Source: Bacteroidota bacterium
GTDB lineage: Bacteria; Bacteroidota; Bacteroidia; Sphingobacteriales; Sphingobacteriaceae
Assembly (NCBI GenBank): GCA_013287375.1
Contig: JABDDX010000001.1
Span: 26,684 to 90,683 of the forward strand
DNA length: 64,000 nucleotides
Reading direction: 5' to 3'
Shown here: in pieces, positions 1-64,000 of the stretch
Numbering within the stretch: position 1 is the first letter of the stretch
Layout of the letters: each line of letters begins with the position of its first letter
Position numbers and translations under genes: made by a program
The notes under the pieces: model-generated
Told to the model about the DNA's origin: nothing
The model's input: only the letters and a program-made list of their open reading frames with translations
The model's database searches: none

Positions 1-405
1 TTTAATCGCCAGCACCAGGATGTACGCACCGCAAATGGTGTTGATTATGGCGACCTTCCTGACTTTGTAGATTACAACTATGTACAAAAGGTTGCCCGTA
101 TGAACCTTTCGGTTTTAGCGAATTTAGCCATGGCTCCCGCTGAACCTCAAAATGTTGGTGTAGTTACCAGCGACCTCACTAATAAAACTGTTTTAAAATG
201 GGATGCTCCAAAAACAGGGAAAAAGCCTACCGGCTATTATGTGCTTATGCGCGAAACGATCAGCCCGTACTGGCAGGAAAAATATTACGTTACTGATACC
301 ACCGCCACGCTGTATTACTCAAAGGATAACTACTTTTTTGCTGTACAATCGTTAGATGCGGATGGACATGAGAGTCTGCCGGTATTTCCAAAGCCAATAC
401 GGTAG
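1..405 (+). CDS. C-terminal end of a M28-family peptidase-like protein (5' truncated by window edge)
   Basis: Frame is open from base 1 (FNRQHQDVRTANGVDYGDLPDFVDYNYVQKVARMNLSVLANLA...), followed by a fibronectin-like tail; family from recall of similar proteins. Confidence 0.6.
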   Translation, partial: FNRQHQDVRTANGVDYGDLPDFVDYNYVQKVARMNLSVLANLAMAPAEPQNVGVVTSDLTNKTVLKWDAPKTGKKPTGYYVLMRETISPYWQEKYYVTDTTATLYYSKDNYFFAVQSLDADGHESLPVFPKPIR

Positions 406-547
406 TACAATTTGTTTTTAATGTTTATGACATTGCCATTACCACTTAAATCCGCTTGATACAAAACGTATCATTCTTTCCCACTTCTGTATAAATCCAC
501 CCCGTGGATTGCCCATAGTTTTGTATCAACATTAAAAAAACAAAGCA

Positions 548-1366
548 ATGGCAAAAACAATTTTTATTACAGGAGCTTCCCGTGGATTCGGGAAAATATG
601 GGCAGAAGCATTTTTAAAACGTGGCGATAAAGTAGCCGCAACTGCAAGAAATTTAGATACGTTAAATGATTTGGTAGCCACTTATGGTGATGCCATATTA
701 CCGATACAATTAGATGTAAACGACAGAGCAGCTGGCTTTGCCGCTGTTAAAAAAGCAAAGGAAGCATTTGGGAGTATTGATGTGCTGATCAACAATGCAG
801 GCTTTGGTTTATTTGGCGCGATTGAGGAAACAACAGAAGAACAAGCCCGCCAACAGATAGAAACCAATGTATTCGGCTTATTATGGATAACCCAGGCTGT
901 ATTGCCGATTATGCGCGAGCAAGGCCATGGCCACATTATCCAGGTATCAAGTGTATTGGGTGTGGCTACTTTACCGGTATTGGGTATCTACAATGCATCC
1001 AAATTCGCGGTTGAGGGTTTAAGTGAGACATTGGCTGCCGAAGTAAAAGGTTTCGGCATTAAAGTTTCATTGATAGAGCCTAATGGATTTTCAACTGATT
1101 GGGCAGGCGCATCGTCATCTCAAACTGAGCCAATTGAAGCTTATGCAGGTGTTAAAGCAGCCTTCCAGGCAGGGCTTACCGATGATGCATTCGGTAAGCC
1201 TGAAGCAACAACCCCGGCAGTTTTAAAATTGGTTGATAGCGAAAATCCTCCGCTTAGGTTGTTTTTAGGCAAGGTTGCTTATCCATGGGTGAAACAATTG
1301 TACGCAAGCCGTTTAGCCGAATGGGAAGAATGGAGCGAAGTAGCAACTGCAGCTCACGGCCACTAA
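548..1366 (+). CDS. SDR-family NAD(P)-dependent oxidoreductase
   Basis: TGASRGFG N-term nucleotide motif, NNAG, YxxxK (YNASK). Confidence 0.93.
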   Translation: MAKTIFITGASRGFGKIWAEAFLKRGDKVAATARNLDTLNDLVATYGDAILPIQLDVNDRAAGFAAVKKAKEAFGSIDVLINNAGFGLFGAIEETTEEQARQQIETNVFGLLWITQAVLPIMREQGHGHIIQVSSVLGVATLPVLGIYNASKFAVEGLSETLAAEVKGFGIKVSLIEPNGFSTDWAGASSSQTEPIEAYAGVKAAFQAGLTDDAFGKPEATTPAVLKLVDSENPPLRLFLGKVAYPWVKQLYASRLAEWEEWSEVATAAHGH

Positions 1367-1433
1367 TTAAATTCTATTTTATCGTGACAAACCTATGCCG
1401 ATTTCGGTGTAGGTTTGTTTAATTTATAACATC

Positions 1434-2321
1434 ATGAAACACTTCACCAGCATTGCCGAACTACATAAATACAACGGTTTCCCACCGCCTGAGCACCCGC
1501 TGATCAGCCTTTTTCAATGTAATAAGACTTGCAATATCGGGGATCGGGAGTTTACCTCTGATTTTTATATGATCGGTTCCAAAAAATTGAAATCGGGCGT
1601 GGTTTTATATGGCCGTACTAAGTATGACCATGGCAATGGCTCCATGTCGTTTTATAAACCGAGACAAGTGGTTGAGTTCAGGAATTTGGAGTTTGAGGAA
1701 GATGGCTTCCTGATTTTTATTCACGAGGATTTACTAAACGGACATGTGCTGCATCATGAAATAAAAAAGTATGGTTTCTTTGATTATGAAGCAAATGAAG
1801 CATTGCACTTATCGCCCAGGGAAGAAGAAATAGTGTGGGATTTATTTCACAAAATACAAACCGAATACAACAGCAACCCCGATGAATACAGCCGCGATAT
1901 TATGTTAACACATATCGATTCTATATTAAAATATTCGCAGCGTTTTTATAACAGGCAGTTTATCAACCGTACCGAATTATCAGGCAAAACGGTTTCTAAA
2001 TTCAATAAATCACTGGCAACTTATTTTTCAAATGGTGGATTAGCCAAGGGTTTACCTACAGTAAATTATATGGCCGAGCAGCTTAACCTTTCATCAAGGT
2101 ATTTAAGTGACCTGTTAAAAAAGGAAACCGGCAAAACCGCACTTGAGCTGATCCATATTTATTTAATATCGGAAGCAAAGAACTTGCTAATGGTAGCTGA
2201 TCAAAGCGTATCCGAAATAGCCTATACTTTAGGTTTTGAAAACTTGCCTTACTTTTCAAGGCTGTTTAAAAGGGAAGTAGGCATCAGCCCCAATCAGTTT
2301 AAAAAGCAGCTTTATAATTAA
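1434..2321 (+). CDS. AraC-family transcriptional regulator
   Basis: C-terminal double HTH (LNLSSRYLSDLLKKETGKTALELI...VSEIAYTLGFENLPYFSRLFKREVGISPNQF). Confidence 0.95.
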   Translation: MKHFTSIAELHKYNGFPPPEHPLISLFQCNKTCNIGDREFTSDFYMIGSKKLKSGVVLYGRTKYDHGNGSMSFYKPRQVVEFRNLEFEEDGFLIFIHEDLLNGHVLHHEIKKYGFFDYEANEALHLSPREEEIVWDLFHKIQTEYNSNPDEYSRDIMLTHIDSILKYSQRFYNRQFINRTELSGKTVSKFNKSLATYFSNGGLAKGLPTVNYMAEQLNLSSRYLSDLLKKETGKTALELIHIYLISEAKNLLMVADQSVSEIAYTLGFENLPYFSRLFKREVGISPNQFKKQLYN

Positions 2322-3865
2322 TGATCTGATGATGGGATCACTACTTTCTTGGTCTTATCGCGTTTAGCAACAAATAATAGTAGCGGTAATACAATCGCGA
2401 AGAAGGAACCGATCAGGAAAAAGCCATCCAAATAACTGGAAAACGAGGACTGTTTAACTACCACCAGCTCAATTAACTGCATGGCTTTTTGCTTAGCATC
2501 CAGCAAGCCAAAACCCTTTTGCTGAAATAGTTGGGTATAACCGCTAATGCGCGCAATCGAAATTGGGTTATCCGAAGTGATATGCGTAATTAGATCCATC
2601 CGATGCGAGGCGATACGCCGGGCAACATAGGTATTGATGATGGAGATACCGAATGAGCCGCCCAACTGCCGCATCATGTTATTTAACGCCGTGCCTTGCG
2701 GCATATCTTTTGCTTCCAACGATGAAACGGCAAGTGTACCTAACGGTACGGTTAATAAAGCCATGCCTATCGCCCTAAAAATTAAATTCAAAGTAATATC
2801 TGCTGCCGGTGTTTGCAGGTTGATCCTCGACATTGACCAGTTAAAGTAGATAAAACATAAAAAGCCCAATAAAACAATTAATGCCGGTGATACACCCTTT
2901 TGCAGCAACTTGCCGGTTATAATGAGCGCCAAAACGGCTACGATAGATCCGGGTAGTAATAGCAAGCCCGATTGTGTAGGTGTAAAGCCCAGTAAACGTT
3001 GCGCTACAACAGGAGTTAAGTAGATGGAGGTATACATCCCCATCCCCGTAATAAAAGTGAGTACAGCGGCAATGCTTAATGACCTGAACCTTAAAATATG
3101 CAGGTTGACTACCGGGTTTTTGGTATGCAGCTCCCAGATGATAAAAGCAGTAAGGGATAGCGTTGCCAGCACGGTTAAAAAAGTGATATAACCTGCCGCA
3201 AACCAGTCGTCGGTTTGGCCGCGCTCAAGTACTACCTGTAAGGAGCCGATGCCGACAATTAATAACATAATACCCAGCCAGTCTATCTCCCTGATCTTTT
3301 GTTTGATCGGTTCGTACAAAAAGAACATACAGGAAACCGCCGCGGCTATTCCGATAGGTACATTAATGTAAAATATCCATGGCCATGAGTAATTCTCGGT
3401 AATGTAACCACCTAAAGTTGGGCCAATGGTTGGGCCGATAAAAATACCGATTCCGAATAAGGCGCTTGCAGTTGCTTGTTTTTCCTTCGGGAATAACTCA
3501 TAAACTACTGTTGCCGATACAGATAATAATGCACCACCACCCAAACCCTGTAAAAACCTGAATGCCACCAACTCCCAAATACTCGTGGCATTGCCACACA
3601 TAAATGAGCAAACGGTAAACAGTATAATTGAACCAATATAATAATTACGCCGCCCCAGGTTATTGGCTAAAAAGCTAGTCATGGGGATGATGATCACATT
3701 GGCTATGGCGTAGGAGGTAATTACCCAGGATGTGTCCTCCAAAGTTGCGCCCAAATTACCGCTCATGTAATTAAGGGCTACGTTTACTATGGAAGTATCA
3801 ATCAGTTCCATAATTGCGGCGGCAATTACAGTGATGAGGAGGATTTGTCTTTTTATCGGGCTCAT
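2318..3865 (-). CDS. DHA2-family MFS drug efflux transporter (EmrB-like)
   Basis: 14-TM-like sequence, LDTSIVNVAL-like motif (MELIDTSIVNVALNYM), GxxxGPTIGPTLGG motif C. Confidence 0.92.
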   Translation of the reverse strand: MSPIKRQILLITVIAAAIMELIDTSIVNVALNYMSGNLGATLEDTSWVITSYAIANVIIIPMTSFLANNLGRRNYYIGSIILFTVCSFMCGNATSIWELVAFRFLQGLGGGALLSVSATVVYELFPKEKQATASALFGIGIFIGPTIGPTLGGYITENYSWPWIFYINVPIGIAAAVSCMFFLYEPIKQKIREIDWLGIMLLIVGIGSLQVVLERGQTDDWFAAGYITFLTVLATLSLTAFIIWELHTKNPVVNLHILRFRSLSIAAVLTFITGMGMYTSIYLTPVVAQRLLGFTPTQSGLLLLPGSIVAVLALIITGKLLQKGVSPALIVLLGFLCFIYFNWSMSRINLQTPAADITLNLIFRAIGMALLTVPLGTLAVSSLEAKDMPQGTALNNMMRQLGGSFGISIINTYVARRIASHRMDLITHITSDNPISIARISGYTQLFQQKGFGLLDAKQKAMQLIELVVVKQSSFSSYLDGFFLIGSFFAIVLPLLLFVAKRDKTKKVVIPSSDH

Positions 3866-3871
3866 ATATAT

Positions 3872-3887
3872 TATACCAATCGGTATA
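3872..3887. promoter_or_regulatory. Inverted repeat TATACC-AATC-GGTATA, TetR-type operator candidate
   Basis: Read directly; 7 bp upstream of the efflux gene start. Confidence 0.65.
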
Positions 3888-3929
3888 TTTTAAAATGTGA
3901 TTTTGCATAGATATTTCTACCCAGCTCAC

Positions 3930-3951
3930 AAATATACCAATTGGTATATTT
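3930..3951. promoter_or_regulatory. 22-bp perfect palindrome AAATATACCAATTGGTATATTT, second TetR-type operator candidate
   Basis: Perfect palindrome sharing the ATACCAAT..GGTAT core with the previous site. Confidence 0.7.
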
Positions 3952-4205
3952 TAACAAAAGATAATGGATGTCAAATGACGTAGCAATGGCAATGAACTCT
4001 GTTTATTCTCAAAAAAACAGATTCAATACGTATCATGTGCTTCCTCGATTTAGCTTTTTTGTAATAATGTGGTGATAATGTAAAAATCGCATTAAATTTA
4101 GCCCGCTGTTACGCATTTATAAGATACATTATAATATAATTGCACCTTATATAACTGACACGTATTACCCCTATTAATTAATAAGGGATCTCCCTTAAAT
4201 TTACA

Positions 4206-6485
4206 TTGATGAAAAAAACACTCATTATTATTTTCGCCTGCTTGCCGCTATTCACTTTTGCACAAGTTGTTAAACAAGCCGATTTGGTTGAATATATAAA
4301 CCCGCTGATGGGTACGGCATCTAAACCCATCATGTCAAACGGTAATACCTATCCTGCTGTTGCTGTTCCCTGGGGGATGAATTTTTGGACAGCCCAAACC
4401 GGTAAAATGGGAAGCGGTTGGCAATACACCTATGATGCGGATAAAATACGCGGCTTTAAACAAACGCATCAGCCTTCGCCCTGGATGAATGATTACGGCA
4501 TGTTTTCTGTATTTCCTGAAACGGGGAAAGTGATCATCGACGAAAATAAACGCGCCAGTTGGTTCTCGCACAAAGCCGAAACAGCAAAGCCTTATTATTA
4601 CAGCGTTTATCTGGCGGACTATAACGTAACAACCGAAATTACACCTACCGAGCGTACTGCAAATTTCAGGTTCACATTTCCTAAAAGTGATAGCTCACAT
4701 ATTTTGATCGATGCTTTTGATAAAGGATCGTACGTAAAGATCATCCCTGAGAAACACGAAATAATAGGCTATAGCACTAAGAATAGCGATGCTGTACCGG
4801 CAAATTTTAAAGATTATTTTGTTATATATATCGATAAAGATTTTACTGCTACTACCTGGCATGATACTGTAACAGACAAAAACTCATTAGAGTATAAAGG
4901 TAATCATGCGGGTGCCATTATCAGCTTTAAGACTATAGATGGCGAAAAGGTACATATGCGCGTGGCTTCATCCTTCATCAGCATTGAGCAAGCCGAACTC
5001 AATTTAAAACGTGAACTTGGGAACGATAGCTTTGATGTTACCGAACAAAAAGCAAAAGCCATCTGGAACAAAACCTTGAACAATGTGCAGGTTGAGGGCG
5101 GCACTATCGATCAGATGCGCACTTTTTATTCCTGCCTGTATCGCATGCTTTTCTTCCCTAACCGTATGTATGAGGTTGATGCCAAAGGGCAGACTGTACA
5201 TTACAGCGTTTACAATGGCAAAATTATGCCGGGCTACCTGTTTGCAGGCACCGGTTTTTGGGATACCTTCAGGGCTTTATATCCATTCCTGAATATGGTT
5301 TACCCGTCCATCGTTAAAGAAATGCAGATGGGCCTGGTTAATGATTATAAAGAGGGTGGCTGGCTGCCGGAATGGTCGAGTCCGGGTTATGCCGATTGTA
5401 TGGTGGGTAATAATTCCGCATCAATAGTGGCAGAATCATATGTGAAGGGACTTCGCGGATATGATATTGAAACCTTGTACAAAGCATTAATACACGGGGC
5501 TAACAATACCGGGCCAAACGCTACCGGCCGTATCGGGGTGGATTATTACAACACATTGGGTTATGTGCCTTATGATGTAAATATTCATGAAAACGCAGCA
5601 CGTACCTTAGAATATGCTTATGACGATTTTTCAATTTATACATTAGGTAAAGCGCTTGGCAAACCGGCATCAGAGATCGACATCTACAAAAAACGGGCTA
5701 TGAACTACAAAAACCTGTTCGACCCTAGTATAAGGTTAATGCGTGGTAAAAATAAAGATGGTTCGTGGGAAACACCTTTTAACCCGTTTAAATGGGGTGA
5801 TGCCTTTACCGAAGGTAATAGCTGGCACTATACCTGGGGCGTTTTTCAGGATGTTCAAGGCTTGATTAATTTAATTGGCGGAAAGCAAAACTTTGTTGCC
5901 AAACTTGATTCGGTATTTACCCTGCCACCAATATTTGACGATAGCTATTATGGCTACACTATACACGAAATACGCGAAATGCAGGTAGCTGATATGGGCC
6001 AGTACGCGCATGGTAATCAGCCTATACAACACATGATCTATTTATATGGTTATGCAGGTGAACCCTGGAAAACTCAATACTGGGCACGCGAAACAATGAA
6101 CCGCATGTATAGGGCAACACCTGATGGTTATTGCGGCGATGAAGATAATGGCCAAACATCGGCATGGTATGTGTTTTCGGCAATAGGTTTTTACCCGGTA
6201 TGCCCGGTTAGCGGGCAGTATGTGCTAGGTGCTCCATTGTTTAAAAAGATCACCATTAATTTGGAGAATGGTAAAAAACTTATCATCAATTCGCCAAAAA
6301 ACAATGCCGATAACAAATACGTTAATAGCATGACTTATAACGGCAAACCGTATGACTTAAACTGGGTTAGTCACCTGGCTTTAATGCAGGGGGCGGTTAT
6401 CAATATGGATATGTCCGCGACACCCAATAAAGTGCGTGGAATAAAAGCTTCGGATGTGCCTTATTCATTATCAAATGATAAATAA
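4206..6485 (+). CDS. GH92-family glycoside hydrolase (alpha-mannosidase-like), secreted
   Basis: Signal peptide, VNPLMGT-like start (YINPLMGT), GDEDNGQTSAWYVFSAIGFYPVCP. Confidence 0.94.
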   Translation: MMKKTLIIIFACLPLFTFAQVVKQADLVEYINPLMGTASKPIMSNGNTYPAVAVPWGMNFWTAQTGKMGSGWQYTYDADKIRGFKQTHQPSPWMNDYGMFSVFPETGKVIIDENKRASWFSHKAETAKPYYYSVYLADYNVTTEITPTERTANFRFTFPKSDSSHILIDAFDKGSYVKIIPEKHEIIGYSTKNSDAVPANFKDYFVIYIDKDFTATTWHDTVTDKNSLEYKGNHAGAIISFKTIDGEKVHMRVASSFISIEQAELNLKRELGNDSFDVTEQKAKAIWNKTLNNVQVEGGTIDQMRTFYSCLYRMLFFPNRMYEVDAKGQTVHYSVYNGKIMPGYLFAGTGFWDTFRALYPFLNMVYPSIVKEMQMGLVNDYKEGGWLPEWSSPGYADCMVGNNSASIVAESYVKGLRGYDIETLYKALIHGANNTGPNATGRIGVDYYNTLGYVPYDVNIHENAARTLEYAYDDFSIYTLGKALGKPASEIDIYKKRAMNYKNLFDPSIRLMRGKNKDGSWETPFNPFKWGDAFTEGNSWHYTWGVFQDVQGLINLIGGKQNFVAKLDSVFTLPPIFDDSYYGYTIHEIREMQVADMGQYAHGNQPIQHMIYLYGYAGEPWKTQYWARETMNRMYRATPDGYCGDEDNGQTSAWYVFSAIGFYPVCPVSGQYVLGAPLFKKITINLENGKKLIINSPKNNADNKYVNSMTYNGKPYDLNWVSHLALMQGAVINMDMSATPNKVRGIKASDVPYSLSNDK

Positions 6486-6495
6486 ACAAGGTATC

Positions 6496-6544
6496 TACTA
6501 AACAAAAAAAGCTTGCTGATTCAGCAAGCTTTTTTTGTTTAGTA
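6496..6544. terminator. Bidirectional intrinsic terminator
   Basis: 24-bp perfect inverted repeat tactaaacaaaaaaagcttgctga-t-tcagcaagctttttttgtttagta between convergent genes. Confidence 0.9.
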
Positions 6545-6555
6545 TTAATTACAAG

Positions 6556-7515
6556 TTAATTGTAAGCATGATTTACCTCTGATGATGCTAATTGTATCTC
6601 AGGTATTCTGCTTGCTTTTTCAGCGGGTGCTTCTTTATCAATATCAAGTCGTACAACCGGGCCATCGGCGGCAAGCTCACTGCCGGGAACTTTTGATTTA
6701 AATATAGGCCAAAGCAATTGAGCATACCATTGGTCGCCTTCGTAATGAGAGATACCGTAAGCTTTTGGATATTGGCGGGAAATTAACGCTGTACCAAAGG
6801 TAATATCCCACAAGAAAAACATATTCCCAAAATTGCCTTTATAGTAGCCTACGCCATCATCAGTAGTTGCCGCGTGATGCGCATGATGTGTTGCAGGGGT
6901 TGATATTAAACGTTCCAGCACCCAGGCAATAGGATGTAATACTTTGTATTTGTAGAAAGGCTTATCCCACGGAATACTAGAGTGGGCAAGCGTAGTAATA
7001 GTTGATTTAATTACCCTTACCGCGATAGCAGGTATACCCAAACCAAGGTAAACTAATGCTGATGTTAAATATACCTGCGAAAAGAAGAGGGTATAAATAA
7101 GATTCTGACGGCTTGCCATTGCCATACCCATATAACTGGCCGAGTGATGGGTACGGTGAAAACGCCACAACCACGGGATCTCATGATGCAGGCGGTGATA
7201 CCAGTATTGGGTTAAATCGTCGGCAATAGCAATAATGGCGAAGCCCCACAAAAAGGGTACCCATGTAAATACATTTTTAAATCCGGGTAATACAAACGGT
7301 AAAAAGTGCAGCGCAAAGAAAGCGAATACCGGCTGTATAACCAACCGTGGCAATGCAAAGCAGGTAATATCCACCCATCTTTCGTTTTTGGGCCACTTTC
7401 TTTTATATAACCCGAATGAAAATTCGAGTACGCCGATAAAAAATACCAGGAATGGAAATCCAAACCCATTCAGATTCTCCACTATTTTTTTAATGAACTC
7501 AATCGTTGCTTCCAT
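6556..7515 (-). CDS. Sterol desaturase / fatty acid hydroxylase superfamily membrane protein
   Basis: His-box motifs HRLHH, HRTHH, HHAHH. Confidence 0.92.
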   Translation of the reverse strand: MEATIEFIKKIVENLNGFGFPFLVFFIGVLEFSFGLYKRKWPKNERWVDITCFALPRLVIQPVFAFFALHFLPFVLPGFKNVFTWVPFLWGFAIIAIADDLTQYWYHRLHHEIPWLWRFHRTHHSASYMGMAMASRQNLIYTLFFSQVYLTSALVYLGLGIPAIAVRVIKSTITTLAHSSIPWDKPFYKYKVLHPIAWVLERLISTPATHHAHHAATTDDGVGYYKGNFGNMFFLWDITFGTALISRQYPKAYGISHYEGDQWYAQLLWPIFKSKVPGSELAADGPVVRLDIDKEAPAEKASRIPEIQLASSEVNHAYN

Positions 7516-7699
7516 TGTTCAAATTGATTTTGTTGGTTACTGATTTTGTGTTAGCTGCTTTTGGGGTTTTCTTTTCCCATGGTCTTTGGCCGGTTATTGT
7601 AAATGTTAAAAACATTAATGCGATCGGCAGCAGATAGATAAACAGGCTCAGCGCCACGTTTCTTGCTATCCGCTCTTTGGTAGCTTGTTCAATTTTCAT
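7499..7699 (-). CDS. Small single-TM protein (66 aa)
   Basis: One hydrophobic helix; start overlaps upstream ORF (ATGA), end overlaps hydroxylase start, so probable translational coupling. Confidence 0.7.
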   Translation of the reverse strand: MKIEQATKERIARNVALSLFIYLLPIALMFLTFTITGQRPWEKKTPKAANTKSVTNKINLNNGSND

Positions 7700-7869
7700 G
7701 GTTTATTAGTTTTATTAGTTTTTGAAATTTGTTGCTGTGGCTTTGGATCGCCACCTAACGCTTTTTGTGTGACCCATAGGCCACCCGCGATAATGATAAA
7801 AGGCACCAGGGTGATAATAATACCAACCAGGATTTTTTTGCCTAAAATGGATACATCTGATAGTGTCAT
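7696..7869 (-). CDS. Small single-TM protein (57 aa), absent from the ORF track
   Basis: MTLSDVSILGKKILVGIIITLVPFIIIAGGLWVTQKALGGDPKPQQQISKTNKTNKP*; ATGA overlap with next ORF. Confidence 0.7.
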   Translation of the reverse strand: MTLSDVSILGKKILVGIIITLVPFIIIAGGLWVTQKALGGDPKPQQQISKTNKTNKP

Positions 7870-7897
7870 ATATAAATTAGTTTTAATGGTTTATGAT

Positions 7898-9382
7898 TTA
7901 GTTATAGCCGGGATTTTGTTTCAGTTTTGCATTCTGCTGTATTTCTACCAGCGGAATTGGGAATAAGGTGTTTTTTGAAGTAGCTGCTGATTTTGCAGAA
8001 ATTTTATGCAAGGCATCAACCAAAACTGTACCGCCCTGGCGTACCAGGTCGAACCAGCGGTGCCCTTCCTGTATAAATTCTTTTCTTCTTTCCAGAAAAA
8101 CCGAATCCCTGAAAGCAGCTTGGTTTAACCCTGACGTTAAGTTGGCTATTTGGGCACGTGTTCGTACCTGGTTTATCGCGTTATAAGCATCGCTGGTTGG
8201 CCCACCGTTTATTTCATTTAGGGCTTCTGCTTTCATTAATAATACATCCGCATAGCGCAAAACAGGGTAATTAACACCGCTAAGGGATTGTGATGATAAT
8301 GGGCTAAGGCTATAATCAACAAACTTGTTAAAGTATGGCGTGTAAGCATTATTAAAAACCACATTTTGCCCTGTAGCCGCGTTATAAACGGTATTGTAAA
8401 AAGTAACCGCTCTGCGGGTGTCTTTGGCACTAAATAGGTTATATAGACTGGTATCTACAGGTATATCAATAGGGAAGGTGCCGGTGTTGAATGATGTGAA
8501 ACTTTCACTCAGGTATTGTGTGCTGTTTGCTTCGCCTAAGTTGGTTTCAAACTGTACCGAGAAAATGTGTTCAACCCCATTCTTGGTTGCTTTTTGAAAA
8601 GCATCGTAATAATTAGGGAACAGTGCATAGCCATATCCACCGTTTATAACCAGATTCAGCTGTGTAAGCGCATCCGGCCAATCCTGTTGCGTTAAGTATA
8701 CCTTAGCTAATAAAGTGTGCGCGGCACCCGAGGTTGCACGGCCTAAATCGGTAGCACTATATGATTTAGGCAGATTGGTAGCATCTTCTAAATCGGTAAT
8801 AATCTGCGAATAAACCTGAGCAGCAGGCGTGCGTGCAGTCAGTAAATTATCAATATTGGTACTGTTAGGGTTGTGCAGTACCAGAGGCACATCGCCATAC
8901 AGCCGTACAAGATTAAAATACAGTAAGGCCCTGATAAATTTAGACTCCCTTACCAAACGCGCACGTAATGTAGTGTCCATTTGTATTGTCGGAACATTAT
9001 CTATAGCGATATTGGCGCGGTTAATGCCATAATATAGCTGCTGCCAAACCTTTTGCACACGACTGTTTGCCGATATGTAGGTTTCAGTACCCAATGCTCT
9101 TACATCGGGGTTGGTATTGCTTGGGCTATACAATTGGTTATCGCTGGCGTTTTCAACTAATAGATTTAATTGCCTGCCATATAACGGAAAGTCGCCTGCG
9201 GGATCGCTGTTTAATGTGCTGTAAACAGCATTTACAGCTGATGTAGCATCCGACGTGGTTTGATAAAACTGAGAGGATACGATAACTGATTTTGGGTCCT
9301 CCGATAATTTATTGCAGGATGTTAGCCCAGCTACTGCACCTGCCAGTAATAATAGGATTTTATATGATGATATATTTTTCAT
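7898..9382 (-). CDS. RagB/SusD-family outer-membrane lipoprotein
   Basis: Lipobox (AGLTSC), SusD features (ESKFIRALLYFNLVRLYGDVPLV, RRKEFIQEGHRWFDLVR). Confidence 0.96.
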   Translation of the reverse strand: MKNISSYKILLLLAGAVAGLTSCNKLSEDPKSVIVSSQFYQTTSDATSAVNAVYSTLNSDPAGDFPLYGRQLNLLVENASDNQLYSPSNTNPDVRALGTETYISANSRVQKVWQQLYYGINRANIAIDNVPTIQMDTTLRARLVRESKFIRALLYFNLVRLYGDVPLVLHNPNSTNIDNLLTARTPAAQVYSQIITDLEDATNLPKSYSATDLGRATSGAAHTLLAKVYLTQQDWPDALTQLNLVINGGYGYALFPNYYDAFQKATKNGVEHIFSVQFETNLGEANSTQYLSESFTSFNTGTFPIDIPVDTSLYNLFSAKDTRRAVTFYNTVYNAATGQNVVFNNAYTPYFNKFVDYSLSPLSSQSLSGVNYPVLRYADVLLMKAEALNEINGGPTSDAYNAINQVRTRAQIANLTSGLNQAAFRDSVFLERRKEFIQEGHRWFDLVRQGGTVLVDALHKISAKSAATSKNTLFPIPLVEIQQNAKLKQNPGYN

Positions 9383-9403
9383 TTTGTTGTGTTATGGATT
9401 TAA

Positions 9404-12400
9404 TTAAAAAGTGACATCAACTCCCGCTAAAAATGTGCGCACAGCAGGGTAGGTGCCATAGTCAATTCCCTGTTTAGTATTGTCGTTGTCGTAAAAGTTT
9501 ACTTCCGGATCTAACCCGCTGTATTTGGTTATGGTTAATAGGTTTTGGCCCGATATATAGATCCTTAATTTCTTAGCTCCAATTTTTGAAGCAAGGTTGT
9601 TGGTAAACGTGTAGCCTAATGATGCATTTTTAAGTTTTAAGTATGATCCGTTTTCTATATAACGGTCGGTTACCTGTGGCACCGGCGAGTCCGTAGCGCG
9701 TGCAACTGTACCATTTGGATTTGTCGGGCTCCATCTGTTTAATAAAGTGGCTGAGGCGTTTTGGGTAAGTGTTGGGCGTTCTAAAGTTTGCTGCAACAGG
9801 TTGAATATTTTATTGCCGTATGATCCCTGGAAGAATACTGAAAGATCAAACTGGTTGTAAGAAAACGTATTGGTGATACTACCTGTAAACTTAGGTTGGG
9901 CGCTGCCGAGGCTGTGTTTATCGGCTGTGGTAATTACCCCGTCATGGTTATAATCAACATATTTGGTATCACCTACTTTTTGTGGTACGCCATTTAAAAG
10001 CGGTACGCCTTTAGCAATATCAGCAGCGGTTAATAAGCCCTGGGTTGAGTATCCCCAAAAAGTACCAACCGGCGAACCGACTTGTACAATTACCGGTGAT
10101 ACCTGCCCCGTTGGTGCTACCGGAAAATAACTGCTAACACCCGGGCCCAGGCTTAATACCTTGTTACGGTTTTCGGCAAACTCTATATTAGTTTTCCACG
10201 AAAAGTGATCTGTTTTTACGTTATCAGTATTGATGCCTAGTTCAATACCTTTATTTTCAACACTACCTACGTTTTCTAACTCACTTGCATAGCCTGAGTA
10301 TAATGGCAATGGTACATTAAGTAAAAGATCGGTTGTTTTTTTGTAATAAGCGTCGAACGTTAGGTTAACCCGGCTATTAAATAAACCAAGATCAAGGCCG
10401 GCATCATATTGTGTAGTAGTTTCCCATTTAAGGTTTGGGTTATCTATTTGTACTGGTGATATACCGGTTACCAATTTGCTGCCAAAATAATAATTGGTTG
10501 GTGCTAATGCGGCTAATGAGCTATATGGCGGTACCTCTGAGTTACCAGTTTGCCCAGCACTTACTCTTAGTTTTAAACTGCTGATGTCCTGTGCCAGTGG
10601 TTTAAAAAAATCGTTCCTGTCAATGTTCCATGAAAAACCTGCTGATGGGAAATAGCCCCATTTATTGTTGGCGCCTAATTTGGATGAACCATCAGCCCGT
10701 GCAGAAACAGTTAAATTATAAATGTGCAGATAAGAGTAGTTAACCCTCGCCAAATAAGAATCTAAAGCCTGGCTGGCAAAACTTGATGTTGGCAAATTGG
10801 CCACACCTGCATAAGAAAGATTATTGTAAGAGGTTAAATCATTCGGAAATTTTTGTGCTGATGCTGTTGACGATGAAAAACGAGTGTATTGAGTGGTATA
10901 ACCCGCCAGTATGTTTAAAAAGTTGGTGTTGTTAAAGGTATGATCATAAGTAAGCGTGTTCTCATTTAACCAGCTTAACTCATTACCATTTCCTATCGAT
11001 GCGTAACCTTGATCGGCATAGCCACCGGAGGTGTTCGATGGCGCATAGTAATCCTGAACGGTATTTAATATATCAACGCCTGCGGTTACCTTTAAGGTAA
11101 GGTCGGTTAATAACTTATATTCACCGGCAACATTTCCTAATACACGTGTTAATGTGGTAGTGTTGGTTGTTTCGGTGATGTCCTGTAATGGGTTAGTTGG
11201 TGTGGGAATGTAGGGACTATTGGTATAGTAGCTGCCATCTGGATTTGTTATTGGCGACGTCGGTGGGGTTAGTAATAAGGTTGCAAAAGCATTGCTAAAG
11301 TTAATGCTGTTGTATGCACTGCCTACAAGCTTGTTTTCTATCGACTGACTACCAAAAACGTTGGTTGATATTTTAAACTTATCGGTTACGTTTTTTTCAT
11401 AATTAACGCGTGCAGAATACCTTTTGAACCCGGTATTTAAAATGGTACCCTCCTGATTAAAATAATTACCTGAAACCAGGTAACGGGATTTTTCATCACC
11501 GCCGGATATAGACAACTCTCCGTTATACTCAGGTGCATTCCTAAGCGCGGCATTTTGCCAGTTTGATCCGGTACCTAAAGCAGCTAATTGTGCCGGGGTG
11601 TAAGTTGGTGCAACACCATCGCTTAAGTTTATATCATTTACTAATGATCCCCATTGTGTGGCATTTAAAAGGTCGAGTTTTTTAGCGATGGTCTGATCGC
11701 CAAAATAGCTGCTGAAGTTAACATTGTTGGTACCCTTCTTTCCTTTTTTGGTGGTGATGATAACCACACCATTGGCGCCATGCGAGCCATAAATAGCGGT
11801 TGCCGAAGCATCCTTTAATACTTCGATGGATTCAATATCACTCGGGTTGATGGTAGATAACGCGTTTACACTGGTGCCGTTTGAACCAACATTCGCATAG
11901 TCGTTATCATTATAAATAATAAAACCATCTATTACATAAAGCGGAGCATTACCAAAAGAAATAGAGTTACCGCCGCGCACCCTGATGGTAGCGCTACTGC
12001 CCGGCTGCCCGGAATTTTGTGTAACAGCTACGCCAGATACCGCACCTTGCAACAAATTATCAAATGAGGCGGCAGGCTGATTTAAGATGTTTTTGGGTAC
12101 TGAGCCGATAGCGCCTGTTAAATCGCTTTTCTTCTGTGTACCGTAACCTACTACAACTACATCATTCAGTTGGGCAATGTTTTCGGCAAGTTGTATATTA
12201 ACCGGCGTGCCGTTGGCAACAACTTCTTTTGTTTTATAGCCAATAAAGCTTACTACTAAAGTGTAAGGCAATTTCTGACCGGTAACAAATATAAAGTGGC
12301 CATTTGAGCCTGTAGTTACCTCATGCGTAACGTTTTTTATACGTAGGGTAACACCTGCAATTGGTTGCCTGGTAACGCTATCAACAACGGTACCTTCAAT

Positions 12401-12517
12401 CCTGGAGTTAATAACGGGTACATCTTTTTGCGCGAAGGCAGAGAAAGGTATAATTAAGAATAAAAGGGCTTTTAAAAACTTATTTAGTACGTGTTTTGCA
12501 TGGATATATATTTCCAT
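9404..12517 (-). CDS. SusC/RagA-family TonB-linked outer-membrane protein
   Basis: CarboxypepD_reg-like N-term, plug domain, VVVGYGTQKKSDLTGAI, SATAIYGSHGANGVVIITTKKGK. Confidence 0.97.
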   Translation of the reverse strand: MEIYIHAKHVLNKFLKALLFLIIPFSAFAQKDVPVINSRIEGTVVDSVTRQPIAGVTLRIKNVTHEVTTGSNGHFIFVTGQKLPYTLVVSFIGYKTKEVVANGTPVNIQLAENIAQLNDVVVVGYGTQKKSDLTGAIGSVPKNILNQPAASFDNLLQGAVSGVAVTQNSGQPGSSATIRVRGGNSISFGNAPLYVIDGFIIYNDNDYANVGSNGTSVNALSTINPSDIESIEVLKDASATAIYGSHGANGVVIITTKKGKKGTNNVNFSSYFGDQTIAKKLDLLNATQWGSLVNDINLSDGVAPTYTPAQLAALGTGSNWQNAALRNAPEYNGELSISGGDEKSRYLVSGNYFNQEGTILNTGFKRYSARVNYEKNVTDKFKISTNVFGSQSIENKLVGSAYNSINFSNAFATLLLTPPTSPITNPDGSYYTNSPYIPTPTNPLQDITETTNTTTLTRVLGNVAGEYKLLTDLTLKVTAGVDILNTVQDYYAPSNTSGGYADQGYASIGNGNELSWLNENTLTYDHTFNNTNFLNILAGYTTQYTRFSSSTASAQKFPNDLTSYNNLSYAGVANLPTSSFASQALDSYLARVNYSYLHIYNLTVSARADGSSKLGANNKWGYFPSAGFSWNIDRNDFFKPLAQDISSLKLRVSAGQTGNSEVPPYSSLAALAPTNYYFGSKLVTGISPVQIDNPNLKWETTTQYDAGLDLGLFNSRVNLTFDAYYKKTTDLLLNVPLPLYSGYASELENVGSVENKGIELGINTDNVKTDHFSWKTNIEFAENRNKVLSLGPGVSSYFPVAPTGQVSPVIVQVGSPVGTFWGYSTQGLLTAADIAKGVPLLNGVPQKVGDTKYVDYNHDGVITTADKHSLGSAQPKFTGSITNTFSYNQFDLSVFFQGSYGNKIFNLLQQTLERPTLTQNASATLLNRWSPTNPNGTVARATDSPVPQVTDRYIENGSYLKLKNASLGYTFTNNLASKIGAKKLRIYISGQNLLTITKYSGLDPEVNFYDNDNTKQGIDYGTYPAVRTFLAGVDVTF

Positions 12518-12640
12518 ATATTTAAATGTTTTATGTTAATGATTCAATTCGTTCGTAAAACTTTGATGATCAGTGTGTGATTCGCAGTCGTTGCTGATCC
12601 ATCATGTAATTAACCGGCAAGGCTTCCTTGCCGGTTTGTT
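12499..12640. ncRNA. Conserved SusC 5'-leader block; candidate antisense sRNA (plus strand) ending at the terminator-like hairpin
   Basis: ~140 nt nearly identical (reverse complement) to 29739-29880; hairpin ACCGGCAAGG-ctt-CCTTGCCGGT at 12613-12635 followed on the plus strand by TTGTTTTTA. Confidence 0.5.
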
Positions 12641-12769
12641 TTTATAGGTAAATTTAAAGGGCCATTTGTGTTTTTTTTAATTGTAAGGGATATAAACCGC
12701 ACATGACATTGCCTATGCAACTCGCACTCATGTAACAATCAATAAATTTCAAGGTGAAGGTTGATTGTT

Positions 12770-12862
12770 TTAGCAACAACAACACGCACAACACATTCGC
12801 TGTACCGGGGCGATACTCAAAGCGGTTAATGTATTCATGTGAAAATGTAAAAAAGCTTTCAT
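12770..12862 (-). CDS. Cys-rich leader peptide, 30 aa: MKAFLHFHMNTLTALSIAPVQRMCCACCCC*
   Basis: Translated from the minus strand; starts 18 nt after a TATATTCG promoter-like box, upstream of susC. Confidence 0.6.
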   Translation of the reverse strand: MKAFLHFHMNTLTALSIAPVQRMCCACCCC

Positions 12863-12905
12863 TGCGTTTGTTCTACACGGCGAATATATAAAATAATCTA
12901 CATAT

Positions 12906-12922
12906 TCTACTAAATATGTAGA
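12906..12922 (-). promoter_or_regulatory. Operator-like motif TCTAC-TAAATAT-GTAGA (inside a larger IR at 12895-12924), 17 nt upstream of box 12881-12888
   Basis: Same 17-bp architecture as 27207-27223; IR AATCTACATATT/AATATGTAGATT. Confidence 0.65.
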
Positions 12923-13047
12923 TTTTATAGAATATTTGAAATTTAAAACGATAATCCTCAATAAAATTCAACTATAAAGGGGCAAAACAGTATTAAATTT
13001 ATATTTTGTTTATACCTATTTTTAGCTCATCAATTTATAAGCCTAAA

Positions 13048-13863
13048 ATGAAACTGATAAAATATGTAATGCTATTGGTTATGCTGTTTGCGATGCAAAT
13101 AACAATGGCGCAAACCGATAATACATGGAATGGTAAAAAATGCGCGGTTGTACTCACCTATGATGATGCGATTAACGTTGATTTAGACAATGTTATCCCA
13201 GCGCTGGATTCACTGGGTTTTAAAGCGACATTTTACCTGATAGGTTCATCGCCGGTGGTAAACCTAAGGGTTAACGAATGGCGGGCGGCGGCAATGCACG
13301 GGCACGAATTGGGTAATCATTCGCTTTTTCACCCATGCGATGGTAGCTTGCCAGGGCGTGGGTTTGTGACCCCGGATAATGATTTAAGCAAATACACAGT
13401 AACCCGGGCCGTGAATGAGATCAGGGTAAATAACACCTTGCTGAAAGCCATTGACGGTAAGGATTTGAGGACATTTGCTTATCCATGTGGCGACTTGTCT
13501 GTAGGCGGACAATACTTTTATGACCAACTGGCAAATGAATTTGCCGGCGCGCGTGGGGTAATGCCGGGATTACAAACCATAGATGAGGTAAACCTTACGA
13601 ATATTGAATGCTATGGTATCAACGGACAATCTGCCGGTTATATGATTGATCTGGTAAAGAAAGCAATGGAAACACATACGCTGCTTGTTTTCCTCTTTCA
13701 TGGCGTTGGCGGCGGGCATAGTATAAATGTGTCCCTTAGCGCCCACAGTGCCCTTCTGCATTATTTGAATCAAAACAAAAAGAATATATGGATAGCACCT
13801 ATGGTACAGGTAGCATCATATATAAAAAACCATCAGACTGTAGCCTCAAACAAAGCGAAATAA
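13048..13863 (+). CDS. Polysaccharide deacetylase-family protein, secreted
   Basis: MKLIKYVMLLVMLFAMQITMAQ signal peptide; CAVVLTYDDAINVDLD, HELGNHSLFHP; ORF track start 13006 is probably too early. Confidence 0.88.
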   Translation: MKLIKYVMLLVMLFAMQITMAQTDNTWNGKKCAVVLTYDDAINVDLDNVIPALDSLGFKATFYLIGSSPVVNLRVNEWRAAAMHGHELGNHSLFHPCDGSLPGRGFVTPDNDLSKYTVTRAVNEIRVNNTLLKAIDGKDLRTFAYPCGDLSVGGQYFYDQLANEFAGARGVMPGLQTIDEVNLTNIECYGINGQSAGYMIDLVKKAMETHTLLVFLFHGVGGGHSINVSLSAHSALLHYLNQNKKNIWIAPMVQVASYIKNHQTVASNKAK

Positions 13864-13907
13864 ATATTTTTATTAGTTAGTATTAAAAAATATAAAAATG
13901 CTTAACT

Positions 13908-13932
13908 TAGTATTATACCAATTATAATACTA
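13908..13932. promoter_or_regulatory. Palindrome TAGTATTATA-CCAAT-TATAATACTA abutting the DoxX-like gene start
   Basis: 10-bp perfect arms. Confidence 0.5.
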
Positions 13933-14384
13933 TGACTACGCTCGAAAAAATAAAATTTTGGGGTGATCATCATAATCCCAAATGGCTGGTGTTTTTTAGA
14001 ATCGCACTTGGCCTGGCACTGATTTGGAAAGGCATCGCGTTTATCTTAAATTTAAATGTGCTGGCCGATTTCCTACACGATACTGGTTTAACGGAAAGTA
14101 TAAGTGCTTCGGTATCTATCTCAGTATTAGCAGATTTGATTATAGCGCTGCATCTAATCGGAGGTATTTGTATTGCTTTCGGTTTGCGTACCCGCTTGTT
14201 TTGTTTACTTAACTTACCCGTCTTATTAGGAGCCGTATTTTTGATCAGCTTAAAACAAAGTGTTTTAAAACCCTATTCCGAAGTATGGTTATCCATAATA
14301 GTGCTTGTGGCAATTATTGGATTTCTGATCGAAGGTAACGGGCAATTTGCGGTTGAACACGATGTGCAGGAAACAACTAGCTAA
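13932..14384 (+). CDS. DoxX-family membrane protein
   Basis: Four-TM pattern, RIALGLALIWKGI, GGICIAFGLRTR. Confidence 0.8.
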   Translation: MTTLEKIKFWGDHHNPKWLVFFRIALGLALIWKGIAFILNLNVLADFLHDTGLTESISASVSISVLADLIIALHLIGGICIAFGLRTRLFCLLNLPVLLGAVFLISLKQSVLKPYSEVWLSIIVLVAIIGFLIEGNGQFAVEHDVQETTS

Positions 14385-14761
14385 ATCACCACTTTAAACC
14401 CGGTAAATCTCATCATTTTGAAAGGTCTTTTTCCGTGAGAATAAGACCTTTTTTATGCCTTAAAATTCCAATGCGGCCGTGCTGTACCACAGTATAAGTG
14501 GAACAGATGGTACACTTTTCGCCCCAAAAACACCCAAAATGATCCTCAAATGGAAGCTTTTAGGGTGGTTTTTGGCTGATAAAAACCTGTTTTAGGCTTA
14601 AAAACGATTGAAAAACATCGCTTTTTGCTAATTTTTGATGGAAAATTGTAGGTTTTTATAGCTTTTGGATTGGGTTTTGGTACAGCTTGAAACTTTGAAT
14701 ATGGTAAAAGCATAGATTCTAAATACGTTAAACTAATCTCTAATCAACCGTTTTGATTATG

Positions 14762-14849
14762 GTCGGTGTTTTCACCGCACCATCGTTTGATTAGCGTAAC
14801 ACAGCAAGTCATTTAGCTATTCCGCAGTGGTGCGGTGAAAAACACCGAC
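14762..14849. repeat. Near-perfect inverted repeat GTCGGTGTTTTCACCGCACCA ... TGGTGCGGTGAAAAACACCGAC with 45-bp centre
   Basis: Arms differ by one T insertion; related motif GGTGTTTTCACCGTACCA at 16380-16397. Confidence 0.7.
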
Positions 14850-15085
14850 TACTGGCTGAGATCATTAACAGATGATTAAGATCTGAGTTACTAAGTTGTG
14901 AAAAAAGTAATAATTTCTCTGTAGCTTTATAAATAACCAATTCTTACCTAAGAAGAATGCAACTTTATAAACAAATATAACCTGTAAGCGTTTTTGGCAA
15001 TAGTAAGATGCTTCGTTAAGCTGTTTTTTTTGTATTAGCTTACTAAACAAATAGTTACACCAATAATTAACCTAAATAAAGCTTT

Positions 15086-16300
15086 ATGAACAATTTTAAG
15101 CGTATCGGTATAGCCATTGCCGGGGTTATACTACAAATCGCACTAGGCTCGGTATATGCATGGAGCGTGTTCAGGGTACCGCTGGCCAAACAATTTCACT
15201 GGACAAATCCACAAGTTACATTAACCTTTACCATTGCTATAATGGCTTTGGGCTTCGCCTCGTTTTTTGGCGGATTATGGCTTAAAAAAGTCGGCCCGCG
15301 GGTTGTTGCCATAACGGGTGGCTTTCTTTACGGAGCCGGTGTATTCTTAGCCAGCTTTTCTGATCACGGATTGTGGTGGCTTTATATAAGCTACGGGATA
15401 ATCGGCGGTATAGGGCTGGGCTTTTCATATATCATTCCTATTTCAGTATTGGTAAAATGGTTCCCTGATAAACGCGGACTGATGACTGGAATTGCTGTTG
15501 GCGGCTTTGGCATTGGCGCACTAATTACCGCGCCCGTTGCAACGCGCCTTATTCAAAGCGTGGGTGTTTTACACACATTTGCCTACCTGGGTATAGCCTA
15601 CATGATTACAGCTGTAACAGCCGCGTACTTTATGCAAAACCCACCCGACGGATGGGCGCCTGCAGGCTGGGATAAAGGGGCTGCCCAAAAAGCGCAAAAA
15701 ACCACTGCGGACTTTACGCTGAAGCAGTCCTTAAAAACCTGGCAATGGTGGGGCTTATGGCTATTACTTTTCCTTAACACCACTGCTGGTATTTCCATCA
15801 TTTCGCAGGAATCACCAATGTTTCAGGAGTTTGCTAAAGTAAATGCTATTGTAGCCGCCGGTATGGTGGGAATAGTGAGCATAGGGAATGCGCTTGGACG
15901 TGTTTTTTGGGCATGGACGTCGGATTTTTTAGGCCGTAAGGGAACTTTTGCCGTAATGTTTATTGTGCAGGTCTTACTATTCTGGCTATTGCCTAATTTT
16001 CATACAACCACAAGCATTACCGTATTGGTATTTCTGATATTGATGTGCTACGGTGGTGGTTTCGGAACCATGCCAGCCTTCGCCGCCGATTATTTTGGCT
16101 CGGCGAATGTGGGCTCAATTTATGGGTTGATATTAACCGCATGGGGCTTTGCCAGTGCATTCGGGCCGTTGCTTATCGCCAATTTAAGGCAGTCGAGCGG
16201 TTCATTTGCGGGCGGCCTGCATATTATTGCCATACTAATGGCCATATCGGTAGTATTGCCGCTGCTGCTCAAAAAGCCTTCGGCGCCAGTCACTCATTAA
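15086..16300 (+). CDS. OFA-family MFS transporter (oxalate/formate antiporter-like)
   Basis: 12-TM pattern, GSVYAWSVFRVPL, WFPDKRGLMTGIAVGGFGIGALI. Confidence 0.9.
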   Translation: MNNFKRIGIAIAGVILQIALGSVYAWSVFRVPLAKQFHWTNPQVTLTFTIAIMALGFASFFGGLWLKKVGPRVVAITGGFLYGAGVFLASFSDHGLWWLYISYGIIGGIGLGFSYIIPISVLVKWFPDKRGLMTGIAVGGFGIGALITAPVATRLIQSVGVLHTFAYLGIAYMITAVTAAYFMQNPPDGWAPAGWDKGAAQKAQKTTADFTLKQSLKTWQWWGLWLLLFLNTTAGISIISQESPMFQEFAKVNAIVAAGMVGIVSIGNALGRVFWAWTSDFLGRKGTFAVMFIVQVLLFWLLPNFHTTTSITVLVFLILMCYGGGFGTMPAFAADYFGSANVGSIYGLILTAWGFASAFGPLLIANLRQSSGSFAGGLHIIAILMAISVVLPLLLKKPSAPVTH

Positions 16301-16320
16301 AATATAGCTTTTTAGTTTTC

Positions 16321-16346
16321 GGAGGGTTTTCTGAAAGAGATCCTCC
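16321..16346. repeat. Hairpin with conserved loop: GGAGG-gttttctgaaagagat-CCTCC
   Basis: Same 16-nt loop core as 18605-18634 with a different, still complementary stem. Confidence 0.6.
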
Positions 16347-16434
16347 AAAAACTGATAGGTTCATCTTCATTCATCCTATGGTGTTTTCACCGTACCACTT
16401 TTATAATTCCCTGCGAAAACTGAATTCGATCTCA

Positions 16435-16899
16435 TTATTTCAATTTAAGTTTCATTCCCTCGTGAGTAGGGCTGAAGCCTATGGATTTATAAAACCGGAT
16501 CGCATCACTTCTTTTTTTATCGGTAGTAAGCTGAACTAAATCGCAATCCTGCTCTTTTGCACGCCTAATAATGTATTGAAATACTTGGGTGCCGATACCT
16601 TGGCCACGGTATTTAGAATCCGTTCTTACCGCCTCAACCTGGGCCCTGAGGCCGCCGCTATAATTCAGGTACTGGATAAAAGTCAGGTGAAATGTTGCCA
16701 CTTTTTCACCGTTTAATTCAACTATAGTTAACTCTTGATTAGGGTCGCTATCAATCCGTTTAAAAGCATGCAAAATTTTTTCGGACAGCACGCCCTGTAT
16801 ATTTTCACGCTTCGCACCAAGCACATCATCGGCAAGCATTCTAATAATGTCGTGAAGATCGTCTTGAGTAGCCAGTCTGAATTTAAGTTCTGAGTTCAT
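16435..16899 (-). CDS. GNAT-family N-acetyltransferase
   Basis: AVRTDSKYRGQGIGTQVFQYIIRRAKE acetyl-CoA motif. Confidence 0.93.
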   Translation of the reverse strand: MNSELKFRLATQDDLHDIIRMLADDVLGAKRENIQGVLSEKILHAFKRIDSDPNQELTIVELNGEKVATFHLTFIQYLNYSGGLRAQVEAVRTDSKYRGQGIGTQVFQYIIRRAKEQDCDLVQLTTDKKRSDAIRFYKSIGFSPTHEGMKLKLK

Positions 16900-16916
16900 T
16901 GATTATTTAATGGAAA

Positions 16917-18572
16917 TTACAAAGAGCTGGCTATATTCTGTCCAGTTATTTTTCCCGAAAACAAGCATCCTCCCAGGAATGTTCCTTCTAATGCGCTATA
17001 GCCATGCATACCGCCACCACCAAATCCCGCTGCCTCACCCGCGGCAAATAAACCCTCAATTACCTGTCCTTCCGCATTTAGCACACGTCCTTGTAAATCC
17101 GTTTCTATCCCGCCAAGCGTTTTACGAGTAAGAATACGCAGCCTTACCGCTATCAGCGGGCCCGCTGAAGGATCGAGTAGTTTATGTACAGGAGCGGTGC
17201 GTATTAGTTTGTCTCCCCAATATTTTCTTGCGCCGCGAATAGCCGTAATCTGTAAATCCTTGCTAAATGTATTTTCTGTTTCCCTGTCCCGTGCTGTAAC
17301 TTCCTGGCGGATAACCTCAAAATCAAGAAGTGGTTTTGCCGTAATTGCATTCATCCCATCTACCAGGTCTTTCAGGTTATCCTTTACAATAAAATCTTCG
17401 CCATACTGCTTAAATGCCTCAACAGGACCAGTTGCTTTGCTCCCCACTGCTCTCCCTAGTACCATGCGCCAGTCCTTACCGGTAAGGTCGGGGTTTTGTT
17501 CTGAACCGGATAGGGCGAATTCTTTACGAATAATTTTTTGGTTTAAAATAAACCAGGTGTAATCATACCCGGTATGCATAATATGATTAAGTGTTCCCAG
17601 CGTATCAAAACCCGGGAACAATGGTACAGGGAGCCGCCTGCCTGCCGCATCGAGCCATAAAGATGAAGGGCCCGGCAAAATTCGGATACCATGGTTTTTC
17701 CATATAGGGTTCCAGTTCTTTATCCCTTCGGTATAATGCCACATCCGGTCAGGATTAATTACGTTGCCCCCAGCATCTTTTACAATACCTATCATACGCC
17801 CATCCACATGCTCAGGAACCCCTGAAAGCATATTGTCTGGAGCCTTTCCTAAACGTTCCGGCCAGTTTTTCTTGACCAATTCATGGTTAGCACCTATACC
17901 ACCTGATGTTACCACTACCACCGGAGCGTTAATTGTAAAATCACCTACAACACTATCGCTGCTTTTCTCCCCTCGCTGTACACTACTTGCCGCTAAAACT
18001 TCACCGCTAACTCCTTTTACAGATCCATTTACTACTATCAATTCTTTAACCCTGTGCCTGAATTTTAACTGCACCAAACCCGCTGAAGATGCGGCCTTTA
18101 TCCTGTCTGTAAAAGGCTGTAAAACACCTGGTCCGGTACCCCAGGTAATATGAAAGCGCGGTACGGAATTTCCGTGCCCTATAGCTCCATAACCGCCACG
18201 TTCGGCCCACCCAACTACGGGAAAGAATTTGATACCCAACTGTTTTAGCCACGTGTATTTTTCGCCTGCAGCCCATGCCACATATGCTTCTGCCCATTTT
18301 CTGGGCCAATGATCCTCTTGCCTGTCAAACTGTGCGGTGCCCATCCAATCTTGCAGGGCAAGTTCATAACTATCTTTGATACCCATTCGCCTTTGCAAGG
18401 GCGAATCGACCAGGAATAAGCCACCTAATGACCAGAATGCCTGGCCCCCCAGATTTTGCTCCGGCTCCTGGTCGAGGATTACAATGCGCGAGCCTTTATT
18501 GATTAATTCATTTGCCGCGACAAGACCCGCCAGGCCAGCCCCTATAATGACAACATCAGCATCTATAATCAT
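16917..18572 (-). CDS. FAD-binding dehydrogenase (KstD/fumarate reductase-like flavoprotein)
   Basis: N-term GAGLAGLVAANELINKG, C-term GLFAAGEAAGFGGGGMHGYSALEGTFLGGCLFSG. Confidence 0.9.
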   Translation of the reverse strand: MIIDADVVIIGAGLAGLVAANELINKGSRIVILDQEPEQNLGGQAFWSLGGLFLVDSPLQRRMGIKDSYELALQDWMGTAQFDRQEDHWPRKWAEAYVAWAAGEKYTWLKQLGIKFFPVVGWAERGGYGAIGHGNSVPRFHITWGTGPGVLQPFTDRIKAASSAGLVQLKFRHRVKELIVVNGSVKGVSGEVLAASSVQRGEKSSDSVVGDFTINAPVVVVTSGGIGANHELVKKNWPERLGKAPDNMLSGVPEHVDGRMIGIVKDAGGNVINPDRMWHYTEGIKNWNPIWKNHGIRILPGPSSLWLDAAGRRLPVPLFPGFDTLGTLNHIMHTGYDYTWFILNQKIIRKEFALSGSEQNPDLTGKDWRMVLGRAVGSKATGPVEAFKQYGEDFIVKDNLKDLVDGMNAITAKPLLDFEVIRQEVTARDRETENTFSKDLQITAIRGARKYWGDKLIRTAPVHKLLDPSAGPLIAVRLRILTRKTLGGIETDLQGRVLNAEGQVIEGLFAAGEAAGFGGGGMHGYSALEGTFLGGCLFSGKITGQNIASSL

Positions 18573-18604
18573 GGAATAAATTTAGTTATTGTTTGATTCC
18601 GTCC

Positions 18605-18634
18605 CCGCAGGGCTTTCTGAAAGAGCACCTGCGG
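18605..18634. repeat. Hairpin with conserved loop: CCGCAGG-gctttctgaaagagca-CCTGCGG
   Basis: Paired with 16321-16346. Confidence 0.6.
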
Positions 18635-18641
18635 CTCATCC

Positions 18642-19484
18642 TCATTTCTTCGCCTCCACCAAAACCTCCGTATTTAAACGAACATATTCGGGAGTTTTAG
18701 CTGTCTGCGCTGCCGCGATGCCTTCCTGTGCTGCCTTTATGGCGGCAGCCTTATCGCCAAGTCGTAGTTCCACTCTTGCCAGCCATAATTTAACAACCAT
18801 AGGCGGGAAACCGGGTGCTGTTTGCAGGGCCTGTGCCCATGGTAAAGCTTTAGTCATATCCTTATTATTATTCCAGTAATAAATAATGGCGTCATAATAA
18901 GGTTTTTTGTTGGTTTGCATGGCCGAGTCTATCCGGGCCATCACTCTTGCATCAATATCCGTGGTCAGATGGATGGCAAGCGCGGTATGCTCCCATGAAA
19001 GGTTTAGGTCGGCGCTGGTTGGGAACACATTAGTGAATTGCAAAGTGAGGGTTTCCACGTTCTCCGGTATTTTAATAGCCTTCACCGTAAAACGCAGGTA
19101 ATCGTCGGCAGCGTTATAATCATAGGCGCCCCACTGCCTGGCTTTTTTGTTTAAGATGATGGTCCACTCATTCTCACCGGGGATACTGAACAGGCCATAA
19201 GTGCCAGCGGCAACTTTATGCCCCTCCAGCGTTACATCATCGGTAAAAGTGATGGTGGTGGCTGCATTTGCTCCGGTACGCCATACCGCGTTGTAAGGCT
19301 CGGTATAACCAAATATTTTACGGCCCTTTACGTTAGGGCGCGAATAGGTTAAGGTAATTTTACCCAGACCAAAATCCTGTATAATAGTTTGGGTTGAGCT
19401 TGGCGCAGGGGTAAGCTGGGCAAAGCTATTATAGCTGAATAACAGGCATGCTATTGTAAAAAGCAGCAATAGGTTCTTTTTCAT
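18642..19484 (-). CDS. DUF2911-domain secreted protein
   Basis: Signal peptide; ITLTYSRPNVKGRKIFGYTEPYNAVWRTGANAATTITFTDDV. Confidence 0.88.
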   Translation of the reverse strand: MKKNLLLLFTIACLLFSYNSFAQLTPAPSSTQTIIQDFGLGKITLTYSRPNVKGRKIFGYTEPYNAVWRTGANAATTITFTDDVTLEGHKVAAGTYGLFSIPGENEWTIILNKKARQWGAYDYNAADDYLRFTVKAIKIPENVETLTLQFTNVFPTSADLNLSWEHTALAIHLTTDIDARVMARIDSAMQTNKKPYYDAIIYYWNNNKDMTKALPWAQALQTAPGFPPMVVKLWLARVELRLGDKAAAIKAAQEGIAAAQTAKTPEYVRLNTEVLVEAKK

Positions 19485-19692
19485 GTTGAAAAGGTTTTTG
19501 TGATTTTAAATAAAATTACGGTTTACTAATGTAAAAAGGCCTCGTCACAAAACAAATAATTCCGCTCATGCATAACGCCGCCCGCAAGACCCTGACCCCC
19601 CACAAACATTCATGGCATCTCCAGGGTAAATCGCCTTTAAGAATTTTAAGCACTTTGTAAGATGGCTTTAATCGCCAAAAATGTAAAATGCC

Positions 19693-19746
19693 GGCCCTGT
19701 GCGATACCTTTCCCTGGAATAGGGAAAGGAGGAGAATAGGGTAAAA
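19693..19746 (+). repeat. Dispersed repeat copy A (GGCCCTGTGCGATACCTTTCCCTGGAATAGGGAAAGGAGGAGAATAGGGTAAAA)
   Basis: Three copies in window (also 29392-29446, 53683-53737), internal hairpin CCTTTCCCT..AGGGAAAGG. Confidence 0.85.
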
Positions 19747-19881
19747 TATGCAACTGGTTTTAAAAGCGATTTTACTGTACCCTATCCTCAAAAGCAAATA
19801 AATACTCCTAAAAGGAGTAAATTGCCCCATTCAGCTATCATTAGCAACATTTACTATTTTTGTGCGTAGAAAATTGTCGGC

Positions 19882-20478
19882 ATGAAAAAAACATTGGTAA
19901 TCATATGGCTAATATTGTTACTTGGGGTAATCGGGACACTATTTTGGTATAACGAACTTCAATATCAATTGCCTACTCCCGTACCGCAAAATTACAAGGC
20001 GGTAAATCCCGGTGAGCTGATTAAATTAAATGCTAAACTGAAAACAAACGGCACTAAGCCACTCTTTTTGCATTTTTTTAATCCGGTGTGCCCATGTTCA
20101 AGGTTTAATATCAAAATGTTTAAATCGTTGGTTACCCAATACGGCCAAAAAGTCAACTTTGTCATAGTAGTCATCAGCGATAGAACTTATACCGCAAAGG
20201 AAATTCAGGATAAATTTGATCTGGATATTCCCGTAACATTTGATCAATCTATAGCGCTTGCATGCGGAGTATACTCCACGCCGCAGGTGGCTCTTATTGA
20301 TAATAAAGGAAAGTTATATTACCGTGGTAATTACAACATCAGCCGTTATTGTACCGACGAAAAAACAAATTATGCTCAGCAAGCAATCAACGGGTTGCTT
20401 GATAATAATAAAAAACTGTTTTTCAGTAAGCTGGCGCTAACCTCTTATGGTTGCCGGTTAGCAAACTGTAAATATTAA
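19882..20478 (+). CDS. Thioredoxin-like-fold membrane-anchored protein
   Basis: N-term [24 protein letters not shown] CxC motif in Trx context. Confidence 0.7.
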
Positions 20479-20501
20479 GTGCCGATCTAATTCAATATCA
20501 T

Positions 20502-22751
20502 TTGCAAGCAACATTAACACAAAACCTGATATTTCAATCCGAAGTTAAGGAACGTTCTGATAAGCTCATAAACTACTTCCTGGCTTTTTATTTTTTGGTG
20601 GGCCTGGGTCTGGCATCTTTTTACGATACCTGGTTAATTGCTATTGGCGTAGGTGGTATTTGCGTATTGGCTTATTATTCTACCAAGTTATTATTGCCCG
20701 CATCATCGTTGTATCAGTATGTATTGAGTGCCGTATTGGGCATATTTATGGCTCAGTTTATTTACCAGATGCATGGTATGTTCGAAATGCATTTTTTTGC
20801 ATTTATCAGCAGCGCTATACTCATTACTTATCAAAAATGGAAGCTGCAATTACCCTTGCTTATCGTAGTGGTCATACATCATGCTACATTTAGCTATTTG
20901 CAGGATATAGGTGTCGGCGGTATTTATTTTACGCAGTTGAATTACTTCGATCTGCAAACATTTATCATACACGTTTTATTAACCGGTGTAATCATGTTTA
21001 CCTGCGGCTTATGGTCGTATCAACTCCGGAAATACAGCGAACAGCAGGTTGTACAAACCATGCAAATGGCCGAATTACAACAAGAGGCAATGCTGTCCTT
21101 AGAGCGGAAGCAGAATCAGGAACTACTGGAACATTCCAACCAGCAATTACTGTCATCAAACAAGGAGTTGCTGGAGGCCAGGCAGGCCGCTGAACAGGCC
21201 AATCAGGAAAAAAGCATCTTCCTGGCCACCATGAGCCACGAGATACGCACGCCTATGAACGGTGTTATCGGTATGTCGTCCCTCCTTAACGAAACTGCTT
21301 TGAATGATGAGCAGCGCATGTTTACCGATACCATCATCAATTGCGGCGAAACATTGATCCATGTGATTAATAACATACTTGATTTCTCCAAGATAGAATC
21401 GGGAAGCCTGGAGCTGGAGAGCGACGACTTTAGCCTGCGCCAATCTATCGAGGATGTATTGGATATGTTCGCGGTTAAAGCCGCGCAGCTAAAGCTGGAC
21501 CTGGTTTATGAAATTGCCGAAGATGTGCCGCCAAACATCATGGGCGACCCGTTGCGGCTTAAGCAGGTGCTGATAAACCTGATGAGCAATGCTATTAAAT
21601 TTACCGAAAAGGGCGAAATAGGTATAAAGGTAGACATCCATAAAATTGGCGTAGATGGAAACATGACATTGCGTTTTGATGTTTGGGACACAGGTATCGG
21701 CATACCGGAAGATAAATTACACCGGCTTTTCAAAGCATTCTCGCAGGTTGATTCTTCCACTACGCGTAAATATGGCGGTACTGGCTTAGGCCTTGCCATC
21801 TGCGAAAAACTGGTACACTTGATGAATGGCGAGATCAACGTGGAAAGCAAAGATGGCGAAGGATCGTCATTCTACTTCACCATTAATACCATGGCTGGTA
21901 TAAATAATACCGTTGAGGCAAATAATTGTAATATAGACGACCTGAGAGGCAAAAAAATATTGGTGGTGGATGATAATCAAACTAACCTTGCCATTTTAAA
22001 ACGACAGTTCGAAAACTGGAACCTTCGTCCAATATTGACCAGTTCAGGTGCCGAAGCACTTGTGGCCTTACAAAAAGACAAGCAAGTCGACCTGGTGATT
22101 ACCGATATGGAGATGCCGGTAATGGATGGCATGATGCTGGCCAAACTAATCAAGGAAAGCTATCCGCAATTGCCAATTATTTTGCTTAGCTCCATCGGCG
22201 AAGAGTTTAAAAGCGATGATCGCAAGCTGTTTATCTCCATCATGAACAAACCGATAAAACAACAAATACTAAGCAAGCAGGTATTCACAGCTTTAAGAAA
22301 CAGATCGGCAAAACAGGAAGAGGTGACCGTTAAGAGCAAACTCTCGGCAGATTTTTGTGATCAATACCCATTCAATATTTTAATTGCCGAAGATAACGAG
22401 GTAAACCAGCATGTTATCAAACACATCCTCAACAAAATGGGTTACCAACCGCATATAGTTAGCAACGGTAAAGAAGCGGTTAAAGTGATGCAGGAAGGGC
22501 TGTATAGCCTGATACTGATGGATATGCAAATGCCAATAATAGATGGCCTTGAGGCTACAAGAATGATCAGGGCGATAAATATAAAGCAACCCGTAATTAT
22601 AGCCCTTACCGCAAACGCCATGGATACCGACCAGCAACTATGCCTCCAGGCCGGTATGGATGATTATATATCCAAACCCGTAAAACTAGACGAACTGATG
22701 AATAAACTAAGCAAGTGGCATACCATCAGTTTGAAACCGCTTTACGACTAG
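20502..22751 (+). CDS. Hybrid sensor histidine kinase with N-terminal multi-TM domain, HisKA/HATPase and two receiver domains
   Basis: [18 protein letters not shown]-box, [16 protein letters not shown]-box, two REC domains (VVDDNQTN.., IAEDNEVNQ..). Confidence 0.93.
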
Positions 22752-22875
22752 TTTTATATTTAAAGGGCGTTCCCGCCGGTAGAAGCGGCCCGGGCTATCC
22801 ACTCATACACCTACAGGCCTTAAGCGTGAAGGCCGGTATCCATTCCTATCCCTAACGCAGGGGTTATACCCTCAC

Positions 22876-23145
22876 CATCATGTCATTGCGAGGAAAGAAC
22901 CGTGCAACGCAAAAGCACAACCCCATCGTTAACCGCCCAAAACCGGCATCGTCTGGTTCGGCACCCACACCAGAAGTAGCAGCACTAACCTTCAAAGAAG
23001 CAGGCGCAGCCGGGAGTTTTCTTTGGTTACTTTCTTTTGCGGAAAAAGAAAGTGACGCCTTAGCGGCTAGCGATACCAACAGACAAGCAATCATGCATAT
23101 CGACCTGTAAAGTCGGGGATTGCCACGCTACCGTTCGCAATGACG
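22876..23145. repeat. REP-like repeat arms (GTCATTGCGAGGAA... / ...GGGGATTGCCACGCTACCGTTCGCAATGAC)
   Basis: Related to the palindromic element at 29168-29297. Confidence 0.55.
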
Positions 23146-23201
23146 CTAGCAGAAGCACAACACCTTCCCACCCACAAATCATCACACTAAAAACTTATTA
23201 T

Positions 23202-23237
23202 AAATTAAACTTTCAATATATTTTGAAAGTTTAATTT
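23202..23237. promoter_or_regulatory. 15-bp-arm inverted repeat AAATTAAACTTTCAA-tatatt-TTGAAAGTTTAATTT; putative autoregulatory operator
   Basis: Perfect arms, directly upstream of the MarR/GbsR-like gene; related half-sites (aaactttcaattattactgaaatttc) recur near 23778-23803 before the next gene. Confidence 0.7.
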
Positions 23238-23255
23238 TAATTACTTCCTTTGTAC

Positions 23256-23762
23256 ATGGAATTACCTGAAGCAAAACAAAAATTCATCGAGGCCTGGGGC
23301 AAACTGGGGTCGGAGTGGGGCGTTAACCGCACCATGGCGCAGGTACATGCTTTGCTGTTGATAAGTCCGGATGCACTCACTACTGAGGACATCATGGAGT
23401 CGTTAAGCATTTCCCGTGGTAACGCCAACATGACCCTCCGCGAATTAATGAGCTGGGGACTGGTAGAGAAACAACTGAAGGCAGGCGAGCGTAAAGAATA
23501 TTTTTTCGCTGATAAAGATACCTGGAACATTGCCCGCCAGGTAGCCAAAGAACGCCGTAAACGCGAACTCGACCCCATCATCAAAATACTGGACGAGCTA
23601 ACCAAAGTAGAAGGGGATAAGAAAGATCCGGCTTATCAAACGTTCAACAAGTCGGTAACCGACATTAATAAACTGGCTAAAAATGTAGATAAAACTTTAG
23701 AGACCATGTTAAAAGCCGACGAAAACTGGTTTTGGGGCTCTATTCTAAAAATCTTTAAGTAG
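23256..23762 (+). CDS. MarR/GbsR-family transcriptional regulator
   Basis: wHTH LTTEDIMESLSISRGNANMTLRELMSWGLVEK. Confidence 0.9.
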   Translation: MELPEAKQKFIEAWGKLGSEWGVNRTMAQVHALLLISPDALTTEDIMESLSISRGNANMTLRELMSWGLVEKQLKAGERKEYFFADKDTWNIARQVAKERRKRELDPIIKILDELTKVEGDKKDPAYQTFNKSVTDINKLAKNVDKTLETMLKADENWFWGSILKIFK

Positions 23763-23810
23763 ATTTTTTTTATGATTCAAACTTTCAATTATTACTGAAA
23801 TTTCAATATT

Positions 23811-24629
23811 ATGAATACGCTTAAAAACTACCTGATACTTTACGATGCCGAATGCCCAATGTGCAGCATCTACACCAAAGCTTTTGTAAATACTGGCCTG
23901 TTGGAACTAAACGGCAGGGCATCATACCAGGAAACACCCGAAACCGCTTGTCCGTTGGTCGACAGGCAACGGGCTGTTAACGAGATCGCCCTCGTAAACC
24001 AAACAACCGGCGAAGTAAGCTATGGGATCCAAAGTTTATTTAAAGTATTTGCGGTAGCGGTACCTTTTCTTAAACCGGTATTTGAGTATAAACCATTTTT
24101 ATGGCTGATGAGCAAAGTATATGCATTCATCTCTTACAACCGCCGTGTAATTATACCCGCCGCCAGCGAGCAGTATGCTTATCAACCAACGTTTAAACTA
24201 AACTATCGCGTAGCCTATCTGCTGTTTACCTGTGTACTTACCGCTTACATCCTTACCGCTTATGTGCATTTTATGTATGGCCTGTTGCCTGTTGGCACAA
24301 GTTACCGTGAGTATGTGGTTTGTGGTGGCCAAATATTTTTCCAGGGTGTCATCGTGAGCATCATCGCCAAAACAAAAAAATGGGCTTACCTGGGCAATGT
24401 GATGACCATCTCTTTTGCCGGGGCGCTATTACTGTTGCCCGGCTTGGTTATTGCTGCCTGTGTTAGTCTGCCGCCGCTGTTTTATGTGTGTTACTTTATG
24501 GGTGTGGCAGGTTTAATGTTCCTGGAACACATCCGTAGAACAAAACTCCTGCAACTGGGCTGGACTTTAACCATTAGCTGGGCTTGCTATCGTTTACTGG
24601 TTCTTTTACTTATCTTTTTAAACAGATAA
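23811..24629 (+). CDS. DCC-family (DUF393) thiol-disulfide-like protein with C-terminal TM segments
   Basis: LYDAECPMCSIYTKAF motif. Confidence 0.8.
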   Translation: MNTLKNYLILYDAECPMCSIYTKAFVNTGLLELNGRASYQETPETACPLVDRQRAVNEIALVNQTTGEVSYGIQSLFKVFAVAVPFLKPVFEYKPFLWLMSKVYAFISYNRRVIIPAASEQYAYQPTFKLNYRVAYLLFTCVLTAYILTAYVHFMYGLLPVGTSYREYVVCGGQIFFQGVIVSIIAKTKKWAYLGNVMTISFAGALLLLPGLVIAACVSLPPLFYVCYFMGVAGLMFLEHIRRTKLLQLGWTLTISWACYRLLVLLLIFLNR

Positions 24630-24631
24630 TC

Positions 24632-25561
24632 ATGAAATATCAAAAAATCATCCTCGCAGGCGGCAACGGTTATGTGGGTACTGTGCTGGCTAATTATTAT
24701 AGGGATTTAGCGAAAGAAATTATCATCCTCGCCCGCACCCCCAAAGATCAGGATGGCAATATAAAAACCCTTGTTTGGGATGGCAAAACACAAGGCGCGT
24801 GGGTTAAGGAGCTACCGGGTGCCGATATGCTTATCAACCTTTGTGGCAAAAACGTTAATTGCCGCTATACCGAAAAAAATAAAGCGGCCATTATTGCTTC
24901 AAGAGTATTGCCAACTACTGTTTTGGGCGAAGTTATTGCCGGGCTAACCAATCCGCCAGCCTTATGGATCAATGTTACCTCTGCTACCATCTACCGCCAT
25001 GCGGAAGACCGTCCGCAGGATGAAGAAACCGGCGAGATTGGGACAGGCTTTTCTATAGACGTTTGCCGCAAATGGGAGGAAACATTTTTTAATACCGATA
25101 CCCCTAAAACCCGTAAAATCGCCTTACGCATGAGTATCGTTATGGGCGCTGCCGATGGCGCATTCCCACGCCTGCTTAACCTGGTAAAACTTGGCCTCGG
25201 CGGTATGCAAGGTAACGGACAGCAATATGTATCATGGGTACACGAGCAGGATACCGCGCGCTGCACCGAATGGCTGTTTGATCATCCTGAAATGGATGGT
25301 GTGATCAACTGTACCGCGCCAACACCTATAAAGAATAAAGTGTTTATGAGTTATATCCGCCAGGCGTGTCGAATGCCCTTCGGGCTACCCGCCCCGAAAT
25401 GGCTGCTGAAAATAGGCGCTATAGTAATCGGTACCGAAACAGAGTTGATCCTAAAAAGCAGGTGGGTTTTACCCAAACGATTAACCGATGCCGGGTTTGT
25501 TTTCGCTTTTCCGGAAGCAAAGGCTGCTATCGAAAATATCCTGAAAAAAAGAACTAATTAG
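24632..25561 (+). CDS. TIGR01777-family NAD-dependent epimerase/dehydratase
   Basis: MKYQKIILAGGNGYVGTVLANYY; NVTSATIYRHAEDRPQDEETGEIG; start refined from the ORF track. Confidence 0.9.
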   Translation: MKYQKIILAGGNGYVGTVLANYYRDLAKEIIILARTPKDQDGNIKTLVWDGKTQGAWVKELPGADMLINLCGKNVNCRYTEKNKAAIIASRVLPTTVLGEVIAGLTNPPALWINVTSATIYRHAEDRPQDEETGEIGTGFSIDVCRKWEETFFNTDTPKTRKIALRMSIVMGAADGAFPRLLNLVKLGLGGMQGNGQQYVSWVHEQDTARCTEWLFDHPEMDGVINCTAPTPIKNKVFMSYIRQACRMPFGLPAPKWLLKIGAIVIGTETELILKSRWVLPKRLTDAGFVFAFPEAKAAIENILKKRTN

Positions 25562-25569
25562 CCAAAGCC

Positions 25570-25995
25570 ATGCCTAATTCAATACAACAATGCATCTATT
25601 TTGCCGGGCTTGCACAAATTACTTTGGCGATAGGCAGTTTGGCCATCCCACCAATATTAAACTGGAGAACCGAACTGGCAAAAGTTCAACCATTAATCAA
25701 ACAAATGTTCTGGACTTATGCCGGATACATCTTTGCAATCAATCTATCTTTCGGCTTACTTTCTGTGTTTGATTTTAAAGAGCTAACTAATGGTTCAACG
25801 TTAACCATGCTGGTTACCGGTTTTATTGCTCTATATTGGATCTCGCGGATTCTGATACAGTTTTTATATTTCGACAGGTCGAACTTCCCAGCAGGGTTTT
25901 GGAATGTAATGGCAGAAATAACCCTGGTAACTCTTTTTATATCTTTAAGCGTAATATATAGCCTCGCTTTTTATTTCAACTATCAACACAACTGA
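25570..25995 (+). CDS. Hypothetical membrane protein (same operon)
   Basis: Four hydrophobic segments; 8 nt after the preceding gene. Confidence 0.6.
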   Translation: MPNSIQQCIYFAGLAQITLAIGSLAIPPILNWRTELAKVQPLIKQMFWTYAGYIFAINLSFGLLSVFDFKELTNGSTLTMLVTGFIALYWISRILIQFLYFDRSNFPAGFWNVMAEITLVTLFISLSVIYSLAFYFNYQHN

Positions 25996-25997
25996 TT

Positions 25998-26972
25998 ATG
26001 AAAACCTTATTGCTTCACATAATATATTTCGTAGGCATTAACCTTTTGGTTCTGCTGCTGGGTTATGAGTTGGTTAAACGCAAAATGGTTTTCGCAGGCT
26101 GGATGCTGATGATCATTGCCATACTTGCAGTCTATTTTATCTTTTTGCATGATCATCCAATAATCAGGATGCTATCCATCATCGCGACCACATTTTCTGC
26201 TATGAAGGTCATCGCGGCAACCGAAAGTTATAAAACCAAACCGTTAACCCTCACCTTTAAGCAATGGTTCACCTTTGCCGGGGGATGGGCAGGCATGCGC
26301 GCCGAACCATTCGAAAAGTTAGGAAGCGTGCCGGTTCCAGGTGGATGGGCGATGGTAAGGATGGGCATTACACGGGTTTTAGCGGGTTTGATATTGATAT
26401 TTATCGGCCATAAGTTGCTATTACTCAATCTTGATAAAGAACTAACCTACATCCTCGTTAGCGGATGCTTATTAGTAGGGTTAAGCTTAATACTGCATTT
26501 TGGGATGCTAAGTATCAGTGCGGGCATGTGGCACTTTTCAGGCGTTAATACTTATTTATTATTCAGGCAACCAGTTAAAGCATCCAGCCTTACCGAGTTT
26601 TGGAGCAAACGATGGAATATCGCTTTTAGCGAGATGACCTCCGTAGCCATATTTCGTCCCCTGAAAAATAAAATCGGAAGTGCTGCCGCGCTCATGTTAG
26701 CCTTTATGTTTTCAGGCCTATTGCACGAGCTTGCACTTAGCGTACCGGTAAATAGTGGTTATGGGCTGCCGTTGCTTTACTTTATTATACAGGGCAGCGT
26801 TGTACTATTTGAAAAATTGATGATAAGCCGTAAAATAAGGTTCCTGCAAAACAAGATAACCGAAACCACTTGGGTACTCTTTTGGGTAGTAGTGCCCATG
26901 CCTCTGCTTTTTCATGCTGAATTTATCAAACATATTGTGTGGCCATTGGCGGGGTTAGGCCCAATTCATTAA
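25998..26972 (+). CDS. Wax synthase-like / MBOAT-type membrane acyltransferase
   Basis: Multi-TM; FSGLLHELALSVPVNSGYGLPLLYFIIQG active-site-like His. Confidence 0.7.
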   Translation: MKTLLLHIIYFVGINLLVLLLGYELVKRKMVFAGWMLMIIAILAVYFIFLHDHPIIRMLSIIATTFSAMKVIAATESYKTKPLTLTFKQWFTFAGGWAGMRAEPFEKLGSVPVPGGWAMVRMGITRVLAGLILIFIGHKLLLLNLDKELTYILVSGCLLVGLSLILHFGMLSISAGMWHFSGVNTYLLFRQPVKASSLTEFWSKRWNIAFSEMTSVAIFRPLKNKIGSAAALMLAFMFSGLLHELALSVPVNSGYGLPLLYFIIQGSVVLFEKLMISRKIRFLQNKITETTWVLFWVVVPMPLLFHAEFIKHIVWPLAGLGPIH

Positions 26973-27032
26973 GTTAAGCCTAAACCCCCGTAGGGGTTAT
27001 ACGTTGGTAGAAAAATAAAACGAAATAAATAC

Positions 27033-27078
27033 CGTGCCGTAGGTACGTGACCCAGCAACGTTGTGTACCTACGGCACG
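27033..27078. repeat. REP-like hairpin CGTGCCGTAGGTAC ... GTACCTACGGCACG
   Basis: 14-bp perfect arms, 18-nt loop. Confidence 0.75.
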
Positions 27079-27206
27079 CCAAATGGTTTAAAATGCTATC
27101 TGCTACCCATATTTTGCTCCTATGGAGCATTGTTGAAATTACATTTACTATAACTTAATGATATTGGGCCTGGCTACCAGTTATAATTTTATTAGATCAA
27201 AAAAAG

Positions 27207-27223
27207 TCTACTAAATTTGTAGA
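27207..27223 (+). promoter_or_regulatory. Operator-like motif TCTAC-TAAATTT-GTAGA, 16 nt upstream of TACATTTG (27240-27247)
   Basis: One base different from the motif at 12906-12922. Confidence 0.7.
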
Positions 27224-27239
27224 GTATTTAAAAAATTAT

Positions 27240-27247
27240 TACATTTG
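27240..27247 (+). promoter_or_regulatory. Bacteroidetes -7 box TACATTTG
   Basis: Matches TAnnTTTG. Confidence 0.7.
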
Positions 27248-27251
27248 TGCC

Positions 27252-27290
27252 ATGATTACGTCCCCAAAAAAATGTTATTGTTGTCTTTAA
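27252..27290 (+). CDS. Cys-rich leader peptide, 12 aa: MITSPKKCYCCL*
   Basis: ATG 5 nt after the -7 box (near-leaderless); 39 nt before the next gene. Confidence 0.55.
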   Translation: MITSPKKCYCCL

Positions 27291-27329
27291 GCCACCCCTC
27301 GCTTACACAATTTCATTTTTTTAAAGCCC

Positions 27330-28343
27330 ATGAATTTTCGATTTAACTTCCTTTTTCTTATTGTACTGATTATTTGCCTTTCTGGCCAGATAGCCTCAGC
27401 GCAATCACCTGTTTATTTAACGTCAGTTAACGAACACCCCAGGCATAGCGGCAATGTTATTGAGGCTGAAATAAAGTTAAATACGAATTTAACCAAGGCA
27501 GAGCAAAGAAAACAGCTCATTACTTACCTGAAAGATGTGGAGACAGGTAATGTCAATTATAATCCGGCGAGGATTAAACGCCTGTATTACCTGGCCAATT
27601 TATTAACCCGGCTAAGGCTTTACCCGCTGGCAATGAAATGCTTTTTTAAAACGATGCAGCCGGAGACTGACAGTCTCGCTACAGCTGATCTTCCTATCAC
27701 TTTAAAAGATGATTCTTTGCTTGAGAAACAAGAAAATTTACTTGGTGCCGATACGGATAAAGAAATCAGCAGTAAGCCCATCAGCAATGAAAAGATCAGC
27801 GAAACATTTGATGATGGTAAAACCGCTATCGCTTATGCGCTGGTTTTTCATGTTAAACAACCTGTTCGCGGCAAACCCAAAATTTTCAAACTGGCTAATA
27901 CGGGTCACACCTTTATTACCCTTATCAAATATAATTCCGACTCTACCTATGCGGCTATTTCCTACGGATTTTACCCTAAAAAGGATAACCCGCTTTCGGC
28001 CACACCGCTTATTCCTTCAACGTCTTCTACATTCAAAGATGACTCGGAACATGCCTGGGATGAGGTTTTGGGTAAATTTATTTCCAAACGTCGTTTTAAT
28101 AAAATATTGGCGCTCACCCGGCAATATCATAACATCGCTTACCATCTTAGTAAAAATAACTGTACCGACTTTGGTTTAAAGGCAGCTGCGCTGGCAGGGC
28201 TCAAGGTTTGGGATACCAAAGGCAGCTGGCCATTGGGTAGTGGTAATAATCCCGGTGTCACCGGGCAAAGCTTGCTCGAAGGCAAGTTTGATAATACCGA
28301 TACCGGCGACAGACAAAATTTATTGATCACCAACAGGAATTAG
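27330..28343 (+). CDS. Secreted protein of unknown function with a C-terminal NlpC/P60-like Cys-containing segment
   Basis: Signal peptide; NTGHTFITL..., YHLSKNNCTDFGLKAAALAGL. Confidence 0.6.
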   Translation: MNFRFNFLFLIVLIICLSGQIASAQSPVYLTSVNEHPRHSGNVIEAEIKLNTNLTKAEQRKQLITYLKDVETGNVNYNPARIKRLYYLANLLTRLRLYPLAMKCFFKTMQPETDSLATADLPITLKDDSLLEKQENLLGADTDKEISSKPISNEKISETFDDGKTAIAYALVFHVKQPVRGKPKIFKLANTGHTFITLIKYNSDSTYAAISYGFYPKKDNPLSATPLIPSTSSTFKDDSEHAWDEVLGKFISKRRFNKILALTRQYHNIAYHLSKNNCTDFGLKAAALAGLKVWDTKGSWPLGSGNNPGVTGQSLLEGKFDNTDTGDRQNLLITNRN

Positions 28344-28385
28344 GTATTTATCCGTTTAGCTTAAATATAACTAATAATAAAACAT

Positions 28386-28562
28386 ATGGAAAATTATAAT
28401 AATTTAAAGGAGCTGATTGCTTTAGCTGATAAAGATGCGGTTGCGTTTTTCGAAAAAGGTAATAGTACAGCCGGAATACGTTTGCGCCGTACACTGCAAC
28501 AAGTTAAAATTTCAGCAACCGCTGTACGCCAGGAAATATCAGAAAAGAAGAAGAGAAAGTAA
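28386..28562 (+). CDS. Histone H1-like small basic protein (58 aa), absent from the ORF track
   Basis: MENYNNLKELIALADKDAVAFFEKGNSTAGIRLRRTLQQVKISATAVRQEISEKKKRK*; resembles Bacteroidetes Hc1-like proteins. Confidence 0.8.
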   Translation: MENYNNLKELIALADKDAVAFFEKGNSTAGIRLRRTLQQVKISATAVRQEISEKKKRK

Positions 28563-28846
28563 TGGATAGCGATTTTTTTGACACCCTTTTTGAAAAACAC
28601 TGGCAACAGGTATACAACTCTGCGTTCAAACGTGTAGCTAATACAGAGACGGCTACGGAAGTAACGCAGGAAGCATTTTTTCAACTATGGTTGAATAAAG
28701 ATCGGGCGAACAAAGAAAATATCTTAGACTTTCTACTGGCTGCTGTACACGACGAAATATTCAAACTAATAGAAAAAGAGTGCCTCGATATTGTTAATCC
28801 ACCTGGTAAAATATTTGAGCATCTGGAGTTCCCCGGAGCTAATTAA
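28562..28846 (+). CDS. Sigma-70 region-2-only ECF-like protein (94 aa)
   Basis: FFDTLFEKHWQQVYNSAFKRVANTETATEVTQEAFFQLWLNK; no region 4; start overlaps the H1-like stop (TAATG). Confidence 0.65.
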   Translation: MDSDFFDTLFEKHWQQVYNSAFKRVANTETATEVTQEAFFQLWLNKDRANKENILDFLLAAVHDEIFKLIEKECLDIVNPPGKIFEHLEFPGAN

Positions 28847-28964
28847 TAGCGCAATTTTAAATAGAATAAATAAATATATATGTTTATTGAGAAAAACGAT
28901 TTAGTAATTAACTTTTTTGTAGCTGTATATCAGTGTTTTGTAATGGTTGAGGAATAGTAATTGC

Positions 28965-29002
28965 AAATATTCTATTAAATCTATAGATTTAATAGAATAT
29001 TT
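28965..29002. promoter_or_regulatory. 38-bp perfect palindrome AAATATTCTATTAAATCTATAGATTTAATAGAATATTT containing two overlapping TCTAT-N7-ATAGA sites
   Basis: 17-mers at 28971-28987 and 28980-28996; the first lies 17 nt upstream of TATATTTG (29005-29012). Confidence 0.8.
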
Positions 29003-29017
29003 TATATATTTGTATCA

Positions 29018-29123
29018 GGTAATTGAAAATTTTTATTTGACTGACCTCATAATAATTGTCTTCTCATCTAGGTTTATAATTGGTTGTAAAGAGTTCCTGC
29101 CCATCAGGAGCTCTTTCTTTTTT
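29018..29123 (+). ncRNA. Candidate small RNA (~105 nt) under the palindrome promoter
   Basis: TATATTTG box at 29005-29012 and terminator 29091-29123; no convincing conserved ORF. Confidence 0.5.
29091..29123 (+). terminator. Intrinsic terminator GAGTTCCTG-cccat-CAGGAGCTC-TTTCTTTTTT
   Basis: 9-bp stem with one G-U pair plus U-rich tract. Confidence 0.85.
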
Positions 29124-29167
29124 ATGTTGATATAAGAAAGTACTCCTTAAAATCTGTTTAAAACTAT

Positions 29168-29297
29168 CGTCACTTGCGAGCGAAGCATGGCAATCCCCGA
29201 CTATATAGATGTAAAACTATGTTATTGCGAGGAACGAAGCAATCGCACGCAGAAACCCACCTTGCAAAGTTCGCGATTGCTTCGTTCCTCGCAATGA
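29168..29297. repeat. REP-like palindromic element (ATTGCGAGGAACGAAGCAATCGC ... GCGATTGCTTCGTTCCTCGCAAT)
   Basis: Inner arms 23 bp perfect. Confidence 0.8.
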
Positions 29298-29391
29298 CAC
29301 TTGATTTTTTGTGTTTATATATAAAAGCAACATTCAATCATTTTTAAACAACTTCTTGGATGTCTTAAATCACCAAAAATATAAAAATGGG

Positions 29392-29446
29392 GGGCCCTGT
29401 GCGATACCTTTCCCTAGAATAGGGAAAGGAGGAGGATAGGGTAAAA
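29392..29446 (+). repeat. Dispersed repeat copy B (GGGCCCTGTGCGATACCTTTCCCTAGAATAGGGAAAGGAGGAGGATAGGGTAAAA)
   Basis: See copy A; upstream flank is also partly conserved between A and B. Confidence 0.85.
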
Positions 29447-29455
29447 GCTTAATTC

Positions 29456-29497
29456 TTTTATATTCTATAATTCCTATATATATTATAGAATATAAAA
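29456..29497 (+). promoter_or_regulatory. Inverted repeat TTTTATATTCTATAA ... TTATAGAATATAAAA, containing CCTAT-N7-ATAGA at 29473-29489, 16 nt upstream of TATATTTG (29506-29513)
   Basis: 15-bp perfect arms; same spacing to the box as at 27207. Confidence 0.7.
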
Positions 29498-29505
29498 AGA
29501 AATTA

Positions 29506-29513
29506 TATATTTG
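29506..29513 (+). promoter_or_regulatory. Bacteroidetes -7 box TATATTTG
   Basis: Matches TAnnTTTG. Confidence 0.75.
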
Positions 29514-29531
29514 CGGCGGAAAAACAAACAA

Positions 29532-29606
29532 ATGACAACATTTTTACGTCACCCCCTTTCTTTTGTTCATGTTGCTCAGCAGAACTGCTGTACCTGTTGT
29601 TGTTAA
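29532..29606 (+). CDS. Cys-rich leader peptide, 24 aa: MTTFLRHPLSFVHVAQQNCCTCCC*
   Basis: Translated directly; 18 nt after the -7 box, same spacing as the peptide at 12770-12862. Confidence 0.65.
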   Translation: MTTFLRHPLSFVHVAQQNCCTCCC

Positions 29607-29738
29607 TTAAACGACACACCCCCCACTGACCTTTAACGAATTGGTATCTCAGGTATTAGGCAATCCTCATACCGGTGAACCTGCAATATTAAAACCCCTA
29701 ATTAATTTATACTTATGAAATTATAACAAGCAGAAAAG

Positions 29739-29880
29739 CAAACCGGCAAGGAAGCCTTGCCGGTGAATTACCTGATGGATCAGCAACGACTGCGAATCAC
29801 ACACTGATCATCAAAGTTTTACGAACGAATTGAATCATTAACATAAAACACTTATATATATGGAAATATATATCCATACT
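29739..29880. ncRNA. Conserved SusC 5'-leader block; candidate antisense sRNA (minus strand)
   Basis: Nearly identical to the 12499-12640 reverse complement; hairpin 29742-29764 followed on the minus strand by TTGCTTTTCTG. Confidence 0.5.
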
Positions 29881-32800
29881 AAACGTTTTCTTTCCGGGAT
29901 TATTGGCGTCCTGTTATTTCTAGCCATTCCTGGTACGGTCTTCGGCCAAACAGAAGTTCCGATCATTAACTCCAGGATCGACGGTATTGTTACCGATAGC
30001 ACCACCAGGCAACCCATAACCGGCGTAGTATTACGAATTAAAGGCGTAACGCACGAGGTAGTTACCGGTTCCGACGGCCGTTTTAGTTTTGTTACCGGGC
30101 AAAAATTGCCTTATACACTAGTGGTTAGTTTCATTGGGTATAAAACCAAAGAGGTGTATGCCACGGGCAGCCCGGTCAATATCCAATTATCAGATAAGGT
30201 ATCACAACTAAACGATGTAGTTATTGTAGGTTATGGTACACAAAAGCGAAGCGATATTACAGGTGCTATATCCACGGTACCCAAATCAAATTTAAGCCAG
30301 GTTTCCTCATCGGTTGATAACTTATTAAGAGGTGCCGCTCCGGGGGTGCAGGTTACCCAAAGTTCTGGTCAGCCGGGTGCATCCGCCAGTGTCAGGATAC
30401 GTGGTGGTAACTCCATTACCGGCGGAAACGAGCCGCTATATGTTATTGACGGATTTCCGGTATATAACGATAATACCACTATCAGCAGCAGTGCAGGTAC
30501 AGGCGGCGCTGTAAATGCATTATCAACCATAAATCCTTCGGATATTGAATCGATAGAGGTGTTAAAGGATGCATCAGCAACCGCGATCTATGGTTCCAGG
30601 GGCGCAAATGGCGTTATCATCATAACCACTAAAAAGGGTAAAAGGGGAACAAACGATGTTGCTTTTCAAACTTATTATGGCCTGCAAAAAATAAGCAAGG
30701 AAGTTCCGCTTCTAGATGCCACACAGTGGGCTGAACTACGGAATGATATATTGGCCAGTTCTAACCAGGCCCCATCATTTACATCTGCCCAAATTGCCGC
30801 ATTTGGCAAGGGAACTAACTGGCAGGATGCCGCTTTTAGAACAGCCCCGGTAGAAAATGATGAGTTAACCTTTTCTGGCGGCGATGAAAAATCACGTTAT
30901 AATATCTCCAGCAATTATTTCAACCAGGAGGGCATTTTACTGAACACCGATTTTAAAAGGTATTCTTTAAGGTTTAATTACGATAGGGACATTTCAAAAA
31001 ATTTCCACGTAGGGATTAACGCGACTACCAGTTATTCTACATCACAGGGTGCCGCATCTAACATTGCTTCCAACAGCTTAAACAGTCCTAATATTATCAC
31101 CAATATATTAACTACTCCACCGGTACTTCCGGTAAAGGATGCTAATGGCAATTACGTATTGAATACCTATTCAACTACGCCATCCAATCCAATTCAGGAT
31201 TTGCTATCCATTGTTAATCAAACCAAAGTGAACAGATCATTAGGTAACCTGTTTGCCGAATATACACTGGCCCCGGGTTTAAAAGCGAAGGTTAGCCTTG
31301 GTGCCGATCTGATCAACTCAAAGTCTAATTTTTACGCGCCGTCCTATACCGGCGATGGTTATTCAACCCTGGGTTACGCGACTGTAGGAGCAGCATCATC
31401 AAACAGCTGGCTGGATGAAAATACACTTACTTACAGCAAAACTATTAATAATGATCATGAGCTGAATATATTGGCTGGTTACACCACACAATATTTAAGC
31501 AACGAATCCCTGACCGCCGGGTCAAAAGATTTTGTGAGTAATTTAACCAGCTACAATAGTTTACAAAGTGGTTCACAAATTCTAACACCAACCTCAAACG
31601 CCTATAGCTGGGCATTGGATTCTTACCTGGCCAGGATCAACTATTCTTATCTGCATAAATATAACTTCACAGTATCAGGCAGGGCCGATGGATCATCAAG
31701 ATTTGGTGCCGGCAATAAATGGGGTTATTTCCCATCAGCCGGATTTTCATGGAATGCAGGTGAAGAAGATTTCATAAAAAGTGCTCCTGTTGTAAGTAAC
31801 CTTAAACTCAGGTTAAGCGCAGGTGAAACCGGAAACCAGGAAATAGGCGAATACCAATCATTAGCGCTATTCAGCCCGTTCAATTACGACTTTAATAATA
31901 CACAAGTAGTAGGGCTGGCGCAAACACAGTTAGCTAACGCTGATTTAAAATGGGAGAAAACCGCGCAATACGATGGGGGTTTTGATTTAGGATTATTGGA
32001 TAACAAGATAAACTTTGTTTTTGACGCTTATTACAAAAAAACTACTAACCTATTACTGGCTGTACCGGTTCCTTTATCGTCAGGATATTCTCTGTCCCTG
32101 CAAAATATTGGTAGTGTAGAAAATAAAGGGATTGAGATAGGGATAAACACCGAGAATATTAATAGCGATGGATTTGTTTGGAAAACAGCTTTAGTGTATT
32201 CTGAAAATCGAAATAAAGTACTAAGCCTCGGGAATAACGAAACCTCATTTTTTCCAACTATACCGGGTACTACTTTAGGTGTGTTACAACCTGAAATTAT
32301 AAAAGTAGGATTGCCTTTGGGCACGTTCTGGGGATATAAAACTGTTGGCATATTCCAAAATGCTGCTCAAATAGCAGAATATCCGACATTGAATAGTAAG
32401 GCTAATACTAAGCCCGGCGATGTCCGTTACCAGGATACCAATAACGATGGTGTAATAACCACTGCTGATAAAACAAACCTCGGTAGTGTTCAGCCTAAAT
32501 TTACCGGGAGCTTAACCAACACGTTCACCTATAAAGGGTTTGATCTGGTTGTGTTTCTGCAAGGATCATATGGTGGCAAAATTTACAATGCATTACGCCA
32601 GCAACTCGAAATCACCAATCTTTCTCAAAATGCCTGGGGCGATGTTGCTAACCGTTGGACACCGACAAACCCAAGCAATACCATTCCACGCGCATCAAAT
32701 AACCCGGTGGCCCAAATGTCAAGTCAGTTTGTGGAAGACGCTTCTTATCTGCGCTTAAAAAACCTGGTATTAGGCTACACATTTACCAACGCGGTGTTGA

Positions 32801-32985
32801 CAAAAATCCATGCAAAACAGATCAGGCTTTATGTATCTGCCCAAAACCTGGTAACCTGGACAAAATATACCGGTTACGATCCTGAGGTAAGCAGTTTCGA
32901 GCAGAACAACACTGCACAAGGCATCGACTATGGCGCTTACCCTAACTACAAAACCTATTTGCTTGGTTTAAACGTCACCTTTTAA
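29860..32985 (+). CDS. SusC/RagA-family TonB-linked outer-membrane protein
   Basis: Paralogous to 9404-12517 from N-term to C-term. Confidence 0.97.
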   Translation: MEIYIHTKRFLSGIIGVLLFLAIPGTVFGQTEVPIINSRIDGIVTDSTTRQPITGVVLRIKGVTHEVVTGSDGRFSFVTGQKLPYTLVVSFIGYKTKEVYATGSPVNIQLSDKVSQLNDVVIVGYGTQKRSDITGAISTVPKSNLSQVSSSVDNLLRGAAPGVQVTQSSGQPGASASVRIRGGNSITGGNEPLYVIDGFPVYNDNTTISSSAGTGGAVNALSTINPSDIESIEVLKDASATAIYGSRGANGVIIITTKKGKRGTNDVAFQTYYGLQKISKEVPLLDATQWAELRNDILASSNQAPSFTSAQIAAFGKGTNWQDAAFRTAPVENDELTFSGGDEKSRYNISSNYFNQEGILLNTDFKRYSLRFNYDRDISKNFHVGINATTSYSTSQGAASNIASNSLNSPNIITNILTTPPVLPVKDANGNYVLNTYSTTPSNPIQDLLSIVNQTKVNRSLGNLFAEYTLAPGLKAKVSLGADLINSKSNFYAPSYTGDGYSTLGYATVGAASSNSWLDENTLTYSKTINNDHELNILAGYTTQYLSNESLTAGSKDFVSNLTSYNSLQSGSQILTPTSNAYSWALDSYLARINYSYLHKYNFTVSGRADGSSRFGAGNKWGYFPSAGFSWNAGEEDFIKSAPVVSNLKLRLSAGETGNQEIGEYQSLALFSPFNYDFNNTQVVGLAQTQLANADLKWEKTAQYDGGFDLGLLDNKINFVFDAYYKKTTNLLLAVPVPLSSGYSLSLQNIGSVENKGIEIGINTENINSDGFVWKTALVYSENRNKVLSLGNNETSFFPTIPGTTLGVLQPEIIKVGLPLGTFWGYKTVGIFQNAAQIAEYPTLNSKANTKPGDVRYQDTNNDGVITTADKTNLGSVQPKFTGSLTNTFTYKGFDLVVFLQGSYGGKIYNALRQQLEITNLSQNAWGDVANRWTPTNPSNTIPRASNNPVAQMSSQFVEDASYLRLKNLVLGYTFTNAVLTKIHAKQIRLYVSAQNLVTWTKYTGYDPEVSSFEQNNTAQGIDYGAYPNYKTYLLGLNVTF

Positions 32986-32996
32986 TTCATCCAACA

Positions 32997-34439
32997 ATGA
33001 AAAAGCTATTACTATTGATAATTACAGCAAGTATTTTAACCGCTTGCAACAAGTTGGCTGAGAATCCGACTTCATACATCACCACTACCCAATACTTTAA
33101 AACCCAGTCTGACGCTACTGCGGGCGTAACCGCTATTTACAGCGAACTCATAAGTGATGGTACAGAACAGCCACTATACGGCAGGGAGATTAATTTTTTG
33201 GCTGATATGACAACGGATGACCTCGCCGCAGGGCCATCGGCAATTAACCCGAATGTAAGGGCGTTAAGTTCAATAACCTACACGGCTACTGATGACAGGC
33301 TGCAGGTGATCTGGCGCCAGAATTATACTGGTATAAGCAGAGCCAATGCGGCTATCGATGCTATCCCAACCATCCAGTTTGATACCACATTAAGGTCGCG
33401 CTTAGTACGTGAATCCAAATTTTTAAGGGCCCTGTTTTACTTTAATCTGGTTCGTTTTTATGGCGATGTGCCGCTGGTGCTTCATAACCCGGCAGATGCC
33501 TCAAACCTAAGTAGCTTAAACGTTAACAGGACACCGGCAGCAACAGTATACGCGCAAATCATAGCGGATTTAACTGATGCGGAAAACCTTCCATCAAGTT
33601 ATTCAGGAGCAGATATAGGGAGGGCTACGGGAGGGGCCGCGAAGTCGCTTTTGGTTAAGGTTTATTTAACCCAACAAAACTGGACGGCCACTGTAAGTAA
33701 AGCGCTGGAGGTAATTAACGGTCCATATGGCTATGCGCTTTTCCCTAATTATGCTGATGTGTTTAATCCGGCTACAAAAAATGGTGTAGAGCATATTTTC
33801 TCTGCTCAAATATCATCAAACGGAGGGTTGGGTAACAGCAGTACCCTAATGGGGGCAAATTTTGCGGGCTTTGTTGGCAACGTACCGGCTGATATCCCGG
33901 CTGACAGCTCTGTTTATAAACAGTTTAGTAATACTGATACGCGCAAAGCGGTTACGTTTTATACTTCATTAATTAACCCTGCAACAGGCTTGGTGTATAA
34001 TTTTCCGACCTTTTATTTCGGAAAATATGTTGACAGAAGCGAACTAGCAACACCGGGACAAAGCAATATCAATTTTCCAATCCTTCGTTATGCCGATGTA
34101 CTGCTAATGTACGCCGAAGCGCTAAACGAGGCTCAGGGCCCGATAGCTGCCGCATATGCCGCGCTTAACCAGGTGAGGGTTCGTGCCAATACAGGCAACC
34201 TAACTCCGGGACTTTCACAAGCCGCATTTCGCGATTCCTTATATGCAGAACGCAGGCGCGAATTTGTACAGGAAGCCCAACGCTGGTTTGATTTGGTAAG
34301 AACCAAGCAACTGGTACAGGCAGTATCAAAAGTTGCCTCAAAAACCAATGTCAGCACCAAGAATTACTTGTTCGCGATTCCCGCAAGTGAGATCAGCATA
34401 AACCCTGATTTAACACAAAATCCGGGCTATACCAACTAA
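32997..34439 (+). CDS. RagB/SusD-family outer-membrane lipoprotein
   Basis: Lipobox (ASILTAC), SusD motifs. Confidence 0.96.
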   Translation: MKKLLLLIITASILTACNKLAENPTSYITTTQYFKTQSDATAGVTAIYSELISDGTEQPLYGREINFLADMTTDDLAAGPSAINPNVRALSSITYTATDDRLQVIWRQNYTGISRANAAIDAIPTIQFDTTLRSRLVRESKFLRALFYFNLVRFYGDVPLVLHNPADASNLSSLNVNRTPAATVYAQIIADLTDAENLPSSYSGADIGRATGGAAKSLLVKVYLTQQNWTATVSKALEVINGPYGYALFPNYADVFNPATKNGVEHIFSAQISSNGGLGNSSTLMGANFAGFVGNVPADIPADSSVYKQFSNTDTRKAVTFYTSLINPATGLVYNFPTFYFGKYVDRSELATPGQSNINFPILRYADVLLMYAEALNEAQGPIAAAYAALNQVRVRANTGNLTPGLSQAAFRDSLYAERRREFVQEAQRWFDLVRTKQLVQAVSKVASKTNVSTKNYLFAIPASEISINPDLTQNPGYTN

Positions 34440-34468
34440 GGTCAAATTCACACTAAAAAACAACAATT

Positions 34469-35440
34469 ATGATACATTTTATTGAAGCAATCGCTAAAAG
34501 TATAACCACCTGGGGGTTCCCTGCTTTAATCCTGTTACTCGGTGTAGTTGAATTTTCACTGGGCCTTTATGAAAAAAAGTGGACAAAAAACGAGAGCCTG
34601 CTTAATATTTTCAGCTTTGTTTTCCCACCAATTATTCTTTATCCGGTTATAGCATACCTGGGCATTAAATTTTTACCGGATGTAATACCACAATATAAAA
34701 ACATATTCGCATGGGTACCTTTTATATGGGGCTTTATTACTATAGCTATTGCTGATGATTTAACCCAATACTGGTATCACCGGCTGCATCACCAAATACC
34801 ATTTTTATGGCGTTTCCATCGTACGCACCACTCGGCGCCGTACATGGGTATGGCAATGGCCAGCAGGCAAAATATCATTTACACCTTCTTTTTTTCGCAG
34901 ATATACCTTACCACCATTTTGATATATCTTGGGTTAGGCTACCCTGCACTATTTGTTAGCGCGATAAAAATACTCATCACCACTTTTGCTCACTCAAAAA
35001 TTAAGTGGGATAAGCCTTTTTATAAATATAAAATACTGCACCCGGCAGCATGGGTATTGGAAAGGCTCATATCAACCCCGGCAACGCATCATGCCCATCA
35101 CTCAAGTTCAACAGATGATGGGGTGGGTTATTACAAAGGCAACTTTGGCAATATGTTTTTTCTGTGGGATGTGATTTTCGATACCGCGCATATATCAAGG
35201 CAATACCCCGAGGCATATGGCATCTCGCATTACGAGGGCGATGAGTGGTATGCTCAACTATTCTGGCCCATATTTAAATCCAGCAGGGAAGGCAGCGAAC
35301 TGGCTAAAAGCGGACCCCCTGTACGCGAAGATATACCAGTAAAAAAAACATCGTTGGATGACTATAAGATCAAGCCGATAAAATCACAACGATTGATCTA
35401 TTCCCTTACCAAAGAATCTCTTTCAAACCCCAATAGATAA
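34469..35440 (+). CDS. Sterol desaturase / fatty acid hydroxylase superfamily protein
   Basis: HRLHH, HRTHH, HHAHH; paralogous to 6556-7515. Confidence 0.93.
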   Translation: MIHFIEAIAKSITTWGFPALILLLGVVEFSLGLYEKKWTKNESLLNIFSFVFPPIILYPVIAYLGIKFLPDVIPQYKNIFAWVPFIWGFITIAIADDLTQYWYHRLHHQIPFLWRFHRTHHSAPYMGMAMASRQNIIYTFFFSQIYLTTILIYLGLGYPALFVSAIKILITTFAHSKIKWDKPFYKYKILHPAAWVLERLISTPATHHAHHSSSTDDGVGYYKGNFGNMFFLWDVIFDTAHISRQYPEAYGISHYEGDEWYAQLFWPIFKSSREGSELAKSGPPVREDIPVKKTSLDDYKIKPIKSQRLIYSLTKESLSNPNR

Positions 35441-35533
35441 AGTATAAATCCTACCTACAAAGTACCCTTCGCATTTACCAGCGATTTAACTAAAGTAACA
35501 TTTGAAACGCATTAAAAATTAAACCTCACGAAA

Positions 35534-37435
35534 ATGAAAAAAACAATTGTCGCATTCCTGCTGATTACGGGATCCGTATCGCAGTTAGCCAGGGCCCAAA
35601 ACATCACGCAGCAACAGCAGCCATTTAAAGGTGTTATTGGCAGAACTTTGGCGGAGTCCAAAGAATCATGGACAGATCAGATCAAAGCCCCGAAAGGCGC
35701 GCCTAACGTAGTTTGGATAATTCTTGACGACGTTGGTTTTGGCGCGTCAAGCACCTTTGGCGGCGTAATAAACACGCCCACATTTGATAGTTTGGCAAAC
35801 AATGGTTTACGTTATACCAACTTTCATACCGCCGCGATATGCGCGCCAACCAGGGCTGCCTTGCTTACCGGCCGTAATCACCATTACGTACATATGGGCG
35901 GGTTTGCGCATACAATCATGTCAGCAGGCTTCCCGGGTTGGGATGGTCGCATACCATCAGACAAGGGAACCGTTGCCGAAATTTTACGCGAGAACGGCTA
36001 CAACACCTTTGCCGTTGGTAAATATGGTTTAACCCCCGACGAAGATGCTACAGATGCCGGTCCGTTTGACCGCTGGCCAAGTGGCAAAGGCTTTGATCAC
36101 TTCTTCGGTTTTCTGGGTTCACAAACCGACCAGTATAAACCAGATCTGGTTGAAGACAATGCTCATGTTAAGCCTGACGGCAGGCACTTAAATGAGCAAA
36201 TAACCGATAAAGCCATCTCATACATAACCCGTCAGCATCAGGTAGCGCCAAACAAACCGTTCTTCCTGTACTATGCGCCGGGAGCAACTCATGCCCCGCA
36301 CCAGGTATCAAAAGAATGGAGCGATTTATATAAAGGTAAATTTGATGGCGGCTGGGACGTGTTCAGGGAGCAGGTTTTTGAAAGACAAAAAAAACTGGGT
36401 ATTATTCCGGCTAACGCGGTATTGCCTGCCCGTAATCCCGACATAAAAGCATGGAACACTTTAAGCCCAGACGAAAAGAAACTTTATTCCCGCTTTATGG
36501 AAGTGTATGCGGGCTATTTAACCTATACAGATCATGAGGTTGGGCGTTTAATTGATTACCTTAAACAAAGTGGCCAGTTAGATAACACGCTGGTATTTGT
36601 GATCATTGGCGATAATGGCGCCAGTAAAGAAGGTACCCTTAACGGTGATATTGATCGCCCGCTTTTTGGTAAACCACTTAACGAGCAGGAAAATATCCAA
36701 CATAATTTAGATCGCATAGGCGAAATAGGTACTCCGGAAGCTACACAAGGTAACTACCCATTAGGTTGGGCGCAGGCCGCGAACACCCCTTTTAAATACT
36801 GGAAACAGGATGCCAATGCCGAAGGCGGTACACGCAACCCGCTGATTGTTTTTTACCCGAAAGGGATTAAAGATAAAGGCGGCATCCGCACCCAATATGG
36901 GCATGTTAATGATGTGTTGCCTACAACTTTAGAGTTTTTAGGTATTACACCGCCGGAATACATCAGGGGTATCAAACAAGATACATTGCAGGGCACGTCG
37001 CTGGTTTATTCTTTTGATCATCCTGATGCACCTTCGCGTCATCGTGTACAGTACTATTATATTTTCGGATCAAGATCTATTTATAAAGATGGCTGGAAAG
37101 CTGAGGTTTACCATCACCCAAATACAATTGATGAAGGAAACTATGTAGGAGTAGGAGGTGGTAATGCACCAAAACCTTCAAGTGGTTTTGACAACGAGGT
37201 TTGGGAACTATATGACCTGAAAACCGATTTTAATGAACGTATCGATCTGTCAAAAAAATATCCGGAGAAATTAAAAGAGTTACAGGACCTATTTGATGAG
37301 CAGGCTAAAATAAACAACATTTATCCTTTTATAGATTGGGACGATGTGCTTAAACTAAGGATTCATAAAAAAGCGGGTGTTGCCCAAACATTAAACATAG
37401 GCACCGCTCCCGCTGCCGAAACACCAAACAAATAA
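35534..37435 (+). CDS. Arylsulfatase (S1-type, secreted)
   Basis: CxPxR formylglycine motif (AAICAPTRAALLTGR), PNVVWIILDDVGFG. Confidence 0.94.
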   Translation: MKKTIVAFLLITGSVSQLARAQNITQQQQPFKGVIGRTLAESKESWTDQIKAPKGAPNVVWIILDDVGFGASSTFGGVINTPTFDSLANNGLRYTNFHTAAICAPTRAALLTGRNHHYVHMGGFAHTIMSAGFPGWDGRIPSDKGTVAEILRENGYNTFAVGKYGLTPDEDATDAGPFDRWPSGKGFDHFFGFLGSQTDQYKPDLVEDNAHVKPDGRHLNEQITDKAISYITRQHQVAPNKPFFLYYAPGATHAPHQVSKEWSDLYKGKFDGGWDVFREQVFERQKKLGIIPANAVLPARNPDIKAWNTLSPDEKKLYSRFMEVYAGYLTYTDHEVGRLIDYLKQSGQLDNTLVFVIIGDNGASKEGTLNGDIDRPLFGKPLNEQENIQHNLDRIGEIGTPEATQGNYPLGWAQAANTPFKYWKQDANAEGGTRNPLIVFYPKGIKDKGGIRTQYGHVNDVLPTTLEFLGITPPEYIRGIKQDTLQGTSLVYSFDHPDAPSRHRVQYYYIFGSRSIYKDGWKAEVYHHPNTIDEGNYVGVGGGNAPKPSSGFDNEVWELYDLKTDFNERIDLSKKYPEKLKELQDLFDEQAKINNIYPFIDWDDVLKLRIHKKAGVAQTLNIGTAPAAETPNK

Positions 37436-37441
37436 TTAATA

Positions 37442-39067
37442 ATGAAAAGAATAGGAATTGCATTTACAATGCTGCTGGCCGTTATTGGCTGGCAGCATGC
37501 AAATGCCCAAAGCAAGAAACCCAACATCATACTTATTGTGGTAGATGATATGGGCTACTCCGATCTGGGATCTTACGGCTCAGAAATACACACACCAAAC
37601 CTTGACAAGCTTGCAGCGCAAGGCTTACGCTTAAAAGAGTTTTATAACAATGCAATATGCGCGCCAACCCGGTCATCCATATTAACCGGGCAGGATCAGC
37701 ATAAAGCAGGAGTGGGGTATTTTGATGTTAATTTGGGTTTGCCTGCTTACCAGGGTTACCTTAATAGAGAGTCTGTTACCCTTGCCGAAGTATTAAAACA
37801 AAATGGTTACAGCACCCTGATGTCGGGCAAATGGCATGTGGGTAATGATAGCCTTGCCTGGCCCAACCAACGTGGATTTGAAAAATTCTTCGGCATAATA
37901 GGCGGCGCGGCAAATTACTTTAATACCAATTATATGCCTTTGGGCGGAGGTAAATATCCTGTTATAATCGAAGAGAACAACAAGCGCTGGCATAAAGCCG
38001 ACGATAGTTATTACATGACTGAGGAAATTGGCGACCATGCGGTGAAGTTTCTGGATGAGCAAAGCAGAACCAATAAACCATTCTTTTTATACCTGGCTTT
38101 TAACGCTCCGCATTGGCCGCTACAGGCTTTGCCGGAGGATATTGCCAAATACAAAGGCAGATACGATATCGGCTGGGATTCATTACGTAGGGAACGTATA
38201 AAAAAGCAAGTGGAATTGGGCATACGCGACCCAAAACAAACGGTGGCGCTGCGTGATGCCGATGTGCCTAACTGGGATAACTTAACCTACGATGAACAGC
38301 AATTATGGAAAGCCAAAATGGAAGTATACGCCGCGATGGTTGATCGTATGGATCAGAATGTAGGTAAGGTGCTGGATAAGTTAAAGGAACTAAAAAAGGA
38401 TGATAACACATTAATTGTGTTTATATCCGACAACGGTGCACCTGCTGAAGATGTGGCCCATGGCAAAGAGCATGCAGCCAGGAACCTTGGGCCGGTAGGT
38501 ACTTCCGGCTCTTTTGAGGCTCAGGGCAAAAACTGGTCGTTTGTTTCCAACTCTCCTTTGCGCTCATTTAAAGGCGCTTTATATGAAGGCGGTATGAGCT
38601 CTCCGTTTATTGCCTGGTTTCCGGGTAAAATAAAACCGAATACTATAGAAAAAGGCACGGCTCATTTGATCGATCTTGCGCCTACTTTTTACGATATTGC
38701 GGGCGCTAAATATCCGTCTACCTATCAGGGTCACAAAATTAACCCGCTAATTGGGCAAAGCCTTACCGGTTTGCTCTTTAAAGGTGAACCGATCAATCGC
38801 GACAAGCCACTTTTCTGGGAGTTGTGGGGTAACCGCGCAATGCGCGAAGGAAAATGGAAGTTAGTATCTGCCTTCCCTGCAAATCATTGGGAACTATATG
38901 ATTTGGACGTAGACCGCGGTGAAACTAATAACCTGGCAGCTAAATATCCTGACGTGGTTAAAAAGCTTTCGCTGGAATACGTGACCTGGGTAAATGAAAA
39001 TAATGTGGTGCTGGATTTTAACTTGATCAATCCAAGATCTAATTTTGACCTGAAGATCGGCCAATAA
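37442..39067 (+). CDS. Arylsulfatase (S1-type, secreted)
   Basis: CxPxR motif (NAICAPTRSSILTGQ), KPNIILIVVDDMGYSDLGSYG. Confidence 0.95.
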   Translation: MKRIGIAFTMLLAVIGWQHANAQSKKPNIILIVVDDMGYSDLGSYGSEIHTPNLDKLAAQGLRLKEFYNNAICAPTRSSILTGQDQHKAGVGYFDVNLGLPAYQGYLNRESVTLAEVLKQNGYSTLMSGKWHVGNDSLAWPNQRGFEKFFGIIGGAANYFNTNYMPLGGGKYPVIIEENNKRWHKADDSYYMTEEIGDHAVKFLDEQSRTNKPFFLYLAFNAPHWPLQALPEDIAKYKGRYDIGWDSLRRERIKKQVELGIRDPKQTVALRDADVPNWDNLTYDEQQLWKAKMEVYAAMVDRMDQNVGKVLDKLKELKKDDNTLIVFISDNGAPAEDVAHGKEHAARNLGPVGTSGSFEAQGKNWSFVSNSPLRSFKGALYEGGMSSPFIAWFPGKIKPNTIEKGTAHLIDLAPTFYDIAGAKYPSTYQGHKINPLIGQSLTGLLFKGEPINRDKPLFWELWGNRAMREGKWKLVSAFPANHWELYDLDVDRGETNNLAAKYPDVVKKLSLEYVTWVNENNVVLDFNLINPRSNFDLKIGQ

Positions 39068-39074
39068 AAATAAA

Positions 39075-40223
39075 ATGATGGTGATTAAAAAAACTTTAAT
39101 ACTTAGTCTTTTTCTTAGCGGGATGCTATGGTCTGCTTGTAAGCAAAAACAGTCGTCTTCGGTTGTAGCCATTAAGCCTCCAACTGTGCTCAAAAAAGCC
39201 ATTTGCTGTGAGTCTGGTATTCCTAAACGTTTTGCATCTCTGGAGACACATCAAATTGGTGTCCCTGATTTAAATCACGATAACGCCTCTCATAAAGGAA
39301 TGATCTGGATAAAAACAGGGACTTTTTTAATGGGGGCCGATAATAAACAGGCAGCGCCAGACGAATACCCAAAGCATAAAGTTTCCGTTGATGGTTTTTG
39401 GATGGATGCTACGGAGGTAACTAACGCCCAGTTTGCCAAATTTGTAAAGGCAACAGGTTATATAACCACTGCAGAACACAAGCCGGATTGGAACGAGCTG
39501 AAGAAACAGTTGCCGCCCGGAACGCCAAAACCCGATGACAGCCTACTAGTTGCAGCCTCGTTGGTTTTTGATCCGCCTAAACACGCTGTTGATTTAAATG
39601 ATTACAGCCAGTGGTGGGCGTGGAAAAAAGGCGCTAATTGGCGTCATCCGCAGGGACCGGGCAGCAGTATTAAAGGGAAAGATAATTACCCGGTGGTGCA
39701 AATTTCATGGTACGATGCGGTTGCCTATTCTAAATGGGCAGGTAAGCGTTTACCTACAGAAGCAGAGTGGGAGTGGGCGGCACGCGGCGGCTTGCAAAAT
39801 AATATATACCCATGGGGTAATGAGGCCATTGATAAGGGCAAACCCAAAGCAAATACATGGGAAGGGCATTTCCCGGATCAGAACACGCTCCGCGATAAAT
39901 TTTATGGTCTTGCGCCGGTAGCTTCGTTTCCTGCAAACGGTTATGGACTGTATGATATGGCCGGCAATGTGTGGGAGTGGTGTGCCGATAACTATGATAG
40001 TAATTACTACACTACCATAGCCAATAACCCGGGTATAAAAAACCCGCAAGGCCCACTCAAAAGTTATGATCCGGATGAACCTTATGCCAAAAAGCGGGTG
40101 ATACGTGGTGGCTCGTTTCTGTGTAATAATAGCTATTGCTCAGGCTTTAGAGTAGCCCGGCGAATGAAAAGCTCCGAAGACAGTAGCCTGGAACATTTAG
40201 GATTTAGATGTGTGGCGAATTAA
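39075..40223 (+). CDS. Formylglycine-generating enzyme (SUMF1/FGE family), lipoprotein
   Basis: Two conserved Cys (RGGSFLCNNSYCSGFRVARR), GNVWEWCAD, HLGFRCV. Confidence 0.94.
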   Translation: MMVIKKTLILSLFLSGMLWSACKQKQSSSVVAIKPPTVLKKAICCESGIPKRFASLETHQIGVPDLNHDNASHKGMIWIKTGTFLMGADNKQAAPDEYPKHKVSVDGFWMDATEVTNAQFAKFVKATGYITTAEHKPDWNELKKQLPPGTPKPDDSLLVAASLVFDPPKHAVDLNDYSQWWAWKKGANWRHPQGPGSSIKGKDNYPVVQISWYDAVAYSKWAGKRLPTEAEWEWAARGGLQNNIYPWGNEAIDKGKPKANTWEGHFPDQNTLRDKFYGLAPVASFPANGYGLYDMAGNVWEWCADNYDSNYYTTIANNPGIKNPQGPLKSYDPDEPYAKKRVIRGGSFLCNNSYCSGFRVARRMKSSEDSSLEHLGFRCVAN

Positions 40224-40260
40224 TGTATCCCCAATGGTCTTTAGATAAGATTTACTAAAT

Positions 40261-40307
40261 AAAAAGAGAAGTCCCGGACATGGAAGTGTTCGGGACTTCT
40301 CTTTTTT
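40261..40307. terminator. Bidirectional intrinsic terminator
   Basis: AAAAAGAGAAGTCCCGGACA...TGTTCGGGACTTCTCTTTTTT. Confidence 0.9.
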
Positions 40308-40308
40308 A

Positions 40309-40659
40309 TCAAAATTGACTCAGCGGGTTAGGGTAATTATCGCTTTGATCTTCTGCCACATTATCCAGGCATTTAAAATCCTTTTCAATTAATAAGTATA
40401 GCGGGCCATTGTTATTTTCAAAACCCACGCGATCTGTAGTTGCCCATTCCTTAGCCATATAATCAGGTACGTATAGCGCAATTTTCTGATCACTAAAATC
40501 AACTGTTAGTTCATCCGCATGATAGCGTTGCAGGGCATATATTAGTTTTTGACTTCCAAAATATATTGTTTCTTCAATATAACCATCCCCCGAAAAGCAA
40601 TCAATATCTGATTTGGTGAGGCGGTAACGTAATGAATTGCCTTTAATTCGGATTTTCAT
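40309..40659 (-). CDS. Hypothetical protein coupled to the SUMT gene
   Basis: 116-aa ORF overlapping the upstream gene by 4 nt. Confidence 0.55.
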   Translation of the reverse strand: MKIRIKGNSLRYRLTKSDIDCFSGDGYIEETIYFGSQKLIYALQRYHADELTVDFSDQKIALYVPDYMAKEWATTDRVGFENNNGPLYLLIEKDFKCLDNVAEDQSDNYPNPLSQF

Positions 40660-41402
40660 AAGCTTGTTGTGTTTTTTGAATGAAAACTCACCACCTCGCC
40701 AATAATTATTAAAGCAGGGTAGGTTAAATTACCCTCTGCCGCCATTTCCGGCAAATTTTCGACGGTGCCGGTGGTTATCTTTTGATTAGGTAAAGAAGCA
40801 TGCTGAATTATGGCTGCCGGTGTTGTACCCCTACCTTGTTTTATATAAGTTGCCGCAATTATAGCCAATTGCTTCATCCCCATATAAATAACAACCGTTG
40901 CATTACTTTGCATGGCAAGTTTTAAGTCGGATGAAAGTGTGCCATCTTTTTTGGTGCCTGTTATCATCCATATCCCTTCGCTCACAGCACGGTGGGTAAG
41001 CGGAATATCTTCAAAACCGGATGCCTGCATACTGGTGATACCCGGAATAAAGTGGGTCTTAATTCCATGCTCCCTTGCATAAATAATCTCCTCAAACCCT
41101 CTGCCGAAAATAAAGGGGTCACCGCCTTTTAACCTTACCACCTTGCCTTTTGTAAATGCGAAATGTTTAATCATTTCGTGGATGGTTTCCTGCGGGGTAT
41201 AGCTGCCATAAGGTTGTTTGCCAACGTAAACCAATTCACAACCATCCTTTGCATAATTTAAAAGTTCCTTATTGGCTAAATTGTCATACAATATAACATC
41301 AGCTTCCTTTAAAATCCGGTATCCCTTCATGGTGATGAGCTCAGGGTCTCCAGGCCCAGCGCCTAAAACAAATAATTCAGGAATTATTTTATTATTATCC
41401 AT
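40656..41402 (-). CDS. cobA: Uroporphyrinogen-III C-methyltransferase (siroheme)
   Basis: VLGAGPGDPELITMKGYRIL, VVRLKGGDPFIFGRG. Confidence 0.95.
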   Translation of the reverse strand: MDNNKIIPELFVLGAGPGDPELITMKGYRILKEADVILYDNLANKELLNYAKDGCELVYVGKQPYGSYTPQETIHEMIKHFAFTKGKVVRLKGGDPFIFGRGFEEIIYAREHGIKTHFIPGITSMQASGFEDIPLTHRAVSEGIWMITGTKKDGTLSSDLKLAMQSNATVVIYMGMKQLAIIAATYIKQGRGTTPAAIIQHASLPNQKITTGTVENLPEMAAEGNLTYPALIIIGEVVSFHSKNTTSL

Positions 41403-41711
41403 TATACTGAATTTTTTTATCGAAAAATGTCTTTAGAATTTCTTTAATTCTAGCAAAAATCAATTGTTGAATATTTTTAATCAAATTTAATCTTATAAAA
41501 TGATTTATATCATAAAATATCGGCAAAAAATTAGTTTGTATTTTATTAAATATTACTAAAATCATAAAAATATCAAAAATTGGCAATAAATACCTCTTTA
41601 AAACTTGATATATATTATATAATTGAGTAGTATTGTTATGTAAACGCATTTTGGTCGCAACAAAAGTGTGTTTATCGTGATTAATTGCTTTAACATTTAA
41701 AATAACTGCAT

Positions 41712-44201
41712 ATGTCTCAACCAACAATTGTCGTAGTTGGAAATGGAATGGTAGGATATAAGTTTTGTGAGAAACTAGTATCCAGATCAGCCCAATTCAA
41801 TATTATCGTGTTCGGCGAAGAGTCCCGCATTGCTTATGACAGGGTGCATCTAAGCGAATACTTTAATGGCAAGTCTGCCGATGATTTGTCGCTTTCCACT
41901 TTATCCTGGTATGCTGATAACGGTATTGCTCTTCATTTAGATGATCCTATACAGGAAATTAACCGCATTGACAAAACTGTGCACTCCTTAAAAGGAACGG
42001 TAATAAAATATGATTACCTGGTATTGGCAACTGGCTCATCTCCTTTCGTTCCAAATATAGAGGGTATTGAAAAAAATGGTGTATTTGTTTATCGCACCAT
42101 TGAGGATCTGGACCTAATTAGGGATTATGCCGCTAATGCAAAAGTTGGTGCGGTAATGGGTGGTGGCTTATTGGGACTGGAGGCCGCCAAGGCATTAATA
42201 GATCTCGGTATTAAAGAAACTCATGTTATTGAATTTGCGCCGCGCTTAATGCCAAGGCAGATCGATTCTGCCGGAAGTGCCATGCTGCAATCAAAGCTAA
42301 AGCAATTTGGGTTGAGTATCCATTTAAACAAAAGTACATCTGAGATTGCGGGTGATGATAAAATAGAATTTCTGAAATTTAATGATGATACATCGCTAAT
42401 GGTTGATATGCTGGTTATATCAGCAGGGATACGCCCCCGTGATGAGCTGGCAAAGCTTGCGGGTTTGCAAACGAGCAGTCGCGGCGGTATTATGGTTAAC
42501 GAAAAAATGCAAACCAGCGATGAGTGTATTTTTGCGATAGGTGAATGCGCGCTTTATAACAGTATGATATACGGGTTGGTTGCCCCCGGTTACGAAATGG
42601 CCGATATTGTAGTAGCGTATTTAACCGGAGGTGATAAATTTTTCTATGGTTATGATATGAGCACTAAGTTAAAGCTGATTGGTGTGGATGTTGCAAGTTT
42701 TGGTGATGCCTTTGTTACCGAACCTGAGTGCCGGACAATCGTATTCGAGGATACTCATAAAGGCATATACAAGCGTATTAATATCAGTAATGATGGTAAA
42801 TATTTATTAGGCGGCATTTTAGTTGGCGAAGCAGAGGCTTACAACATATTGCTGCAAACGGTTAATAACAAAATACTGCTTCCCCCTAATCCCGAAGATT
42901 TGATATTGGGATCACGGGGAGGTGAAGGTGTTGAAGGTGCCGGGCTTATGAGTTTGCCTGATGACGCGTTAATATGTTCATGCGAGGCGGTGAGTAAACT
43001 GGCAATATGCTCAGCGGTTAATGAAGGCGCATCGGGTATTGATGATATAAAGAAATGCACCAAAGCTGGAACCGGTTGTGGTGGTTGTGTTCCGTTGGTT
43101 AAGGATTTGATAGCCGGTACCATGAAAGCCAATGGCCAGTACGTTAAAAATGTAATATGCGAGCATTTCGACTATTCGCGGCAGGAGCTGTTTGATATGG
43201 TGAAAATAAACAAGCTCAAAAACTACGACCTGGTGTTGGATCATTTTGGCAAAGGTGATGGTTGTGAAGTATGTAAACCGGCGGTAGCAAGTATTCTTTC
43301 CAGCTTATGGAACGATGTAATTGTAAAACAGGATACCATACAGGATAGTAACGACAGGTATCTGGCTAATATTCAAAAAGGAGGCACTTACTCGGTAGTG
43401 CCCCGTATTCCGGGTGGTGAAATTACGCCGGATAAACTGATTGTCATTGGGCAGGTTGCAAAAAGATACGGTCTTTATACCAAAATAACGGGCGGTCAGC
43501 GTATTGATATGTTTGGTGCCCATGTAAATGATTTACCTGCAATTTGGGAAGAATTAATTGACGCGGGTTTTGAAAGTGGACATGCATATGGCAAATCATT
43601 GCGTACAGTTAAAAGCTGCGTGGGTAGCACCTGGTGTCGATATGGTTTGCATGATAGTGTTTCATTTGCTATCGAAATTGAAGAGCGTTATAAAGGGGTA
43701 AGATCTCCGCATAAATTAAAGGGAGGTGTTAGTGGCTGTGTTCGTGAATGTGCAGAAGCGCAGGCAAAGGATTTTGGTATTATCGCTACCGAAAAAGGAT
43801 GGAATTTATATGTATGCGGTAATGGTGGATCAAAACCGCAGCATGCGCAACTATTGGCTACAGATATTGATAGCGCGACTTGTATAAAATATCTGGATAG
43901 GTTCCTGATGTTCTATATTAAAACAGCTGATCCATTGACCCGGACTGCAACCTGGTTGAATAAAATGGATGGCGGTATCGCTTATCTGAAAAACGTAATC
44001 ATCAATAATAGTTTGGATATAAATGAACAGTTAGAAGAAGAAATGCAGGATTTGGTTAACACCTACCATTGTGAATGGAAAGAGGTAGTGGAAAATGATG
44101 AGTTGCGTAAACGCTTTGTTCATTTTATTAATGCGCCCGAAGAAAAAGATCCGGCAATAAAATTTGAACCAATGCGTGAACAGATCAAAGCTAAATGGTA
44201 G
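41712..44201 (+). CDS. nirB: Nitrite reductase [NAD(P)H] large subunit
   Basis: FAD domain, BFD [2Fe-2S] (CSCEAVS...GTGCGGC), NiR siroheme/4Fe-4S region (CVGSTWCRYG...GCVRECAEAQ). Confidence 0.96.
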   Translation: MSQPTIVVVGNGMVGYKFCEKLVSRSAQFNIIVFGEESRIAYDRVHLSEYFNGKSADDLSLSTLSWYADNGIALHLDDPIQEINRIDKTVHSLKGTVIKYDYLVLATGSSPFVPNIEGIEKNGVFVYRTIEDLDLIRDYAANAKVGAVMGGGLLGLEAAKALIDLGIKETHVIEFAPRLMPRQIDSAGSAMLQSKLKQFGLSIHLNKSTSEIAGDDKIEFLKFNDDTSLMVDMLVISAGIRPRDELAKLAGLQTSSRGGIMVNEKMQTSDECIFAIGECALYNSMIYGLVAPGYEMADIVVAYLTGGDKFFYGYDMSTKLKLIGVDVASFGDAFVTEPECRTIVFEDTHKGIYKRINISNDGKYLLGGILVGEAEAYNILLQTVNNKILLPPNPEDLILGSRGGEGVEGAGLMSLPDDALICSCEAVSKLAICSAVNEGASGIDDIKKCTKAGTGCGGCVPLVKDLIAGTMKANGQYVKNVICEHFDYSRQELFDMVKINKLKNYDLVLDHFGKGDGCEVCKPAVASILSSLWNDVIVKQDTIQDSNDRYLANIQKGGTYSVVPRIPGGEITPDKLIVIGQVAKRYGLYTKITGGQRIDMFGAHVNDLPAIWEELIDAGFESGHAYGKSLRTVKSCVGSTWCRYGLHDSVSFAIEIEERYKGVRSPHKLKGGVSGCVRECAEAQAKDFGIIATEKGWNLYVCGNGGSKPQHAQLLATDIDSATCIKYLDRFLMFYIKTADPLTRTATWLNKMDGGIAYLKNVIINNSLDINEQLEEEMQDLVNTYHCEWKEVVENDELRKRFVHFINAPEEKDPAIKFEPMREQIKAKW

Positions 44202-44245
44202 CGTGTTTTTTTAATTATTAATCACAAAAATTAAACAAGATTCAT

Positions 44246-44596
44246 ATGGAAACGATACTAGATATTGAATGGGTGTTGGCTTGCTATGCAGATGACGTGC
44301 CTGCCAATGGCGGGGCATGCGTAAAACATGGCAATGAGCAGATAGCGATATACAACTTTGTCCGTCGTGGCGAATGGTATGCTACGCAAAATCTTTGTCC
44401 GCATAAACAGCAGATGGTTTTATCGCGCGGGATGATTGGCAGCGAAGGTGATAGCTGCGAGCCTAAGGTAGCTTGCCCTTTTCATAAAAAAACCTTTTCG
44501 CTATTAAGTGGTGAGTGCTTAAGTGGCGATGAATTTCAGATAAAAACTTATCCTGTACGGGTTGAAGACGGTAAGGTGTATATTGGTATAGTTTAA
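44246..44596 (+). CDS. nirD: Nitrite reductase small subunit (Rieske)
   Basis: CPHKQ...CPFHKKTF. Confidence 0.93.
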   Translation: METILDIEWVLACYADDVPANGGACVKHGNEQIAIYNFVRRGEWYATQNLCPHKQQMVLSRGMIGSEGDSCEPKVACPFHKKTFSLLSGECLSGDEFQIKTYPVRVEDGKVYIGIV

Positions 44597-44600
44597 TTTT

Positions 44601-45293
44601 CTAAACTTCGTCGTCGGCGGTTAGTAATAGTAACTTCTCTTTATCTATAACTTTTATGTATTTGTCATGAGCGGCTACTATGTTTTCATTCAGTAGTTCG
44701 GTTATCACCCTGAATACGGTCTCATAGGTAGCACCGATGAAAGATGCCAGGTCCTGCCGGGATAGCCTGATATTAATAAACCCATCTTCTTTTAATCCAA
44801 ATTGCTTCTCCAGATATATTAAGGCCTGGGCTACCCGCCCTTTAACCGGCATATGGGCAAGGTTGCGCATCTTGTTTTCTGATTCTTGCAAATCTTTTAC
44901 AAAAAACATCATCAATTGATACGTAAATTCATTATTAACTTTTAGGCTGGCCTCAAAAAAATCAAGATCAAAGTAACAAAGTATCCCATCCTCAAGCGCG
45001 GTAGCTGATATGGGATAAATTTTAGTATCGAGCCCCCGATGGCCAAATATGGCACCGTTTGATGCGAATCTCAAAATCACCTCCTTATCCTGTCCCCATT
45101 TTTTATGCACCTTAACATTGCCGCTCAATACAAAATAAATTCCTTTTACCGGATCGCCTTCCTGAAAGATTATTTCATTTTTTTTAACGAAAAAATTCTT
45201 TTTGCTGGCAGCAATTGCCCCTTTCCATTCCGGAAGACAATTTCTGCACAAAAAACAGCTATTCATGTCGCATGTAATTAGCTTTTTTTTCAT
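44601..45293 (-). CDS. Crp/Fnr-family regulator with N-terminal four-Cys motif
   Basis: CDMNSCFLCRNC; cNMP-like domain; HTH_Crp LSRQDLASFIGATYETVFRVITEL. Confidence 0.92.
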   Translation of the reverse strand: MKKKLITCDMNSCFLCRNCLPEWKGAIAASKKNFFVKKNEIIFQEGDPVKGIYFVLSGNVKVHKKWGQDKEVILRFASNGAIFGHRGLDTKIYPISATALEDGILCYFDLDFFEASLKVNNEFTYQLMMFFVKDLQESENKMRNLAHMPVKGRVAQALIYLEKQFGLKEDGFINIRLSRQDLASFIGATYETVFRVITELLNENIVAAHDKYIKVIDKEKLLLLTADDEV

Positions 45294-45955
45294 AGAGGAG
45301 ACGTTTTTTTACTTTTTTCTAAGTTTTGCAATCAATAATTGATGCAATATAAGCTATTTGGCTGTTTTTGTATTTAAAAATTGATTTAAAATGATATAAA
45401 TAATGTCTTTTATTAAATAATATAAATTTAATTATTTAATAAACTGATTATTATCATATAAATAATCAGTGATGTGATTATTGTATTGTAATTTTTTCAT
45501 TTTTGGCAACCATTTTTAATTGTTTATTGCTTTTGTCATAAAAATTACCATTTTTTAATCTTTAAATTGATTAAAAATATTAAATGAGTTATATTTATCA
45601 CAGTAAACATAAAATTAAGGTCAAATTTTATTAGCCTATGAATAAAACCGAAATATAATTGCATAAAAAAGCCCTGCCGGGAGGTCGCATTCCCAGACAG
45701 GGTTAAACAGTTTTCATTGCTTTAACAAATAAAAAACTTACTCAAATGTACAAAAATGTATTAAATCAGCGCATTGTTGCGCTATTTCTATGGTTTTCGT
45801 CCTGTTATTCATTCTTTCTGACGGAAACACAACCTATTAAGGCTCTCCTTCGCCGATTGACCCTAATATTAAATTGGTATTTGAACCAATATCTCTTATT
45901 CAATCAATTTTCGGCTACACATAATATTTTAAATAATACTTCAATTTAAAATATC

Positions 45956-47251
45956 ATGGAAAATCAACTTACTAAACTCAACATATTTTCGCTGAAAGGC
46001 GTGCAAATGAAAACGTTCCATATCACATGGCTTATGTTTTTTGTTTGCTTTTTTGGCTGGTTTGGCTTGGCGCCATTAATGCCCACCATACGTGCAGAAT
46101 TGCATTTAACTAAAGGTGAAGTAGGTAATTGCATCATCGCGTCGGTATCAGCAACAATAATAGCCAGGCTTTTTATAGGTAAATTATGTGATGTATGGGG
46201 GCCGCGTAAAACAGCTATCAGGCTTTTGATAATCGGTTCGCTGCCGGTTTTCCTGGTTGGCTTGGCGCATAGTTATACCACGTTCTTATTGTTTCGTTTG
46301 GCTATTGGTGTAATAGGAGCATCGTTTGTAATCACCCAATTCCACACCTCCATGATGTTCGCTCCCAAATTAAAAGGGACGGCAAACGCTATAACAGGCG
46401 GCTGGGGCAACCTGGGTGGTGGCGTAACCAATATGGTAATGCCTTTAATATTCGCTGCTATAGTTGGTTTTGGTTATACTAAAGCGGAGGCCTGGCGATA
46501 TGCCATGATTGTTCCAGGTGTAATGATGCTAATTATTGCCTTTTTATATTGGAAATACACTAAAGATACTCCCAATGGTAATTATGACGCAGTTGGCTAT
46601 AATGTTGGAAAATCAACAAAAACAGATTGGTCGGTTTTAGCCGATTGGAGGATATGGGCCTTAACCATCGGCTATGCCATGTGTTTCGGCATGGAGCTGA
46701 CTTTTGACAATGTGGCCTCGCTGCATTTTGTTGATTCGTTCCATCTTTCACAAAGCACTGCGGGCTTTTGGGCAGGGATATTCGGGTTTATGAATTTGTT
46801 TGCCCGTGCGCTGGGTGGTATTGTATCGGACAAGGTAGGCGGTAAATTCGGTATGCGTGGTAAGGGTTTATTACTAGCCGGAGTGCTATTTTTAGAAGGT
46901 GTTGGATTGATATTATTTGCACAGGCGGGTTCGCTTATGGTAGCCATAATTACCATGTTAACATTCGCGCTTTTTCTTAAAATGTCAAACGGAGCAACCT
47001 TTGGTATTGTTCCTTTTGTAAACACAAAAAATGTGGGCCTGGTGAGTGGGATAGTAGGTGCGGGTGGCAATTTGGGCGGGATGATGTTTGGCTTCTTATT
47101 TAAATCAAACTCCATTACCTACGTGCAAGCCTTTACCTACATCGGGTTTATTGTGATAGCGGTATCATTCATCGTATTAATAACAAGATTTCAAAAAACC
47201 AGTAATGAAGAAGTAGCCGTAGCCAGCCCACTGGCAAGCGGTGTGGCATAA
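45956..47251 (+). CDS. narK: NarK-type nitrate/nitrite MFS transporter
   Basis: GWGNLGGGVTNMVMPLI and GIVGAGGNLGG nitrate signature motifs. Confidence 0.93.
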   Translation: MENQLTKLNIFSLKGVQMKTFHITWLMFFVCFFGWFGLAPLMPTIRAELHLTKGEVGNCIIASVSATIIARLFIGKLCDVWGPRKTAIRLLIIGSLPVFLVGLAHSYTTFLLFRLAIGVIGASFVITQFHTSMMFAPKLKGTANAITGGWGNLGGGVTNMVMPLIFAAIVGFGYTKAEAWRYAMIVPGVMMLIIAFLYWKYTKDTPNGNYDAVGYNVGKSTKTDWSVLADWRIWALTIGYAMCFGMELTFDNVASLHFVDSFHLSQSTAGFWAGIFGFMNLFARALGGIVSDKVGGKFGMRGKGLLLAGVLFLEGVGLILFAQAGSLMVAIITMLTFALFLKMSNGATFGIVPFVNTKNVGLVSGIVGAGGNLGGMMFGFLFKSNSITYVQAFTYIGFIVIAVSFIVLITRFQKTSNEEVAVASPLASGVA

Positions 47252-47275
47252 ATACCCGAAGAGAAAATTTAAGCT

Positions 47276-50200
47276 ATGGCGTTAACAAAACAACCTGTAA
47301 ATCAACTAACCAGCACCTGCTGTTATTGCGGGGTTGGCTGTGGTGTGGTTGTTAATAAAGAAAAAAACGGAAGCATAACGCTTACGGGTAACAAAGATCA
47401 TCCGGTTAATAAGGGAATGCTTTGCAGTAAGGGGCTTAATCTGCATTATACCGTAAATGATAAAAGCGACAGGTTACTTTATCCGCAAATGAGGTACAAT
47501 AAAAGCATGCCTATGCAGCGCGTTAGCTGGGATGATGCGCTGGACCGGACAGCGGCAGTATTTAAAACTTTCATTGATAAGTACGGCCCGGATTCGGTTG
47601 CTTTTTATGCCTCCGGGCAATGTCTAACAGAAGAATATTATGTAGTTAATAAACTGATGAAAGGGTTTATTGGCAGCAATAATATTGATACTAACTCCCG
47701 GCTTTGTATGAGCAGCGCTGTGGCAGCCTATAAAATTGCTTTGGGAGAGGATAGTGTGCCTATTTGTTATGATGATATTGAACTTGCCGATTGTATACTC
47801 GTAATGGGTGGCAACCCTGCATGGTGCCACCCAATATTATGGCGTAGGGTAGAGGCGCATAAGGTAGCCAACCCTGAGGTGAAGATTATCATAGTAGATC
47901 CACGGGTTACTGATTCATGCGCCAATGCCGATCTGCATCTGCAAATAAATCCCGGTACGGATATTACCCTTAACCATGCTATCGGCAGGTTACTGATAGA
48001 GAACGGCGATATCGACTTTAATTTTATTAAAGATCATGCCGAAGGATTTGAAGCCTATAGTGAAATAGTTTTTAAGAATAGTTTGTTTGACGCTGCAAAG
48101 ACATGCGGATTGAGCGAAAGCGATATCCGCCTTGCAGCGCAATACATCGGCGAAGCCAAAGGTTTTATCACCATGTGGACAATGGGGCTTAATCAAAGCG
48201 CCATTGGTGTAAATAAAAATTTAAGTCTTATTAATTTAAACCTGATAACCGGGCATATAGGTAAACCTGGTTCGGGGCCGCTATCACTTACCGGCCAGCC
48301 TAATGCGATGGGCGGAAGGGAGGTTGGCGGGTTAGCAAATTTACTGCCCGCGCATCGTGATCTGGGCAACCCCCTGCATCGCGAGGAAGTACAAAAGTTT
48401 TGGGGAGGAAAACCCATTCAGCCCAAACCCGGTTTAACAGCTACCGAAATGTTCGAGGCGTTAAATGATGGTCGTTTAAAAGCCATCTGGATAATGTGCA
48501 CCAATCCCTTAACCAGTTTGCCAAATGTTCGTTTGGCTGAAGAAGCTTTGAAGAAAGCGAAATTTGTGGTGGTGCAGGAGATCAGTAACAAGCCGGAAAC
48601 CCTGGTTTATGCTGATGTGATATTGCCCGCCGCTGCCTGGGCCGAAAAAGAGGGGACAATGACCAACTCTGAACGGCGGATAAGTTATCTGAACAAAATT
48701 GTGGAACCACCAGGAGAAGCTATTCCCGATGCGGAAATTATTTGCCGCTTTGCCCGCAAAATGGGCTACAAAGGGTTTGATTTTGAAAACCCTGCGGCCA
48801 TCTATGCCGAGCACGTTAAATTAACCGCCAAAACCAATATTGATATAAGCGGCTTAAGCTATGATATATTAAAAGAGCGTAAAACCGTACAATGGCCCTA
48901 CAAAAAGAAAGGCCCGCTGGATGGCAAACCTCGTTTATTCACCGATCATAATTTTTACAGGCCATCAAAAAAAGCGCTGATTAGTGCCGTTCCTGACACG
49001 CTGACCAGTGAATTGCCGAATGATGATTATCCCTTGATATTAACCACGGGCCGCATCCGCGATCAGTGGCATACCATGAGTAAAACCGGCAAAGTAAATA
49101 AGCTTAACCAGCATTATAAGCAGGCTTTTTTAGAGATTCATCCGGATGATGCTGAAATATTGGGGTTAAAAGAATTGGACATTGCCGTTATTACATCCCG
49201 GCGGGGCGAGGTACAGGTGCAAACAAAAATATCGCCACAAATAAAAAAAGGTGTTGTGTTTTTGCCGATGCATTGGGGCAAAATATTGGGCAGTGATCTT
49301 AACCGGGCCAATAATCTAACCAGTGATCTGGTCGACCCAATTTCAAAGGAACCTGATTTTAAATACTGTGCTGTTAATGTAAAAAAGTTTGTAAAACCAT
49401 TTCAACACATCGTAGTGATTGGTGCAGGAGCAGGAGCTTATGGTTTTGTAAAATCATACCGGGAATTAAACCCTGATGACGAAATAACTATTTTCAGCAA
49501 AGAGAACCATTCGTTCTACAATCGCGTGATGCTACCGGATTATATCAGCGGCGAACAGAAATGGGAGCAGCTGGTAAAAATGAAGGACAGCGAAGAACCC
49601 GGTTATAATATCAGTTTACTAAGGGGCGTAAGCATTGAAAAAATTGACCGCGAGAATAAGCAGGTTACGGATTCCCGGGGGATAAAAACTTCTTACGATA
49701 TTTTATTGATGGCTACCGGCAGCCGGGCATCTATACCTAAAAATACACCATCGTTACCGGGCATATTCAGCATGCGTAGCCGTAACGATGCCGATAACTT
49801 TAAAAAGCATGTGCCTAAAAATGGTCATGTAGTAGTTGTTGGTGGTGGGTTATTGGGTTTGGAGATGGCTGCCTCGTTACGCGAGATCGGTATTAAGATT
49901 ACTATTATTCATCGTACATCACGCTTTTTAAACAGGCAATTGGATGCATTGGGCAGCCAACTATTGCACGAGGAAATGACCGATCAGGGCTGCGATATTT
50001 ATTATGATGATGAAGTACAGTTGTTTTACGGGAGATCGAAATTAACAGGCATCGGCCTAAAAAGCGGCCGTAAGATAAATTGTGATGCCATGATATTGGC
50101 AATAGGTACCACGCCTAATCTTGAAATTGCTAAAGATTGCGGGCTGACCATAAAACGAGGCGTTATTGTAAATGAACGGATGCAAACCAATGACCCATCT

Positions 50201-50785
50201 ATTTATGCCGTTGGTGAAATAGCGGAATTTGAAGGCACACTGTACGGCATTACCGCCGCTGCGGAACAACAGGCCGAAGTGGTAGCCAAATATATGAATG
50301 GCGATATAGCAAGCTACTATAAAGGCAGCTTATTTATGAATATCATAAAAATACATGGATTCGACCTATGCAGTATCGGCTTGTCTGAATGCCCGGATGA
50401 TAAGGCTTATGAAGAGATAGTTTTTATTGATAAGGCAAAGCGGTACTACAAAAAATGCATCATCCATGAGGATAAACTGGTGGGTACTATTTTGATTGGC
50501 GATAAAAGCGAATTTCAGGAGTTCAGGACGCTTATAGGCAATAAAACCGAGCTGAATGAAAAACGCATACAGCTATTAAGAAGCGGAAACAAAGTTGAAC
50601 CGGTATTGGGTAAGCTGGTTTGCAGTTGCAATAACGTAGGCAGCGAAAATATACTCAACAAAATAGCTACCGGCTGCCATACGCTAAAGGACTTGTGCGA
50701 TACTACCGGTGCCGGCACCGGCTGTGGATCATGCAGGCCCGAAGTGAAGCGCTTGTTGGAAGAAAGTTTAAAAGCAATAGTTTAA
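47276..50785 (+). CDS. Fused assimilatory nitrate reductase: Mo-bisMGD catalytic domain + FAD/NAD(P) oxidoreductase + BFD-like [2Fe-2S] domain
   Basis: N-term CCYCGVGCGV [4Fe-4S]; middle HIVVIGAGAGAYGFVKSY; C-term LVCSCNNVG...GTGCGSCRPEVK; 1169 aa in one frame. Confidence 0.93.
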   Translation: MALTKQPVNQLTSTCCYCGVGCGVVVNKEKNGSITLTGNKDHPVNKGMLCSKGLNLHYTVNDKSDRLLYPQMRYNKSMPMQRVSWDDALDRTAAVFKTFIDKYGPDSVAFYASGQCLTEEYYVVNKLMKGFIGSNNIDTNSRLCMSSAVAAYKIALGEDSVPICYDDIELADCILVMGGNPAWCHPILWRRVEAHKVANPEVKIIIVDPRVTDSCANADLHLQINPGTDITLNHAIGRLLIENGDIDFNFIKDHAEGFEAYSEIVFKNSLFDAAKTCGLSESDIRLAAQYIGEAKGFITMWTMGLNQSAIGVNKNLSLINLNLITGHIGKPGSGPLSLTGQPNAMGGREVGGLANLLPAHRDLGNPLHREEVQKFWGGKPIQPKPGLTATEMFEALNDGRLKAIWIMCTNPLTSLPNVRLAEEALKKAKFVVVQEISNKPETLVYADVILPAAAWAEKEGTMTNSERRISYLNKIVEPPGEAIPDAEIICRFARKMGYKGFDFENPAAIYAEHVKLTAKTNIDISGLSYDILKERKTVQWPYKKKGPLDGKPRLFTDHNFYRPSKKALISAVPDTLTSELPNDDYPLILTTGRIRDQWHTMSKTGKVNKLNQHYKQAFLEIHPDDAEILGLKELDIAVITSRRGEVQVQTKISPQIKKGVVFLPMHWGKILGSDLNRANNLTSDLVDPISKEPDFKYCAVNVKKFVKPFQHIVVIGAGAGAYGFVKSYRELNPDDEITIFSKENHSFYNRVMLPDYISGEQKWEQLVKMKDSEEPGYNISLLRGVSIEKIDRENKQVTDSRGIKTSYDILLMATGSRASIPKNTPSLPGIFSMRSRNDADNFKKHVPKNGHVVVVGGGLLGLEMAASLREIGIKITIIHRTSRFLNRQLDALGSQLLHEEMTDQGCDIYYDDEVQLFYGRSKLTGIGLKSGRKINCDAMILAIGTTPNLEIAKDCGLTIKRGVIVNERMQTNDPSIYAVGEIAEFEGTLYGITAAAEQQAEVVAKYMNGDIASYYKGSLFMNIIKIHGFDLCSIGLSECPDDKAYEEIVFIDKAKRYYKKCIIHEDKLVGTILIGDKSEFQEFRTLIGNKTELNEKRIQLLRSGNKVEPVLGKLVCSCNNVGSENILNKIATGCHTLKDLCDTTGAGTGCGSCRPEVKRLLEESLKAIV

Positions 50786-50792
50786 CGGTAAC

Positions 50793-52250
50793 ATGGAAAA
50801 AAGGGAAACTTATTGTGTGAAGATTAACCTGCCGGGCGGAGTAATTTCGGCGGGAGACCTTTATGAGATATTGCAGATAGCTGAAAACGCAGGTGCAAAT
50901 GAAATAAGCGTAGGCAACAGGCAGCAATTGTATTTTTGTATATCCAAAAACAGGCTTGAGGATCTGGAGTTAGGTATGTTGCAATCCGCGATAGATTATG
51001 AACTGAATACCGATCAATTCCCCAATGTAATTAGCTCGTACGTAACCGATAATATTTTTAATGCAGAGAGCTGGCTTAAGGAAGGTGTATACAAAGATAT
51101 ATTTGATCTGTTTAATTTTCAGCCAGAGCTTAAGGTTAATCTGGTGGATAGCCATCAAACCTTTGTGCCATTTTTTAGCGGGAACTTTAACTTTATCAGC
51201 TCCGACTTAAGTAATTATTGGTACTTATATATCAGGTTTCCCAAAACGAATGATCTGTATTGCTGGCCTTGCCTGGTGTATTCCGATGATATATCAACAT
51301 TCTGCAAAGTTGCCCAGGAAGTTGTTTTGGGTAGCAGAGAATTGTTTTATGATCAGCCTAAAATCAATTTCGATCTGTTTTATGAAAAGGTGAACGCTGG
51401 CAACAAGTTTGTTAATCAACAGATAGCGGAGCCTTTAAAATTACCAGATTTCTCGCTGCCTTATTACGAGGGATTTAATAAATACCTGAACGGTAAATAC
51501 TGGCTTGGGATTTACCGCCGGAATGAATTGTTCCCCATCGCATTTTTGAAGGACATTTGCTCCATATGCCTTAAAACTCGTGTAGGCCAATTATACACAA
51601 CCCCCTGGAAATCCTTTTTAATTAAAGGGATAAATGAAGCTGATCGTAAAGATTGGGGCCTTATCCTCAATAATTATAGGATAAACGTAAGGCACGCCGC
51701 GAATGAATTAAACTGGCAACTTGAAAATTTATGTAAAGAAAGCCTCGAACTCAAAAAGCAATTGGTGCGGCAATTTGAAGAATATGACTTACGAACATAC
51801 CGCCTCTGCTTCGCCATAAAAATGCAACCCAAAACCGGTTTGCTTGCATCTATCATTATTAAAAAAACAGGAATGGGGTTATTTGATATTTTACATACCC
51901 GCGATTTTAATCCCAATTCAAAAGATTTCGTTGTTTATAAAGAAAAATTATCTACAAATACCCTTGGCAGTTCCCTGATAGAATTATGTGATTTTTACTA
52001 TGGTTTATTAAGTGATGATACTGTTTTATTACATCAGGATACTGATGCGGAAATAGAAAATCATATTGAAACCGTTGAGCTTTATCAATGTAAAAACTGC
52101 CTCAGTGTATACGATAAAAATTATGGCGACCAATTCAACAATGTTCCCATAGGGACCGAATTTAAAAACATCGAGAACTATATATGCCCTGTTTGCGAAT
52201 CAACGGCGGACTGCTTTATGGTAATTGAAAAACAGGCTCATGCGGTTTAA
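50793..52250 (+). CDS. Nitrite/sulfite-reductase-like half-domain protein with C-terminal rubredoxin-like domain
   Basis: C-term YQCKNCLSVYDKNYG...YICPVCES two CxxC; N-term ferredoxin-like half-domain pattern. Confidence 0.7.
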   Translation: MEKRETYCVKINLPGGVISAGDLYEILQIAENAGANEISVGNRQQLYFCISKNRLEDLELGMLQSAIDYELNTDQFPNVISSYVTDNIFNAESWLKEGVYKDIFDLFNFQPELKVNLVDSHQTFVPFFSGNFNFISSDLSNYWYLYIRFPKTNDLYCWPCLVYSDDISTFCKVAQEVVLGSRELFYDQPKINFDLFYEKVNAGNKFVNQQIAEPLKLPDFSLPYYEGFNKYLNGKYWLGIYRRNELFPIAFLKDICSICLKTRVGQLYTTPWKSFLIKGINEADRKDWGLILNNYRINVRHAANELNWQLENLCKESLELKKQLVRQFEEYDLRTYRLCFAIKMQPKTGLLASIIIKKTGMGLFDILHTRDFNPNSKDFVVYKEKLSTNTLGSSLIELCDFYYGLLSDDTVLLHQDTDAEIENHIETVELYQCKNCLSVYDKNYGDQFNNVPIGTEFKNIENYICPVCESTADCFMVIEKQAHAV

Positions 52251-52362
52251 CTCATTAATCACTACGTATCAATCCCTTATTTTAATTATTATTTGTAAGC
52301 ATAACAGTGCTTATACGACTAAAAGAATTAACCATTTAAATGTCAATCAACAAAAAAACAAC

Positions 52363-52992
52363 ATGAAGCAAAATCTACAAACAAGTTCAGGAAAAACTAT
52401 TAACCGCATCAGCATCAAAATTATAATGGTGATAATTATGATGACTGGTGCGCTAACGTCGAGGTTAGCCAATGCCCAGGTAAAGGTTGTTCCACCGGAT
52501 TCAATTGAGTATCAGGGAGCGCTTTATCAAAAGGCAAAAGCTAAATCTGCCTATCCAAAAGTGGTTGGCTATATAAGTTTTATCCTCCCACTCGAAACAT
52601 TGACCTTATCAACAGGCAAATTCGACCCCAATTTTTCTAATCACACTACTACTATTGGTTTCCCTGTAGGTGTAAATGTTTTATATAGTGATAAGTTCGG
52701 ATTTAGCTACGAATTTACACCCAATATTAAAGCATCAGGAGGTTCAAGTAAAATGAATGATATATTATTTGATCCGGGAACAATGTTCCGTTTTGAGCAT
52801 GGGTTTACTTTTATTTCCCGTCTGGCATTTGATACAAACGGCCGTTACGGTTTTACCCCGGTATTTAATCAGGTTTATGCACGCACAAAGGATGTTAATT
52901 ATTTTGTGGCCTTATCGCTCCCAACACGGTTTGGTAATAGCGAAGCTGCATCATTAGGCTTAAACATGCAGGTTGGATTTACATTTAATTAA
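52363..52992 (+). CDS. Hypothetical secreted/outer-membrane protein of the nitrate cluster
   Basis: Signal-like N-term from MKQNLQTSSGK; beta-rich C-term ending in F-N. Confidence 0.6.
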   Translation: MKQNLQTSSGKTINRISIKIIMVIIMMTGALTSRLANAQVKVVPPDSIEYQGALYQKAKAKSAYPKVVGYISFILPLETLTLSTGKFDPNFSNHTTTIGFPVGVNVLYSDKFGFSYEFTPNIKASGGSSKMNDILFDPGTMFRFEHGFTFISRLAFDTNGRYGFTPVFNQVYARTKDVNYFVALSLPTRFGNSEAASLGLNMQVGFTFN

Positions 52993-53069
52993 CGATTGCA
53001 AATTGTTTATAATGCAGGGTTATTAAACGTGATTAATTCATAAATTTATTGCTAAAATAAGCTTCAGTT

Positions 53070-53666
53070 ATGACCAAATTAGTCCAGGCGTTTAACGCGT
53101 TTGATAAATATAACCAGAAAGACCCCCATGTATTTACATGGGGTGATCTTTCTTATCCGCAGGAATATTTTTTAGCATTAAAACTGTACGAGTGGGTGCT
53201 AAAATTAAATCCGAATGCCAGCGAAGAGCTTTTATTAGCATCGCGCAGCCAGCATATCGGCAGATGGGAGATTCCGCGTGAAACTTATCCCGATGGCAGG
53301 GAGGCCTATTTAAAATGGCGCAAGGACCTTGCCTTGTTTCATGCCGAAAAAGCATCATCAATTATGAAAGAAGTAGGATATGATGATGAGCAGATTGCCC
53401 GTGTAAGGCAAATTATACTAAAGCAAAAGCTAAAAGTTGATGCCGACGTACAAACGATAGAGAACGCGCTTTGTTTAGTGTTTCTTGAATTTCAATATGA
53501 AGATTTCTATCCCAAATATCCGCCCGAAAAAGTGGTCAACATATTGAGGAAATCATTATTAAAAATGGACAGTCATGGCCATCAGTTTGCACTCGGTTTA
53601 AATTTCTCAGAACAAGGCCTGGCTTATATCAACGAAGCCTTAAATAACATCAAACAGAATAAATAA
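53070..53666 (+). CDS. DUF4202-family protein
   Basis: RSQHIGRWEIPRETYPDGREAYLKWRKDLALFHAEKA. Confidence 0.85.
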   Translation: MTKLVQAFNAFDKYNQKDPHVFTWGDLSYPQEYFLALKLYEWVLKLNPNASEELLLASRSQHIGRWEIPRETYPDGREAYLKWRKDLALFHAEKASSIMKEVGYDDEQIARVRQIILKQKLKVDADVQTIENALCLVFLEFQYEDFYPKYPPEKVVNILRKSLLKMDSHGHQFALGLNFSEQGLAYINEALNNIKQNK

Positions 53667-53682
53667 TTCAAAGTAAAAGCGG

Positions 53683-53737
53683 AGGCCCTGCGCGATACCT
53701 TTCCCTAGTATAAGGGAAAGGAGGAGGATAGGGTAAA
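53683..53737 (+). repeat. Dispersed repeat copy C (AGGCCCTGCGCGATACCTTTCCCTAGTATAAGGGAAAGGAGGAGGATAGGGTAAAA)
   Basis: See copies A and B. Confidence 0.85.
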
Positions 53738-53762
53738 AACAAAGCGACAGACTTTAAATCGA

Positions 53763-55073
53763 TTACCCTACATTCACAACTGCAGCCTTCTGCTGATATG
53801 CCCCTTTGTAACTATACACCGTATAACTGCAAATAAATTGTGCTGAATATTTAGCTATAAAACAGGCAAAAATTATCGGTATAAAAAGTACAAAGCCCCC
53901 TGTAACTAAACTACATGTTAAAAATACAGATGTTAAAGGCCCATGTATGGCAGCGCTCAAGGCAGCGGCAGCCCCCACCAACGCAAAGTTTAAAACAATA
54001 AGCTGGGTATTGAAAAAGTGATTTAACATTACGGCAAATAGCATTCCCAATATCGCCCCTACAACTATGCTTGGCGCAAATACACCGCCATCCCCGCCTG
54101 CCCCTAATGTAAGTGAAGCTACAAGTGGCTTCAGTATAACCAATGCGACTAACAACAGTGACAGGCCTATAGTAAACGTTTGATGATGAATTTGATTTAA
54201 TAGCTCAGGTATGGCACTATAGCTATCCCCATATAATTGTGGGAAGCACATAATGGATAGCCCCACCAAAATAGCGCCTGCGTTTACCCTTATAAAGTTG
54301 TTGTTGATCTTCCCAAACCGGTCTTTAAGAAAAATTACTGTTTTAGTAAAATAAACAGATACGAAACCTGCTGCTATACTTAGTACGATTAAGTACGGAA
54401 CTGCGTGGAAGCTCCAATCGGTTACCGTAAAATTAAATAATTTGTTAGACTCAAAAAGGAACATAAAGCCCCAGGCCACTAAAGCCGAACAGGCGCAGCT
54501 AATGAAGATTGTTTTGGTGAGTTTTTTAGCGATTACTTCAATAGCAAACAAAAAACCGGCCAGCGGGCTGCCAAATAAAGTGGCAACTCCGGCAGCAACA
54601 CCTGCACAAATCAGTTCCGTTTTGTAAATATTTGCAATCGCTTTCTTGTTGTGGGCGGCTGAGCCAATAGCTGCAGTTGCCACAACTGTTGATACCTCTA
54701 CACCGGTAGACCCACCGAAAATTACAGTTAAAAATCCGTTAAAATAATGCGAAGGGATTTTGTAAGCGGGGAGTTCATCGCGCCGGTTCTCTATCGTTTG
54801 GTATATTTCTTTAATACCCTTATTGGCCTTACCCATGAATAAATACTTTCTTAAAAAGTAGATGGTGGTAATGCCTATAGTTGGCAGCAGAACAAACAAA
54901 AACGGCATATGGCTAACTTTATGAAAAATTTGATCTTCATAAAGTCCGGTTATTTTCTTTAATGAATCGGCAAGGAGCACAGATAGGAAAGCAACGATGA
55001 TGGATATAAGAATTAACTTAAAGTAGTGAAAGCGAATAATGGCTTTTCTCATGATATTTAATAATTGCCGCAA
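53763..55073 (-). CDS. ClC-family chloride/anion channel
   Basis: GGSTGVEVSTVVATAAIGSA, GSPLAGFLFAIEV, GAGGDGGVFAPSIVVGA. Confidence 0.92.
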   Translation of the reverse strand: MRQLLNIMRKAIIRFHYFKLILISIIVAFLSVLLADSLKKITGLYEDQIFHKVSHMPFLFVLLPTIGITTIYFLRKYLFMGKANKGIKEIYQTIENRRDELPAYKIPSHYFNGFLTVIFGGSTGVEVSTVVATAAIGSAAHNKKAIANIYKTELICAGVAAGVATLFGSPLAGFLFAIEVIAKKLTKTIFISCACSALVAWGFMFLFESNKLFNFTVTDWSFHAVPYLIVLSIAAGFVSVYFTKTVIFLKDRFGKINNNFIRVNAGAILVGLSIMCFPQLYGDSYSAIPELLNQIHHQTFTIGLSLLLVALVILKPLVASLTLGAGGDGGVFAPSIVVGAILGMLFAVMLNHFFNTQLIVLNFALVGAAAALSAAIHGPLTSVFLTCSLVTGGFVLFIPIIFACFIAKYSAQFICSYTVYSYKGAYQQKAAVVNVG

Positions 55074-55201
55074 AACTAATATAATTGCGAGCTTTCACAA
55101 TCAAAATAGTACAATAAATATTGCATATGCAATGTTTTATTGTATTTAATTGGCGATAATTGTATTATTGTATGTTGCTTGCAATTTTATATCGATACGA
55201 A

Positions 55202-55897
55202 ATGATAAAAAAACAACACCTGTGCGATTTGAATACATGCTTTCTGTGTACCAGCTGTTTAAGCGACTGGAAACCAGCCATTGAATCGAACAAACAGAAT
55301 ATCCAGCTAAAAAAAGGGCAGCAAGTATTTAAAGAAGGTGATCCTGTAACTGGTATTTATTTTGTTTACGAAGGAAATATTAAAGCGCATAAAAGATGGG
55401 ATAGTGAAAAGGAACTGATTGTTAGGTTTGCGAAAAAAGGAGATATTTTGGGGCATCTTGGTCTGGAAGGTAATAAGATTTATCCGGTAACAGCTACGGC
55501 GATGGAGGCGGCAACCGTTTGTTATCTGCCGATGGAATTTTTTGAATCCTCGCTAAAAATAAATAATGAATTTGCAATAAAGCTGATGCGGTTTTTTGCC
55601 GGCGAATTACAAAAATCAGAAAAAAGAATGCGCGATTTGGTGCATATGCCGGTTAAGGCACGTGTAGCGCAGGCAATCATCACCCTAAAAAATCAATTCG
55701 GTATCAATGCCGAAGGTTTTATAGATATTGAACTGGCGAGGCAAGATTTGGCCTCATTTTCAGGGGCAGCTTATGAATCGCTGTTCCGAACTATGAATGA
55801 CTTTGTTGCTGAAAATATCATAACGGTTGCCGGAAAGAGTATGACCATTAAAAATGAGGATGCGCTTTTGCAGCTGATTGCCAAAAGCGAGTATTAA
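55202..55897 (+). CDS. Crp/Fnr-family regulator, second four-Cys paralogue
   Basis: CDLNTCFLCTSC; ARQDLASFSGAAYESLFRTMNDF; start refined to ATG at 55202. Confidence 0.92.
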   Translation: MIKKQHLCDLNTCFLCTSCLSDWKPAIESNKQNIQLKKGQQVFKEGDPVTGIYFVYEGNIKAHKRWDSEKELIVRFAKKGDILGHLGLEGNKIYPVTATAMEAATVCYLPMEFFESSLKINNEFAIKLMRFFAGELQKSEKRMRDLVHMPVKARVAQAIITLKNQFGINAEGFIDIELARQDLASFSGAAYESLFRTMNDFVAENIITVAGKSMTIKNEDALLQLIAKSEY

Positions 55898-55920
55898 CAA
55901 CGATGCATGCCGACCGATAT

Positions 55921-56090
55921 TTTTCACCCTCTTTCCGGCTTGCCGGAGAGAGGGTCGAACAGCGCAGCGCATTCGGGGTGAGTCAATCGTGCGCCGGGTA
56001 TTTGCGCTAAGGTCACTCGTATAGTTGACTCACCCGGTCTTAGCTTCGCTCGGCCACCCTCTCTTTTGCAAGCAGAGAAGAGGGTGAAAA
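55921..56090. repeat. ~170-bp MITE/REP-like element with inverted ends (TTTTCACCCTCTT...AAGAGGGTGAAAA) and internal hairpins
   Basis: Terminal inverted repeats read directly; no good ORF. Confidence 0.75.
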
Positions 56091-56178
56091 CATTAAAATA
56101 AGTGCTCTTTTCGAGCCAATTTATTAGCTTTTCCCAGCTAAATTCGGTATATTTAAGCTTGTCAGTTATATAATATAA

Positions 56179-56922
56179 ATGCTCTTTAACGCCCTCACTA
56201 CCCACATTTTAACCGTTATTTTTATTGCTACAGTTTTCCGTTCAGCCTTTGGTTTTGGTGAATCATTAATAGCCGTTCCCTTGCTTGCACTTTGGATGCC
56301 ACTGAATGTTGCGGTGCCTTTATCTGTTCTGGTATCCATAACCATTGCCGGGATTGTAGTAATACAGGATTGGGATAAAATACACCTTAAAAGTGCCGGG
56401 GGTCTCATTGGATTTACGCTGATCGGCATACCTATTGGGTTGCTGTTATTGGTAAGAACAGATGAGCGCATTGTGAAAGCGGCCCTTGGCCTTGTTGTCA
56501 GCCTGTTTTCTCTGTATCTTCTAACTGGCAAACAGCTTAAAGAACTAAAAAAGGACAGCCTTCCATGGCTTTTCGGCTGTGGATTATTGTCGGGGATCTT
56601 GGGTGGGGCTTACGGAATAAATGGTCCTCCGCTGGTAGTTTACGGCGCTAAAAGGCGCTGGTCGGCCCAGCATTTCCGTGCTACCGTGCAAGGATATTTT
56701 CTTATAGCCAGCGCCGTTGGTATGATCGGTTACTGGCTGACAGGTTTATTGGTTCCTGCTGTATTCCATTACTATTTATTAAGTCTGCCGGTAATGGTTC
56801 CTGCAGTTTTTATCGGGAGGTTGATCAATAACCGCCTTAACAGCGAAAGTTTTTTTAAATACGTTTATGTTGTTCTGTTAGGGATCGGGTTATTCCTGGT
56901 CATTAAATCTATTTTGGGTTAA
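56179..56922 (+). CDS. TauE/SafE-family permease
   Basis: Multi-TM; FGFGESLIAVPLLALW, GGAYGINGPPLVVYG. Confidence 0.9.
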   Translation: MLFNALTTHILTVIFIATVFRSAFGFGESLIAVPLLALWMPLNVAVPLSVLVSITIAGIVVIQDWDKIHLKSAGGLIGFTLIGIPIGLLLLVRTDERIVKAALGLVVSLFSLYLLTGKQLKELKKDSLPWLFGCGLLSGILGGAYGINGPPLVVYGAKRRWSAQHFRATVQGYFLIASAVGMIGYWLTGLLVPAVFHYYLLSLPVMVPAVFIGRLINNRLNSESFFKYVYVVLLGIGLFLVIKSILG

Positions 56923-57195
56923 GTAAAGGGCCGGGCTATTTTCGTTTGTTTATCTCCCTTCAAAAAGCACTCCTGAGCTTCGTTATAGCTGGATTGATAA
57001 TCTCACTCTGTCTGGTTTGCAACAGCATAAAACCCAATGATAATATATCATAATATCCTGACAATCTTTCATCACAAAGCCGCCCGATATTATAATAATT
57101 TTGGAATATCATCCTATGCGATGCCTTTTCGCACATGGGTGATTATAGGATATTGATTTTCCTATGATCCAATTTAACCAGTTTTTATAATACAG

Positions 57196-58605
57196 ATGAG
57201 TAATAAAGCAACCTTAGGCGTAATTATTGGCAATCGCGATTTTTTTCCTGATCGTTTGGTTTCAGAATCACGTGCAGATCTTATTGAATTGTTCGGCAAA
57301 TTGAATATCACACCGGTGATGCTTACCGAAACTGATTCTAAACTTGGCGGTGTTGAGACTTTTAAAGATGCCCAAAAATGTGCCGATCTTTTCCGCAAAC
57401 ATCAGGACGAGATCACAGGCATATTAGTGTTGCTGCCAAACTTTGGCGATGAAAAAGGTGTTGCTGAAACCATCAAATTATCGGGCTTAAACGTGCCGGT
57501 ATTGATACAGGCGTATCCTGATGAACTAAGCAAACTCGATGTTGCCCGCCGCCGTGATTCATGGTGTGGTAAAATCTCCGTTTGTAATAATTTGTATCAG
57601 TACGGTATTAAGTATACGCTTACCAATAACCACGTAATCCATCCATCAGCACCGGAATTTACTACAGATCTGCTGGATTTCGTAGCCGTTTGCCGTGTTG
57701 TTAAAGGCTTGCGCAAAGTGCGCATCGGGGCAGTAGGTGCCAGGCCGGGAGCGTTCAATACCGTCCGCTACAGCGAAAAAATATTACAGCGCCACGGTAT
57801 ATCGGTAACAACGGTCGATCTATCCGAAATATTAGGAAACGCCAATAAACTAACAAAAGATCATGCCGAGGTAAAAGCGCATCTCGATAAAATAATGGCT
57901 TACACGCCCATCGGCAAAACGCCTGATGAGGCTTTGATACAAATTGCCAAACTCGACGTAGTCCTTAACCATTTTATGGAAGAAAACGCGCTTGACGCTA
58001 CAGCCATACAATGCTGGACTTCGCTGCAAAAAAACTATGGCTGTAACGTATGTACCAGCATGAGCATGATGAGCGAAAATATGCTGCCAAGTGCCTGCGA
58101 AGTTGATGTTACCGGCACACTCACCATGTATGCCATGCAATTAGCATCAGGATCGCCGAGCGCACTGGTTGACTGGAATAATAATTATGCTGATGACGAG
58201 AATAAATGTGTGCTGTTCCATTGTGGTAACTGGGCAAAATCATTCCTGCCTGATATAGAGATCAGTACCGCGCCTATTTTAGGAACAAGCGTTGGCGAAG
58301 AAAATACCTACGGCGCTTTATCCGGGAGGACACCGGCTTCACCGTTAACATTCGGCAGAATAAGCACCGATGATCCAAAAGGTATCATCAAAGCCTACTT
58401 TGGTGAAGGCGCATTAACTGATGATGCCTTAAATACTTTCGGTAACCGGGCAGTAGCGCAAATACCCGATCTGCAGGGCTTAATGCAATATGTTTGTCGC
58501 AATGGTTTTGAACATCATGTGGTGATGAATGCGTCAAAAACTGCCGGCATTTTAAAAGAAGCTTTAGGTAACTACATGGGTTGGGAAATTTATAATCACG
58601 GATAA
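57196..58605 (+). CDS. L-fucose/L-arabinose isomerase-like protein
   Basis: Fold-level similarity by recall: RIGAVGARPGAFNTVRYSEK; CEVDVTGTLTMYAMQLAS. Confidence 0.8.
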   Translation: MSNKATLGVIIGNRDFFPDRLVSESRADLIELFGKLNITPVMLTETDSKLGGVETFKDAQKCADLFRKHQDEITGILVLLPNFGDEKGVAETIKLSGLNVPVLIQAYPDELSKLDVARRRDSWCGKISVCNNLYQYGIKYTLTNNHVIHPSAPEFTTDLLDFVAVCRVVKGLRKVRIGAVGARPGAFNTVRYSEKILQRHGISVTTVDLSEILGNANKLTKDHAEVKAHLDKIMAYTPIGKTPDEALIQIAKLDVVLNHFMEENALDATAIQCWTSLQKNYGCNVCTSMSMMSENMLPSACEVDVTGTLTMYAMQLASGSPSALVDWNNNYADDENKCVLFHCGNWAKSFLPDIEISTAPILGTSVGEENTYGALSGRTPASPLTFGRISTDDPKGIIKAYFGEGALTDDALNTFGNRAVAQIPDLQGLMQYVCRNGFEHHVVMNASKTAGILKEALGNYMGWEIYNHG

Positions 58606-58607
58606 TT

Positions 58608-59438
58608 ATGGTGATGACTGATAAGCAATTGGCAGAGCGATCAATAACCTATCGTAAAAAGATACTCAAATACATTGTGGGCGCTAAAGCCGGGCATACC
58701 GGCGGAAGTTTATCATGTATTGATATTTTAAATGTGCTATATAATGAGGTGCTGAATGTTGGTCCGCAAAACTTTACATCGCCCAATAGGGACAGGTATA
58801 TCCAAAGCAAAGGTCATTGTGTAGAGGCATTATATGTGGTTTTGGCGGATAAAGGTTTCTTTCCGGAAAGCGACCTCGAAACATTATGCAAATACAAATC
58901 GCATTACATAGGCCATCCTACCAAAAAAGTACATGGTGTTGAACAAAATACCGGGGCGCTTGGTCATGGTTTGCCTATTGCCGCCGGAACTGCCCTGGCA
59001 GCCAAAATGGACAAAAAAAATTACCGCGTTTTTACCCTTTTAGGTGATGGCGAATTGCCCGAAGGTTCAAATTGGGAAGCCGCACTAACCGCTGCGCACT
59101 ACAAGCTGGATAATTTATGCGCCATAATAGATAACAACAAATTACAAATAACCGGCACAAACGCGGAGGTATGTAATACCGACCCGATAGATGCCAAATT
59201 TGAAAGTTTTGGTTGGGCCGTACGTCATGTGGATGGTAATGATGTAAACGCTTTGAAAGAAGTTTTGAATACCGTGCCTTTTGAAAAAGGAAAGCCAAGC
59301 CTGGTCATTGCCCATACTATAAAAGGCAAAGGGGTAAGCTTTATGGAGAATAGTGTTAAATGGCATCATGGTGTGCCCGATAAACACCAATATGAAACAG
59401 CCATAGCCGAACTGGATATGGAAATGGCGAACGTTTAA
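58608..59438 (+). CDS. Transketolase, N-terminal (TPP-binding) subunit
   Basis: GHTGGSLSCIDIL, GDGELPEGSNWEA. Confidence 0.95.
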   Translation: MVMTDKQLAERSITYRKKILKYIVGAKAGHTGGSLSCIDILNVLYNEVLNVGPQNFTSPNRDRYIQSKGHCVEALYVVLADKGFFPESDLETLCKYKSHYIGHPTKKVHGVEQNTGALGHGLPIAAGTALAAKMDKKNYRVFTLLGDGELPEGSNWEAALTAAHYKLDNLCAIIDNNKLQITGTNAEVCNTDPIDAKFESFGWAVRHVDGNDVNALKEVLNTVPFEKGKPSLVIAHTIKGKGVSFMENSVKWHHGVPDKHQYETAIAELDMEMANV

Positions 59439-59449
59439 ATAGAATTGAT

Positions 59450-60415
59450 TTGGGAGCAGTAATTGAAAATAATACAATAAACGGCAAGCCTAACCAGGAC
59501 GTGTTTTCGGCAGCGCTGTTGGAACTGGCTGAGAAAGATAGGAACATAGTGGTAGTCACGAGTGATTCACGAGGTTCGGGCAAGCTGGTAGCTTACGGAC
59601 AGAAATTGCCCGAACAAATAGTTGAAATTGGTATTGCGGAACAAAATCTGGTTGGTGTAGCAGCGGGTTTGGCATCTGCCGGAAAAAAAACATTCGCGGT
59701 ATCTCCGGCTTGCTTTTTAACAGCAAGGGCCCTGGAGCAGATCAAAAATGATGTATGCTATTCTGATAACCCGGTACGCCTGATCGGCATTAGCGCGGGA
59801 GTAAGTTACGGTGCATTGGGTTCAACACACCATAGTCTGCATGATTTTGCCGTACTGCGTGCCATTAACAACATTACCATAGTAGCACCGGCCGATAATT
59901 TTGAAACTACCGAAGCCGTAAAACTTGCCGTAAAGCTTGATAAACCTTTATACCTGCGTTTTGGTAAAAAAGCCATGCCTTTGTTGACCGATGATGAGCA
60001 TAACGGCTTTGAATTTGGCAAAGGAAGGGTAATCAAAAATGGAAATGATATAACTATTATAGCAACCGGTGAAACCGTTTACCCGGCTTTACAGGGTGCC
60101 GAAAAACTGGCACAACAAGGCATCAACGCAACGGTGGTTAGCATGCATACCATTAAACCATTAGATGCAGAATTAATATTGCAATTAGCGAAAGATACAG
60201 GCGCAATTTTAACGGTTGAAGAACATAGTGTAAACGGTGGTTTAGGCGAAGCCTGCGCATCGCTGCTATTGCAAAATAATTACAATAAGCCATTTAAAAT
60301 AATGGGTATACCCGATGAGTACACGGTTACCGGCTCACAAACAGAAATATTTGATCATTACGGCTTATCCGCGGATGGGATCGCTCAGGCCGTTTTAAAC
60401 TTATTGCAAACCTGA
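59450..60415 (+). CDS. Transketolase, C-terminal subunit
   Basis: GIAEQNLVGVAAGLASAGKK, YLRFGKK. Confidence 0.93.
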   Translation: MGAVIENNTINGKPNQDVFSAALLELAEKDRNIVVVTSDSRGSGKLVAYGQKLPEQIVEIGIAEQNLVGVAAGLASAGKKTFAVSPACFLTARALEQIKNDVCYSDNPVRLIGISAGVSYGALGSTHHSLHDFAVLRAINNITIVAPADNFETTEAVKLAVKLDKPLYLRFGKKAMPLLTDDEHNGFEFGKGRVIKNGNDITIIATGETVYPALQGAEKLAQQGINATVVSMHTIKPLDAELILQLAKDTGAILTVEEHSVNGGLGEACASLLLQNNYNKPFKIMGIPDEYTVTGSQTEIFDHYGLSADGIAQAVLNLLQT

Positions 60416-60445
60416 TGTAACCCGTAAGCCTCCAATTAAAACCTA

Positions 60446-61378
60446 ATGATGAAGTACTTTAAAATATTACTGTTGGTGATGCTTGCTTTTGCGTCCTGCC
60501 AAAACCGGTCGGATTCAAAGCAAAAAAAGATAGCCATTATCGTGTCTACATTAAACAATCCCTGGTTTGTTTTTTTGGCGCAAACGGCAGCTGCACGGGC
60601 TAAAACATTAGGTTATGAGTCTAAAATATTCGACTCGCAAAATAATACCGCTTTAGAGACCGACCATTTTGAGAACGCTATCGCGGATGGCTACAACGCT
60701 ATTTTATTCAATCCGACTGATGCCAACGGATCGGTAGTGAACGTCCAAAAAGCAAAAAAAGCAGGTGTTCCGGTTTTCTGTATGGATAGGGAAGTTAATT
60801 CGCCGGATGCTACTTCGCAGATTTTTTCCGACAGCTATTCCGGCTGTGTATCGCTGGCTAAAGATTTTGTACAAACCCTCAATAAAAAAGGCAACTATGT
60901 AGAGTTGCTAGGCCTCGTTGCCGATAATAATACCTGGGCACGCTCCAAAGGTTTTCATAGTCTGGTTGATTATTATCCCGGTCTGAAAATGGTAGCTCAG
61001 CAAAGCGCCGACTTCGATCGAAATAAAGGCCTTGAAGTAATGGAATCAATATTACAGGCACATCCCAATATCGATGCCGTTTTTGCAGGTAATGATGCCA
61101 TGGCTATGGGGGCTTACCAGGCTTTGGTTGCCGCAGGCAAAGCCGATCATGTTAAGGTGTTTGGTTTTGATGGTGCTGAAGATGCGATACAAGCAATAAA
61201 AGATAAAAAGGTATCGGCTACGGCCATGCAGTTCCCCAAAGTTATAGCGCAAACCGCGGCCGACGATGCCGATGCTTACTTTAAAGGTAAGCGTGATTTC
61301 CCTAAAAAATTACCCGTAGCGGTCGAATTAGTTACTTATGATAATGTTAACGATTATATAGCCTACGGAAAAAAATAG
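60446..61378 (+). CDS. Ribose-type sugar ABC transporter substrate-binding lipoprotein
   Basis: Lipobox (LAFASC), IAIIVSTLNNPWFVFLAQ, VFAGNDAMAMGAYQAL. Confidence 0.93.
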   Translation: MMKYFKILLLVMLAFASCQNRSDSKQKKIAIIVSTLNNPWFVFLAQTAAARAKTLGYESKIFDSQNNTALETDHFENAIADGYNAILFNPTDANGSVVNVQKAKKAGVPVFCMDREVNSPDATSQIFSDSYSGCVSLAKDFVQTLNKKGNYVELLGLVADNNTWARSKGFHSLVDYYPGLKMVAQQSADFDRNKGLEVMESILQAHPNIDAVFAGNDAMAMGAYQALVAAGKADHVKVFGFDGAEDAIQAIKDKKVSATAMQFPKVIAQTAADDADAYFKGKRDFPKKLPVAVELVTYDNVNDYIAYGKK

Positions 61379-61380
61379 CC

Positions 61381-62004
61381 ATGATGAAAAAAGCGGTAAA
61401 ATACATATTGGCTATCATTTTGGTATTATTCATAGCCTCAAACTCCATCTATCTTAAAAAACTAAGTGATGTTAAGGCATCTGCGGCAAAGCAATTTGAT
61501 GCCGCGAAATATGCGCGCAATTACTTAAATACACAACTAATACCGGCAGCGGATAAAGCGCCACAGGCCGATGATTTATTAGTTCTCTTAAAAAGCAGTC
61601 CTGATACCGCGTTCAAAACTTATTCGCATGGGTTGGATATTGGTAACATCCGTTTTTTTATGGTACAGGGGCAAGGCACGGTTACAGCTGTAGATGAAAA
61701 TGATATATACATCGTAACTAAGAATAAGCAAGCTCTTAAAATTGCCATAGAGTATGTTTTTGGCAATGCTTTGCGTGACGCGCCGGGACTGATCAATATA
61801 AATGATTTTACCAATACCATGGACCTTAATAACATCGCTGCCGAAGTAGATAAGATAGTTAGGGCCGAAGTATTGCCACCCATAAAAAGCAAGATAAAAA
61901 CAGGCGATAAACTAACTTTCGCAGGCGCTTTCGAACTAAATCAGGAACATATTAACCTGGATAAAATTGAGGTTATCCCGGTTGTGCTAAAGATTGATAA
62001 ATAG
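61381..62004 (+). CDS. DUF2291-family lipoprotein/membrane protein
   Basis: Position between SBP and ATPase; GNIRFFMVQGQGTVTAVDEND. Confidence 0.8.
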   Translation: MMKKAVKYILAIILVLFIASNSIYLKKLSDVKASAAKQFDAAKYARNYLNTQLIPAADKAPQADDLLVLLKSSPDTAFKTYSHGLDIGNIRFFMVQGQGTVTAVDENDIYIVTKNKQALKIAIEYVFGNALRDAPGLININDFTNTMDLNNIAAEVDKIVRAEVLPPIKSKIKTGDKLTFAGAFELNQEHINLDKIEVIPVVLKIDK

Positions 62005-62005
62005 G

Positions 62006-63511
62006 ATGTTAGCGGCGCACCATATCAGCAAAAAATTCTCAGGCGTTACCGCGCTTGATGATATTAACCTGGAGTTACCTGCCGGAAAAGTAACCGCTAT
62101 TGTTGGCGAGAATGGCGCGGGCAAATCTACACTGATGAAAATTCTATCGGGCGTGTATGATGATTACGAAGGCGATGTGATCTATAAAGGCAACAAGGTC
62201 CGGTTTAAAAATCCGCGTGAAGCGCAAAATGTCGGTATTGCCATCATCCACCAGGAATTGAATCTTATACCTTATTTAAGTATAACCGAAAATTTGTTTT
62301 TAGGCCGGGAATTAAAAAGCCCCATTGGGTTTTTAGATAAAAAGGCTATGCGCTTAAAAGCGGAAGTGTTGCTTCAAAAATTAAAGTTATCTGTGCCTGC
62401 CGATACTATTATTGCTGACTTAAAAGTTGGCCAGCAACAGGTTGTTGAGATAGCTAAGGCCTTGCTTTATGATGCCGAGGTTATTATTATGGATGAGCCT
62501 ACATCCGCCATCAGCGAAAGCGAAGTGGAAATATTGTATGGCATAATTACCGATCTGCGTAAAGAAAATAAAGCAGTAGTTTACATATCGCACAAGCTAA
62601 ATGAGCTATTTAAAATAGCCGACAATTATATTGTACTACGCGATGGCAGGACAATTGAAAGCGGTGAGATGAAAGGCATGACCCATGACGATATCATCCA
62701 CAAAATGGTAGGCCGGGATATCGACATTATCCGTAATACTAATATTGCTAAAGAAAAAAATGTATTGCTTAAAGTAGATAATCTCTGCCTGGGCAAAGCC
62801 GGAAATACTCAAAAGAACATCCTTAACAACATTTGCTTCGAACTGTACAAAGGCGAGATATTAGGCATATTCGGACTTATGGGAGCCGGACGAACAGAAT
62901 TGATGGAAGTACTCCTTGGTTTACATCCTGATTTGACTAAAGCGACAATCACACTTGATAAAAACATCGTAAGGTTTACATCTGCAAAGGATGCTATTCA
63001 GGCAGGCATGGCGTTGGTTCCTGAAGACCGGAAAAAAGACGGTTTAATTTTAGGCCTCGATATCAAAACCAACATCAGCCTCAGTTCAATAGATCAGCAT
63101 GCATCTACAGGTCTGATCGATCGCGGAGCCGAACTTACAAAAGCGCATCATTATATCAAGGCGCTGAGAATTAAAACTACCTCCGAAAAGCAAACTGTTA
63201 AAAACCTGAGTGGCGGCAATCAACAAAAGGTGGTTATAGCTAAATGCCTCGCTACTAAACCTAAAGTTTTAATGTTGGATGAACCTACCCGCGGCATAGA
63301 TATTAATGCTAAAAACGAGATCTATAAACTCATAAGTGAACTGGCGGCATCCGGCCTGGGTATTATTATGGTGTCATCAGAACTACCCGAAATACTGGCT
63401 ATATCCGATAGGATCTTGGTAATAGCCGAAGGATGTATGACCGGAGAGTTTGAAGCCGCGAATGCTACCGAAGATAATTTATTAAAAGCAGCCATACCAA
63501 AAACCATCTAA
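62006..63511 (+). CDS. Sugar ABC transporter ATP-binding protein (duplicated ATPase)
   Basis: GENGAGKSTLMK, IHQELNL, VPEDRKKDGL, SGGNQQKVVIAK; start refined to ATG 62006. Confidence 0.96.
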   Translation: MLAAHHISKKFSGVTALDDINLELPAGKVTAIVGENGAGKSTLMKILSGVYDDYEGDVIYKGNKVRFKNPREAQNVGIAIIHQELNLIPYLSITENLFLGRELKSPIGFLDKKAMRLKAEVLLQKLKLSVPADTIIADLKVGQQQVVEIAKALLYDAEVIIMDEPTSAISESEVEILYGIITDLRKENKAVVYISHKLNELFKIADNYIVLRDGRTIESGEMKGMTHDDIIHKMVGRDIDIIRNTNIAKEKNVLLKVDNLCLGKAGNTQKNILNNICFELYKGEILGIFGLMGAGRTELMEVLLGLHPDLTKATITLDKNIVRFTSAKDAIQAGMALVPEDRKKDGLILGLDIKTNISLSSIDQHASTGLIDRGAELTKAHHYIKALRIKTTSEKQTVKNLSGGNQQKVVIAKCLATKPKVLMLDEPTRGIDINAKNEIYKLISELAASGLGIIMVSSELPEILAISDRILVIAEGCMTGEFEAANATEDNLLKAAIPKTI

Positions 63512-63521
63512 AAAACTGGAT

Positions 63522-64000
63522 ATGATACTATCACAATACCGTTCGCATTTGGTTAAATTTCAGTCGCTCATTGCGCTGGTGCTGCTCTGCATAGGCATAG
63601 GTTTGCTGTCGGATAAGTTTTTTACTGTTGATAACGGTTGGAACGTTATGCGCCAGATCTCCGTTAATATTTGTATTTCTGTTGGGATGACGCTGGTTGT
63701 GTTAACGGGCGGGATAGATTTGTCTGTCGGTTCAGTTTTGGCAATAGGTGGCGCTATTGCCGCTGGCTTGCTCAAGTTTGGTATCGAGATTCCATCCGGT
63801 AATTTATATATCGGTTTCACACTTTTAGGCTCTATACTTGGCGGACTCGCTATTGGCTCACTATTGGGTTTATTTAACGGTTGGACGATCACAAAATTTA
63901 AAGTACCGCCCTTTGTGGCTACGCTGGCTATGCTCACCATCGCCCGTGGATTCACCATGCTGTATACCAAAGGTTTCCCAATATCAAACCTGGGCGATAG
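63522..64000 (+). CDS. Sugar ABC transporter permease (3' truncated by window edge)
   Basis: MILSQYRSHLVKFQSLIALVLL..., VVLTGGIDLSVGSVLAIGGAIAA. Confidence 0.93.
   Translation, partial: MILSQYRSHLVKFQSLIALVLLCIGIGLLSDKFFTVDNGWNVMRQISVNICISVGMTLVVLTGGIDLSVGSVLAIGGAIAAGLLKFGIEIPSGNLYIGFTLLGSILGGLAIGSLLGLFNGWTITKFKVPPFVATLAMLTIARGFTMLYTKGFPISNLGD

Follow-up and report, generated by a model that had tools for sequence, protein, structure and literature searches.

Organization of the 27252-28343 locus

The window analyzed here is a stretch of 64,000 nucleotides from a draft MAG of the genus Mucilaginibacter (3.1 Mb, 58% complete). The locus under study comprises a promoter with an overlapping palindromic operator, a 12-codon mini-ORF with cysteines as residues 8, 10 and 11, a short spacer, and a gene for a 337-aa protein with an apparent N-terminal signal peptide (Table 1). 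Upon re-reading of the sequence and its translation, the coordinates, peptide and cysteine positions given for the mini-ORF in the first-pass annotation proved correct, as did the 39-nt distance between its stop codon and the main ATG at 27330. The promoter box claimed to lie just before the mini-ORF was also found: four bases separate it from the ATG, the A of which is the fifth base past the box. The operator overlaps the -33 region of the same promoter. In Flavobacterium, the -7 box occupies positions -12 to -5 (PMC6847099, PMC9723704), and thus the same geometry places the predicted +1 at the A of the ATG, so that the mRNA would be strictly leaderless; the earlier proposal of a near-leaderless mRNA agrees with this published geometry. 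A scan of the region 27000-30000 against Rfam yielded no match at gathering scores.

Table 1. Features of the mini-ORF locus and related sites in the window
Feature	Position	Strand	Remarks
Palindromic operator CTACTAAATTTGTAG	27208..27222	.	contains -33-like TTTG at 27216-27219
-7 promoter box TACATTTG	27240..27247	+	TAnnTTTG consensus (PMC6847099, PMC9723704)
Cys-rich mini-ORF MITSPKKCYCCL	27252..27290	+	predicted TSS 27252; kept in orthologue leaders
Hairpin 5' arm AAAAAAATG	27266..27274	+	within mini-ORF
Spacer, mini-ORF stop to main ATG	27291..27329	+	39 nt, C-rich, G-poor, without terminator
Hairpin 3' arm CATTTTTTT	27314..27322	+	8-16 nt before main ATG
Putatively controlled gene, 337-aa secreted protein	27330..28343	+	conserved GHTxITLIK (His), then NCTDF (Cys); weak PPPDE/Peptidase_C97 signature
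Related Cys mini-ORF MKAFLHFHMNTLTALSIAPVQRMCCACCCC, before SusC 9404-12517	12770..12862	-	operator and box 12881-12921
Related Cys mini-ORF MTTFLRHPLSFVHVAQQNCCTCCC, before SusC 29860-32985	29532..29606	+	operator and box 29474-29513
Fourth copy of operator and box	28972..29012	+	followed by short terminator-ended transcript without mini-ORF

The NlpC-like C-terminus formerly ascribed to the 337-aa protein was not confirmed, as no Pfam or NCBIfam family, NlpC/P60 included, scored above cut-off. Its C-terminal domain, with invariant residues His193 (GHTxITLIK) and Cys278 (NCTDF), weakly matches PPPDE/Peptidase_C97 instead. This weak match was observed in all 43 aligned members of the family (the best at 1.1e-4, the window protein at 0.011, below the curated cut-off), and a weak TPR_1 match in 23 of them. 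The order of the conserved residues, His before Cys, would fit a permuted papain fold rather than NlpC/P60. The AlphaFold model of the protein has a mean pLDDT of 78; neither a sequence search of the PDB nor a fold search with this model returned relatives. The conserved neighbours, a divergent short-chain dehydrogenase followed by a dioxygenase-like gene (both named by eye from sequence), gave no functional hint.

Conservation of the cysteine mini-ORF in orthologous leaders

To assess conservation without selecting for cysteine, we took each main gene, identified the operator and box ahead of it, and read the ORF opened by the first ATG past the box. The set comprised 27 orthologue loci of Mucilaginibacter and Pedobacter in which operator and box were found. 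The first-pass annotation had tied its reading to the presence of a cysteine mini-ORF before orthologues of the gene: an ORF of 12-36 aa with at least three cysteines was found in 23 of these 27 loci, eight more orthologues lie behind an upstream poly-Cys mini-ORF, and one clade lacks the element. The cysteine run is in frame in 23 of the 24 loci that have an ATG ahead of the main gene, a proportion not corrected for phylogeny. The exceptions among the 27 loci are L166 and L217, without an ATG ahead of the main gene, L199, with the main ATG directly 3' of the box, and L174, where operator, box and ORF are present and the ORF contains no cysteine. The mini-ORF peptides diverge and share little except the cysteine run close to the stop codon, and the spacers between mini-ORF and main gene range from 30 to 107 nt.

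Several orthologues show variations of this arrangement. In six (L169, L175, L196, L203, L210 and L224), the poly-Cys mini-ORF stands not before the orthologue but before an AhpC/TSA-like gene that the orthologue follows, the AhpC/TSA identity being based on a profile match for L169 and L196 and on sequence clustering for the other four; in L168 and L218, the poly-Cys mini-ORF lies about 0.8-1.1 kb upstream of the orthologue. In L202, L207, L211, L212 and L219, the cysteine mini-ORF is accompanied by a terminator, GCCTTTC...GAAAGGC with a U-run, and in the Pedobacter locus L183 the mini-ORF extends into the start of the main gene. No trace of the cysteine mini-ORF element was seen in further orthologues, among them the clade whose 5' region differs, and therefore the link between mini-ORF and gene is widespread and not universal. 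In this clade (L023-L026, L028, L029 and L032), another conserved 5' segment, similar to TTATTGTTGCTGATAGG and followed by a C-run and CGCGTT, takes the place of the mini-ORF.

These data bear on two alternative explanations. Short ORFs are common, and box-ATG-Cys patterns considered genome-wide without the operator turned out to be mainly noise, so that a chance ORF downstream of a promoter had to be considered. This explanation is already contradicted by the in-frame conservation in orthologues; in addition, the pattern box-N(2-12)-ATG-N(9-39)-Cys-X-Cys-Cys has three matches in the 3.1-Mb host MAG, and only the one at 27252-27290 forms an open in-frame ORF. We regard the probability of a chance ORF as negligible. 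Alternatively, the peptide itself could act as a metal- or thiol-binding micropeptide or as a signal, given that CxCC and CCCC motifs are able to bind metals. This option appears very improbable, since the peptides vary in length (12-36 aa) and at every non-cysteine residue but stay adjacent to the promoter, and since sister leaders are attenuators with terminators, as described below.

The operator and the putative sulfur regulon

The combined pattern of operator and box, CTAY-N7-RTAGA followed after 16-17 nt by TANNTTYG, has four mismatch-free copies in the window. They precede the mini-ORF at 27252, the cysteine mini-ORFs of two SusC genes, and one short terminator-ended region. The likeness of the promoter and operator to those of the two SusC leaders, proposed in the first-pass annotation, thus holds, as all of them share CTAY-N7-RTAG 16-17 nt before the box. 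Across 91 genomes of the genus, the pattern of operator and box was found at 41 sites and the reversed pattern at 3, and the common palindromic operator occurs at promoters of sulfur genes, including SAM riboswitch operons. The examined loci with operator and box are chiefly of three kinds: orthologues of 27330-28343 with a poly-Cys mini-ORF, cysteine-desulfurase-like genes downstream of a SAM riboswitch (RF00162 was present in 12 of 12 operator loci of this type scanned), and other genes with poly-Cys mini-ORFs, including a SusC-like and a sulfatase-like gene. The occurrence of the same operator before SAM riboswitch operons gives the sulfur theme independent evidence in addition to the cysteine codons.

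Sulfite reductase loci, identified by profile match, provide a second line of evidence. In about 22 of 30 relatives (L227-L256), a mini-ORF with at least two cysteines begins 0-14 nt past the box, and nearly all of these mini-ORFs are followed by a GC stem and a U-run about 30 nt before the gene. Judged by this layout, a cysteine mini-ORF with an intrinsic terminator before sulfite reductase, a gene of cysteine synthesis, is a textbook cysteine attenuator in the genus. The earlier assignment of the window leader to a sulfur-linked regulon is therefore supported both by the operator before SAM riboswitch and cysteine desulfurase operons and by the terminator-bearing cysteine mini-ORFs before sulfite reductase. 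Given the shared operator and the sulfite reductase leaders, the mini-ORF at 27252 is best read as a cysteine-responsive attenuator of a sulfur regulon. On the reverse strand of host contig C42 (L289), an operator-like site CTACTAAATTAATAG and a box TATATTTG are followed by MSYNKTIISSRYFLGLQGFKKCMMCMCCCC with a stop codon and an AhpC/TSA-family gene; a peroxiredoxin gene of contig C42 with an operator-like site ahead of it and no mini-ORF was set aside as a possible chance occurrence.

A candidate regulator is suggested by genes of the Rrf2 family, which were found in all eight complete relatives searched. Several genomes have them immediately ahead of sulfite reductase, and L131 has one that is followed by the operator, the box, the mini-ORF MKTTNVLLKSKMMLIAPKACIMPCCCN and SusC. 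The search of the host MAG, which is 58% complete, returned no Rrf2 gene. The sulfur regulon is probably under the control of a putative Rrf2/CymR-type regulator. The CymR/Rrf2 cysteine regulons of Firmicutes (PMC2869319) likewise tie Rrf2-family regulators to sulfur genes and use a palindromic AT-rich operator at the promoter, whereas here the putative operator is combined with cysteine mini-ORFs or SAM riboswitches.

Other operator sites of the window show features of their own. The two SusC leaders (12518-12760 on the minus strand and 29607-29859) have a long near-identical 3' part after divergent cysteine mini-ORFs; this part consists of a AAACCGGCAAGGAAGCCTTGCCGGT hairpin followed by GATCAG...CTGATC, is similar in L131, and possibly forms the output half of the SusC attenuators. 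A SusC/SusD locus continues at 34469-40223 with a fatty-acid hydroxylase, two sulfatases and a sulfatase-modifying enzyme (FGE), a gene content suggesting that a sulfated substrate is imported and desulfated by the products of genes behind a cysteine mini-ORF. The transcript predicted at 28972-29124 has no ATG mini-ORF and ends in a terminator-like hairpin with a T-run (about 29090-29124), and is a candidate sulfur-regulated small RNA. Its 3' segment at about 29053-29128 is repeated across the genus: 60 of 61 genomes contain it, mostly as 2-6 copies each, and it was absent from the 39 other genomes of the class.

Leader hairpin and proposed mechanism of regulation

Five leaders of one type, the window leader and those of four relatives, share a hairpin in which mini-ORF codons 5-8 are paired to a U-run 8-16 nt before the main ATG, and the inner pairs are formed by the cysteine codons and the stop region. 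In the alignment of these five leaders, 92% of the cells are paired, compared with 41-55% when the partners are shifted against each other; in two pairs both bases vary, the covariation being suggestive at most when set against shuffles (48/500). The window spacer complements the mini-ORF more than shuffled spacers do (p=0.003), and the combined p value over 22 terminator-less leaders is about 1e-6, with kinship ignored. The computed cost of freeing positions -20 to +6 at the main ATG is 9.0 kcal/mol and falls to 1.6 kcal/mol with a ribosome over the cysteine codons, a gain matched by 1 of 100 shuffled spacers. For the majority of the other leader types, covering the cysteine codons yields a small computed gain or none; thus, one translational mechanism does not cover all members, and those leaders may work differently. 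Pairing of the cysteine tract alone with an ACAACA-like element, considered as a general switch, was weak (combined p 0.003, with 6 of 22 leaders below 0.1). A sequestering hairpin fits the observation that initiation in Flavobacterium is tuned by structure close to the start codon (PMC6847099).

Based on these features, we consider it probable that the leader is a two-layer cysteine switch, in which a repressor acts at the operator and ribosome stalling on the leaderless cysteine mini-ORF frees the main start. In the first layer, a sulfur-responsive repressor, likeliest an Rrf2/CymR-like protein, would bind CTAC-N7-GTAG over the -33 region and permit transcription upon sulfur shortage. In the second layer, transcription would start on the A of the mini-ORF's own ATG, which a ribosome would use directly as a leaderless start. 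With ample Cys-tRNA, the ribosome would finish the mini-ORF and leave, and the hairpin between codons 5-8 and the U-rich stretch would re-form and mask the site at which ribosomes enter the main gene; with too little Cys-tRNA, the ribosome would stall at Cys codons 8, 10 and 11, the hairpin would be held open, and the main gene would be translated. The computed support comprises the conservation of the mini-ORF, its cysteine run and its frame, an operator common to SAM riboswitch, SusC and AhpC-like operons, the lack of a terminator, and a conserved hairpin. The transcription start site, the identity of the repressor, the ribosome stalling and the direction of control are those that we infer, as is translational attenuation as the preferred reading of the window leader.

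Two other modes of action deserve comparison with the two-layer switch. In the first, transcriptional attenuation, the stalled ribosome would block premature termination, possibly Rho-dependent in a C-rich, G-poor spacer, rather than open a start site. Such a mode accords with the intrinsic terminators that follow the cysteine mini-ORFs of sulfite reductase and of five orthologues (L202, L207, L211, L212 and L219), with the C-rich spacer of the window, and with the proposal of Rho for terminator-less mycobacterial cys leaders (PMC1262725). For the window leader we hold it rather unlikely: no terminator-like site was found in 27150-27450, 39 nt of spacer leave little room for a Rho site, and the conserved hairpin extends just to the region where translation of the main gene begins. 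In the second mode, coupling or re-initiation, ribosomes from the leaderless mini-ORF would feed the main ATG 39 nt further on, and cysteine shortage would lower expression. We give little credence to this mode: the leaderless start, the short spacer, the L183 mini-ORF reaching into the main gene start and the lack of Shine-Dalgarno sequences in Bacteroidota (PMC6847099) speak for it, whereas the main start is sequestered by the conserved hairpin, the terminator-bearing sister leaders imply induction on shortage, and the spacer lengths vary widely.

Beyond the window leader, Bacteroidota could have a cysteine regulon in which a single operator feeds three RNA sensors: a SAM riboswitch, a cysteine mini-ORF followed by a terminator, and a leaderless cysteine mini-ORF whose translational hairpin, on opening, would make a U-rich entry site accessible without any Shine-Dalgarno sequence. 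In this scheme, the same gene would have swapped terminator and translational forms in evolution. We consider the arguments for and against this broader scheme to be evenly balanced.

Comparison with known systems

In mycobacteria, poly-Cys leaderless short ORFs are cysteine-responsive attenuators (Shell 2015, PMC4633059; Canestrari 2020, as cited in PMC9031893). Like the window leader, for which a leaderless start is predicted, they combine a leaderless short ORF with adjacent cysteine codons near the stop, often without an intrinsic terminator, and the retention of the cysteine run near the stop while the rest of the ORF diverges was observed here as well. The mycobacterial type is located upstream of sulfur genes, which here holds for the sulfite reductase relatives, whereas the window leader would control a secreted protein and related leaders SusC transporters. 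The window leader further differs in its phylum, its unrelated sequence, the lack of a Shine-Dalgarno sequence to sequester, the palindromic operator over the promoter, and the hairpin made from the mini-ORF itself. By analogy, the window element is one that would work like the mycobacterial type; nothing points to common descent.

Leaders with cysteine runs have also been predicted in Actinobacteria (PMC1262725), and in Rhodobacterales a cysteine uORF with a terminator precedes cysS (uORFC-8-2 motif, PMC8632094). Attenuators of the trp type share the stalling at codons of the regulated amino acid proposed here and have a terminator between mini-ORF and gene, which is present in the sister leaders and absent from the window leader. 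Within Bacteroidota, leader sORFs in 5' regions were suggested to attenuate in F. psychrophilum (PMC9723704) and B. thetaiotaomicron (PMC7366714); in the available text of these two reports, they are not poly-Cys, have no cysteine operator and belong to other gene families. A search limited to open-access papers returned no report of cysteine mini-ORF attenuation in Bacteroidota, which is no proof of absence.

Biological implications

The leader at 27252-27290 suggests that poly-Cys attenuation is not restricted to Actinobacteria. The mRNAs of this phylum lack Shine-Dalgarno sequences, and the leader offers a natural example, directly open to testing, of how a leaderless mini-ORF may control translation there. 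As gene callers overlook such mini-ORFs, the combination of the operator, TAnnTTTG and a cysteine run provides a ready signature for genome mining. For the organism, the proposed switch would tie an unannotated family of secreted proteins and SusC transport operons to the supply of cysteine.
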